Assembly: GCA_030549335.1 (NCBI GenBank)
Contig: CM060198.1
Location: forward strand, 57,546,771 to 57,610,770
Reading direction: 5' to 3'
Source: Pontederia crassipes
Lineage: Eukaryota > Streptophyta > Magnoliopsida > Commelinales > Pontederiaceae
Length of the DNA stretch: 64,000 bases
Each line of letters starts with the position of its first letter. Positions within the stretch are counted from its first letter, which is position 1. A program made the position numbers and the translations under genes. The notes below the pieces were generated by a model. It was not told the origin of the DNA and ran no database searches. It saw only the letters and a list, made by a program, of their open reading frames with translations. Positions 1 to 64,000 of this stretch are shown piece after piece.

Positions 1-1084
1 GGTCATGCGCCACGCTGCATTCTGCGCCTATTTAATGATCACGCACTAAGAGGTTTGATTAAGGGAGGCAGCGACGGAACAAGGTGCTAAGAGAGATGGA
101 GAAAGCTGATGGGATCAGCCTTTGAGCTGTAGAGTGGCCATCTTTAGTGACTGCTGAAATGGATCCAAAGCCTGGCGCAGAGCACTCGCAGAGATCCTCA
201 CGAAGGAAGAGAGGAGGAGGGAGTGGGACAGCGCTCACTTTTGAAAGAAGGGACTTTTTTGTTGCCTTATGCTGCTGATATTGGAGCCGTTAGGTGGGGG
301 AGGGGAGACTGAAGAGAGGGCTTGGTGGCCAGGGTGGGTTTTCTTTGTTTTGGCCTACTAGCCATTCCCTGCATCCTGTGACCTCTCTGTTGTATTGTTC
401 GGCATCGAATGGATGAGAGAGAGAGAGAGAGAGCACGAACCCACCCGTGAGGAGGGTGGAAATCACAAGGCACTGCGTTCCGGAGAGAGAAAGGTTGTAG
501 TTTGTTGGCAGGGGAAGTGACAAGGATCTGTGTTGCGCCCTGGCTGCAGTCAACATGGTGACAAGGAACAGCAGGCCTCACTCAGCTGCTGCTGGTGGTA
601 GTAGTAGTAGGCATGCAATGGAATGCAATGCAATGCAAAATGTGCATGCACAGTCCGCAGGAGGTGCATGAAATGCCAGGGGGCATTTTGTAGCTCCACG
701 GTTAAGTCGTTTTCTCTTCTTACACAAAATTAGATTCTTCTTGTTTCGACAGAAAAAAATAGTTAAAATTTCACCTTTTTTTTATGCCCGCTCTCGACGT
801 CCAAAGTTACTAACACTCGATAAATTCGAAATTTAGGTGAAAAAGTAAAATCGTATTCCCCTGGTGTGAACTTAAAGCTGTTAGCTCCCAAGAATTCACT
901 GAAACACAATCATCTTAAGGAATTGTACCAACCATTAAAATTCACTTTTTTTATGACATGAATATATATGTATAAAACACCTAGAAGTATCCAGAATCAA
1001 TCATGGCTTTAGCTAAAATTTTGATTCAAGACTAAGTGCTAAATAAAAAGTATTATAAATTTTAACTTATTTCCAGCATTTTAA
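1..1084. other. Unassigned 5' flank with simple repeats
   Basis: No gene can be supported here. The first 660 bases are moderately GC-rich and contain a GA microsatellite at about 417-432, a short GTA run at about 597-610 and a TGCAA-type run at about 616-637. This composition suits the promoter or 5' UTR of a gene lying outside the window, but that is inference. Two minus-strand open frames at 267-581 overlap the GA run and show no domain or sensible composition. From 700 onward the sequence is AT-rich and featureless. Confidence 0.4.
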
Positions 1085-1109
1085 CCCCCCCCCCCCCCCC
1101 CCCCCCCCC
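1085..1109. repeat. Homopolymer run of 25 C
   Basis: Twenty-five consecutive C residues in AT-rich intergenic DNA. Such a run is unusual in plant DNA and the exact length may be unreliable. The following stretch to about 2117 is AT-rich with no supported gene. Confidence 0.9.
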
Positions 1110-2117
1110 ACAACAACTATTTTTTTAAGTATATTAGATATAATAATATACCATACATTGCCTTAAAACATTTCTAATCTTATGAAATTTCCTTAAAGAT
1201 AATATGTTATTGTGTTTATGAGTATATATAAAGATATTTATAGTGTAGTATGTGCATTTATGAAAAATATAACATGCATACCAATAAGTTTGATTTCTTT
1301 CTATGACAAATCAAACTACTTAATTAAGTATTTAATATGTATTAAATAAAAAAAATGACAAATAAAAAATGCATGATGAATAATAAACAATATATCTTAA
1401 CTAAAATAAATAAAATTTATATTCAAAAAATTATTTTCTTAATTGTACCATTTTTTAGTATAAATTGCATGTATAAATGTTTATACATGCATATATACAT
1501 GTCATATTTTTGTCTCCACTCTTTATATTTCTATGCTCGCTCCGTCCTATCCATTTTATCTTTTACAATTTCCCTAATTATACTTTTTTTTATTTAGCAA
1601 AAAAAAACAACATCACAAAAGGGGTGATGTTCATGTATAAAAAATTACAAATGGTTAACAACTTAGTTTTTTTTTTTATTCTCTCCCTACTTGATCAGTA
1701 ATTTTGATGAATAGAACATACAAGTTAAATTGTCTATATAATTTTAGAGACAAGTGGAGGGGTACCTGCACTAATAACTGTTATAGTCTAACATATGTTA
1801 ATTAAAATCATCACTAGATATTTAGATTAATTCAACGGTCCATAATGATATATAAAAAGATGCTGGTAGTGCGGATATTATCAGATGAATTAAATGCTAT
1901 GATTATATAATAAATATATTTTGGTATTATATTAATGGGCTAAATAAATAATCTTGATTGGGACGTCCAATTATTTTGAAGATGATGATAATTATGATCA
2001 TACTCATTACTTGATTACTTGGTAATGTACATTCATAATTTATCAAAAAATTTAGTAGTATTTAAAAGTTAAACCAAATACGGTTGATTAAATTGGACGA
2101 CCGTCCAACTTATTATA

Positions 2118-2786
2118 GAAGTATTATCTCTGTTCTAGAGGATAAGAGAAGAGAGAGAAAAAAAAATTAGAAGCATGTCCTTTTCTTAATAAACAACAAT
2201 GTACTTGGGACCAAATGAGAAGTCATTTAGTTAAGTCTCAGAGTTATTCATATGAAAATTTTATTCATCGTACTTTCCATATGTAATCCATGATGATATA
2301 TTAATGGAGATAAATTTCTTTTGTCAGTGCTTGGTGTTTATGAAGTGGTGTCGATGATTTAATTTGTGTAATGCTAACGATTATGTACACTATCCTCAGC
2401 TTCCTATCGAGTTTAATTAATTTAGTAAGATCGTTTCGCGTCACATGCTCAAGACTTTTAGAGTATTATCTCTAGTCTTAGAGGATAAGAGAATAGAGAA
2501 AAAAAACATACTAGATGCATGTCCTTTTTTTAATAAACAACAATGTACTTGGGGCAAAGTCATTTTAATAAGTCTCAAAGTTATTCATATGAAATTTTTA
2601 TTCATCATACTTTTCCTATATGATCCTTGATGACATATATTAATGGAGATAATATTGTTGTTGTGATCTGAAAAGTGATATTGATGATTCAACATGTATA
2701 ATGTTAATGGTTATATGCATTATATACAAATTATATGTCTGCCCATTATCACATTCAATTAATCCGATAAGATTGCCTCCCATCGC
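2118..2786. repeat. Direct repeat, two units of about 330 bp
   Basis: Unit A (about 2118-2440) and unit B (about 2458-2785) align along their length. Shared blocks include the 'GTATTATCTCT...TAGAGGATAAGAGAA' start, 'TAATAAACAACAATGTACTTGGG', the 'GTTATTCATATGAAA' block and the 'TTAATGGAGATAA' block. The units differ by scattered substitutions and short indels, so the duplication is old. No coding potential is visible in either unit. Confidence 0.8.
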
Positions 2787-2804
2787 GTACCTAACAATAG
2801 CAAC

Positions 2805-3910
2805 AACAACAAAGTCTTATCCCACTAGGTGGGGTCGGCTACATGAATCATACGACGTCATTCCGCTCTATTAGTAACCAAACCTTTCGGTATATTATTC
2901 ACCAATAGATCTTGCTCTATTAGTTCGCCAAGTGTCCGCCTTGGCCTCCCTCTCTCTCTTTTAATCGGACTCCAGATTATTTGATCTACTCTTCTTACTA
3001 GCGCATTTAATGGTCTTCTCTGAACATGATCAAACCATCTCAAACGATTCTCTACCATTTTCTCACTAATAGGAGCCACTCCGACTCATTCACGTATATG
3101 GTCATTCCTAATCTTATCTAATCTTGTATGACCACACATCCATCTCAACATCCTCATTTCGGCTACCCCCACTTTACGTTCATGTTGTCCCTTCATAGCT
3201 CAACATTCACTACCATATAACACTGCTGGTCTTATAATAATACGATAAAATTTTCTTTTAACTTTATTGGGTACTTTTTTATCACAAAGAACTCCAGTGG
3301 CTTTCCTCCACTTACACCAACCAGCTTGAATTCTATGATTAACATCGTCATCAATCTCACCATCTTGTCTTACAATTGATCCTAAATATTTAAATTTTGT
3401 CACTTGAGGAATTATATCCTCTCCTAGCCTAACTTTCAAATCGTATCTAAGTTGTTTATTTGTGAAATTGCTATGCATATATTTTGTTTTATTTCTACTT
3501 AAACGAAAATCCTTTGACTCCAACATATTTCTCCATATTTCCAATTTTGTATTAATCTCTTCTCTTGAATCCGCTAAAAGTACTATATCATCCGCAAATA
3601 GCATGCACTTAGGTACCTCCTCTGTGATACTCTCGGTTATAGCATCGATAATTAAATTAAATAGATACAGACTTAAAGCTGATCCTTGATGTAGACCAAT
3701 TCCTATAGAAAATTTATTTGTCTCACCTTCGGATGTCCTAACCCTAGTCAATGCCCCATCGTACATATTTTGTATTACCTTAATGTATGCAACACTCACT
3801 CTCTTCTTTTGTAAGGCTTTTCAAAGTATCCCTTGGTACCCGATCATACGTCTTCTCTAAATCAATTAAAGCCATATATAAATCTCTTCTCCATCATCCC
3901 TCTTAATAAA
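2805..3910 (-). mobile_element. 5'-truncated RTE-type LINE copy
   Basis: The minus strand encodes the C-terminal part of a non-LTR reverse transcriptase. It includes the catalytic FADD box (in '[11 protein letters not shown]') and the downstream '[11 protein letters not shown]' and 'RLRWFDHVQRRPL' blocks, and it ends in the GTT-rich tail of this family, read here as CAACAACAAC at the left edge. An 18-bp target duplication, GTACCTAACAATAGCAAC, lies at 2787-2804 and 3911-3928. The 5' two thirds of the element, including the endonuclease, is missing. The frame has a stop after 'YGSEC' and other lesions, so this is a dead copy. It is clearly related to the copy at 52090-55539. Confidence 0.95.
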
Positions 3911-3928
3911 GTACCTAACAATAGCAAC

Positions 3929-6000
3929 TTAACAAAAAAAATTATATTCATAAAGACTCAAATTTGAAATCTTAGAAGAATTATTTACCACTACAAAATA
4001 ACACCCGTCGGCAATGGAGATAATAATTTTAATCCTAATGTCAAGTGCCAAAGGTACAAACTTAGTTGTATTTTGAAATTTCTGGATCAGACCCCAATTG
4101 GGACGAAATCTTGAATGTTTGATGAAGTATAACAAAAAAGTTTATTTATTTATTCTCCAAACTCCTAAGATGGCATTGTCCTTTTTATTTTTCCAGCAAA
4201 TTTATTTATCAACAGAATACTATATAATTTCTTAAAATACCAGGTGCATTTTGAAACTTATAAAAATCTGATTAAATCATTAATAATTAATTTTGTATGT
4301 TTATTTTGATTTTAAATTGTCTCGCAATCATATGATTATTTTAAAAATAAAGAATAAAAAGATATTCGTAATTGTTAAATATTATTTTTAAAAAAATTAA
4401 AAAAACAATTACTCAAATTAAACGACAGTGTAAAAATAAAGGAAAAAAATATCATTTTTGTTTTTCAAATAAAAATTCAGATTTTAACTTCTATGAACAA
4501 TTGTTTAAATATTTTAGTTAAATTTAAATGAGAATTCATTTCTTATTTTGAATAAGTAAAAAAATAGAATATGACAAATTACTTAAGAACATGTAAATAG
4601 GGGAGGGCAATTTGGAAAGACCACGTTCAATCGATCTGGATAATCTTTGTAGATAAGTTTCAAAAGCATTTAGTCAAACAGTGATTCAGATGGTTGACAG
4701 GATTAGATAGTGTCTTGAAATATGTTAGTAGTCTTAGGTTCAATTTTTAGAATCATTATTTTGACTAAGTATTATTCGAACGCTGAATTAATCGGATGTT
4801 AATAACACTGGACACCGACATGTCTCAATCGGAAAAAGGCCACAGTCTATTTATCTCCCTACCTCGACATAGTAAACTAGAAGATAAGTTGTCTGTTTTT
4901 TCTTCTATAAATTATTTATCAATATTTAATAGAACAAAAACAAATCAGCATATAAGAATAATTTTGAGCCATGGATATTACATTGAAAACTTTGAAATAT
5001 GACTTGAATCAATTCGAATAAATTTTACCTGAATTGGACCAAGACAAAATCACATCAGGTCGAACCGAAACGACATGGACCAAGTGTGCACTATATCATA
5101 TTTATCTGATTTCCTATTATTTTAACTAATTTGTTATCATGTAAATTTTAATATTATGACATGAGTATTTAATTTTATTTGCTTAGGAAACAAAAGAAGT
5201 GTTGACATTTGTTCATAGTCATCAAAGATGTTGAATTTGAATTTCAGAAGTATTACTGAATGCATTATCCATCTTCCGAGAATGGTTATAATTTCAGTCA
5301 TTAAAAGTAATTCACCTTTTTTTTATAATTCAAAGGGTTAATGTTTATTTTTCATGTTGAATTAGATACACTTGATATTGATTTTGACTTTAATAATTTA
5401 GTAATGCTATTTCGTTGACATTTACATAAATCTAATTTATATTATTCTAATATCAAGACTCACGGTATGTTTGATTCAAAATTTATTAAGAAAAAAGGAA
5501 GGTAAATTATAAGAAGAAAAATTATGAAAAAAATAGATAAGAATAAAAATGAATAATTACTTTGTTGATATAATTAAAGGAAAGATAATGAATGTTAAAT
5601 GAATTTTTATTTAAGCGATTTGTCCAGCATATGCATATTTATATGTTTGTTCTATATTGACAAAAATGAAAATATGAATCAAATATATTTTTTTCCACGT
5701 TTTCACCTGAATGAAGTGTTTTGAGAAAAAATGAAGTAAAAATGAGACGATTTTTCTCTTCATTTTTTTCTAATTTAAATTCAAATAAATAGAGAGAATC
5801 GTGCATTTGAAATGTTTTTCATTTTTGTTATACATCTATGTCAACACTAATTATTCATAATTATTTATTTTAGTTACTATATTTTATTTTATTTCTAAAC
5901 TTTTGTTTCTTCTAATTTTCTTAAATCATTAAAAAGGAAGTTAGATCTATTTTTTTATAAATCATAAATAAACGAAAAAAACAGTGAATTTTATTTGTGC
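3929..6000. other. AT-rich intergenic stretch
   Basis: No gene is supported. A CACTA-transposon-like terminus (CACTACAAAATAACACCCG) starts near 3988, but I found no matching opposite end, so it is at best a relic. The rest is AT-rich with short unremarkable open frames. Confidence 0.4.
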
Positions 6001-6010
6001 TCTATAGACT

Positions 6011-6145
6011 GGGCTTGGGCCATTAGACTGCTACCGTCCGTTGGATCCTAAAGTGGGCTGATTTAACCACCGGTTACCGCGCACGTCCTCATTTGCAGGC
6101 CCATCTAAAGTTAGGGTTCCAGGCGTCGCGACAGGGTATAAATAG
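6011..6145 (+). promoter_or_regulatory. eL41 promoter: site II motifs, telo-box, TATA box
   Basis: TGGGCT and TGGGCC (site II-type) lie at 6011-6022 and another GGCCCA at about 6098-6103. A telo-box core TTAGGGTT lies at about 6111-6118, and a TATA box TATAAATAG at 6137-6145 is about 115 bases upstream of the start codon. Site II motifs plus a telo-box are the known signature of plant ribosomal-protein gene promoters, which agrees with the gene that follows. Confidence 0.75.
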
Positions 6146-6260
6146 TACCTGAAAGGCTCTTATCCTTTCCCTCCCGAAACGCTCACCGACGCCGCTCGAC
6201 CGGAGTTGGGGAAGAGAGGAGGACACCGATCGGTGAAGGTTCGAGCGCTTGACCTCAACG

Positions 6261-7734
6261 ATGAGGGCGAAGGTGAGATTGAAATGTTTCGATCGGTTCC
6301 TGTTTGTATAATTACCAGATTTTGCTCTGAATTCGTACTTGCATGTCGAAGCTTACTCGATTGTTGCTATTGCGTTCCAATTCCTGCGCTCCATGCCACT
6401 CTTGCTTGCTTTGGCTGCATGGATTTGGTTATGATTTGTTGTCATGCGCTTATTTATATTTGCATTACGTTTTGCCTCCATCTATGGTTCTTGTAATCTT
6501 GATTTTTATAGTAATTTTCTGTTGTAATTTCCTTGAAGCCTTAGGGTCTTCTTTTTCCTCAGCTTCTCTTAGGTAGTTGCTTCCTGAACATACAATGTTA
6601 TAATTAAAAAGATGGTACTTGGTATTCTTCAAAGAAGAAAATTGATGCGACATGTGTTCATGTGCAAAAGGTTATGGGCGTTAGGGCTAGAGGACCGCAA
6701 GGGTGATGTGTAGGCATTTTATGTATCAACACATTAAGTACTAACGGGTGCATGACGAAATTATATACTTTGCCGTGAATAAATGATTGCAATCGAACAC
6801 CTACAAGGATAATCAGAATCTTTTTGTGACCGAATGCTTTCCGCTTTCCATTTGTATTATTGGTAATCATGTGCAAAGTTTCTTATTTTTTATTTGTCAG
6901 CATCTGTCTTAAATTCCATATTGCTGATGTATCGTTTCCTGGAGTTACATGAGTGTACTAATAATGGTAGGTCCTTTTAGGATAGTGATGATTTAGGTAG
7001 TGTTTTATTAAGATAAATAAGCCAACATTATGCGTTTATTGGAGCTTGAATTCAGATTCTTTGGGCACAACTGATGAACTATACTGCTTTCTTCATATAC
7101 TAAATATTAGAGTGAATTCGCACTTCGTACCAAAAGTTGTGTAACATGCTAGCTCTAAAAATTGGAACCAAGTGTTGTTTGAAGTGCTACTCAAACATTC
7201 ACAATCTCCATTGTTCCATTGTAGTAATGACACATAGAACTGCTACTCAAGTCTTCACAATCTTCATTGTTTCATTGTAGTCATGACACATAGAACTGCT
7301 AAGGTTTGTAACAGATTTTATTAGATAGAGATGTTTGCATGGTCAGAGCTCTCTAAGCTACAAAAGTAGTTTTAGGTGGAAGAATTAGTGATACATTATC
7401 ATTCAACTATTTGACAACACAAAACTCTCTTGGCTTTTGAATTATCACATTATTGGCTTGGGAAGAATTACAGATTACATCTTCCTACTTATTTCCTTCT
7501 CTACTGGCAGTTGTTTCTGTCACTCGGTAACCAATTTTATTGATCTAACTGTTATGTATTTAGTCTTTGACTTCAAGTTGTTTCTCTGTCATTCGGTAAC
7601 CAATGCTATTTATCTAATTATTATGTATTTAGTCTTTGACTTGATCATCTGTCATCTGGTTTGTTCAGTGGAAGAAGAAAAGAATGAGGAGGCTTAAGAG
7701 GAAGCGCCGAAAGATGAGGCAGAGATCCAAGTAG
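6261..7734 (+). CDS. RPL41: 60S ribosomal protein eL41 (RPL41), 25 aa
   Basis: eL41 is the smallest ribosomal protein, a 25-residue basic helix in the large cytosolic subunit that bridges the two subunits. Exon 1 is 6261-6272 (ATG AGG GCG AAG) and exon 2 is 7669-7734, joined by a GT-AG intron of 1396 bases. The product starts [20 protein letters not shown] and ends RQRSK, the full family length, with 17 Arg/Lys residues. The upstream site II/telo-box/TATA arrangement is typical of ribosomal-protein genes. The first exon codes for only four residues, so ORF-based gene finding misses it. No lesion is visible. The intron holds a roughly 60-base imperfect duplication (around 7520-7650) and nothing else recognisable. 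Confidence 0.95.
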
Positions 7735-9615
7735 TTGGGCAAAAGCAACAATTTGCAGCCATGTCGACCCCAAATGTTTGTTGGAAATGTGCTCACAAAT
7801 CTTTAATGTGTGCCTAAGTTGTTTGCATTAGGTTCTTGTTTTGTTTTAGCAAAGTTATTATTTTTGCCTTGTTGGTCTCTTTCTGAAGTCATGTTGAACT
7901 TGGTAGTACTCGATTATGCTTTTGATATTAGTACAATCATTATTATGCACCTCTCCAATTTGTTTAGCGTCAATTCCTTGCATGTAGTTTGAATGCATTT
8001 GATCACCGCATCCAGCCCCACTTGAATCTACTGCTATTTCATGTTTCCTTTCAATTGCTATTCCTTATGGTGACGGAAGATCTTATTGGTTTGTTTGGGT
8101 GACTTTGATCCAGAACATTTTTTTCTCCCAAATGTTCTTACGATAAGAACAATCTTGTTCCACCATCGAGCATGAACAAAATTATTTCTGTTATTTCTTA
8201 TTCCCGTAATCAGAACATCCTCCTAGTTCTCGTGTTGGCTTCGTACCAAACACCCCTAGAAGCAATGAGTCATTGGGAATTTGGTTCCATGAAGCCGCAA
8301 ACGCTTTTGCTTGCATGAAACAATCAGTTGATTTCCCCACCAAGAACTCTTCCATGGGATTCCGAAGTTCTGGTGCCATAATTCTGGTTTAGATTGAAAT
8401 TAAATATAAAGACGAGAAATGAAAAGCTAAAAAAGGAGTATTTGATAGTTGATTTTGGAGAGCTGCATGATGCACTTTTTGTATTGTTATCATTTTAAAA
8501 AATAGCGCTAATACACTTTTTGTTTGTTTGTATCGTGGTTTTGATTTTGTAGCGACCGTTTAGAAGAGATGGGCTCAGCTTAATTATTGGATTTAGAAAA
8601 CAATAACATATTTGGAAACACTTTTTAAGAAATTAAGTTAAAGTTATAAGTTTAAATTTATCATACAAATTAAAATGAAAAAATATCAAATGAATGTTTT
8701 TGATGGATTAAGGGGCTATTTGGTTAAGCTTATAAGTCATTTATAAGTTAATTTAGGTTTGATAATTTAAAATTTTGATTGATAAGGAAATATCAAATTG
8801 AGAAATGCTTATTTTGTATAATTTTATTTGCTTATTTTTAAAAATAAATTATCAATTATTTCTGTATCAACTAAGTCAAATGAGTTTAAAAATACTTTCT
8901 TATTCTATTGTTTATTTTTAATTTCTTTTAGGGGTAGTAAAGACATTACCCTTCTCAACTCTATTGCGCCTCCAACAACAAAAGAAAAAAAGGATTAAGT
9001 TTAAAAAAAGGATAGTTCTGCTACGGCACGGGCCAAAATGGCTTAATATATAGAATTTTCTTTTTTTTTATTTGCTCAAAATGGTTCCAGCTAGTAGGTT
9101 GCTGAAATCATTTTTTTTTGGCGAGTTTTTTTAATTTTCTATTACTTTAATAACACATTAAAGAATGATAACATCAATCACATATAGAAGCAAAATTATA
9201 TTATTGTAATTATGATCGCTTATAATGATATTAATTTATTTTGTTACAATTTTATATTAATTTTATTAATATATGTGCTATTATGTACTAAAAATATTGT
9301 AAAGGTAAATTTGACATTAATTTCTGTATTTTTTTTCTTATTCATAAGAGCATCTATTAATTTTGAAAAAAAGTCTAAAAATTAATATAAAAAATAATTT
9401 TAATGTGACGTTTATTAATTCATTTAAATTTGCTTCATCTTAAAATAGATTATATTTTTGGGCATAATTAATTCCATAAAATCTTTTATAAAGAAGATTA
9501 ATTACTGTTATCTATTATTCATGTTTAAGATTAGTTTATTGTAATACACATATTCTTAAACATTAATTCAGTATTCATAAAGTTTGGTTTAATCCAGTTT
9601 AACATTTTTCATCTT
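7735..9615. other. Intergenic; possible MITE remnants
   Basis: This is the eL41 3' flank followed by AT-rich DNA. A segment at about 8085-8255 opens with TTGTTTGGGTG and closes with CCAAACACCCC, and has an internal palindrome GTTCTTACGATAAGAAC near 8135. Another begins GGGGCTATTTGGTTAAGC near 8712. These look like edges of small hAT-type inverted-repeat elements, but I could not define both ends and a target duplication. No coding sequence is supported. Confidence 0.35.
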
Positions 9616-9635
9616 TATTCATAAAGCTCATCCAA

Positions 9636-9811
9636 CTCCGCCTATGTTTTATAGCCGGTCCCAAGTCCGGATAAAGGAGGAGGGTTGTGTTAGGCCCCGA
9701 CAGCCAGCGTAAAACCCTGTCGAATCTCATGAACATAGATCAACGAGAGCGGAATGACGTCATATGATCCATGTAACCGACCCTACCTAGTGGGATAAGA
9801 CTTTGTTGTTG
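9636..9811 (+). mobile_element. Short non-autonomous RTE derivative (ends-only element)
   Basis: A 176-bp element made of the first ~110 bases of the RTE LINE (CTCCGCC start, through GATCAACG) joined directly to its last ~65 bases (AGAGCGG to the TTGTTGT tail). It is flanked by a perfect 20-bp target duplication, TATTCATAAAGCTCATCCAA, at 9616-9635 and 9812-9831. The duplication fixes the 5' end exactly at CTCCGCC. There is no coding capacity and no convincing Pol III A/B boxes, so it presumably uses proteins supplied by the LINE. Confidence 0.93.
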
Positions 9812-9831
9812 TATTCATAAAGCTCATCCAA

Positions 9832-10726
9832 ACAGTCGTTGAACTAAAAAATAATGAATTTTTAAACCTTTAATCATCACACAAACAAGAATTTCGATTA
9901 ATCTCGAAAACTAAAATTTCAAACCAAGCAAACCTTTAAAATCAAGAATTCCATACGTGGAGGAGCACCCTTTTGTTACTGAAAAAAAAAATGATCTAGA
10001 GGATATAACTTGATTTCTTCTCATCTTCTCTATCCATTTTTTAAGCATAAAAAAGTTATATATTTTTTTGAAACGAAAAAAATCAGACAAGATAACCTGG
10101 CACGAATATGTCAAATCATGATATCCACTAACTATTGATCACAAGGCTTTCATCATTCTTCTTTTTTACTCAATCTTATGAATTAGGCTTTCAATGTCAC
10201 TTTCAACAAGAAATTTCCAGAGAGGAAATGGGGTCATGATTCTGAACTCAACTTCTGCTAGTGTCTATGGCATTTGGATTTAAGTTTCGCCATTCCATTC
10301 CTTCCAAGATCCTTGCTTGGTACGAAGAGTTGAAGACTCAAACGGTGTAGTAAAATCTAGGGAACTCCTGATTGCAATCTTCACATTGCACATGAGGCAA
10401 ATGAACCCCAGCATGTGAGCACACACTGCAACTGCAAGCATAGGGACACATTGTATACAGCCATCTGTTTCTGTTTCTGTGCACATACACACTTGCCTGC
10501 AACACTTGTAGAAAAGAGTTGATAAAAGGAAAAAAAATGATGCTTGTTGTTTAAATGTCAAGGTAGCAGCTCATGTGTTGCTTGAAAACTAGTTAGGTAA
10601 GTGCAACCCCTAAAAATAAAATTTATCAGAACATAAACATGATGAATTTTGTTAATTCAAGAGATCCTTAGCAAAACTTTGTTGCTTATATCAACCATCT
10701 TATATTGAAACAATAGATGCAAAAAC
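9832..10726. other. Intergenic and 3' flank of the PPR gene
   Basis: AT-rich sequence. The part nearest 10726 should be the 3' UTR of the minus-strand PPR gene. A 93-codon minus-strand frame at 10280-10561 is cysteine-rich but has no recognisable domain, and I do not call it a gene. Confidence 0.4.
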
Positions 10727-12409
10727 CTATTCCAAGTCATACTGCATGGTTATTCTCTCCATAGTATTTCGGGTAACAGCCTTTTTCAGATGCAGCTCCT
10801 TCAACACATCAGCCGCTAAATCTATCTCATCCTCATGAGCAATTCCTTCAACTAGTATTGTGTATGTTGTCTCATTTGGCATGTAACCTTTATTGATCAT
10901 CGTCTCGTAAATATCGAGTGCCAAATCCGTTCTCTGTGCTTTGCATAGTCCAAGAATAAGAGCATTATAGTTGTCTATATCAGGCCTGTTACCATTTTCC
11001 TCCATTATCTCAAAAATCTCCATGGCCTCATCCAGCATGCCCTCCATGCAGAGACCTCTGATCAGGGATGAATTGGTGTAGGAATCCGGATTGAAGCCGT
11101 GCATTGTCATCTCATCTAACAACCGGAAAGCGGCGAAAGTGTTTCCTTTCTTGCACAAGAAAGAGATAACATTCCTGCAGAACTCATGCATGTTAGCATT
11201 TTGCTTCTCCCCTAGATTCTGGAGTATGGAAAAAGTCTCTTTCACCTTTCCTTCCTCACAAAGGACAGCGATTGCATTATAAGTCCCCTCGTTAGGTTCA
11301 CAGTTTCTATGCATCATCATGTCCAGACAATTAAGCACCAGGTCCAATTTCCCCTCCTTGCAGTAACGGGCTATTATGGGATTGTAGCTTGCAGCTACAG
11401 GGTTGAATCCATTCCTTTCCATCTCCTCCAAGATGTCGAGTGCTTGTTCCGTGCGTCCATTAAAAGAAAGAGAACCTATCAAGATATTGTATGTGATGAT
11501 ACTGGGAGCACAGTCCCTATCGCCCATCTCTGCCAGTAGCACCTCTGCCTCCTCCCATCTGCCTTCATAACACAAGCTCCTCAACAAGATGTTATAGCTA
11601 ACAACATTAGGCATGAAGCCTTTTGAAGGCAGCTCTCTGAAGAGTCTTATGGCATCTTCCAACCTGCCCTCCTTGCAGAATCCAGTGAGCAAAACATTGT
11701 AGCTAACCAAATTGGGCCTTCCACCCTTTGATATGATCTCATCCAACAGCTTGACAGCCTCATCTGCTCCTCTCTCCTTGTATGCCGCTTCCAGCAAGAA
11801 CGAGTAAGTGAAAACATTCGGTATCAAGCCCCTCTGCATCAACCTCTCCAAAAGTTGCAAACTTTGCTGCAAATTCCCATGGATGCAGAGCCCCCTGACT
11901 AGAGAATTGTAGGTAATGGTTGTTGGAGGACACCCGTACTCTTCCATTTTGTCGACCAGCTGCATGGCATACCCAACATTGCCTCTCTTGCACAACTGAT
12001 TCACCAAGAACGTGTAGGTAGAGGAATCCGGGGTGACCCCGGCAGAGACCATCAGCTCCATGACCCTAACAGCCTTTCTAATCTTACTCAGCTTGCAGAG
12101 ATCGTACAGGAGCTGCGTCGCCTGCGCGGCGTCGGGCTTCTGCCCTTTGCCGACCATGTACTCCAAATGCAGGAACGCGTCGTGCAGCCTGAGGTCTTTG
12201 CCTCTCGAGTCAGTCTTCCCGTTTTTCCAGTTCGGAAGAGAAAAGGCGGCATCTTTGGGGGCAATGGAGATAGGGGACGATGCTAAGACCTTGGATAGCC
12301 CCTTGCTGAGCGAGAAAACCGGGAGGTTCTGGAGATGGGAGGAAGGGAAGCATGTCCGGCTCCTGGAGGAGTTCGGGAGGGGAGAAATGGAACGAAGCAG
12401 GGATGCCAT
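10727..12409 (-). CDS. P-class pentatricopeptide repeat protein, predicted plastid
   Basis: A 560-residue intronless gene. Residues 1 to about 55 are rich in Ser, Leu and Arg with few acids, fitting an organelle transit peptide. From about residue 95 to 545 there are about 13 tandem PPR units of 35 residues, each with the typical 'TYN.L..GLCK.G....A' pattern (TYTFLVNQLCKRG, TYNSLVRGLCIHG, SYNVLLTGFCKEG, TYNILIGSLSFNG). PPR proteins bind organelle RNA, one repeat per base, and act in splicing, end-processing or stability. There is no E, DYW or SMR domain, so it is a plain P-type protein. The repeat around 'TYNAIAVLCEEG' is one residue short. The overall pattern resembles Arabidopsis At1g79080. 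The RNA target cannot be read from the sequence here. Confidence 0.93.
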   Translation of the reverse strand: MASLLRSISPLPNSSRSRTCFPSSHLQNLPVFSLSKGLSKVLASSPISIAPKDAAFSLPNWKNGKTDSRGKDLRLHDAFLHLEYMVGKGQKPDAAQATQLLYDLCKLSKIRKAVRVMELMVSAGVTPDSSTYTFLVNQLCKRGNVGYAMQLVDKMEEYGCPPTTITYNSLVRGLCIHGNLQQSLQLLERLMQRGLIPNVFTYSFLLEAAYKERGADEAVKLLDEIISKGGRPNLVSYNVLLTGFCKEGRLEDAIRLFRELPSKGFMPNVVSYNILLRSLCYEGRWEEAEVLLAEMGDRDCAPSIITYNILIGSLSFNGRTEQALDILEEMERNGFNPVAASYNPIIARYCKEGKLDLVLNCLDMMMHRNCEPNEGTYNAIAVLCEEGKVKETFSILQNLGEKQNANMHEFCRNVISFLCKKGNTFAAFRLLDEMTMHGFNPDSYTNSSLIRGLCMEGMLDEAMEIFEIMEENGNRPDIDNYNALILGLCKAQRTDLALDIYETMINKGYMPNETTYTILVEGIAHEDEIDLAADVLKELHLKKAVTRNTMERITMQYDLE

Positions 12410-12439
12410 GACCTTATCCTTGACGTTTCAGGCATAAAC

Positions 12440-13864
12440 TTTTAGAAAAATCAGAACTTTTCATGGGATAATCTACAAATTCCTCTACTTTCCGAGGCAG
12501 AGGGCGCGAGGAACCGAGAGAAAAAAGAAAAAAAGAAAAAAGATGAGATCTTTATGGATACAAAGAGGGGTGTGGGTAGTGGGGAACCTTAATAGAGTTG
12601 GCTATTGTTTGCTCTCTCTGGTAGTATACTGTTGCTTCCTTCTGGGGTGCTTTATCTGCACGAGAAGAGAGAGGAAGAAGAAGGCGAGCACAGGACGAGC
12701 GCCTCATCCGAAGTGCTTCAATGCCAACCAAAAGATTTATACACAGAATATATGACTCTCTCTATCTATTTATCCATTTAATTAATTTTAAATACATTTT
12801 TAAAGTAAAAAAAAGAAAATAAACTGGACAGGTGACTTTTGGGGGGATAAATATCAAGATATTAAAAAAAACGGAAAATAAAAAAAAATTTGGGTGAGAG
12901 AATGAGAACTTTTTTTGTATTTTTTAAGATTCCATTTTGGTGCTTGTGGTAAAAAGAAATTTGCTCAACGAAAATAAAATAATATAAGAAAATAGTTCCA
13001 TTTTCTTAGGGGGTGTAAAAAAATCCGATCAACTCGAGAAACTTATTGAGTTTGAAAAAAATTGAATAAAGAAAAATAAAAAAATTATGAACTGAAATAT
13101 GATTTAAAATAATTTTTAATAAATTAAAATCATTAAAATTAGAATTAAATCCGAAAAATTATAGAATCCGTGGAGCTCATTTTTTATAATTATTTATTTG
13201 TATTATTAATTCATAAGTTATCCGTTTTTTAAGTATACATACAATAATTTTTGTATAAAATTTCATACTTTCCTATCTCATTATTGAATTTTAATTTGAT
13301 AACTTTAAAAATTTAAAAGCATATTTTATATTTAATATAAAATTAAATACTTTTATATTAATTAATTTATTATATGTTTTTAGAATATAATTATATAAAA
13401 ATAAGACCTCAAAAGAATTGACTCGTTAGAGAATGTTCTTTATCTTTTAAAATAATTTTAAAATAATTTTTTATTTAAAAAATATTCAAACAATAATGAA
13501 TAATTTTTTTAATCGAAAATCTGTCCCACCCTGAACTATTTTCACCCCAACCCCTACATTTTCTGGTTGCTAAATCTCTCACAAAAAAGTATTTATATTT
13601 TTTATTTGAATTTTAGACCGTAATGAAACGTAAGGAAGTGCACTGTTTGTTTGCCTTGTTTCAAAAAAAAAATGTCTTAAATCTATTTACATTAAAAAGT
13701 ATTAGTTGATTTATTTTGTTCCGATTAAAACCTTTTTTTGTGCCATGATTTTAGAGTAAATTAAAAACTATAACGTGCATATGAACAGTGAAATGAGTTT
13801 CGTATATGAATGTATGATCACAATATTTCAAATAGTGACGCTATGTTATATATAAATATAAAAA
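12440..13864. other. PPR promoter side, then AT-rich intergenic DNA
   Basis: 12410-12560 should hold the 5' UTR and promoter of the minus-strand PPR gene. No TATA box stands out. A plus-strand frame at 12543-12755 has hydrophobic stretches but no homology I recognise and lies in probable promoter DNA. The rest, to about 13860, is very AT-rich and featureless. Confidence 0.4.
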
Positions 13865-14760
13865 GGATCATTTTCATAAACCACTCTTAAATTATCATGA
13901 TTTTCTTATTTTTTTTGAATTATTAAATTATCACAATTTTTTAATTTATTCATTCTCTCGACTTCTCTCATCTTTTTTGTTAATTTTATTTTTTTTATTT
14001 ATGAAAAATCAAAATTATCCATTTTCTCATCTCTTTTAATATTTAAAACAAAAAAGAAAAAAACACGGGGTCGTCTTCCAGGGGTTTCAATGATTGGCGG
14101 GAGGAACTTCGCCTCCGCCGCCCACAAGGTGAAGCTACTCGCAACCTCCTCCCCCTTGTTCGGTGATCTTCGAGGACTCGTCGACGCGTAGGGGGTCGCC
14201 CCCAACTGCGACGACGCGCGTAAAGGGGTCACCCCCTGCTACGACTGGCGATGTCGCAGTAGGAGGGCGACCCCCCGGATCATCCCCTGCTACGACTATT
14301 GCGGTTGTCGTTGGTCACAGCAGGGGACGACCCCCCCTTTCCTCCTGCACGCAAGCGCCGACCGCGCACAAAGGGAAGGGGGGCACCCCCTCTGCGACGC
14401 CGACGATGGTTGCAGCGGAAGGCAACACCCCCCTTTCCTCTTGCGCGCAAATGTCGGCCGCACACAGGGGAAAGGCCCCCCCCCCCGTCCGTGATGAAAG
14501 TGGCAGTCATAACAGGGAGGGCGACCCCTTTCCCCCCTGTTCGCAGGCGCTGGCTCGCGCAGGGGCGACGTCGCAGCAACAGGGCGATCCCTTGCTGCGA
14601 CCGCCGGGGTGGTGAACCCCTCTCTCTGCGCGCGCCGACGCAATATGTTGTGATTTTTTGTCAAAAAATGCTAAACTATCGCGAGCAATATGTTTATATT
14701 GAAAATATATGAACGAGAGAGTAATTTGTCTAATATATGAAGGACAATCACATCTTGAGT
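13865..14760. mobile_element. Degenerate AT-arm / GC-core repeat element
   Basis: A 560-bp block (about 14080-14640) of extreme GC content sits abruptly in AT-rich DNA. It contains repeated palindromic units such as GGGGTCACCCCCTGCTACGAC and GGGCGACCCCCCGGATCATCCCCTGCTACGAC. The AT-rich left flank from 13865 (GGATCATTTTC...CTTAAATTATCATGATTTT) resembles the left arm of the element at 20316 (GGATTATTTTC...CTTAAATTATCGCGATTTT). Open frames here on both strands arise from low-complexity GC repeats and are not genes. The right arm is too diverged to place. Confidence 0.5.
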
Positions 14761-15590
14761 TTATATTTAATTAATGTTAGTTAATTTTTTAATCAGGGCA
14801 TAAATATTATAGTGCGAAGGGCAATGAAAGTTCCCACCTTTATCCTACATACTTCCATTTTCTATCAAGCACTGCATAGCAACACTTTTCCTAATTAATG
14901 AACTGTTAATTTATCAATCGAACACACACGCGCACACAAAACTAAACATGTTAAATGAAATATAAAAAAAGGCATTATTATAATTCTTGGATGGACGTCT
15001 CTAATGCCACTTCATAAATTATTATTGTAACTTTAAATATTTGTCGCTTTATTTTATTAGTGATGAATATTTTTATTCTCGTATAATAAAATGAAATGAC
15101 TAATATTGAGGATGTTTTGACAATGTTAATAAGTAGGCAAAAATTATTTATAAGTTATTTTACTCTTAAGTAAATATTTTAAAAATTAAATCTTTATTTT
15201 ATCAAATTTTAAACAGTGGACCATGATTTAATTTTTTTTACTCACGAGTGATTTGGTCAAACTAGGTTTAGTGAATTAAATATTTTGTAAATTAATATTG
15301 AGATAGATATATTAGATCATATAATTATGATATTTTTATGTATGCATTATGATTAAAATTAAATTAAATTTTAGTCTACATATTGAGAGGGTAAATAATT
15401 TTTAGTTTATATATTTACTTATTTAGAGGGCGTTTGAGCTTTTTACCTATATAATAAAATAAAATATATTATAAAATAGTACAAAATTTATCATTAATAA
15501 TTTTGTCTTATCTTTTAAAAGAATAATTGTATTATAATTTTGCCAAGGAATTATTGATACGATCAAACTGTTTTATTTTTCGTGGTGAGA
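14761..15590. other. AT-rich intergenic stretch before the isomerase-like gene
   Basis: No gene or complete repeat is recognisable. It ends at the TATA box of the next gene. Confidence 0.4.
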
Positions 15591-15599
15591 TATAAATAG
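15591..15599 (+). promoter_or_regulatory. TATA box of the ribose-5-phosphate isomerase-like gene
   Basis: TATAAATAG, about 50 bases upstream of the ATG at 15649. This leaves a short 5' UTR of roughly 20-30 bases if transcription starts about 30 bases downstream of the box. Confidence 0.6.
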
Positions 15600-15648
15600 A
15601 TCCTATGTGGGATTTGGATAACTGGGGACGAGGAGCACACCAAAGCCA

Positions 15649-18600
15649 ATGGCCCTTAATGCAGCAGCAACAACAGCAGCAGCAGCATTAGGCGCCTGCC
15701 TCCCTTCCTCCGCCTTGCGGCCTCACCTCCTCCGCCGGAGCATTCCTCCCGTTGGCGTCCATCCGGCCAGGCGCAGGAATCTAAAGCTTCTAGCTCGGGC
15801 GAAGGCTCCCATGGCGTGCTCGGCCGACGGCGCTCTCGGCCTCCTCGAAGCTGCCAAGCTTGCAGTTAAGCGGGGGAAAAAAAGAAAATCCCATTTGTTC
15901 CGTCTTTTCTTCTTCTGTATTCGTTGCAAAATGATTGGATCGCGATTGATAGGGGAAGAGGAATAGTTTTTGCTTGTTGTTATCCGGCGTTGATGTGTTC
16001 CTTGTCATCTACGCGCAGGTGGATAAGTATGTGAAGAACGGGATGGTGGTGGGACTGGGAACTGGTCGCGCCTCCGCCTTGGCCATACAGCACTTGGGTC
16101 GACAGCTGCGAGAGGGAGCACTCAAGGACATCGTTGGGATCCCCATGTGAGTTCAGATTCATCGAATCTTGCAGCGTACCTTCTGTACCTTCTGTTAATC
16201 TTTATTGCTAGATGTAAAACTTTGGAAATTTTGGGCAACTGCTACTAAGTAACATGGTCCCGTTGCTTTGCAATTTCTTCATCAATATGTAACATGATCT
16301 GCTTAATTGGCAAATTCTCCATCAATGTATAAGCTTTAGCGTGTTCTCTCATCGATTTTCATTTCAATGAGGGAAAGATAGAATAAAGGATTATATGTAG
16401 CATGAATATAAGAAAACTCATTTTCTTATCCAAAACATGTTAGAAATCTATCAACAAAAAATAGATTTCTTGAATATGAATTAATTATGGTTAGAAATCC
16501 TTTTATAGAATAAATAATTAATCTTCTTAACCATAATGAATATCAACAATTGTATATAAATAAATGCGGAATAAAACATATACCTCCGACCATTGATATT
16601 CGTAGAACGAATTTATTTTGAATATTAACTCACAAAGAAAAGATCGAGGAGATCTTCCTCGCTTTTGCCAAATCTATAGATGGTATATGAATTTGATTTT
16701 GGGAAGCGTGAGACTCCTTTTGCCATTTGTTGGCTTAAATACATATGAATCATCCTTTTCACCATCAAAAAATGTAATTCATGTTCATAACTTTGTCTTC
16801 AATAATGAAAACACATAAATGAGGTTTGAGTTAAAATAGTCAAAGAATGAAAGTAAAAGTAAACGGATCAATTGTAAGGTAAGAAATCTTTCTTAACATT
16901 TTATAATTAATGTTAAGAAAGTTATCCATATTTCTGACATTCTCCCACTTGATCCTTATACTTTTATCCGAATGTTCAATCTTTATTCTTTATGAAAAAA
17001 TAAAATACATGAAATCATGGCGATATGTTATCATAATTGAATAATATCTTTCATGTATTACTTTGTATTTTAATTCTTCCAAAAAACCTCATTTAAACTT
17101 TATGAAATAAACCTTATGTTCATTTCGAGTCCAACATTTATAAGTTATTCTCCTCAAAATGTATACTTCCAAATGAGAAATAACTTTATTCAAACAACAA
17201 AAGCTTCTTCATAGACCAAAAGTCTATTCAACTACTGCATAATGGAATCAAGTCCCATTTTATTTACATGACCATTGAAATTCTTTGGTGGCATGTCTTT
17301 TGTTAAAGGATCAACTAACATTGACGCAGTGTTAATATGTTCAATGATCACTTCTTTATCTTTGACATGTTGCCTTAGAGCTCTATATTTAATGTCAATG
17401 AATTTGTCTCGACCACCATTTTTGTCATTATTGACTAAACATTGCAACTGAGTTATCACAATATATTCTTAATGTCTTAGATATAGAATTTATAATCCTA
17501 AGCCCCGATATGAAACTCTTTAACCATATACCATGTAACGTTGCCTCAAAACAAGAAACAAACTCAGCCTTCATAGTAGAAGTAGTAACCAATTTTTGTT
17601 TGGCACATATCCATGTTATGGCTCCACCAGCAAGCAAAAAAATGTATCCTAATGTCGATTTACGTGAATCAACACAACCTGCAAAGTCTGAATATGCCTC
17701 TCAAAGTGGCTTAACATATTTATTGCTGTCCTAGAGTGGCTAACATATTTATTGCTTATCATTCTGAGCCTAATCTTGATTCATTTGATGTCCCTGTCTT
17801 ACAAATTGCTAATATGCCTCTGAAACTGGCTAACATGTTTATTGCTGTCCTAGAGTTGCAGGTCTGTCTTTAGTGCAAGTGAAGCAGCTAAAGCTGGAAT
17901 TCCACTTGACAATTATCAAGATTCTCTTCAAGTGTGCTCAAATTCTTATTGTCAAATATCTTGGTTGCTTTTGTGTTGGTTTTTGTGAGTATTTCATGTT
18001 TTGTGCTATTCCTTGACCAAGCATAAAGACAAGAGTGTCACAATTGTGTCATTGTATCTTTGCCATTGTAAACTTTCAATTGAAAAGTTGATGGAGTTGG
18101 TTGACAATGATCCAGATTGACTTTGCATTTGATGATGCTGATATAATTGAAGAGGAAACACTACGTGCGATAGTTGGACGAAGGAGATTGGACGTCGGGG
18201 AGTCTATACTTCAAGAAAAGGCCAGTAGACCGTTTCATATCGATTAAAGAAATCAATTTCTACAACTGCAAGTCAGTGGAATTTGTTTCGGACAATCTCT
18301 TACCTCCAATGAGGAACTAACAGCCATATATTTTTAACGATTTGAGTTCTGCAGAAGTTTTAACACAGTGCATATTTTCCTTTTGCAGTCAATTGTAAAA
18401 AAAGCTGGTAAACTTGCTTTCATCATTTCTGAGAACCAATACACAAAGGATCTTGATGGATCTGTTCCAGTCCTAGTCAATGGTGTATGTTGAATGTGTA
18501 ATCGCCAAACAGAATACCTCTCTCTTGCTTTTAGCCAACAATGGTCAGTAATTTGTTTTCAGGGTAATTGGATGGAAACAGCTGAAGTGATAGATGATTT

Positions 18601-19953
18601 ATTTCTGGGCGACGCTGAGGTTGGCCATTTTATGAAAATAGTTTCATGTTCCTTCTTGAACTTTGTAGTTGAAATATGGATGGCTATTCTTCAAATAGGT
18701 GTCTTAATCTGTTTTGAATTTTTAGTTCACATCCTTATGTCATTCCTGACTTAAAATTCTGAAGGTCTGGAGAAGACCAACTTCTGGACATGCAGATCCG
18801 TTGGGAGGTGACTTCCCCTTGGTCACTAAGGAAGGCCATTTCGTACTTGATGTCATATTTACTTCTCCCATAGTTGATCTAGGTAAGCATCTTTTCCTAA
18901 TATAGTATGCCCATTTGATAAGCTTCATATATAACTATCATTTTAAGGCAGATCTAGCAACTTGAACACATGTGATGCTAGAAAATGTTCTTGTGGTCTT
19001 GCTCAGGCAATGTTGTTATTTTATCGATAAATTCATTTTCCTATTTTGCAATCCCATTCATGTTGAGAATCTGAAAATCCGACAAGGCAAAACTGTAATT
19101 TGTGAATATTTGTCTCGATCCATAGATCCATAGAATTATAATGAATTTCTTTAAACATGTAACTGGATGATAGGATAAAAGTGGAGTTTCCAATAGAAGT
19201 ACTTGACAGATATTAACCATACATAACTTATGAGACTACTAAGTTAACTAGTTGGCAACCATCTTTGTAAGATAAATGCAGCATTTTGGTGGAGGAAGCT
19301 CCACGAAAATTCAACCATATGCAATAAACAGAAATTAAGAATTGACAACTCTGAAATCTCATGCATATATGTATTTTATTGCCGTGATATTAAAATCTGC
19401 ATTATTGTTTGATAAAGGAAAGAGGTTTCCCTATCTTTCCTAATTTAAGAAACCATTCCAAACTCAGGTTTCCTCTTCTGATTGATCTTTTCCCACCTGT
19501 GTCTTTTATATGTTCTTTTGCAGGTCAAGTAGCTGAAAGCCTGAACAAAATTGACGGTGTCGTTGATCATGGAATAATATGTGGCATTCCGTGGGTTTCC
19601 TTTAACCTCTCCTCTTTTTCAACCATTTGCTTCACAATTTTACAGCAATCTACAGGCAAAAAGTTTCTTATTAAATCACCATCAAGCTTTTAGAAGCAAA
19701 GAGCTGAATTTTACATACTAAACTAAGATTATAATCATAGAAACTCTTAAACAGGGTGATTTTCGATATACCAGCCCAATAATATGCCAGTGCACTTCAT
19801 ACATCACCACTAGTATAACTTCAAACTTCAAGAGATAAAATTGTAGTCCTTCCATTCATTCAATCTTGCAGATGCACAGTGGTTATTGCTTCAAAGAATG
19901 GAGTGGACATTGCTGACAACTTGTTGAAGGACCCAGTTATTGATAGCTTATGA
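15649..19953 (+). CDS. Plastid ribose-5-phosphate isomerase-like protein (RpiA family)
   Basis: RpiA enzymes interconvert ribose-5-phosphate and ribulose-5-phosphate. Nine exons give 939 bases, 312 codons plus stop: 15649-15864, 16019-16146, 17862-17931, 18116-18220, 18389-18484, 18563-18619, 18765-18882, 19524-19590, 19872-19953. The N-terminus (Ala/Arg-rich, no acids for ~55 residues) fits a plastid transit peptide. The phosphate-binding loop is visible as 'VGLGTGRAS', followed by 'IDFAFDDADIIEE', 'ADPLGGDFPLVT' and 'VDHGII'. The canonical DGADE and KGGG catalytic stretches are changed to DDADIIEE and GRRRLDVGES, so activity is uncertain. It resembles the divergent Arabidopsis protein annotated as probable isomerase 4. 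Intron 2 carries a Copia remnant. Intron 4 appears to use a GC donor (AAG|GCCAGT), the only junction that keeps 'LQEK-SIVKKAG' in frame. Confidence 0.9.
16438..17700 (-). mobile_element. Truncated Ty1/Copia retrotransposon, 3' part with LTR
   Basis: A 502-bp LTR lies at 16438-16939 (TG...CA ends, TGTTAGAAATC / ATTTCTGACA). Next to it at about 16940-16953 is a purine-rich tract, AAGTGGGAGAAT on the minus strand, typical of the Copia polypurine primer. Minus-strand frames at 17232-17700 match Copia RNase H: 'DSRKSTLGYIFLLAGGA', 'STMKAEFVSCFEA', 'IYCDN', 'HINTASMLVDPLTK'. A stop or frameshift separates the two halves. The element breaks off near 17695, so the integrase and reverse transcriptase are absent. 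It sits antisense in intron 2 of the isomerase-like gene. Confidence 0.88.
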
Positions 19954-20273
19954 TCGGGCATGCATGTTGGACTTTGAAGCTGCCTGACATGATGAGCAGA
20001 TGTATGTATACAATTGAGACTCAGCGGATGCCCATTTTTTTTACATGAGGCTTACATAAATGTGGAGGAAAAACAAATCGTGTGTATTACTCCTTTCAGA
20101 TTTCTTTTGAAAAGGCATATTATTGTATAAGCACGAATGATTCCTTTTGAAAATGCATGCCACGAAACTAAATGATGATTATTGGCAATGTCTTTTTACC
20201 AAGTAAATAATTTATTTGCATGCCATGAAATAAATGTTAAACAACGTTCTTATGATAACCTGCGACTAAGGGG
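19954..20273. other. 3' flank of the isomerase-like gene
   Basis: Probable 3' UTR and flank. No further feature recognised. Confidence 0.4.
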
Positions 20274-21240
20274 TGGATCCGCTTACCGCGAAGACGTTTG
20301 CCGGTATCTCCCATTGGATTATTTTCTTTAATCACCCTTAAATTATCGCGATTTTTCACATTTAATTTTAAACTACGAACTTTATTTTTTGGATACCTAA
20401 ACAATCGCAATTTTTTCAACTTGATTCTTCCGTCCAATTTCGTCGACTTCTCCGTTATTTTTTATTTTTCGCATTTGTGAAAAGTCAATTATACCTTTAC
20501 TATAAGTGTTACTTTATTTTTGTTAAAATAATATATAATAATAATATAAAAAAGATTGCGGAAGGCGTCGCCCTTCATGTCGCCGGAGCGAAAGGGGGGC
20601 CGGTCCCCCCCCTGAACGAGCTCGCTAGGGGGGCGCCGGTCCCCCCTTTCTCCCTCGCCGTGCGCGAGGAAGAAAAGGAGGGCCAGCGCCCCCCTAACAG
20701 AGCTCGTTCAGGGGGGCGCCACCCCCCTTCTCCCTCGCGCGCAGCGAGGGAGATTAGGGGGGCGCCGGCCCCTTTTCACTTCGGCGACGCTCCTCCGTAG
20801 TCTTTTTTTTTATATTATTATTATATATTATTTTAAGAAAAGTAAGGTAACACTTATAACAAGAGTATAATGGACTTTTCACATATGCAATAAATAAAAA
20901 ATAACAGAAAAATCGATGAAATTTGACGGAAGGATCAAATTGAAAAAATCGCGATAGTTTAAGTACTTAAAAAATGAAGTTGGTAGTTTGATATTAAATA
21001 TGAAAAAATTACGGTAATTTTGGAATAATTTGAGAAAATAACCTTCGATTTAATTATTTTGCGGCCTTTTACGCGTAATGTGGTGGGAGGTAAGCCCACA
21101 CAGGGGATGACCTCAAACCGACGCCGAAGTGCTTTCTGGAGCTTGGATCCGCTCACCGCAGAAATAGTTACCTGCCTCTCCCGTCGGCGAATTTTGGTTC
21201 GATTTAAATTTTTTACGGCATTTTGCGCCTAATGGAGCCA
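20274..21240. repeat. Two tandem units, the first interrupted by an inverted-repeat element
   Basis: The sequence GGATCCGCTTACCGCG...TCTCCCATTGG (20275-20317) reappears as GGATCCGCTCACCGCA...TCTCCCGTCGG (21151-21187). CGATTTAATTATTTTGCGGCCTTTTACGCGTAATG (from about 21046) reappears as CGATTTAAATTTTTTACGGCATTTTGCGCCTAATG (from about 21199). Removing the element at 20316-21043 restores the first unit to the order of the second. The nature of the unit is unknown. Confidence 0.65.
20316..21043. mobile_element. Foldback-like element: ~250-bp inverted repeats around a GC-rich core
   Basis: The left arm (20316-20563) and the reverse complement of the right arm (20793-21043) align almost end to end. 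Shared blocks include TTATTTTCT at the tip, CTATCGCGATTTTTTCAA / CAATCGCAATTTTTTCAA, TCCTTCCGTC / TCTTCCGTCC, GTGAAAAGTC and AAAATAATATATAATAATAA. The arms are AT-rich; the ~230-bp core is very GC-rich and built of repeated palindromic GGGGGGCGCCGGTCCCCCC-type units. It encodes no transposase, so it would be non-autonomous. A target duplication could not be fixed. The family is not one I recognise. Confidence 0.7.
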
Positions 21241-21289
21241 GAGGAAAACGCACTATCGGTGACCTGAAGCCTGAGTGAATGAGGTCTCA

Positions 21290-22721
21290 TCATTGTTGGT
21301 GATGTTACCGCTTCGGAGATTCAGCTATTTTACGTTGATACAGTATCCACATCACGAAAGTGGTAAGCGCTTTCAGCTCGTTCTAATAAATCTTTTAAAA
21401 AATAAAATAGCCCTAACATTCCACAAATGCAGCTGTACAGAAGTCTAGTTTTGTTTTTATTTTCTTATTTTTTTTATCCCTGATTGGATTTCATAATTAG
21501 GCAACCTAACCAAAATTTTCATTTAATTTGTAACATGGATTTTCATACAAATACTCTTAGTTAACATTATAACAAAAATGCTTATATTTAAGCATGATTT
21601 CCTAATTAATTTGATGATGGTAATTACAGTTCTATCATTTCATTCATTAATGACATGAAGTCAAATTAACGTATCCTATATGCTAGTGCTGGAGAAACGA
21701 ATGATTATGGAAGGGTGAAATGAGATAATAAACTATATAAAATGTGAAATGATATAATGTAAAAGTCATTCTTATCCTTCATTATATATTTTAAATATTT
21801 AAAATGATTAACAATTAAAATATTTATTATATAATTCGTTATTACTTAATTTATTATTCTCTTTTATTTTTTACTTGACATTTTTTTTCTATTTTTTTTC
21901 TATTTTTTATTTTTATATAAAATTTTCATTCATAATTTATTTGAAAAAGTTAAAAATAAGAGATAAATATAGATTAAAAATAAATATAGATAAAAAAAAT
22001 TATTTCATCGTAATATTTATTTACTAATATAAGAGAGGAGAAATTGCTAAAAGAGATAGGAGAGGGGACTCAACTATTTCACGCCACTCCTTTCTCAACT
22101 AATATAAAATTATTATCCAAAAACATACTTCTATATACCCCTCTCAAAATTCTCGAGGTGCACATACTACAAACCATGCGATTAATAATGTGGACTAGAA
22201 ACAGATAGCTCGATGTCACGAATTTGTTAAACAAACGTAAAACCTAAAGGAGAATAAGCTATTTCAACATAATTAGAAACTAAGAAACAGAGTAAGACTC
22301 AGAGAAAAATCCCCCGCATGCACAAATCCCTGCAATTTGAACATGCTTCAAATTGGCGAGCAATGACCAAGCCAGTGAAGTGATTTTGGTCTCCTCAACA
22401 AGAAATAAAATAGTGCAGACAGATTTTCTCGTGAATGGAATGATGTCGATACCTGAATAACATCAAGGTTTCCCCACCACTACACAATTTGTAAATGTGT
22501 CCGATACCTGAAGGCAATCTTTTTTGAAGAAGGTGATTCTTTACTAACGGCAAAACTTGTAACCTGCATCACCACTTACTACTACTGATGCAGATCCACC
22601 ATAATATTACGGAGAGGCTTGACTTCGTTGGAACAATTCCTAGTCATAACTTATACAGGCGGGTATTTGTTCCGAGAAAATAACTGGTCCGAAAAGGTTT
22701 GGAGTCTCGTAGATCTCTGCC
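21290..22721. other. Intergenic, then 3' flank of the NOL9-like gene
   Basis: AT-rich to about 22150 with no recognisable element. The last few hundred bases before 22722 should include the 3' UTR of the minus-strand kinase gene. Confidence 0.4.
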
Positions 22722-25700
22722 TCACATCTTGTGAAGCACATTAGTGGACATGTATGGAGATACACATCTACGTACCTGCGGTTGAATTGCAAAATAGATA
22801 AGTTTCTTTTGTCACATATAATGACGAAAGAGTACAGTAAAAGAATATTTTAATGCACAGAATTTAAATAAAAATAACCTTTTCCTACTTGCAACAAAGG
22901 AGATAATACATGAGCTGTAGCATACGAAAATTTAGAAGACAATTTGAAAAAAAAAATTATTGGGGTAACAATGCGTAAAGTTGAGGTTTTACAATCATCT
23001 CAAGGCATCCCATAAAACTAGGCAAAAGAAACAGTATAGCTCAAGGTCCACATCATCATATCAATCATACTTCACTGAACTTCAAGGCATTAAATTGTAA
23101 AATGTTGTTATCAAAAGAAGTGGATAATTTTCAAAACAGTCATGCAGTTGAATCAGATTATGAATGATGCTGCACTTTAATCTAAAATTTTAAATAAACC
23201 ATAAAGGAAACCGAGGACCAAACCATCAACTGGCGCTGAAAAGAAACTACCAATTTAAAATAAAGCACATTGACGTAATTATCCTTGGAATGAAAGACAA
23301 AGAGGTTCTCCAAATGCTTTGTGTTTATATTGGTTAGAGATATCTAATAATTGCACCCAATACCTGGTTGCATGTATTGAACAAAAAGCCAAATCTATCA
23401 AGAGGACCATTGAGAATGCATCCAATAACAGATCAAACCAAGGCAAATAAGTTCTTTTCGGATTATAGCTAGAAGGAAAAAAAATAGCAAAACCTCAGTC
23501 TAAAAAGATTTAGCAAACCATATGCAATCTACTTTACTGCAGCAATGAAAGATCTTCTGCACGCAACGGATGTCTCTCATCAACAGGACAAACAAATATT
23601 ACTGTTATCAGAAGAGTTGAAACGTGACAGACGTCAAGGTAATTCAATAAAAAAAATTATGAAAATTACATACTATATTCTAGGAAGCTAATCATGGCTG
23701 TATATTTAATCAGAGAAACTAACTTGGAAGAATCTTGCCTGCCATAAAAGAGCAAGAACATTAAACTGGTATACCTGTAACAGACCAGTAGGAATGTCAA
23801 CAAAGCCTTGCAAAAGAAGATCAACCGTCTGTAGCCTACATAAAGGAACAGGAGTGATCACGTACAGGACACCTTTGCCCACATCAATACCTCTTACAAT
23901 ACCTGAAAGAGAAGTATCAATTGAATTTTTGAGAAAGAAGTATCACTTAAATTTTTTGAGAAAGAAGTATCGATTAAATAGAACAGAACGAGAACAGTTT
24001 GTGCATAAGCCGTGCTAACTGATGATCATCAACATCGATATGAGGAACATATCCTACATTAAAATAGCAATTTGCCTCATTAAGTGTGTAAGTTCTTTGC
24101 ATCCAAGACATAAACTGTGCCTTACACATTAAGGCCCCATTTGGGTGCTCCGTAAAAATGTTGGAATTGATCAAACTGCTGTTCTTTAATTCGTCAGCGG
24201 GCAGCATTTTTGAATGAGTTCAACAACGTAATCTTTGGTTGAATATGGTGAGAAAGAACTATTAGGTTCGACCTACATTTCAGCTATGATTTGACAAACA
24301 GCTCTTTCATTTTTTTTACTTTCGCTATTTTCTTGCAATTTATTTCCTCTTTTCTCCTCCATGAAGAACCTTTCTTTCTCCTCTAATGCATCTGTCCTAT
24401 TTCTCAGTTTCATTCCAAAGGGAAAAATGATGAATCAGAGAACAACTCAGGTGACTGACCTGGAAAATCTATGTCCACACGCATTTCCATCTTTCTGGTT
24501 CAATTCAATTTTTTAGCAGTATTTTTGTTCACGTACAGATCTTCCCCTATCTGTTCTTTCATATTTTTCATTGCATTTTCACAAAGGCCTTGTGAAGTCA
24601 CCAATATTTACTTTCTGGGATGGTTGAACTCCTGTGTCGATGGCTCCAGTCCGGAGTCTCAAAAATCCGACGAGGCCACCATTCCAATGCTCCTCAAGCT
24701 CACCATTAAAGCCGAAATGTGATGTCATGTCATTTGGTGCAAAAAGGATAATCTTTTTTTTAGATGGAAAGATGATATGGTTCCTTCATGTGCATTTACT
24801 CCATGCAGATGGGGTGTTCTGTGGTTCTCAAATTATAACTTAACAAAGTTTTTTTTTTTTTGTTTCTGACGATTTGAAAGGAAAGTAAGGAACTTCGAGC
24901 CTTTTGTGTCTGATGTTATTACATGGCCTGTTGAGTTAATCACTTTTGAGTAAATTTCATGAACGATCATCCAACTACACTTTAATCAGTCACCGAATTT
25001 TATTTTGTAACTCGATGGTCATCCAACTTCAATAATTTCACATTTGTGGTAATCCTAACTGGTGATAGAAGGTCTACCAGCTAAAATGCTAATGTGACAC
25101 TCACACTAATATTTTCTCTCTCCACATACAACAACAACAACAAAGCCTTATCCCACTAGGTGGGGTCGGCGTATATTCGTTGATCCATGTTCATAAGATT
25201 CGACAGGATTTTACGCTGGCTGTCGGGGCCTAACACAACCCTCCTCCTTTATCCGGGCTTGGGACCGGCTATAAAACATAGGCGGAGTTAAGACCCTTAA
25301 AAAAATAAAATATAAAAAATGTATATGATGTGGAGGAATGATGTAAATGCCATGTCAACATTTTAACCAATAAATCTTCTATCATCAGTTAAGACCACGA
25401 TTGGAAGATTAATAAAGTTGGATGACCGTTGAATTACAAAATAAAATCATGTGACCGAGTTGGGAATGAGATATACTTGTACGAACGTTTGTGAAATTTA
25501 CACACTAAATGGCACACGTCTAAGATCAAGGAATAAGAACTGTCAAAGTTAATTATTGTTTTCCCTCCTCTAACATGTTAGATTTGTTTACCCTGATTAT
25601 ATGACTATCTCTTATTGACTTGGTGATGGGAGAACTTGCCTACAGAAGGTTTTTCCCGACATTTCTAGCTTTTGGTGGTAATCTATTTGTAGTGATAAAC

Positions 25701-28700
25701 GCATCTTGCATCACAGGGAATGACTTTACTCGATTGAGCACACTCATTGTGCTTATAAATTCCATCTTATAGTTTTTATATTTCTGTTTCTTATAGTAAT
25801 GGTGCAGTTACATACATCCAAACACCCTTTTGAAAATTTTTACAGAGGAAAAAACAATGTAAGCCACTTTTAAAAATCTACCTTCCTGTGTCTTTTTTTG
25901 AAGACTGCATGTTTTTACTAACAAAAACATTTCTTAATCATCCATACAGCCCTACGTCAGAACTCAATATCAGACGGTTCACATGGGCATCCTCCTCAAT
26001 TCATCGGTTAATTAGTGACATGAATAAATTATTTATAGAATGATAGTTTCTTGTTGATTACAGTTTTTAGCTTGTCAGAAATATTAAACACTATAGTGCT
26101 TAGACTTGTGAAGGCAGCAAATTAACCATGCGATGTCATAATTCACAGTAATTCTAAAATTTTTTATCGAATAAGAAATTAGTCATTTTCATATTAATGA
26201 TCTGCTAGCTCATAGTTCTTCGCAAAAAACAAACCCTACAATCGAAGTCAGTCAAATATCTAGTGAATATTACATAAACACATTTAATCTTGCAAAACCT
26301 CAGTTAATATTCTAACCCATGAATTTCAACCCCCTCTAGAAGCAGCGATCTCAAAGGGCACTCTAGCAAAATAACTAAATTTAAGGGAAAAGTTGTAGCT
26401 TTTACCCAATAAATCCCATTTTTAGTTGATAAACTGGTACATTGGAAAATGCTAATTATAACATTCATCATATCCAAACTTCTGCATCTAAATATAGGAT
26501 TGGAACAATGTGACAAATATAACGATCGCAGAGGGATCCATATAGTCGATCCCATCTATCTTAGAACTGAGATCGAGACTCGCGACAATGATCGTTCTTG
26601 GAAATACAAAGCTTATAACCAACAATTCTAACACTCGAAGATAACCAAGTTAAATAAAGAATGATTAGCCAAACCATAGTAATCAAGAAATTTAACCAAA
26701 CAAAATAACAAATAAGATGTAAGTAAAAGAAAATAAGAAAAACATACTCGTTCAACAGTATAGAGTTTCTTTCAGGTCTGCAACAGTCTAAATTAGTTCA
26801 AAAAATTAAATGTACTCCTATGCCTGAGTGCCAACATGCTGTTTTATTAAGATATTTGACTGAGGTTCTGCAATGCATGTAATGGAACATGTTCCTCCAT
26901 TCTTTTTTTCATGGCATCCCTTCATACTTTATGAAGTTGAAAATAAAGATAAGCATGGCTAGCAAAGTTTTGTTGTTATGCTTCGGTACATATTAGATGC
27001 AGAGATGTTAGTTGAAGCAAAAATCATACAGATAAGACATCGAAAGCAACAAATAACATTTAATGAACTGACTATTTCCTATTGAGCATCATATCCAAGT
27101 AATACTAAGTCAATTAATAGTTCGTAATTGTATAAATCAACTGAAAGAACTTCGCCAATGTTATAGCATCGAATTCTACATAAAGGAGTACAGAGGACAG
27201 AAATACCAAGTCCCAGGCACCAAGGTGTAAAAAACTGAGAATCTGCATTAACGTGGGTGCTTGCAGCCAAACCAACAATTGTCGCATTGAGACTATGAAA
27301 GATTTCAGTGCTTGGAACCTGAAACCATTAAAAGGAAAGTTAAAGAATAGAAAAAAAGAAGAGCTGCAAAGATATGAGTCACAACGTCAACAAAAAAATT
27401 TGTGTTCACTGTGGCCATTTAAGTTTGCAGAAAATAATGCTCTAAGTAGACTTATCAATTCTGTCTAACTAACAAGGACAGAAGAACATAGATGTACTGT
27501 TGCATAGAAATTTAACCTGTAAGTGAATGGGTTGACATACAAGTCATAGTCAAAGGTTCAAGTCTTGCTCGACATTATGAAGGCGCACAAATCTTTGCTA
27601 TGCCATTCTTTTATAACTTACATTGTGAAGACAATACGATCTTTTTGTTTATTAAAACAATCACATACCAATCAAAGAACAGTAAGAGTTTCAATGACAA
27701 TATTACAACTCCTAAAAGCATATTGAGTACTAGGAAAAGGCAGAACTCTATATCCAATGTGATAACAACAGGTTTCTTTGGTACTAACCTGACAGTGAAG
27801 ATGCCTCACTTTTATTTTTGAAAGTTGAACTTCATAAGGGGGAAGAGAAGCCAGAAAATAGGCAAGTTCCTTATTTGTTGTAATGTTTAACTTATCTGGA
27901 AAACATTGCCTGAAATAATCAAAGAGACGACGGTCTCTCATACTACTTGCATCTTTATTCCCCACCCTGTCGAGGATCATCCCAGGTGTCAATATCATGC
28001 AATGTAACCTTTACAACAAAAAGGTCACACACATGTCTGGAACGCGTGCATGGGTGCATGCACCCATAGCACGCACACACACACCAACTCATGCATACAA
28101 GCATGCAGACACACAAATTTGAGAGAATGTAATTATTATGTTCCAAACAACAAATGCAAGAACAAGACAAATCAATGAGGTAAATTGATCTAATAAGTGA
28201 AACTCACAACTTGCTTGATGAAAAAAGTCTTGGTGTGGAAATTGAAATAAGATCTGAAGACTCTTTCTCTTCACCGCTTAACCAGAATGCTCCAGGTGGA
28301 AGATTCTTAGCTCCCTCCAGGGAACATATTTGAACTACTTTGGTGGGACAAGTGTATCGCAAAATTTCTACCAAAACATCATAACCAGTCCCTGAATTTG
28401 AAAAGACAAAAGATAAGAAAATATAACTAACCTGTCAAAAAAGAAAGTATCCCAAACTGAAGAATAAGTCCTTATGGGATTTTTGCAGCATACAGAAAAT
28501 CTAGAAATACCTTTTACCCACCCATGTGTGTTAATAATTAGAGGCATTGATAAATGTCCACGATTATCAAGTTCACTAGACCGGCAATACTCCTTTACAA
28601 AGTAATCATACAAGTGAAATGAATAGGCCAGAAATGCTTTTGGGTCTCTCTTTGAGGAAAGGTCACCAAAGAAAATCAACCTGAGATAACATAATAATAA

Positions 28701-31009
28701 TGAACATTATAACAAAAATAAGAGATGAATTAATCTGACAAAATAATGTACCTCTTTGAGGCCTCACAAATCATTTTTTTAAGAAAACAAGTACATAACC
28801 GATGTACATAGCACAAAAACATCATAGTATTGCACGTCATATAGCTAAGAAAGAAGTATTACATCTCTTAAGAAAAGAAGCAGGGCAACTATATCATGCA
28901 TCCTGGACCAATGTTGTCAAAATCGTGTCTCAGCTCGTAGAATTCTACGATCCTACTCCTGAAAATCGTGCCCGTTCTTACCCTGAATCATTTCCGGTCA
29001 GCATGCGATACGATCACATGCTGGATCGTTGGATCGCTGGACACGCAGCGATCCCACTTTTTTTCTTTTAAGCCAAGTTAGTGGTCATGTGGTGTGACCA
29101 CGTGAACCCAAAGCCATTAATGAACAAAAAACCGATGCCCTAGTTACCTCCGCCTGCCACTGTGCATTGCTGATGCCTGCCACAGTGTGCTGGTGCCTGC
29201 TGCCGTGTGTTGCAGCAGACTGCCCGACTGCTGCCGCCACACGTTGCTGCTGTCATCGCTCGCCATGAGTCGCCGGTACTCCCTTACTCATCCCTCCCAC
29301 AATCTCTCTCTCTCTCTCTCTCTCTGTTGCTGTTCTTTTTTCTGTCACACATGCCAATCTTTTCCTCCCTCCCTCAGTTTGTGAGCAAGGTCTCCCTGCT
29401 CACGCAGGGCTCACAAAAGCCTCGTGAACAGAGAGACCGGTGTTTATGACTTTAAGTTAGGAATAGGATTATATAAGTAACTGATTAAGCCTGTTTAAGA
29501 CTTTAAGTTAGGATTACATAAGTAACAGTTGTTGTCCTTCACAAATGTGCATGTTTAATTAGGTTTTGATTATGTTGTATGCTTATATAGAATGTTACAA
29601 ATGTGTTACAGATTTAGGTAAAGGAAAATTGGCATCTAGTTTGGGTTCAGGAGTTGGAAACACAAATGTTCAAACTTATTTTAGTTTTGGTAATTTGGAA
29701 TTTGGCATTGGTCCTTTGACATGTTGCTTAATATTTGACAACTTGATGAAAATTTTGCTTTATTATGAAGAAATTATAATATTATTTTTAGGTTCATGCT
29801 AATTAATATATAAATAGATAATCTGGTAGAATCATCCGCGTCGTGTTACATGTTCACTAGTTACGTTTTTTCCTGGCCCTCGTGTCCATTTTACGTGTTT
29901 GACAACATTGTCCTGATCAACAAAAACCTCAGCGCATATCTGTTATGGTATGAGACCAAAATGACACCAGAAGAAAGAGGAGAATGTACAAAGTTGATAC
30001 TTTGCAACAGAATTAACAAAGCTGTTGTCTGGAAGAAAAACTAGTAACTAAATATGTTTACCAACTCTCTACTGCACTCCCATTTTGATTTATTCTATCT
30101 GATAAGAATCATTAGAAGCATTTGGCCATTTAAATCAGTGGAATAACCTTATAACTGTATTTCCATTCTATAACCAGACTAGATACTGACACAGACAATC
30201 ATCCAGTTATTCATATCTGACAAGGGTACCTATTCGTTACACAGACCTGCACTAACATCATATAGGACTAGTTATGATCACTGACAACAAGCAAAAAAGG
30301 GCAAAAAGCTGCTCACCTCTCAGGTGCTTTTAAGCATGGATTCCTGAAATCTGAAAACAGAGTCAGGATGAGAATTAGCATCACTTGACAATAGACTTCA
30401 ATAATGAAAAATATAAAAACGAAACAAAAACGATTAATAGGAACCTGTAATAATTTCGTCGACAATATTAAGAGAGAGACATCCTGGTGGGACGAATTCC
30501 GGCTGACCGACGTCTGTGTCCAGATAACCAACCTTCTTATAACTGAAAATGGGAAGAACACTGCTTATCTAAAAGGCCTTGACGAGACAAAGCTTAAAAC
30601 CCTAAACCCTGGATTCTACTTTTATTGTGAAGAGTGATGACCTCCGCAATAGCGTGTTGAGCAGATAGCGAGAGAAGGTGGATTTGCCGCTGTTCTTGGG
30701 TCCGCAGATCAAAACAACCGGCGTGGGAGAGGAGGAAAGGGTGACGGACTCCGCCGCCGCCTCCCAATCCGGAGGTATGACGATCTCAGGCGCCGACGCT
30801 GGGGAGGGAGAGGCCGCGCCCCTCGCCGGCGCCAATGCCGCGGAAGGAGAGGGCGAGGCCGCAGAGATTGCGTCGTCGTCCGTTGCTTCCTCCATCCTGC
30901 TGTCTACCATCGGCTCGTTCGGTGCCCTTCCGGCGATGCTTCGAACACGAGAGACTTCGACTCCGTTCGCCTCAGAAGAATCAGACTGCGATGCATAGAT
31001 GCATTGCAT
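22722..31009 (-). CDS. Polynucleotide 5'-hydroxyl kinase, NOL9/GRC3 family
   Basis: NOL9/GRC3 kinases phosphorylate RNA 5'-OH ends during pre-rRNA processing in the nucleolus. Nine exons on the minus strand, 5' to 3': 31009-30642, 30542-30445, 30350-30317, 28680-28511, 28391-28208, 27966-27789, 27318-27207, 23902-23775, 22775-22722. They total 1326 bases, 441 residues, in frame throughout. Walker A is GPKNSGKST at about residues 103-111, followed by 'YLDTDVGQPEF' (Walker B region), 'FFGDLSSKRDP', 'INTHGWVKGTGYDVL', and near the end 'GLGIVRGID' and 'YVITPVPL'. The N-terminus before the P-loop is a low-complexity Ala/Ser/Pro region encoded by GC-rich DNA. Translation might instead start at Met34 or Met39. 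The 3.3-kb intron 7 holds a short RTE derivative. Intron 1 starts close to a telo-box. Confidence 0.92.
25130..25289 (-). mobile_element. Short non-autonomous RTE derivative in NOL9-like intron 7
   Basis: Read on the minus strand: a complete 5' module starting CTCCGCC at the right end, through GATCAACGAATATAC, then a very short 3' module starting GCCGACCCCACC and ending in the GTTGTTGTTG tail (left end). Both ends of the family are present. I could not recognise a target duplication. It is in the same orientation as the host gene. Confidence 0.88.
28890..29330. repeat. Transposon-like insert in NOL9-like intron 3, with CT repeat
   Basis: From about 28905 the sequence (AATGTTGTCAAAATCGTG..., CTACGATCCTACTCC) has the look of a dispersed plant repeat: repeated GATCGTAGA / TACGATCC words, a GGTCATG...TGACCAC palindrome near 29074 and low-complexity GCTGC runs. 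It ends near a (CT)n microsatellite at 29303-29326. The frame at 28802-29071 shows no domain. The class is uncertain because I cannot see a second terminus. Confidence 0.35.
30597..30610. promoter_or_regulatory. Telo-box (AAACCCTAAACCCT) in NOL9-like intron 1
   Basis: A perfect double telomere-type repeat inside the first intron, about 400 bases from the start codon. Telo-boxes are known co-regulatory motifs of plant ribosomal-protein and ribosome-biogenesis genes. Its function here is inference. Confidence 0.55.
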
Positions 31010-33780
31010 TGCGGCTTTCTGGTCGGCTTAAATAAAACCAGGATGAACCGGCTTACGGAGACCGGGTTGAACCGGATAACGAGGAGAAACCAAAGCCGAA
31101 AGCTTAAGCACGTCTCGAGTTCGAAACGTATGTAAAATATTTTTGGTAGCACAAATTAGTTAGAATGATAATAAATTTAAATCTTTATCCGATCATTTCA
31201 AATATCATGAAACTGAAAAAATTCCCGTAAAAAAGACATATATTTATTGATATTTTTGCATAGAACGATTATTTTTATTATATAATTATTTAACCGTTAT
31301 AATTTATAATTAACTTCATCATATATTTCTTAGATAAAATATTTGATAATAAGAAAATATCATATAACGCTAAATAAATTGTGATCCTTCAATTAATCGT
31401 ATATGTTGAAATGATTTGATCACAATTCACAAAAGTTGATTTTGATCTTGATCAAATTTATTATTTAACTAATAAAATAAATCACTATATAATTATTGAT
31501 TTAATTATAATAAGAAAATAGCTTTTAATAGTTTTTTTAAAAATCCTAATACACATTATTAGGTAAGATAATAATAGTAATTTTTTATATTATTATATGG
31601 TTAATTTCCTTGACATGATATTAATTATTGATGTATAACTTAGCTAAGTTATTTTTTAAATTAACAATTAAGCATAAGCTTATTCCATGTGCATGCGACA
31701 TGCTAAGTAGGCTTTAAGTGCATTTAAAACTTAGATTAACATTACATTACAAGGATTCTAGGCCCTACATTTTAAATAATAGGATTGTTAATTTATAAAA
31801 ACAACTACTGCTTTTGTATAAATTTATATATTTATATTTATTTGTAGGATATGTGTTTTATTAACGATGTTAGGATTTTTTAAAAAAAAAATAATTTAGA
31901 AAATTTAGATCCACGTAATATGTTAGATAACATATATGTTATATATAAAAATTAATAATCAAATTTGATCAGCTAATATGGTTAGTGAATCTTTAACAGC
32001 TAACAAGTTAGATGTTTTAATTCTGGGAGTCACTGTTTTAGTTAATATTTTTAATACCAAATTGATTAGGCCTTTAATAACTTTCAAAAAAGTGTAATAA
32101 TATTTCATCATTTCTTGAGAATATTTCTCATTGTTGGCCTAAATATTATATACTATTTCATGTATATTATATCTAAGTTAAACTCATGCTACGTGCATGA
32201 ACGATTCATACAGCACATTATAAGGAATCTATACAATACATTTTAAATAATAAGATTTTTTTTAGATATTGGATCATATAGGCTTTATTTTATTTTATTT
32301 TTTTATATTCATCGGTGTCCAAAATTACTAACGATGTTGGAATGAAATAGGGTAAGAGAATAAACCTTCACCGACTCGGAGGCTTTATTCTTTTGTCTTT
32401 ATGTTTTGACAACAACAAATTTATTATGCATGTGTGCGTATTTTTTATGACTTTTATTGATTGAATTAATGATAACTTTGCGTGAATCAAATATGATATC
32501 AGAGCTACCTCGTGTGAGCCTCCGTGTATAATAGGGTGCATGAGTTTTCTAAGAGGGGAAGTTAACTATATCACACGCTGGTTGAGAATGTTACATAAAA
32601 ATATTATTCGTTTTGAGCCTCCGCCAGCACAATTTTATCAAAATGCATCCTATCATATTCTCATATATACTCTACATTTCTCCCGTGACTTATGCATTGT
32701 GATATTAATTCAAGTCATATCTCATACATCCTTCTCATTACTCAAGATTCTAGTCATGTTCAAAAAAATGTTCCGGTCTGAATTTTTAGAATTCCAGATC
32801 GGAATTGGAATGCATGGAACTAGAAAAAAATCTAAATATTTTTAGTTGTATTGATTCGATCATAATAAATAAATAATTAATTATTTAATAATATGGATAT
32901 TTAATAGTCTTATATAAATATAATAATTATCAATTAATTTACACTTAGAATAACATAATATAATGTATGTTTAATATATATAATAAAATATTAAATTTTA
33001 ATTTAAATAAATCTAATATAATATTTTAAATAAATTAATATAATATATAATATTAGGTCGGGATATGGTCCTAATTTTTATCACCCAGACTTGATCTGGC
33101 AATTCAAAATTTCGAATAGGTTATGATCCGAGCCTTTGGTTCCTAACAGAGAACTTCATTTTTCACACCGCCTTGTCCAGGATGGCCTTGGACATCTCCA
33201 CGTTGTCTTGGTCATTTGTCATTGTCAGACGTACGATCAAAGATGATCATACTAAATTAATTGAAATTCGATGATTAATTGACTTTTGACTCGTGAATCG
33301 TGTGCATAATTATTAAGGAAAAGCTTGCAAGAGTTGATCTGCATGCGTTCTTCCGTGCCGTTATATTATATGGATCCTTGTCGGCTTTTGCAACTCGGGT
33401 GCACTTTTTTCTTCGATTAATTAAAAAGTGAAAAAGGTTTATAATACTATTCACATAAGAACATGGAATCTAGTATCAGCTTGAGAAATGCATATCGAAA
33501 TAATTAGTAGGGAATATTATGTGATGTCTTCGGACTTGCTTATATCACTTATACTACTTATATTGGAAAATCGATGTTTTACTATCAATCACAAGTTTTT
33601 TTATTCGACGCAGTACTTATACTGAAAATTGCTCTATCAATTATCATCTACTTCGAAGAAATCTTGTGACAAAATTTTCAAATTAAAAAATTCAGTATTT
33701 CCCACATGGTTCACATGTATTGAAGCTCTGACCAGTATTTCAGTTTCAGATAAACAGAGCGGTTGGTAACGTTCGACCGG
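31010..33780. other. NOL9-like promoter and long AT-rich intergenic stretch
   Basis: 31010-31130 is the GC-richer promoter side of the kinase gene. Beyond it the DNA is AT-rich. A motif TGATATCAGAGCT at about 32494-32506 resembles the initiator-Met tRNA primer-binding site TGGTATCAGAGC of LTR elements, preceded by a candidate LTR starting TGTTGGAATG near 32335. No protein remnant was found. Confidence 0.3.
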
Positions 33781-33782
33781 TG

Positions 33783-34128
33783 AACGCAGCGGACGAAGGC
33801 ACCGGCGACGAGATGGCGAAGAGTGCCATCGGCAGACTCGGCTAGGCGCTGCTTGAGACGGGGCTTGCTGCGTGTTTGACATTCGCGAGTGCGGGGTGCC
33901 TCCATGTGCCCTTGTCCGCTGCCTACGTTTGCATCTTTCTATTGCTCGTCCTGCTCGACGTCGTGCCGCCGTCGATGTTGATGGCCATGGACGGCGTAAG
34001 CCGTGGGTTGAGCGAGTTCGGGAAGATGGCCACTGTCGTGATAATGCTCTTTGTTCCTGTTCTGGCGTTGTTCTGCATGATCGGCATATACGAGTATCCT
34101 CCATACCTTGGTGTAAGCGGCCCGTGTT
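33783..34128 (+). pseudogene. Broken ORF for a small membrane protein, unknown family
   Basis: One plus-strand frame reads from GTG AAC GCA GCG through 'DEMAKSAIGRLG', meets a single TAG, then continues 'ALLETGLAACLTFASAG' and two hydrophobic segments (around 'AAYVCIFLLLVLLDVV' and 'MATVVIMLFVPVLALFCMIG') to 'YEYPPYLGVSGPC'. The TAG could derive from CAG by one C-to-T change. The block is GC-rich in AT-rich surroundings and looks coding rather than random. A splice-acceptor-like TATTTCAG lies upstream near 33740, so it could be the last exon of a longer gene. I do not recognise the family. Confidence 0.4.
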
Positions 34129-34139
34129 AGAACACTCTT

Positions 34140-35989
34140 GTACCTGGGAACCATAATAAGAGACACGTACAAGAAATTATGGAAGGATAAATTCCGTATA
34201 TTAAACAAAATCCGAGTACAATCCTAATAAAAATGAAATCAAGTTAGAAAAAAAGAGAAAAGAATGACGAACAGAATTAAGTTCAATATAAATCTTCTGT
34301 TCCTTTCTTCTCTTCTCACCTTGGCACTAGAAGGAACGATGACATTATTGAAATTGATGTCTTAATTAATCTTCCTAAAAGTTTGAAAGAACAATATTAA
34401 TGCCCAACACATGAATAAGGAAGGAAGGAAATTATTGTTTTCCTAATAAAAGCTTAATTAAGGGAGGAAATTATTTTTTATTATACATGTATTATATACA
34501 TTACAAGAAAATTGCATCTTTCCGACGAAAATTTCTGACGCCCGCATATCCCTCGCAAGTTCTTATGAATTTTTGACGATTTTTGCCGCCCTTCGAAAGT
34601 TGAAACACAATTGTTTCCCAAGACTTGAACCGTTACAAATTGCGACGGCTGAACAACCATCGCAAGTTGTGACGACTGCACCCGCCGGAAGTACCCACGG
34701 AGGTAAGTTCCCACAGCTTAAGTCGTGAGAAACATAATTTAATTTTTTTTACATTCGACTGAAATAAATATTTTTCATGACTTAATAACAAATATATATG
34801 AACTTAATAGCAATATATAACGTGTGTTTCGTGGGTTATTTTGTTTATGTATATAGAGTATTTAACGTAGATTAAAAAAAATGTACAAATTGACACATTA
34901 ATATGAAAACTTCATATCCAAAGTAACATGCATTTATAAGATAAGAACATGCACATCAAATGTAATAACCTACAACTTGCATTTTACATAATCTTTTTCA
35001 TATTCTTGGCCGGCAATATGTCTGTGGACGATTTCTCCGGTCACTTGAAGCAGATTTTGTGTTCTTTTCCATTTGCTCGTATGATCTGACTAATCCAATT
35101 AATAACCCGAAATTTTATGCTAAAAGCATTTGGACTTTTTGACTAAAATTTTAATGTAAATCTTATATAAAAGACCAATGACCCTATCACTATAAGAAAA
35201 ATGCAAATAATTCCTATGGAATAGTAATTATTAATGAAGATTTTAATGAAGATTTTAAACATTTAATTTCCTATGGAATAATAATTATTATATGACTAAT
35301 AGAAAATTTTTATTTACGATGATTTTTGTTAAAATGTTGAAGTCTTCCGTTGTTAAATAATGAATGACGAACGAACTAATGATGTGAAATTCTCCTAAAT
35401 GTTAAAAAAATTACAGATGAATTTCAGATCGTTACAACATGAATAGAACATTACAGAAATTTAAACTTGAGTTTCGATTTAATTCCTTCAAATCGGTGAC
35501 ATACATGCATGCTACGTTGGATATGCATGCTAGAGGAATAGAACATTTTCTTTTCCAATTGGAATCCCAAATGAAAAAGTGCTTTCGGCGGAATAAGAAG
35601 CCTCCGTATGTTAATGTGGTGATCGTTATAAGTTGCTCAAGGAAATCAACAGACTTCCAGCATTAAACAGTTTAGTTGCTCAGCGAAACTTAGTAATGAA
35701 CAGAAAAAGGTATTGCACTTATTAATTAGAACAAGCAATATCGCTCTACAACATAAACTGATTAGATATTATGTACTCGATTCGCGTGCACAGTCGATCT
35801 TAAATAATTCACATCAAATACTGCATTGATTAAAGAAACATCGTTCACATATGATGACCTTGAGCCATATAGATTAAAAAGAATAGGCGAGGGCCTGATT
35901 CCAATGAGTGTTTTTACGCTACAAAATTGTACATACACGTTAAATATATTTATGCACACACAGAGAGAGGAGGGCGCTACCAGGAAATG
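34140..35989. other. Intergenic stretch; CACTA-like termini
   Basis: No gene is supported. CATTACAAGAAAATTGCA (near 34499) and CACTATAAGAAAAATGC (near 35191) resemble CACTA transposon tips, both in the same orientation, so they do not bound one element. 34500-34720 is unusually CG-rich (CGACGAAAATTTCTGACG...). The end of the stretch is the 3' UTR side of the flippase gene. Confidence 0.3.
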
Positions 35990-38900
35990 CTAACGGTCTT
36001 TGTTGTTTCTTGCATGAGACAGCCTCAATTGTGAAGGCTGCAAAAAATCAAATGTTGTTCTTCTGATGGCCGTCGGGGAATCCGATAGCAAGGGCTCATA
36101 AACAGAGTTCCTCACCTTAGTCTGAGATACGGGGGGCGACGTAGCATCCTTCTCAATCGACTTCAACTGTGACTCGAGATTTCCCATGGCGAAGCCGGGA
36201 CCACGAGATCGCTCGGCTTGCTGGAGTAAATTTATGGCGCTTGGTCGGTACGTGAACCTGAAGTACTTGATTGCGAGCACTGGCCCCATTCCTAAAGCAA
36301 CAATAAGCTGGAAAGGAGGTGTCAACAGAAGGCTCCAGATATTTGTTCAAGAAGACTAAAGGCAAAGCATAAAGATACTCACCACCATGGTTATCCAATA
36401 CGACGGCTGTCTACAGAGGCGGAACATGATAGTGTACATTGCAACAGATGGTATAGAACTGATTATAAAGTTGATGATGTAAAAAGCCACAAAATTTCCC
36501 CATATGGCAAGATGTTGCAAAATTGTGAAGGAACTGCAATAAGAAAATAACCGTTTTTATAATTCACGTAACAAATGATAATGACGCAGGAGTAACTTGG
36601 CATCTGACATATGGGCATGAATCAACTAGTACATACTTCATCTCTAGTGCCACAACAAAAGCCTGCAACCATATGCAGCCAGATAACGCAACCATAGACA
36701 GCTCTTCCATCTCACTTTTCTCATTGGCATAGGCATGCACGGTAACAGAGAAAACCACTAGACCCTGCAAGCACAAGCCAATGATTAATGAGAACAAGGA
36801 ATCATGACTTTATATATAGAAGGGTAATGTTTCTCATCAACAATATTACTTTTGACATGTCATCACAAGAGTTCCATAGAGCTGAATTCTAGAATTTGGA
36901 GTTAATAGACAAATATGATTACCAAGAAAAAGAAAACAAAATAATTTTAATGCTACAACCATACAATGTTGGGGCAACATAGAGAATTCAAGAACTCTCT
37001 CTTACATGATACAGCGATCGCCCAAACCATCCAGCAAATGTACTTGGATTCAAGAGCCTAGATCCAACAAAGATGATGGAGAAGTTAAAAAGTAACATAA
37101 ACCCTTTTGCAGTCTGTGCATTGCAAAAGTAACCACAATAGAAGCTAATTACCAGTGGTGAAAGTAAATTTAAGTGCTCGCCTTCTTTCAATAGCTTGAA
37201 ATTGAAAATACCAAAAAGATGTCATCTTACCTTCCCGCTTGACAATAAAATAGGATCCGTGGGTTCTGCATCACTGTCTTTTCATTGAGGTCCTTGTCAA
37301 GAACGCTTGTCAGGACAGGTATGCTCGTGTAGAAAACATTATATGCCATTAGACTAATAGAGTTGAACAGGCTAGTTCCAGAGACTCCTGAAAAGAAAGA
37401 AAAGCTGCATATGGATCCAATATTAGCATTAAAGAACCCAACATAACATTATGATACAGAATAAAGTAAAGGGAAAATTTCCAGATTTAATCTTCAAAAC
37501 ACAATCAAATGACATAATTTAATAGCGTGAAGTGGGAGTAAATGACAATATTGATCATCCACTGAAACTCACAATATCTGGATGAAACATATAATCAAGG
37601 ATTTGTAGAACGAATATTGTGAAAGAAAGGCTGTTCGGTTGTATGAATAACGCCCATGAACCAGAATCAGCCTTTTCAGAAACCTGAATTCTGCAAAGCC
37701 ATTATAAACAATTAGCATTTGAGAAATTTGATGGCATACCAGGAAGAAAATAATGTTTGTGTACAATAAGTATTTTTAACTTAACCAATATTTTCATTGG
37801 TGCATTAACGATCAAGTCTATTTTCACCCACAATATACATGAAATATGTGAATATTGGCGTAACAATGAGAAAAGATACAAACACACCCAACTTGAACTT
37901 GAGAGTTCTTTCCTATTTCAACAATGCCAGAAGCTAAATCCTTATTGCGAAAGTATTTCTTTTGGTACCCAAGATAGCTGTTTTTTTTTTTGGAGAACTC
38001 AAGACAGTAATTGGGTATGACTATCTTGGAGTTGGTTACTATACCAAAAGTTCGAGTGCAAGAAAACAATTTATTTTGGAAACAGTGTAAGAAAATATAC
38101 AGTGTGTCTTTCTCAAAAATCACAAAATGTCCCATGACTTTTTATAGCTTTTTTTTTCTGGAAAATATTGAGCATCTTTAAAGTTTAAACAATTGCTAGG
38201 TCGAATTGAAACTCCAAATTATAAGGATAGTAAATAAAACTTGGGCAAAGTCATTGGATTAAGTGACTCATTCCCTACTGCCAATAATCAAGTCCATTTC
38301 ATCTTGAACTAGAAATACTGTATTGCATGAAAGTAACATACTTATGAAGGAATACTGGATTCTTACTTCCAATGCTGTAATCAGCTGCTCTCGCAGCTTG
38401 CAGACCTTCCCTTCCACTAATCCCCACACCAATATCAGCTTGTTGTATCATCCTTACATCATTACCACCATCACCAATTGCAAGAGTTCGGTAATCACAT
38501 GATTTTAGGAGCTCAACTAACTGGAAAATGAACAAAAAACACAAATGATGGAGCATTAATGCATTTTATGCACCAAATCATAGATAATACTAGTACCAAA
38601 TTGTACCAGGAAACACGCCAACTCAAGAGTACCTAGTATTTTCATTTTGAGAAAGACAACTACCTTGTATGATGTGGGTTCCATATTCCCTGTATTAAAT
38701 ATTTTCATGTTGTATAAAGAATATAAAAGAAATTAATGCATTTTATGCACCAAATCATAGATAATACTAGTACCAAATTGTACCAGGAAACACGCCAACT
38801 CAATAGTATTTTCATGTTGTATAACAAACCAGGACAAATCTATAGTGGAGTTTAGGAATGCAAAAGTTCTAGTAACTGATCAAAAGGTGACAGATATAAA

Positions 38901-41900
38901 AGAAATTGTCCCCCTATTAGAGAAAACTACTCAACTTAGTGTTCCGCTGTTAATTATTGCTGAAGATATCTCTAGTCAAGTTCTTGCTACATTGATCCTG
39001 AACAAGCTGAGAGGAGTCTTGAATGTTGCAGCCATCAAATGTCCTGGTTTTGGGGATGCAAAGAAGGCTATTCTACAAGATATTTCTCTTATGACAGGTT
39101 AATTTCCATTGAGGTTATTGATTTATTTTCACTGTGTATATTCTACCTTTTCAAACTCCGCCTATGTTTTATAGCCGGTCCCAAGCCCGGATAAAGGCGG
39201 AGGGTTGTGTTAGGCCCCGACAGCCAGCGTAAAATCCTGTCGAATCTTATGAACATGGATCAACGAATAGAATAATATACAGAAAGGTTTGGTTACTAAT
39301 AGAGCGGAATGGCGTCGTATGATCCATGTAGCCGACCCCACCTAGTGGGATAAGGCTTTGTTGTTGTTGTTGTTGTATAAAGAATATTGCAAATCGTGTG
39401 TCAACTTTTTCTTTTCTTTTATCTCAGTGGGCCAGGGATTTTGATATTTTTTCTATATATACTTGTGCACTTTTCAATAGTTTCGATACGCGTGGATGAC
39501 TACTAATCTCTGTAGTCAAATAAAAGCTTTATTTAAGCATTCTTCTTCTTCAAAAGAAAATTGGTTGCCTTGAATCATATATGCTTTTGCAACTAGATAT
39601 AAATATGTTTAAAATCTTTTCTGCTTCTCCGCACTAGAAAGAGATTTTAAAAATGTCCAGATTTTATGGAAGCGTGCAACTAGTATAAGTACTGTCGACA
39701 ACAAGAGAAATAAGGAAGCCACAGAGACAAACAATTAAAATAGCTTACTTGTGCCTTCTGAGAGGGGGTCACACGACAACAAATGGCTGTTCTCGAGAGA
39801 ATGGCCAATTCAGTAAATGCAGGTTTATATTGTTTCAGAATAATTTCAAGGGCCCAACCATCAACAACGAATGCCAAGTCCTGCAACGCATCAAGCCATG
39901 GCCATATGCATTACATTAACAGTATAGAAATAAGAAAGCTGCAGAAATAAATCAAGACTGAAACCGAGTATCCAACCTCACATTCTCAGATATAAAAAAA
40001 AATCTAGATTATTTGATTTTGCCATTGACAACACGGATTCTTGAAAGTAATACGTTGACTATCTTGTACAAATTCACACAGAAACAGAATGAGCTAGTTG
40101 ACTTATTTCTGAAAATGGGATGAGAAAGTATCTCTATGCTATCCAAACATTAGCAGGGGGAAGAGAAGTTGCAAGCGGAAAAGGATCCCCTATATTATCC
40201 AAACATAAGCAAGAGGAGGGGAAACTGTAAGTGGAATAACAGTGTTCCTATCATGGTTGTGATTTGTCATTATGATTAAACGTCTCCACTTAGAACTGCA
40301 AACATCATGTTAAAGATGATTTATACTTATATTTATTCTATAATAGAAATAATAATTTTTAATGAGGCACGTGATTGACTCTAGAAGAAAAACAATAAAC
40401 CGATGCAATACAACAACAACAACAACAACAACAACAAAGCCTTATCCCACTAGGTGGGGTCGGCTACATGGATCATACGACGCCATTCCGCTCTATTAGT
40501 AATTAAATTAATCTTCTACCAGCATTAAATATTCAGAGGATAAGTAATACATTAGTCTAGATTTTATGATATGGTTTGAATTATCTTTCATGATCTAGTC
40601 TTGGAGTGTGAAGCACTGAGTAAAAGTAATTTCTTGAGTCACTGATAATAGTCATTGTACGAACCTACTTGAGGTTTATGTGCCAAGAGAATTAGTCGAA
40701 TTATCTCCTCAAAAAAAAAAAATAGTCGGATTCTTATTTGGAGACCTACACATGCTTTACATAACTCCTAAAAGACATCTAAGAGTTTGGGATTTTACTA
40801 TATTGCTTTTCCAATGATATAAAAAAAAATCAGTACATAAATTGACCAAATAATCCCTGATTCATCACCTATATTCTAATACCTCTTTTTTCTTTTGAGG
40901 GATACATCCTGTTAAATTTGATGTGCTAACTAGTTTTCCTAAAAGTTTAAGTCTTTAGAAAGAGCAACATCATTCATTTTATATTCTTACTCCCCCTCAC
41001 GTGTGGGCTGCTGACAAGGTCTAGCTCAAGCCCAACACATGGACAAATACAACAACAACAACAAAGCCTTATCCCACTAGGTGGGGTCGGCTACATGGAT
41101 CATACGACTTGATCCATGTTCATGAGATTCGACAGGGTTTTACGCTGCCTGTCGGGGCCTAACACAACCCTCCTCCTTTATCCGGGCTTGGGACCGGCTA
41201 TAAAACATGGACAAATAAGGGAGAAAATTACTTTTTAATAAGAGCTTAATGAGGTTTGAACTCAGGACATCTAGCTCTCATACCATGTTAAATTTCTAAA
41301 CTAGTTTTCCTAAAAGTTTAAGCCGTTAGGAAGAGCAACATCATTCATTTTATATTCTTAACACATCCTAATATTTCTACACCGACATCACTTGTTGACA
41401 TCTCACAAAGGCTGAAAGTTCATTTCAAAGTAATAATTTGCATAATCACTTTTTTTAGACCACTTTCACTAAATGGAAAGCAAGAAAGAAACATCCTGTC
41501 ATTGAAGATCATTTTCACAATGAAAAATAAGGAACATCCTTTCATTGAATCCACAAAATTCAAAAGCACCTTGGGTTCTGAAGAAGTTATCCTCATTGTT
41601 AGTAGCACCCTCTCTAAGCTTCTTAATACTTCGTCTTCAGTTTTACCATTGATGAACAAGAGTTGTCCTTTGGGCTCTGAAACATGGCAAGATAAACTGA
41701 TGATGACATGATAAAGAAAAAAACACATAAATATTCATTATTGAGAGTTCTCGACTTATAGAAACTATGAAACAATAAACATTTTCCCTCTCCAAACATA
41801 ATATAGGTTTTAGAGAATGCAAAATCACGTTACATGAGAAAACAAACAAGTACCTGAAGAGATAAAATTGCATAGGAGAGCAATTTGGATTGCTGTACTT

Positions 41901-44900
41901 TGTTTATCACCAGTCAACATCCAGAAGTTAATTCCTGCCTCCCGGAGGGTTTCTATGGTCTCAGGCACACCATCCTTTTTTGGGGAAAAACAAGAAAAAA
42001 TCAAATTAATGACGAAAAGGTCGCTTCCATTTAATGGAGTATCTATATATATTCTGTTTTCAGTTGTTACCTGTAGGCGATCTTCAATTGCAGTAACACC
42101 AATGATCTCAAGGTCATGCTCTAATTGCTGGCAAACTTCGGCTAGCCTCCACTACAAGGAACACAAATTCATAATTTAATTGCTTCTTTCCCTATCCAGT
42201 AACAATTGAAATCAAGCATTACATAAGCTTACCTCCCTATCCACTAGTGTACTACTAGCCTCCTTAAATGTCTTCGACCATTCTTCGTATTCCTCAATTG
42301 CCAACTCACGCCACCCCAAACACAGGGTACGCAATCCCAATTGTGCATACTGATCCACAGCATCAACAAAGGTCCGTATTTGCTGTCCTGAAAAATTAAA
42401 AGACAATGAAATATAACTCTTCTGAAGAAACAGAATGTTGCATAAAAAATTAGAAAAAAATTACAGTATCACTATGTGACAGAAGGAACTATATTACTCT
42501 TCAGATAGTAGCCCAAGGTTTTTGGTAAAAATCCTATAATCACATATTAAAGTACGAAATCCATGCTATTGCAATTTATCCATGCAATCACATAAAATTC
42601 CAAGAAGAATAGATTTTTTCTTTGAGAAGGAAAGAACAAATATTTGAGAGGGAAAATTTTGCAAATTAATCCAAGCTGCAAGAGGATACTATTCAATTAC
42701 AGCGACAATAAAAAGGTCTACAATAAGCGAACCATCTCTCAAGTCTTAACTGAGAATAATAGTCTGAAAACCAACATATGAATGTATGATAAAATTCACT
42801 TGAAGGTAGTAGAATGTGCAGCAAGTTGAGTAGACACTATGGTAGAGCAAATCATGGTTGAAACAAACTACCAGGATAGGAACAGGGAAGAACAGCCTCA
42901 TCTGCGCCTTTCGATAAGAGAAGGATCTTTCCATTCTGACAATCCTTTACCACCACTGACATCCGCTTCCGATCAGAAGTGAACTCTAGAGTATCCAGTA
43001 CCTCATACTGGATAAACATTCCATTGAAATTGATCTCTGTAGGTAGAATAACAAGTAACATTGTAAAAGAAATGCAATGACTGCTCCATATGACCTCACA
43101 GTAGATATGCCAAAAAGGAGTTGAACAAAATAAGAGATCATTTGATGAATTTGTCAATCCTTTGATACATAATAAGCATTTGGAAGAAAAAGAAAGGTGA
43201 ATGAGAGAAAGGCAGAGAATGACCCAGTATAGTTGACTGGACATGAGCATTTTAGATGATAATATAATACTATAGTCATAATGGATAATTACCAAGAATG
43301 CTACCACTCCTGTTGAGAAGAACCATGTGCAACCTAGCAGCAGCATTAACAAGAGCATCCTCATCCTGAGATTGCGCCTTATAGGAGATTGTTCCACTGT
43401 TGCTGTACGGGAAGATAAAGAATAATGAAAGTGATATATTATAGATCAAAGAATGTAAGCCCCCACCCACCCACCAAAAAAAAAGAAAATAAAAGAAGAG
43501 GAATACCTCCTAATAGGTACAACCGTATTGCAGACAGTCATTATCGAAAGGAATCTGATCACATCAGGAACGCCATTCGAAACAGCATTCATAAGTTCAG
43601 CATCTATCTAGAGAGAAAAAATAATAGTCAAATAAAAAAAACTGATGAGGAATAAAATCGTATGGAAGAATATGTGCTAATGATGCCTCAACACAAATTA
43701 GTGGAACACAAAATTCAAGGTACAGGGCATGATCATTATCCAAAAGAAAAGTTATGGAAAATTGCAGCAGTAAAGAAATCAATAAAATATGGGGCCGTTT
43801 CCCTCAGTGGATTTCTCACAATCATTGAAGGTCTGAAAAAGAGGTCAGGTACTATAAAGCAAGAAGTATCTGAAAATAACACATAAAAAGACCAAAGGAA
43901 ACAGATATTCAAGGAGAATTAAAAAACATGGAGTAAATCATTTTAGTGAACAAAGTGTCTAAATCTAAACAAACATACATTAACCATCACTAATTCTAGA
44001 TGTTAAACAAACAAACATACATTAAATCATTTGGTTATCTCCCAGAAAAAAATGACAAAGGAATTCTAGATTAATCATTCATAATGGCCCACGCTACATC
44101 AAAAGAAAAGACATTCTTTTGGAGTTCTAATAGTCACACAGACTAAGCAATCTTAATTGAGGGAAGGATTTTTTTGAGGCAGTTCAAGGTGTAAGTAGAA
44201 AGATTAACAGCTTTTGGGAATTGCTCAATGCAATGCCAAGTAAAGGGGACAAACTCTCATGATCTCACCTCTTTCCAGAAAAAAATATCATCACCAGTAA
44301 AAATGATGCAAATCAATACGATATTTATATCAGCTGATGCAAAAATATGTATATCTGGTCAGTTGTTCACATTGTCCACTATTGCAGATCATAGTATTTC
44401 TTATTCTCCATGACAGCCATAATAATGCTAACATGAATATTACATACTACATAGTTCCCCCAAAAATGAATATTACATCGTGCACACGTTCAAACAAGAA
44501 GATTCATTCAGGAAGATGAATGTTAACAAAAACAACAGAATGAACTTCATATTTCTAAAAAACTAAAAGGATAACCTTTCAAAGCATCTCCACTTTCATT
44601 TCCATAGAAAATGCCATTAATGCAGCATCTTCTAAAGACCATCTTATTCTCAGTAAGAGTCCCAGTCTTGTCAGTCAAAATATACTCAACTTGTCCAAGA
44701 TCCTCACTAATTGCTGTGCTGAAAGCAGTACTTGAATTAGACCTCAAAATTCGCACGCATTCCAAGCTGCACCAAACTTTATGAAAATGAATGTACAAAT
44801 TGCATGGCTTACTTTGCTGCGTGGGAGGGTGTTCTAGTCTCATGATCATACATTTCCCCATCCCAATCAATGAACTTTGCATATAGACCCTTCACCAGGT

Positions 44901-46023
44901 CCAGAGAAACCTGTAATAAACATAAATTTCCTAATCTTGTTATAAGTGAGTTTTACTATGTCGCAAATTATGCCCAATGTAAAAATGGCATTTAATAATT
45001 CTCGTTTTCATGAAATCCAACCTGTCCAGAGGCATAGGAAAATCATACATTCTCAAAAATAAATTATTTCACTATCACTTATGGATGGCATACCTTGATT
45101 GATATGGGTATCATGATTGAACATAAAAGCTCGAACCGCAAGGGGATGACCAAGAGTTCATACCAGGGGCCTTCATCAGGATATTTAACATACCATTGCT
45201 GCATGAACAATGAAACAAATGATCAACTGAAGGGGAACATAATAATTTGAATAAGATGATATCCTATTTAAAGCCAAATCCTGCTAAGAAGTGCAACTCT
45301 TGAATTTTGCAGCTTAAGCTAAATGAACATCAATTGAAATGACTGATACTTTTATATTAATTCTGTATTGTTTTTTTAAGGCGGAAAGTATGACTACAGA
45401 TCTGAATAGTCATCCACTAGTATTAATATTTTTCTGTATTGTTGTCTTTTTTTATTTTTCAGGGGTAAAAGGAAAGCTTACTAGTTAATTAAATAATATT
45501 TTATCCTTCTTATATGTGCTTCTATTTGGTTATATTTGTTTGGACACAAGGTCACATTTCATATTTCAAAGGTCTCTATCAACAAACCTTAAGAACAATG
45601 CTTTGATTGTAAGCTATCGAGGATTTTGCAGTTAGCATAACAAATAACTACAGAAACAACATGCCATGTACAATTAAGGAACCAGCAAAAGTGATATTAA
45701 ATTACAGAGACAAATTCCAGGGAAGATATATGTCAATTCTTTTTTTATATATTAATTCCATAGTATCGTTGTTTTTATTGCCATTTTCCCAAGTACACTT
45801 TATTTCCGTAATATGTTTCTTCAAAGGGATGCAGTATAACTTAATGAAAAGTTTACTAGTTACAATATTTTATCCTTCTTACCTCAGCTTCTTCCTTTTC
45901 TTTTTTTTTTTTTTTTTTGAGGAAAAGAGGATGACAATAAAATTTTAGCAGCTAACTGCTTATATTAAAACCTGATAATATAGAATCTATAGATTCCAAA
46001 CATCAAAAGGAGAAGAAACAACA

Positions 46024-46070
<47 letters not shown>

Positions 46071-49000
46071 AGTTCATAATTAGCATGCACACGGTTGTAA
46101 TGCTCACAATTGCTATTTCCGGGATCTCTATCAACAGACCCTAAGAAAAATGATTTGATTGTAAACTATCCATGATTTCCCCACCTAGTGGGATAAGGCT
46201 TTGTTGTTGTTGTAAACTATCCATGATTTGCAGTTAGAGTAGTAAATAACTAAGGAAACCTCAGCATGTCATGCAAATAAAGAAATAAAACAAAAGTGCC
46301 TTAAATTACCTAGACAAATTCCAGAGAAAATGTATGCTGATTCTCTTTTTATGAGGATAGCATATCAGACTATAAATGGTGTAATAAAGCACAGATGCAA
46401 ATGTTGCATCCAGAGAGATCAAAGGAGATAAGTTTTTTTTTTACTTCTATTAAAGCAAATAGATGTCATCTTAGTACCTTGCGAGCTTCAGTATCTTTCC
46501 AAATATTACCCGCAAATCCCAGAACAAGGACAACAACAATCTGAAACAGAAAAATGGCTCCAGTCAGCTTATCAATCATGGCATCCACAGCAGTTAGTTT
46601 TGGCTCTGGCACACCCCGACTCATTCCCAACTTGGTTTCATTGCCTGAAAGATGATTAATTAAATGGTTAGCGATTCAACATGCCAGAGACAATACCTAG
46701 TTCAATCATGGATTGTAAATAAAATGATTGCCGGCCCTTATCATCTAGCGACAGAAGACAAGAATTCCGACTATTTGCATAAAAGCAATGCTAGTTTGAT
46801 AATGCAAAAAAGTAGAAAATGTCCAATCTAGATAAGCAAATAAGAGCAAGAGAATGGCTACTACAAAACATGATTACTGACATAAATACAATTTTTTTAG
46901 ATAAAAGAGGATGATTGCCTAGATGTCAAACATCCAGTTTTACATAAGTACAATTATTTGTCACAATTGATAAAGTATCAAAATGAAAAACCATGATTAC
47001 GACATGAATTTCCTTCTGAGAGAAAATACAACACCAAATTAGCTTGAAATATCAGTTAATATCGAGGTTCCAATAAGGTCCATAGTATATGTAAGATGAT
47101 AACTATATGTACCAACTTGCCTGTATAAACTGCAACTCCGCAAGCCCATTCAGTATTCCTCAAGTAGCACGACTGTAAAAGTGTGTTATTGATTGTCAAT
47201 GGACACATGTCATTATCGAGAAAGGGGGGAAACAACCGCATATTCGCATCAAATCTTCTTATGTCCTTGTCAGGATTGGGGCATTCAATAACACCCTGAG
47301 AATTTAGAATAAACAACCATTAAGAACTAATCCAACTAGGATGATTTGAAATCTTCAAGTTACCTTTATTCTATGCAATTGTTCAGACACTAGTCCAATG
47401 TAAGCTGATGGAACCACCCTTGACTTTAGATCAGTTTCCCCATCTAGTGCAGCAGTCTATCAAAACCAAGAAACTTTTCTTGAGAAGACAACCAAGAAAC
47501 CTATGATGAGTTTTACTATAACTATGCAATCATATTCATACTTCTAAATGGATCTCATGTTTATTACTTTATAATGAACTCCAATTGGACATCCCAAAGT
47601 TCAGAGTTCTTAGAACCTCCCAATGAAAAACTAGAGTGTAGTATAAAAAAATAAGCACACACACACACACCCATAAACTGCATTATATAGCTAAAATAAC
47701 TTTTCACCTAGTGTGCAAATAGAAGTAACACATTAAGAAATGCCTTCCGATATGTGGCTGGGGCTTCAAACTCCATACATACCACACCTAAGGGTGTTAG
47801 ATGTGAGAAGATTTTGGGGATATAGCACGAGTTTTTCAACTCCTTTGGCTACAATGTAAAAAGAAAATAGCTAACATCTCACCCCTCAAAATAAAAGAAC
47901 TTGGCACTACATATGTGTTTATTTGAAACTTCGTAGACATGAGAAATTTATAACACCTATTTCCTAACTCTTTCTTAGTTCCTTGGCATTCTCCAAACAT
48001 TTAACATTGAAGATTGTTCTCTAAGTTCCCATTCTCTTTTCCTATCCTATTCCAATTTTTATAGTTGATTTCTTGCCTTTCCTTAATGTTGTCTTTTGTG
48101 ATCTCTGTTAATACTCCAACTTTTACATATGAAATTTTATCCTGCCTCCTAATATCTTTATTGTAGCAAGAACATTCCATCATACTTTTGTTGCTTTTCC
48201 TTGTCATTTGCTCGGTTTGGTATACTATGTTTTTGTTCTTCATGCGGTAAGAGAGGTAAAGAGGCACCAAGTTGTCATTTTGATTCAACTCTTATTTGCC
48301 AGTTTCAGAGCTGGATGCCTAGATCAATGTTGGTACACATAATGAAAAAGACCATGACGTGCAGCTCTGCTAGCTGCTGTTTATGTCATATTTTTGCATG
48401 GAATAGTACTATTTTTGGTATCAGATGTTACACAACAATATATCATACACCAATTTTCCTTTTTTATTAAGGTATGAGAAAGACAGTATGACTCTGAGAC
48501 ATTTAGTATGTATATAGCAACTTTTGTTGGAGCATTTTTGGCAATAGTGTATAATTTTGGTCAAACTGGTCATTCATTTACCTCTCAAAAATTGTGTAAA
48601 ACAGGAATAAAAGACTACATGTTCCAGGAAAATCAAGCCTCTCTTGCTATATATGCATGCCAAACTGTAGAAATAAGTTTGATAATTAAGGAATTCTCAC
48701 ACACTGCTTCCTCACAAAGGCTTGACCCCATGTACTCCCTCGTCCACAAAAATGACTCTGAATGAGATGTAACACATCTAGGGAGGAAACATTTAGTTTC
48801 ACACAAAAAATTCAATTTCAAACATTTAATGTTAATACTATCAACATATTGCAACCCAATTAGTTATATAAAAGCACAGTTTTATCAACTCTTCTTTTTC
48901 AGAAATTATGAATTCATATTATGAAGCATCATTCAGAAGAAAACGCAATGTCTTCTTAGCAGAACTTTGTTTGAATACTTCATATCATACCTCAACATAG

Positions 49001-52000
49001 CAAATTCCTTGAGGATCAGAAGTTCCAATCAACACAAGATCACATGGCACTTCGTCATTCTCACGTAACCACACTATATTTCCGACATGAACATCCTGTG
49101 CTTCAATCTAAGGAACACAAAAAAAATGATAATCAAATACAAAGATTCATGAAATTGACGCCAAATTACAGTTAAATACAATATATTAGAACGAGAGAAT
49201 AGAAGAATGCCTTTCATCTATACATGCTAACACAGGTGATACTCTATTCCAAATATGATTAAGTGATAACATTTTAAGCAGTTTATATTTGAGATGAGAT
49301 AATACAGAAAGATAAGCAACATATAGATGTAACCTAATGCATGCATTTTATCACATATAATTTAAGTTGCATTTAGAGTTATTTTCATAATTTTTCCATA
49401 GCATGCATAAGTTTTTACTTCATTTATTACAATTATTATCTTGAGCTCTCCAACTAGCTTAGGTGTGTGTCCTTTTTGCAGGAAAACTCATTTAATTTGG
49501 TGGAAAATCCTCAAGAAAAACATGAGTGGAAAAAGGTGAAGAAATCAAGCCAAAAAATCGTAAAACAGTAGTCTGTAATGGGTCGTAACATGAAAGTCAC
49601 GGCCCTGGGTCAGATCTCATGAGTCATAATATGGCTTTCACGATCCTGTATGAGATATTACGGACCTTTACAACAAGGTAACGGGTCTCACAAAAGCAAT
49701 CGCCACATGCAAGAATCGTATAATGAGCCGTTACAGCATTTTTATACAGCACATACAGAAAGCTAGGTGTTTCAGGAGCTGATTGGTAATGCGCCGTTAC
49801 TAGCTATTCACGGGTCTCACAGCCAGCTGAAGGAATCCTTGACGGACGGTTAGACTGCCTTCACGATACATATCAAAGATGGACACCGCCTATCACCTGC
49901 CGTAAATAAGCATTTAATAGGTCTCACAGATTAGGTGGCAGGCCAGCATACTGAAAATATGGGCCGTAATAAATGTTCTCGGCACACACAGAACGGTTGT
50001 AAAATATCAACAGAGAAGTCATGGGCCGTAAGGAGACTTTAACGACCCGTAACGTAAGATGATATAACGACCCCGATAGATTACGCACCATGCAGGAGCA
50101 GGCACAACTAGGCCAAAGTCGTTAGCAGCCGTGATGAAGATTTAACGGCCATAACTTACGAGTCGTAAAAGGAAAGACACCGAGCATAGCTCATCTCCAA
50201 ATTTGCCTGAGTCACGGGTCGTTACAGGTATGTTACGGGCCGTTGCGACTGAATCCCAACTCCGATTCATAATAGGATTCGAATGTGAACGGCTCTTCAC
50301 GGGCCGTTAAACGAGCCAATTTTTGCTAATTGTTGACTTTTTGAAAGAATTTTGATTGGATCAAGATGCCAAGATGGTGCCTATCTTCTAGACATCAAAT
50401 TAGATCATAATTACACAGGATGGGAGATAAATTGAGTGGTTTCCAAGCTAACTAGAGATCTAATCCGAATTTTATTGTTTTAATAAATTTGAGACCCCCA
50501 ATAGATTGAAACTCTTCCTTGGGATGTTTTGAGGCTATAAATAGGGACCCGGGAAGCATAGAAATTCGTGCTTGAGAACCTGGGTAGAAGAGAAAAGAAG
50601 TCAAGCATGAAGGAGATGTCTAGAGAAGGACGAGAAGCGACTCAGCGTAAGGGTTTTGGGTCTGCTCTAGGGATCGTCCAAAGAAAGAATTCTCGTTCTC
50701 TCCTTATTATTGGATGTTTTGTTACTTCGTTCTTTTTAGTGTAATCATTTGTTCTGCAATAGATATTTTTATCTTTCTGAAAACTGCATGAACCAATTTA
50801 GCATTGAATTAATATAATGATTAGTTCTTTTAGATTATGATTGTGGTTGTTAATGTTATTTTCTGTGAATATCTTGTTTTGATCTTAGATCACAAATCAG
50901 GTGTGGGGTGATTAGTTTTAGGATTTAATAATTCTCAACGAATCGATTTTTAACTTAAAGTTGAAGCAATCATAACACGAAACTAATAACTCATTGTTTG
51001 TACTAGATTTTATGCGGTCCATAAGTTTTTACCCAATGTGGATGATTGTTAGTTTAGGATATATAACTTAATGCATCTTAATATCTTGCTTAACTGAATA
51101 TTAACTCATCGTTTGTGGTCTTAAGTTTCGTAAGAATTAAGATAGTTTAACTTACTCAGTATAAAGGTTATTAATTTAAACAATCATAATCCATCTTGAG
51201 AACTGAATTCGTTTATCATTGTTATAATTCAATCATCATCATTGTTCATGCTAGTTAATTCTTAATCGTCCATAATCCTAAGGCTTAACATCAATTTACT
51301 TTATTTTTGTTATTTAATTTTTTGTACTCTTATTTTCTCTTTTTACGTCGCAAAACCATTACTTCTCATAGTAGATTATTGTGATAGATTAGATTTAAAT
51401 AGTTTCTCGTGGGTTCGACACTCTACTCTTTACTTTTATTATTTGATACGACTAGTGCGCTTGCTAGCAAATTTATTTGTCACAAATTTAAAGCATCATA
51501 ACCTAATGCAAGCATATTTTTAAACAACTCTCTTCAAGTTGCAGACTCCTCCGGCTTGCTTGTAAGAAGAAAAAATGAGACACTACAACAAATATATTGC
51601 AAGACAATCAGACTTAGAAAATGTGAGTGCACTAAGTATAACCAGCCAAAAGAAGCATACATATCCCTCAAGAAAAAAAAAGAAAGAAAGAAGCACAGCT
51701 ATCTCTCAAACCATTTGTTAAATAATTATACAACTCAATAGAATTATAAGTTTGCATATTTACGGATATTTGTATTAATTTTTCTTACTAGCCAAACCCA
51801 CAAGATTCTGAACTCCTCTGGATCTCGTTGTACTATAACTTTTGTAAATACGTTTTGCTGAGCTTTTATAACGACTATTATGAATGTTTTTTATTATAAA
51901 ACCATTGGACATTCTTTTTAGTGAATCAATCATGCATTGATTAATCAAACATGGGAACAAGTGCATGTAGACGAGCCCATCATGAAATAAATAATACGGT

Positions 52001-55000
52001 TTAATTAATAGCGGTCACTTGAGAGATGCATAATTCCCACAGGTAAGACAGCATAACATTTGGCCTACTTATTGCTTTCAACTCAACAACTCCGCCTATA
52101 TTTTATAGCCGGTCCCAAGCCCGGATAAAGGAGGAGGGTTGTGTTAGGCCCCGACAGCCAGCATAAAATCCTGTCGAATCTTATGAACATGGATCAACGA
52201 ATATATTGTGTTAATGCTAGGTCGTTACCCGTAAGTAACGCGCTGTACAGCTCGGGTACAGTGATAAGAGAGCAAGAGCCGCTGCATCCTCGCCTGAATG
52301 CAGTGTTAAATGAGCAAGGGCTACCCGCACTCTAATGGACGGAGGCGGTTAAAGAAGCTAGTTCATGAAACTAAGGTCAGATTAGGTTCTTGGAACATTG
52401 GGACGTTGAATGAGAAGCGCCTTGAGGTGGCACAAGTAATGGACCAGCGTAAGATTAGCATCTTATGCTTGCAAGAAACTAGATGGGTAGGAGAGGGAAG
52501 TAAAGAGATTAGGTTAAATGGTTCCAAACTTTGGTACACAGGTAAGGTAAATGGAAGGAATGGTGTTGGTATTATTGCGGATGCAGAATGGAGGAAGAAT
52601 ATTGTGGAAGTTAAAAGGATTGAGAATCGAATCATATCCGTAAAAGTAATTGTTGGAAAGGAGACTATGAACATTATTAGTGCATATGCACCCCAAGTAG
52701 GAGCAGAATCACATCTCAAGGAGAAGTTTTGGGCAGATATGGAGGGTTTGATTGAAAGTATACTAACAATCGAGAAAGTTTATATTGGGGGAGACCTTAA
52801 TGGACATGTTGGTAAAGAGGCAGGACCACATGCAAGGGTTCATGGTGGTTTTGGTTTTGGGGAGTTGAATGAGGAAGGACAAACTATTATTGATTTTTCT
52901 TTAGCATACGACCTTAAGATTATCAACACTTGTTTTAGGAAGAGAGAGGAACATTTAATCACATACAAAAGTGGAACTCATAGGTCTCAAATCGATTTTT
53001 TCTTGACAAAAAATACTGATAAAAGACATTGTACTAATTGCAAAGTAATTCCTGGGCATGGGGTGACTACACAACATAAATTGTTAGTTCTTGATATGCA
53101 AATGAAATGTATAAAATCAAAATCTCGAACAGTTTTTGATCGAAAGATCAAGTGGTGACAGTTAAAGGGGGAGAAGCGAGAGACTTTTAGAAGTAAGTTA
53201 TTAGAGGAAAGCGTGTGAGAGTTAGAAGGAGATGCTAGTATCATGTGGGAGAATGTGGCAAAAAAGGTTGAAATGGTTGCTAAAGCCATTTTAGGAGAAT
53301 CAAAAGGTTTTGGACCACGAGATAAGGAGACTTGGTGGTGGAATGAGGAGGTCCAAGAAAAGGTGCGTAATAAGAAGAATTGTTTCAAGGCGATACACTT
53401 GGACAATAGTTCTGACAATTGGGAAAAGTATCGTTTGGCGAAAAGGGAGGCTAAGAAGGCAGTTAGTGATGCTCGTGCTAAAGCATATGAGGGATTTTAT
53501 AAGGAGTTAGGGACAAAGGTTGGTGAACAAAGGATTTACAAGATTGCAAGGAATAAAGAGGAGTCGAGAGATTTGGATCAAGTAAGATGCATAAAAATGA
53601 AGTTGGCAAGGTTTTAGTTACTGAAGGAGATATTAAGAACAGATGAGAAGAGTATTTCTATAAGCTATTTAATGATGGATGTGAAGGTTCCCGTTGTGAT
53701 TTGGAGGACTTGACAGTTAGCGAATGTGAGCTTAATAGGTCATTTTATCGTAGAATTAGAGTCTCGGAGGTTAGCGAAGCTCTTAAGAAAATGGAGAATG
53801 GTAAAGCCGTTGGACCGGATGGTATACCGATTGAAGTTTGGAAATGTTTAGGAGAAAAAGGTGTGTTGTGGTTATGTAAACTATTTAATGAGATTTTACG
53901 GTCGAAAAAGATGCCTGATGATTGGAGATTAAGTACATTAGTTCCTATTTACAAAAATAAAGGGGATATTCAGAATTGTGCAAATTATAGAGGGATTAAA
54001 CTTATGAGTCACACAATGAAATTATGGGAAAAAGTGATTGAGCATAGATTGAGAATGGAGACTAGTATTTCTGAGAGACAATTTGAGTTTATGCCAAGAA
54101 GATCCACTACAGAGGCGATTTATTTACTAAGGGGATGATAGAGAAGTATCGAAGTAGGAGAAGAGACTTACATATGGCTTTCATTGACTTAGAGAAGACG
54201 TATGATCGGGTACCAAGGGATGTACTTTGGAAAGCCTTGCAAAAGAAGAGGGTGAGTGTTGCCTACATTAAGGTAATACAAGATATGTACGATGGGGCAT
54301 TGACTAGGGTTAGGACACCCGGAGGTGAGACAAATGAATTTCCTATAGGAATTGGCCTACATCAAGGATCAGCTTTAAGCCCGTATCTATTTAACTTAGT
54401 TATCGATGCTATAACCGAGAGTATCACAGAGGAGGTACCTAAGTGCATGCTATTTGCGGATGATATAGTGCTTTTAGTGGATTCAAGAGAAGAGATTAAT
54501 ACAAAATTGGAAATATGGAGAAATACGTTGGAGTCAAAGGGTCTTCGTTTAAGTAGGAATAAAACAGAATATATGCATAGCAATTTCACAAATAAACAAC
54601 ATAGAGACGATTTCAAAGTTAGGCTAGGGGAGGATATAATTCTTCAAGTGACAAAGTTTAAATATTTAGGATCAATTGTAAGACAAGATGGTGAGATTGA
54701 TGACGATGTTAATCATAGAATTCAAGCTGGTTGGTGTAAGTGGAGGAAAGCCACTGGAGTTCTTTGTGATAGAAAAGTACCCAATAAACAACAACAACAA
54801 AGCCTTATCCCACTAGGTGGGGTCGGCTACATGGATCATACGACGCCATTCCGCTCTATTAGTAACCAAACCTTTCGGTATATTATTCACCAATAGATCT
54901 TGCTCTATTAGTTCGCCAAGTGTCCGCCTTGGCCTCCCTCTCCCTCTTTTAATCGGACTCCAGATTATTTGATCTACTCTTCTTACTGGCGCATCTAATG

Positions 55001-58000
55001 GTCTTCTCTGAACATGACCAAACCATCTCAAACGATTCTCTACCATTTTCTCACTAATAGGAGCCAATAAAGTTAAAGGAAAATTCTATCGTACTGCTAT
55101 AAGGCCAGCAGTGTTATATGGTAGTGAATGTTGGGCTATGAAGGGACAACATGAACGTAAAGTGGGGGTAGCCGAAATGAGGATGTTGAGATGGATGTGT
55201 GGTCATACAAGTTTAGATAAGATTAGGAATGACCATATACGTGAACGAGTCGGAGTGGCTCCTATTAGTGAGAAAATGGTAGAGAATCGTTTGAGATGAT
55301 TTGGTCATGTTCAGAGAAGACCATTAGATGCGCCAGTAAGAAGAGTAGATCAAATAATCTGAAGTCCGATTAAAAGAGGGAGAGGGAGGCCAAGGCGGAC
55401 ACTTGACGAACTAATAGAGCAAGATCTATTGGTGAATAATATACCGAAAGACTTGGTTACTAATAGAGCGGAATAGCATCGTATGATCCATGTAGCCGAC
55501 TCCATCTAGTGGGATAAGGCTTTGTTGTTGTTATTGTTGTATTGCTTTCAACTCAACAACTGTAACAGTTCTTTTTCTTCATGCTGTTATTAAACTATTT
55601 AAATTTGAAAATAATCTCTAGTATGGCATGCCAACCATATTAATTCAAATTTATTTCAATTTGTCATTTTAGATCTAATATGGAAGTGACACCAAACTTT
55701 TCCAGACCTTTGAGTTTTACATGTATATTCTCTCCACTTCAATATATTTATGGATGGCTAATAAACCTACTTACTTGTCCTTTTTGTCTCTACAAGAATG
55801 GAGTCAATAAGATAAACAATGGAAAAATGTGAATAGACATTTTTATACACATGTTTAGGCAAAAAAAAAGACAGCCAACTACTGAGAAAACAAAGCTAGG
55901 TAGGCAAGAAGTAAAGGTTAGTATGAAATTCCTAATTTGACATCAAACAAAAAATCCATCCAAAAAGAAAGCAATTATTTAACAAAAGGATGTAATCTAC
56001 AATAGGGAGTGTAAACACAAAGAGAAAAAAGAATCCATACATGTCTCCGAATGCCATCTTTTACAACCCATACTTTCTTCTCATTTGCTTGTTTATCAGA
56101 AAGGTACCGATTGTAGTCATCCCATGCCTCTTTTGTGGCAGAGACTGCAAATATAAAGATTAACGGACCCCATGTACTTGCAGGATTTACTGGAGTAATA
56201 AGTGGCCATAGCTGGAGGCAAGCAATCAGTAAAAAGTACTGATTCATAAATCGCCTGTAAAATCAAATAATACAAATTTAGAAATCCCAAAGTTTGTATG
56301 AGATATTAGGACTGTAAAGAATGCTATCATATTGGTTCTCGATTTCACAAAAACACAAAATGTGGATCAGAATTCTTTTTTCTACCACCCTTGAGAATAA
56401 CATTCATTTTCTACTATAACAGGGAAAAAATAAAATTTCTCAACTTTATAGGCCAAAATCACACTAACTGACAAGGAGCATACTGGCTCATAAAAGGATT
56501 ACATGATGGCTATCAACCTCACCTGAATTTACCCTGTAATATTAGGCTGTCTTAGTAAAGACTCCCTAAGCTTATATCACGATCCTTGTGAGAAAAAATT
56601 ATCCACTGAGATGAAATAGTAGAAAATCAAATATCTACCAAGATAAATTTTTTTCAAACGAACTAACAACAACAACAACAACAAAGCCTTATCCCACTAG
56701 TTGGGGTCGGCTACATGGATCATACGACGCTTCGTTGATCCATGTTCATGAGATTCGACAGGGTTTTACGCTGGCTGTCGGGGCCTAACACAACCCTCCT
56801 CCTTTATCCGGGCTTGGGACCGGCTATAAAACATAGGTGATCTCTGTTTTAGTTCCCTAAATGAAATAAACCCTAAAAGATGGATTTTAGCTGCATTGAA
56901 ATGCATATTTGTCTAGCAACTCGACCGCTCGAAGGCCTTTGAAACCTCTTTTTATTCCCGATTCCTGTTTGAGAAAAGGATGGAAAAAGCAGTATCGAGT
57001 TTGAGAAAAGGGTGGAAAACCCGGAATCTTGTTTCCTATAAATGTTAAAAACAGGGATTCCCGTACTATTTATTTATTTATTTCTTTCTTTCTTTCTTTA
57101 TTTATTACCACTCCGTCGTCCGCAAATCTATTGGTTTAACCGACATAAGGAAGGGCTTCCGTTAGGATGCGGAGTGGAACCTCTTAGAGGAGCCTTTGAA
57201 TATATCGTTCATTTTCTCATGGGTTGAAAAGGGACGGGACAAGGATATACCCTAAGACCTCCGTTTGCTGGTTCTATATATCTGTGGAGGTAGTTGAGAA
57301 CAAAGTGGCGAACGGGTGCGTAACGTGTGGGAATCTGCCGAACAGTTCGGGCCAAATCCTGAAGAAAGCTCAAAAGCGCTGTTTGATGAGCCTGCGTAGT
57401 ATTAGGTAGTTGGTCAGGTAAAATTTGTAGTCCTATGCATAGTCAGTACTATAGCCCCAATCATGGCTACTAATACAATCAGACTAGGAACCAAAAACCA
57501 GACGGAATAGTAGGTATAAAGTAAATTGCCCAAAGTTTCCAAATTAGTCCAACTTCGTACCTTTCCGGCATGAACACAATCGTTGTTAGGAGATTCTTGA
57601 GCCACATTAGTTCACATGCGGCCTGAGCCATAGCTCTATACTCAGCTTCCGCGCTTGACCGGGGCACACCTTAATTAAAGTACTATCGGCTGTTTTTTTC
57701 CAGGTAACTAAGTGACCTCCTACTAGAGTGCAATAACTATATGTGATTAGCATTCCAAGAAGTAGGAATCCTGGACTTTCAATATCCCCATCCCTCCATC
57801 TCTTAGTTCCTCTGCCTTTCTTCGGTCATCGGGAATCCCACCTTTTCAATTAATCTGTCGTAGGGGCTCATAAAGACAGTTTCATAAAGACTCTCACTGT
57901 AACCCACATTATAACCAGTCATGCAGAGGTTTCAACCTCTGGACAGCATAGTTACCAATCGCAACCACGCAGATCCCCTCCCTAACTAAAGCCAAACGTC

Positions 58001-58838
58001 CACTAATTCCAGGAACGAAGGGGCGTGGTGGATGAATCCCGACCGCAATCATCGAAATCATGGGATTAAACCAGAGGAATCAGTAGAGCTAGCTTCGACT
58101 GGAGACAAGATGGCTGTGATTGTGGATGTAGGACGTAAAATGCCGCTACGATCCTTGCCACGGGATCCCCCTTTCTGAGATAAGTTTTTTTTAGGAGATG
58201 AACTAAGATAAGTTGAAGCTCAAAATACTAATAATCTCATAGATTCTAAGAAAAATTGCTCGATTCCCAAGACCCTCTTATCAGATATTATTTGTCTAAA
58301 CATCTCAACTTGACCCAACTAAGTGTAGTCAGAATTAGGGCACATTATTTTCTTGATTTTGGCTTTATTTTCTCAAGGTTTTACACGTTCAACATATCAA
58401 ATACATCACATACATTGTTCATTTGAAGACAAATTTTACATGTTCAAAGAAGGTAAACAGTGCATCAAGTTGAACACTATGTTGAGTCAGCAAGGTCTTT
58501 CATGGATGCAAAGGGGTAGTATGACACTTTGATATTCTATTGCATGTGGAATAACATCCATAGTCAAATGACACAATCATCAGTTGCACTATTGTGGAAC
58601 AATAAATGTAAAACATTATGCTCAGTTTCTTATTTTCCCATAAACAGAACGTCCAATTGCACCAAAGACTAACACTCAAAAGTGTATTTCAGCATTGTTC
58701 AAGTAAAAGAGCAAACCTGAATTGTTCCCATAAGTTCTTTGGCAGAAAGTTCAATAAGGTGTATTTTCTGTTTGATATCCTGTTATCACAGAAAGTTCCC
58801 TGGGATGATTTGTCATTGATGTAGACGAAACGTTTCAT
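35990..58838 (-). CDS. Phospholipid-transporting P4-ATPase (flippase), ALA2-like
   Basis: P4-ATPases flip phospholipids to the cytosolic leaflet using ATP. 24 exons, 5' to 3': 58838-58717, 56254-56041, 49107-48991, 47456-47364, 47295-47121, 46644-46478, 45198-45094, 44910-44813, 44718-44576, 43603-43507, 43402-43293, 43036-42872, 42387-42233, 42151-42071, 41974-41854, 41676-41570, 39880-39749, 38520-38367, 37690-37573, 37404-37231, 37057-37006, 36764-36637, 36533-36383, 36307-35990. They sum to 3297 bases, 1098 residues, intact and near the usual ~1100. Start is MKRFVYIND. Landmarks: actuator DGET (~156-159), phosphorylated Asp in DKTGTLT (~380), KGADE (~523), GDGGND (~750-755), then the C-terminal membrane helices. 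Identity to Arabidopsis ALA2 is evident by eye; this class normally works with an ALIS/CDC50 partner. Intron 5 has a GC donor (AG|GCAAGT). The introns hold most of the mobile DNA in the window. A non-coding first exon probably lies near 60200-60450. Confidence 0.95.
38561..38804. repeat. 72-bp duplicated intron segment
   Basis: A segment running from AATGCATTTTATGCACC to CACGCCAACTCAA in flippase intron 17 occurs at about 38564-38628 and again at about 38735-38804, practically identical. The second copy continues into TATTTTCATGTTGTATA, which also occurs at 38700-38716. Confidence 0.85.
38833..39097 (+). pseudogene. Captured exon of plastid chaperonin Cpn60 alpha (alpha2-like)
   Basis: A single open exon encodes residues of a GroEL-type apical domain: '[18 protein letters not shown]', '[20 protein letters not shown]', '[19 protein letters not shown]', '[10 protein letters not shown]'. 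This is the Cpn60 alpha pattern; 'LSVPLL' and 'CPGFGD' point to the alpha2-type subunit. It is preceded by an acceptor-like CAG and followed by a donor-like ACAG|GTTAAT, so it was copied from genomic or unspliced DNA rather than from mature mRNA. It lies antisense in flippase intron 17, and no other chaperonin exon is present. Confidence 0.88.
39156..39370 (+). mobile_element. Short non-autonomous RTE derivative with perfect 5' stem
   Basis: A 5' module (CTCCGCC start through GATCAACGAAT) is joined to a 3' module starting GAATAATATAC and ending in about five TTG units. The first seven bases CTCCGCC are perfectly complementary to GGCGGAG at 39196-39202. The bases directly before the element do not match those after it; instead a 17-bp match to the downstream flank (TGTTGTATAAAGAATAT, 39371-39387) is found at 38708-38724, as if the chaperonin exon and this element arrived as one insertion. 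Confidence 0.9.
40411..40500 (-). mobile_element. 5'-truncated RTE LINE 3' end (~90 bp)
   Basis: Minus-strand copy of the last ~65 bases of the LINE (ACTAATAGAGCGG...GGGATAAGGC) plus a long (GTT)n tail of about nine units. It lies in flippase intron 16. No clear target duplication was found. Confidence 0.85.
40910..41363 (-). mobile_element. TRIM retroelement in flippase intron 16
   Basis: A miniature LTR element with two ~80-bp terminal repeats, 40910-40990 and 41286-41363 (TGTTAAATTT...ATATTCTTAACA). On the minus strand the primer-binding site TGGTATGAGAGC (41274-41285) follows the 5' LTR and matches initiator-Met tRNA except for one base. A polypurine tract GTGAGGGGGAG precedes the 3' LTR. 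The 5-bp target duplication CATCC flanks it at 40905-40909 and 41364-41368. It has no coding capacity and contains the short RTE derivative at 41050-41204. Confidence 0.9.
41050..41204 (-). mobile_element. Short RTE derivative nested in the TRIM
   Basis: Minus-strand ends-only element; its 5' end is shortened by a few bases (it lacks CTCCGCC). The 5' and 3' modules join at GGATCAAG|TCGTATGATCC. It is flanked by the 13-bp duplication ACATGGACAAATA at 41037-41049 and 41205-41217. Confidence 0.92.
46025..46066. repeat. (AG)n microsatellite, about 20 units
   Basis: Uninterrupted AG dinucleotide run in flippase intron 6. A poly-T run at about 45899-45917 lies close by. Confidence 0.9.
46179..46211 (+). 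mobile_element. 33-bp RTE LINE stub with 18-bp target duplication
   Basis: Only the last ~33 bases of the LINE (CCCACCTAGTGGGATAAGGC plus the TTG tail) are present, between two copies of GTAAACTATCCATGATTT (46161-46178 and 46212-46229). This is an extreme 5' truncation in flippase intron 6. Confidence 0.93.
49343..51502 (+). mobile_element. Solo LTR of a Gypsy-type retrotransposon (probable)
   Basis: A 2.16-kb block in flippase intron 2 starts TGCATTTTATC, ends GCATCA, and lies between copies of TAACCTAATGCA (49331-49342 and 51503-51514). Inside are a TATA box followed by GGGACC (GCTATAAATAGGGACC, about 50524-50539) and, near the right end, a GTGCGCTTGC motif, both common in large plant Gypsy LTRs. 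No primer-binding site or protein remnant follows, which suits a solo LTR. The 12-bp flanking match is longer than the usual 5 bp, so the exact ends are provisional. Confidence 0.6.
52310..53158 (+). pseudogene. LINE apurinic endonuclease-like domain
   Basis: 282 codons with the exonuclease-endonuclease-phosphatase motifs: 'GSWNIGTL' (Asn), 'CLQETRW' (catalytic Glu), 'SAYAPQVG', '[11 protein letters not shown]' (Asp/Asn) and 'SQIDFFL' (Asp). The terminal His motif is '[12 protein letters not shown]', where active enzymes usually have SDH. The frame ends at a TGA after 'KIKW' that is not the element's natural end; the following sequence continues with further lesions. In intact copies this domain nicks the target DNA. 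Confidence 0.88.
53243..54786 (+). pseudogene. LINE reverse transcriptase domain, frameshifted
   Basis: Three successive frames (53243-53617, 53701-54138, 54135-54786) together cover a linker and the reverse transcriptase. Motifs seen: '[15 protein letters not shown]', '[17 protein letters not shown]', 'NYRGIKLM', '[13 protein letters not shown]', '[15 protein letters not shown]', '[16 protein letters not shown]', catalytic 'FADDIVLL', 'FKYLGSIV'. The frame changes at about 53600 and 54135 and is then cut at 54788 by the nested insert. Confidence 0.9.
54789..55063 (-). mobile_element. Nested 5'-truncated RTE copy, reversed, inside the LINE
   Basis: 275 bases, the last ~265 bases of the same LINE family in inverse orientation (CAACAACAAC at the left edge to GGAG at the right). 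The 8-bp duplication CCAATAAA lies at 54781-54788 and 55064-55071. The minus strand encodes '[20 protein letters not shown]' without a stop, while the host's own 3' end at 55085-55539 has stops, so the nested copy preserves a cleaner version of this region. Confidence 0.93.
56665..56835 (-). mobile_element. Short RTE derivative in flippase intron 1
   Basis: Minus-strand ends-only element. The 5' module is missing only the first few bases (it ends ...ACATAGG at the right) and joins the 3' module at GATCAACGAA|GCGTCGTATGATCC. (GTT)n tail at the left. No clear target duplication. Confidence 0.88.
57067..57111. repeat. (TTTA)n/(TTTC)n microsatellite
   Basis: Tetranucleotide run directly at the left edge of the mitochondrial-like insert. 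Confidence 0.8.
57294..57420 (+). rRNA. rrn18: Fragment of mitochondrial 18S rRNA (nuclear copy, non-functional)
   Basis: The sequence GAGAACAAAGTGGCGAACGG, then GGGAATCTGCCGAACAGTTC and GATGAGCCTGCGTAGTATTA, matches the 5' domain of plant mitochondrial small-subunit rRNA, including the GTTTGATGAGCC helix. It breaks off at GGTCAGGTAAA, where nad6 sequence begins. Only ~125 bases of a gene of about 1.9 kb are present. Confidence 0.88.
57421..57553 (-). pseudogene. nad6: Fragment of mitochondrial nad6 (nuclear copy)
   Basis: The minus strand encodes '[20 protein letters not shown]' and '[20 protein letters not shown]', matching the last transmembrane region of complex I subunit 6. The C-terminal tail and everything upstream are missing. 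It meets rRNA sequence on one side and Copia sequence on the other. Confidence 0.88.
57556..57668 (-). pseudogene. Copia RNase H fragment within the NUMT
   Basis: The minus strand reads '[20 protein letters not shown]' followed by LKNLL, the conserved Copia RNase H block. It abuts nad6 directly. Such fragments are known inside plant mitochondrial genomes, so the join may predate transfer to the nucleus. Confidence 0.8.
58190..58716. other. Flippase intron 1, remainder
   Basis: AT-rich intron sequence between the NUMT and coding exon 1. No repeat or gene recognised. Confidence 0.4.
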
Positions 58839-59421
58839 TGTGGTGACAACAGTCTAACTATATCATGCATCCCAGAGCCTCACACATAGAAAAGGTGAAC
58901 CCAGACATCTGGACATTAGGACATAATCATAAGAAACCTCATAGTTTAAGTTTTATCAAGAAAAGAAGTGATAGCACAATAGATTGAAGTGGAACATCTA
59001 GAATACATTCCTAAAAAAAAAGAGATGGTGGAAATAGATATTACATGCCATATAACCACCCACCTCCCGTTGAAATTAGAATTGTGCAAGGATTATAGAC
59101 ATTCCCAACATGTGCCAGGGAAAAAATACAGTCTCAATTTTCTGAAACTAAAAATCAATGTGGTTAGCTATCCTACGTAACTAGAGTTTGATTTCCAAAC
59201 ATGTTGTTTATTTACATAATTCTCATACTCAAGAGTTTCAGGCGCTAGGCAACTTGCACTCGCAACAATGTTATAATACCTCCCACAGAAACTTCTTATC
59301 AGCATGTCAATCAAGAGCTCTAGGTGGATACAAGTTCCTATTGTTAGTGAAGCACCATATCCGAAAGAGCATGAATCTTAGAGCTCCAATTTTTCTTTTG
59401 GCAAACATGGGCAATGGAACC

Positions 59422-59805
59422 TGTTGAGATATGATTTGTCTTTGCTTCAGGATTAGTATCCCAGATTTTCTGGAATAATATCCCAGATATTTTGAGATAA
59501 TATCCTTGATATTATGGGGTAATATTCTCCTTTCTTGTATTGCCTACCTTTATTATAAATAAGGAGGCACTAGTGTTTGGTGAATAACAAGTGAAAACAT
59601 ATTTTTCAACATAGGTCCGGAGTTCAAACTTCGTTAAGCTCTAATGAAAAAGTATTTTCTCCTTCACGTGTTGGGCTTGGGCTAGACCAAAAAGTTGTCG
59701 GCGGACCACACATGAAGGGGAGTGTTAAGAATATAAAATAAATGACGTTGTTTTTTCTAACGGCTTAAGCTTTTAGGAAAACTGGTCAGCTAATCAAATT
59801 TAACA
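59422..59805 (+). mobile_element. TRIM-type element with unlike terminal repeats
   Basis: The 5-bp duplication GAACC flanks the unit (59417-59421 and 59806-59810). The right LTR, 59723-59805 (TGTTAAGAATA...AAATTTAACA), and the internal sequence (GAGTTCAAACTTC...GGGCTTGGGCTAGACC, then AGGGGAG) match the TRIM at 40910. The left LTR, 59422-59611 (TGTTGAGATATG...TTTTTCAACA), is longer and different in sequence. The primer-binding site is partly lost (TAGGTCCGGAG). It is in the 5' transcribed or upstream region of the flippase gene. Confidence 0.75.
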
Positions 59806-60199
59806 GAACCTCTTCATGATGGATACATAATCGTACATGGTCTTGTCACTTTCTTTGTCATTCATAATTCAGGTTTTTCTTTTACCCAGATAAATAACAA
59901 ATATCCTTGAACGTTGAATTGAAACAGATGTGCACATAACATCAATTAATCAACAGGATGGGTACGCAAAAAATGCATAAATAGTGGCAGCTAGTAGTTC
60001 CTGGAATAACTAACATCGGACGTTACCAATTTTAATAATCAATCATCTTCTCTAAGATCCAAACAATAGAATCATTGGTATAAAATCCTGACTATATTGA
60101 CATATCATCAAAAGATACAAATTTCGAATCAAAAGGCAATTAGATCTTAGCCCAAAATTTGTACGACGATATAAAGATCTACCAAGAGAACAAAAAGGA

Positions 60200-60500
60200 G
60201 AAAAAAAATAGGGCATCAAAGAACGAGGATAACAACGGTTTCCCGATTCGCGTTCTTTTGGCTCCTAGGGTTTCTCTCACCGTAGACCGGCGATGGGATA
60301 CCTGGGGACTCGCCGGAGGAGGTGGTAGGAGGCGACGGGCATACGCAGCTCGATCGGTCTCCGGAGGCAGAGAAGACCGGAAGGTGGAATGCGGAATCCT
60401 ATTTCTAACGGTAGTAGGGGTCACGTCCGATTGCTTGCTCCGCCGGACCATCGTAACGATCCAAGCGGTCAGTGGACTTTTGTTGGGCCTCTAATGGGCT
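60200..60500 (-). promoter_or_regulatory. Probable non-coding first exon and promoter of the flippase gene
   Basis: A GC-richer island at 60236-60450 upstream of coding exon 1 fits a 5' UTR exon; the open frame across it has no domain. Just beyond it TGGGCC (60484-60489) and TGGGCT (60495-60500) form a site II-type pair as found in many plant housekeeping promoters. The exon boundary cannot be fixed without transcript data. Confidence 0.5.
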
Positions 60501-60552
60501 CTCTTTAGTTACGTAAATTAAATTATTAATAATTTAAAGAGTTTAAATACGC

Positions 60553-60626
60553 TGCCGTGAGGACGACGGCACCGCCGGCAGCCTTGATTTTCTCGGCGAT
60601 CTTGGCATTCACAACCACCGGCTGTT
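60553..60626 (-). pseudogene. C-terminal fragment of ribosomal protein uL15 (RPL27a)
   Basis: The minus strand reads 'PEQPVVVNAKIAEKIKAAGG' followed by AVVLTA, the end of cytosolic uL15/RPL27a, but with several residues of the usual 'KAKLVSKLAEKKIKAAGG' missing and the stop codon replaced by GCG TAT. Only this C-terminal tail is recognisable; the GC-rich DNA up to about 60790 may be more diverged sequence from the same source. It lies in the flippase promoter region. Confidence 0.6.
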
Positions 60627-60799
60627 CCGGCGGAAGCGAGATCGGGAGAGGGAGAGGAGAAACCTGTTCGCCGCCCCGGAGATCGTCGGCGAGCGGTGAG
60701 GTCGGGTCACTGGCGCCGATCGCAGTGGAGAGCGGCTACTTCTTTTGGGATATCGCAGGGGCATTGAGGATTCGGGGCGACGGGGCCTGAACCAGAAAG

Positions 60800-61714
60800 A
60801 GCAAAAAATAATTAAATAAAATAAATAAATAAGAAAAAAATAACAATAAAAAAATTGCATCCTAGCCGTCAATCGACGAAGGAGATCTGACGCTCTGGAT
60901 CCTTCGGAAATAGCCTACCACCAATCAGATTTAATTTAATATTATCCACTTTTGACTTTGATTTCTCTTTTTGTTAATGACCGAAATTAAATTGAAAATA
61001 AAGTAAAGTCATAGATTAGATAGAACTTTATCTAATTTAGGAATGTATTTAATGATGTGTCGTTTGTTTATCCAGATGATTATTCGTTTAAAAATGAACC
61101 GTAATAAATATAGTTTTTATTTTGTACAATTTAAAAGATATGTTCAGGAATCTTTTGAAATGATTTTTTTTTTCGCAAATATGATAAATCATAACGGCGC
61201 AAGTGATCTTCAAACGCCAACAAAAGAAAAAAGAATTCATTGTTGGGAAAAAGGAGCAGTTCACTAAATTGCGACCTATTATTTCAACTTTTATCAAACC
61301 TTGTATCAAGTTATCCTTAGGTTAAAAAAATTCTTGGAAAGGTTCTGCATTATACAGGGACCCATCTAAATTTTTTTTTTTAAAAAAAACTCTTAATAAA
61401 ACCCAGTCAACCAGAAAAAGTGAGCAAAGAAAATGATAAGAAAAGGTTGCATAACCGATAACTCTTGATTTGTGCACCATATAAATCCTTATGGAGGGTT
61501 ATCTAAATTATTCATATTACAAGAAGAGAAATAGATATATAATTTGCCATGTTAATAGGATTTCGGTATGACAAAAAAATTAAAAAATAATTACTACTAC
61601 TATCACCAACATATATTTTTTATGGTATCTCCAGCTCAAACCCCTCCAAATCCTTTGGAACATATCATCTACTAATCAAATAACACATCGAAGTACACTA
61701 GTCCTAAGTTTGTA
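60800..61714. other. Intergenic region between epimerase 3' end and flippase promoter
   Basis: AT-rich. The part next to 61715 should be the epimerase 3' UTR. No further gene recognised. Confidence 0.4.
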
Positions 61715-64000
61715 TCAGTAAATCGCCGCCATAGGAGGAGCATAGCCATTTCTGTTCGACATCTGCCATCTCCAGGCAATCTGAAGGCTTTCCAGAAGGT
61801 CTGTACGCTGCGCCGTCCAATTCAACTCGCGGTTGATCTTGGATGGATCACTGTAAACTTCAGCATAATCTCCAGGCCTGCGGCTAAAGTACTCTACTTT
61901 GATGTCAACTCCAGTTGCTTTTTTACATGCTTCCACAAACTCCTTCACTGATCTACCTGCTAACAGTAGAACAGATCTTAGATAAACAGAACCATTTCAT
62001 GAAGTTATCGAGTTTTGAACTAGCCAATTAAAAGCTTCTTGCAAGCCTTTGTTGAGGATATATGGATTGTAGTGTGAAAAAAATAAAGATAATAGAAGTG
62101 AATAATAAAGCATCTAAGAATTATAAGAAACAAACTGGAAGCTGAGATTTGACCTTTCCCAGTGCCGACATTGTATATTCCGACTTTATTTGGTTCTGCC
62201 TTGCTAAGAGCTTTCACATGAGCATCAACCAAATCAGTGACATCAATATAATCTCTCACACAAGTTCCATCAGCTGTTGCATAGTCAGTTCCTTTAACCT
62301 ATGGCAGATCCATAAAAGAAAATGTTAATGTGTGTCTCTAGCTACATCTTTTTTCTTCTCATTCCTGAAAGAAAATTCTGTCTGTTTAGATTAGGCTATT
62401 TATTTACAGTAGATAGAACTCTTAGACAACGATCAAACATTCAAGTGACCAATAGAATGACAGAATCCAAAAATATCAAACATGTCATGCGCCACCTGAT
62501 CAACATACCTTTAGACCCGGAATAACTCCTAGAGCTGCATCAAAGCATGCGCCTGAGATTCTGCCATGCTCCCTCAATTCAGGTTTAGGAGCTTCACCTA
62601 GCCTCCCCTCAGGATCAGATCCAATAACATTGAAATATCTGAAATAAGATATAGTTTGTTTGCAATCATCTGGTTCGGCGAGTTTAAGCAATAGCACAAC
62701 TACACAAAAAAACCCACCTCAAAATCATCACAGCCATGTCCGATCTTTTTGAAAAATCCAAAATGATGTCTTCTGCCATTTTCTTCGCCTTGCCATATGG
62801 GTTAATAGGAATCTGCAAGTATGTGTAAGAATTTTCAAGGAACATGAAACATTACATCATACCTAATTCTTAATGCATCATCACTATCCTTTGAAGAGGA
62901 CAAACTCAATTCTTGATGCTATCAAAAATAAATGACGCCATTTTTCGATGAACAAGAAAATAAAGGATGGCATAGATCTAACTATTTTCTATGGTATATA
63001 CCATAGGCAACTTTTATATTACCAAAAAATAAGGTCAAAATACGTTGAAAACGTGGGAGTATGCTTAACCAATAGATAGCTCACGTTCAAATATGGACAA
63101 AAAATATCAATGAAGAGGTTTCTTCCATCGCTTGGCTTATGTGCCGTGTTTTCTTGATGATTAATCTGGTTAAGACTAACCTGCGGTGTTTCTTCCGTGA
63201 TTGGCATTTTTTCAGGTTCTCCATATGTTGCACATGTGCTAGAGTAGATGAGTATTTTAACACCATGTGACGCCATCGATTCCAGCAGAGTCAATGTATT
63301 TAAAGTAATATTGTGGTAATACCTGCATGTGGGACATGAATAAGGAAAACTAAAAGTTAATCTTTCAGACTACATTTTTCAGCTATAAGACAGCATACAC
63401 ATGAATAGAGGAACGAAATAAGAGAAATGTGCCTCTAAACAAAATGTTAGAAGCTTGGATTTTATTTATGTAGGCAAGAATCCATCAACAAAATGTGTTC
63501 CCAACCAATCCTGAAAGTATGCTGAGATCAAATGTACAGAAAAAGCTGATGGGCAACCATCTGAACCAAGGTTTTATAACAAACCTTGGTGTCAGGACAT
63601 ATTTGGCAAGCAATCTACCGAACATATGAAATGCTAATTTTATTTGCCAATGAAAGTTGCAATATCTGAGGCAGACGACCGAATTTTGAACTATTTATAA
63701 TTCATATGCTTCCAAAAGTTTTAAGAGCTATCATTTCCATTGATATCACAATGGATGTAAAAGAAATGTAATCACAAACAGGGAAGCCCACCTCAAAGGT
63801 TCCAGCGTACTCTCACCCACATAGGCGACTGCTGCAAAGTGCATAACAGCATCAAATGCATTTTCTGCAAATATTCTATTAACCTGAATGCCAGTTAAAG
63901 AATTACAATTGCACATAAGTGAACATTTACTTTAAAAAGTAAATTTGATTCATTCAGAAACTTATAGTTGGATACAGCTTTTGCATCTCCAAGGTCAGCA
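61715..64000 (-). CDS. UDP-arabinose 4-epimerase-like protein (MUR4/UXE type), 3' part
   Basis: This family interconverts UDP-xylose and UDP-arabinose in the Golgi for cell-wall polysaccharides. Seven exons are seen, 5' to 3': >64000-63976, 63883-63792, 63322-63181, 62812-62718, 62638-62509, 62298-62154, 61956-61715. The gene continues past the window, so the N-terminal membrane anchor and most of the Rossmann GxxGxxG region are absent. Visible motifs: '[14 protein letters not shown]', the catalytic Ser/Thr region '[11 protein letters not shown]', YxxxK in '[12 protein letters not shown]', '[17 protein letters not shown]', '[16 protein letters not shown]' and '[14 protein letters not shown]'. 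The 'ARADLGD' to '[12 protein letters not shown]' order and C-terminal 'LQIAWRWQ' fit the plant UXE group better than UDP-glucose 4-epimerase. All junctions are GT-AG and in phase. Confidence 0.92.

Follow-up and report, generated by a model that had tools for sequence, protein, structure and literature searches.

Introduction

A twister ribozyme at the 5' end of RTE elements has already been announced: one sentence of a 2020 review (PMC7761336), citing 'Martin and de la Pena, in preparation', states that retrotransposons of the RTE superfamily have conserved 5' twisters that are truncated yet catalytically competent. No fuller report of RTE 5' twisters was found in the literature searched, the limited coverage of which does not imply absence from print. 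Twister variants in non-LTR elements of S. mansoni are attributed to work of 2021 (as cited in PMC11620745), and a 2023 plant review (PMC10226581) called the function of plant twister ribozymes unknown. Several non-LTR elements, R2, L1Tc and RTE among them, have an HDV-like ribozyme at the 5' end (PMC3774820, PMC4035085). A twister cuts after a U that is less conserved and before an A that is highly conserved; the base preceding the cut is described as nonconserved, and with stem P1 missing a single nucleoside is still released at an almost wild-type rate (PMC5408937); P1 is likewise dispensable according to PMC6154101.

We analyzed a 64-kb stretch of the Pontederia crassipes genome (the window) in which an initial annotation had proposed an HDV-like self-cleaving ribozyme as the 5' module of an RTE-type family, with the copy at 39156 as its example. 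A ribozyme at the 5' end of the RTE-type element is retained here on the strength of homology to twister-P1, with cleavage as a prediction, and the HDV class is not. Judged from sequence, an RTE-type non-LTR retrotransposon and the short copies derived from it by internal deletion very probably have as their 5'-terminal module a type-P1 twister ribozyme, which would cut at the host junction before AA and release an RNA that would be reverse transcribed to its end.

Results

Copies of the element family in the window

Six 5' modules were located in the window, near 9636 (+), 25287 (-), 39156 (+), 41208 (-), 52090 (+) and 56837 (-), together with ten 3' ends of the family (allowing ≤ 3 mismatches). 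Four of the six modules have the full 5' end, and those at 41208 and 56837 lack the first bases (Table 1). The 13-nt duplication around the former indicates that it was 5'-truncated at insertion; a target duplication was looked for around the latter and none was found. The single long copy runs from 52088 to ~55539, contains the endonuclease and reverse transcriptase frames and has a 22-nt direct repeat at both ends, while a 20-nt direct repeat flanks the copy at 9636. Between 52088 and 52310 the long copy has no plus-strand open frame of ≥ 80 aa, i.e. no ORF1. An endonuclease followed by a reverse transcriptase, the lack of ORF1, a microsatellite-like 3' tail, here (GTT)n, and target duplications are all present; these features mark the RTE clade, and the element is assigned to it by them.

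Two further pieces of the family were seen. A fragment without the 5' part (54787-54888, minus strand; antisense frame 54813-55067) is nested antisense in the reverse transcriptase region of the long copy, and a very short insertion at 46180-46213 consists of the 3' end only, with a 20-nt target duplication. The 39156 copy seems to lie in sense in an intron, ~55 nt past the exon end, of a chaperonin-60-like gene (38851-39099; Pfam Cpn60 E-value 0.0075, short of the Pfam cut-off). An active ribozyme in this intron would cut the pre-mRNA; the 39156 copy has a mismatch in P2.

Table 1. Coordinates of the features of the element family in the window
Feature	Coordinates	Strand	Details
Twister-P1 match of the 39156 copy	39154..39208	+	51.9 bits, match 39149-39208; element start AA at 39154; C at 39198 leaves a U.C mismatch in P2
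Twister-P1 match, 5' end of the longest (EN+RT) copy	52088..52142	+	65.3 bits, match 52083-52142; 58.9 bits with element sequence only
Twister-P1 match, short internally deleted copy	25235..25289	-	62.2 bits, match 25294-25235
Twister-P1 match, short copy with target duplication	9634..9688	+	53.9 bits; C to U in L4
Copy without 5' bases (cleavage site and P2 5' strand)	41164..41208	-	41.7 bits; 13-nt flanking duplication
Copy without first bases, truncated or altered	56790..56837	-	37.9 bits
Target duplication of the 9636 element, 5' copy	9616..9635	+	second copy 9812-9831; final AA can be common to the element
Target duplication of the 52090 element, 5' copy	52070..52091	+	second copy 55540-55561; AACT can be common to the element
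Endonuclease open frame, long copy	52310..53158	+	PF03372, E-value 5.1e-7
Reverse transcriptase open frame, long copy	54135..54896	+	PF00078, E-value 7.4e-26; end overlaps the nested antisense fragment
ACATGGATCA	52187..52196	+	positions 98-107 (numbering from CTCCGCC); has a complementary 10-mer close to the 3' end; directly followed by the cluster of deletion breakpoints
3' end of the 39156 copy	39337..39374	+	CCCACCTAGTGGG hairpin and (GTT)n tail

Twister-P1 matches in the window and the genome

The whole window was scanned permissively with all Rfam families (E-value ≤ 1). Twister-P1 (Rfam RF03160) matched all six 5' modules and nothing else in the window at this threshold, with scores from 65.3 down to 37.9 bits (Table 1) and E-values of 1.6e-12 to 1.1e-4 (whole window). 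When the host bases were left out of the 52090 copy, the element sequence alone gave 58.9 bits (E-value 1.9e-13 in 116 nt). A default Rfam scan of the window at the gathering score returned 0 matches; it missed twister-P1 because that score is 67.2 bits, which none of the six window copies reaches (best 65.3), a point against the twister reading. In a genome-wide search (1.13 Gb, 43 contigs), 62 of 68,074 first-look candidates were scored and all 62 matched twister-P1, 12 of them above the 67.2-bit cut-off (best E-value 5.2e-13), and the 14 control genomes gave 0 matches. The best-scoring genome copies (L005-L012) mostly share an ATTTTAA flank, probably because the model, in which particular host bases at P1 and the cleavage site raise the score, selects for it. 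The remaining window matches at E-value ≤ 1 came from five miRNA/sRNA models, weak and under their cut-offs, all on the foldback at 20.5-20.8 kb. This GC-rich foldback (20590-20782) consists of two 83-bp units with long inverted repeats.

Predicted twister structure and copy number of the module

In its common form the module reads AA, P2 CUCC, GC, P3 CUAU-loop-AUAG, P4 CCG, L4 GUCCCAAGCC, CGG, AUAAA, GGAG and GAGGG. Read as twister, CUCC and GGAG form P2, the CCGG hairpin is P4 with UCCCAAGC in L4, and TTTTA lies in the P3 hairpin; what had been called P1 thus corresponds to twister P2 and its neighbours, the former P3 to P4, and the former P2 strand to part of the P3 hairpin. Pseudoknot pairings are possible between L4 CCC and the final GGG and between L4 GC and the GC after P2, in a register and under names that are partly assumed here. 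Across the four full window copies, P2, P4 and both L4 pseudoknots comprise 16 pairs, of which 98.4% of cells are standard. The sole break in P2 among these copies is in 39156: the substitution of C for A that completes the HDV P1 disrupts the second base pair of the twister P2. The 52090 copy matches the Rfam consensus at its L4 and L1 letters, and the 9636 copy has one change in L4. Stem P1 has host sequence as its 5' strand and, in the window alignments, pairs partially and differently from copy to copy; since P1 is reported to be dispensable (PMC5408937), this does not exclude membership in the twister class.

Minimum-energy folding counts against the twister reading in that it yields an extended nested stem instead (39156, -20.5 kcal/mol, z -2.47; 52090, -14.8 kcal/mol, z -0.71). 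That single-strand folding fails to recover a double pseudoknot such as the twister fold is expected. Pair counts in the window do not separate the twister structure (98.4%) from the HDV structure (96.4%), and neither shows two-sided changes in this covariation sample of four nearly identical sequences. Among 258 genomic core matches with an altered first base of P2', 30 were examined, of which one lacked the 5' strand and 0 had the pair restored. Such absence of compensation is expected of decaying copies and is neither support nor refutation.

The exact 54-mer with GGAGGAG, the form found in three of the four window copies with a full 5' end, occurs 3005 times in the genome (1499 + 1506; reversed control, 0). 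The corresponding 54-mer with GGCGGAG occurs twice, once as the 39156 copy.

The 5' terminus of the element

To locate the terminus, we took the first 90 of the 3005 exact matches, all on contig C1, and kept 89 copies with a distinct 40-nt 5' flank. The search pattern included nothing upstream of CTCCGCC. This sample is young and local and was chosen, by its exact 54-mer, for an intact core, so that it cannot tell the share of copies with a working ribozyme. AA directly precedes CTCCGCC in 88 of the 89 copies, the exception having CC. From position -3 outwards the composition is mixed (-3: A 32, T 26, G 22, C 9), the strongest bias being T at -9 (51/89). The 3' end was recognised in 64 copies, and 34 of these have a duplication of ≥ 10 nt ending near the element (median 17), with ends relative to the C at -8 (1), -4 (1), -3 (2), -2 (11), -1 (17) and 0 (2).

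Thus 32 of the 34 duplications stop before the second A and 15 stop before both; the two A of those 15 copies are not covered by the duplication and are therefore element sequence. In the other 19, at offset -1 or 0, the target supplies one or both A as well, a pattern expected from 5'-junction microhomology. The duplications at 9636 and 52090, which had been thought to fix the first base at CTCCGCC, are of this shared kind: their repeats run into the AA (AACT at 52090), which target and element can have in common. The element starts not at the C but at AACTCCGCC, two bases before CTCCGCC, and AACTCCGCC is the predicted twister product start. The highly conserved A directly follows the twister cut (PMC5408937), which predicts a product beginning with AACUCCGCC. 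The duplications and the AA together place the 5' terminus at the predicted twister cleavage site, not at the HDV site.

Weighing of alternative readings

An HDV-like double pseudoknot with cleavage before the first C of CTCCGCC had been proposed from strands that do exist. At 39156 CTCCGCC can pair throughout with GGCGGAG (39196-39202), and CCGG..CCGG, the UCCCAAGC loop, GG, GGC..GCC and TTTTA/TAAAA all lie where they had been placed, in HDV order; 96.4% of the cells pair over the four full copies. A loose form of this strand order with a perfect P1 fits 77 start positions in the window (both strands), that of the 39156 copy among them; the requirement for a perfect P1 shuts out the remaining three full copies. 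The strict topology, in which P3' abuts P1', fits 8 window start positions and none at the four full copies. The perfect 7-bp P1 is found in one of the four full window copies, the other three having a mismatch (G.A in the common form), and in 2 exact genomic copies versus 3005 of the common form. HDV-like ribozymes have P1' directly after L3/P3 (PMC3774820), whereas here the 5-nt AUAAA separates P3' from P1' in all four aligned full copies. No HDV family matched at E-value ≤ 1 in the window or at E-value ≤ 10 in three sub-regions, and HDV cleavage before the C would not leave the AA carried by 88 of 89 sampled copies. Given the lack of a family match, the P1 mismatch, the P3'-P1' gap and the AA terminus, we rejected the HDV-like reading as extremely improbable.

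Two further explanations were weighed. The junction AA might not be element sequence and reflect a target preference for second-strand cleavage, its match to the cleavage site then being coincidence; an insertion preference for AA could indeed mimic part of the terminus signal, and the target also supplies one or both A in 19 of the 34 copies with a duplication. Both A outside the duplication in 15 of 34 are unlikely to have come from the target, and position -3 has no comparable bias, so that we regard coincidence as highly unlikely. The module might instead be a relic, catalytic in an ancestor and now kept for another role (promoter, translation start or reverse transcriptase binding), which the scores of the window copies under the gathering cut-off and the changes at paired or conserved positions in individual copies (P2 in 39156, L4 in 9636) would suit. 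Against this, the 3005 exact 54-mer copies imply a fully intact core in the source that was active recently, and the predicted cleavage site is still where the 5' end lies; we consider a relic very unlikely.

Internally deleted short copies

Among the 89 sampled copies, 85 lack the element interior; of the other four, L062 runs on into the interior and L084 ends at the edge of the fetched stretch. Breakpoints were read from where BLAST alignments with the 52090 copy stop. In 79 of the 85 copies the 5' breakpoint lies within 104-120, just after ACATGGATCA, and in 82 of 85 the 3' breakpoint lies within 3367-3404; the 3' breakpoints and the 49 junction pairs are approximate because the 52090 copy differs from the short copies near 3382-3390. 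ACATGGATCA is complementary to the ten bases at 3395-3404, a match that is weak by itself (≥ 10 nt of 5'/3' complementarity in 9 of 500 shuffles). In the window, the short copies at 9636, 25287 (-), 39156, 41208 (-) and 56837 (-) are internal deletions, as are L033-L122, with many different junctions.

Of the 89 copies, 56 could be parsed at the junction and gave 45 distinct junction strings. A simple 5'-plus-3' join with ≤ 2 mismatches fits 52 of them, and the four misfits were left out. These 52 fall into 31 junction classes, or at least 21 once neighbours are merged, and one length class, which may represent an amplified master, accounts for 14. Microhomology at the 52 junctions was 0 nt in 28, 1 nt in 7, 2 nt in 8 and 4 nt in 9, random joins giving 50, 30, 12 and 5%; this is not clearly different from random joins except at 4 nt, which a repeated junction can explain. 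The short copies have the composition of SIDEs: a 5' twister-matching module fused to the element's own 3' end, in copies with target duplications.

We tentatively suggest, while leaning slightly against it, that the short copies did not arise by amplification of a single SINE-like family. The ten complementary bases could hold the 5' and 3' parts of the RNA in a panhandle, and reverse transcription would start at the 3' tail, usually skip the loop and land on the 5' module, so that most insertions would be newly deleted and would retain the 5' ribozyme. If the reverse transcriptase jumped across the panhandle base, both the clustering of the breakpoints and the diversity of the junctions would be explained.

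Discussion

From the observed homology to twister, the position of the module and the 5' terminus of the copies, we infer a route with cotranscription from host promoters, cleavage and release. Transcripts initiated upstream in host DNA would read into the element, the cut would separate the last nucleotide of the host from the initial AA of the element, and the released RNA, starting 5'-OH-AACUCCGCC, would be reverse transcribed to its end, by which each new copy would again start with AA. The 5' strand of P1 would come from the host, which would make P1 arbitrary; with P1 dispensable and the base before the cut nonconserved, the module could work at any insertion site. A ribozyme without need of its own P1 suits an element that lands beside arbitrary DNA. 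The plant twister would thereby have a concrete, testable role, to generate a retrotransposon RNA's 5' end by its predicted cleavage. The repeat in question starts at the predicted twister cleavage site and has at least 3005 exact 54-mer copies in a 1.13-Gb genome.

Relatives outside the Pontederia crassipes genome were looked for in viral contigs, plasmids and phages, and none was found; four bacterial contigs that matched a 19-mer were rejected, as no element surrounded the match. A search of papers for strings of the element sequence gave one irrelevant match.

Comparison with known systems

With type-P1 twister (RF03160) the module has in common every element of the model apart from a consistent P1: the AA at the cleavage site, P2, the GC of L2, the P3 hairpin, P4, L4 GUCCCAAGCC, UAAA and GAGGG. 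It differs in that the P3 hairpin is shorter, with 8 model positions absent, the 5' strand of P1 is host DNA with inconsistent pairing, and the window copies score under the gathering score. The RTE twisters of PMC7761336 are of the same ribozyme class, at the same end and in the same superfamily, and 'truncated' would fit a twister without its own P1, whereas that sentence gives neither sequences nor hosts. The S. mansoni elements (as cited in PMC11620745) likewise have a twister used by a non-LTR retrotransposon, but in an animal host. In R2 and L1Tc/ingi (PMC3774820, PMC4035085, PMC3414825), a self-cleaving ribozyme defines the 5' end, as predicted here, and the short derivatives consist of the 5' ribozyme and the 3' end, the ribozyme being common to them and the long elements; the ribozyme there is of another class, HDV-like. 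For Drosophila R2 SIDEs four separate origin events were inferred (PMC3414825), whereas here at least 21 junctions were distinguished among the 52 parsed.
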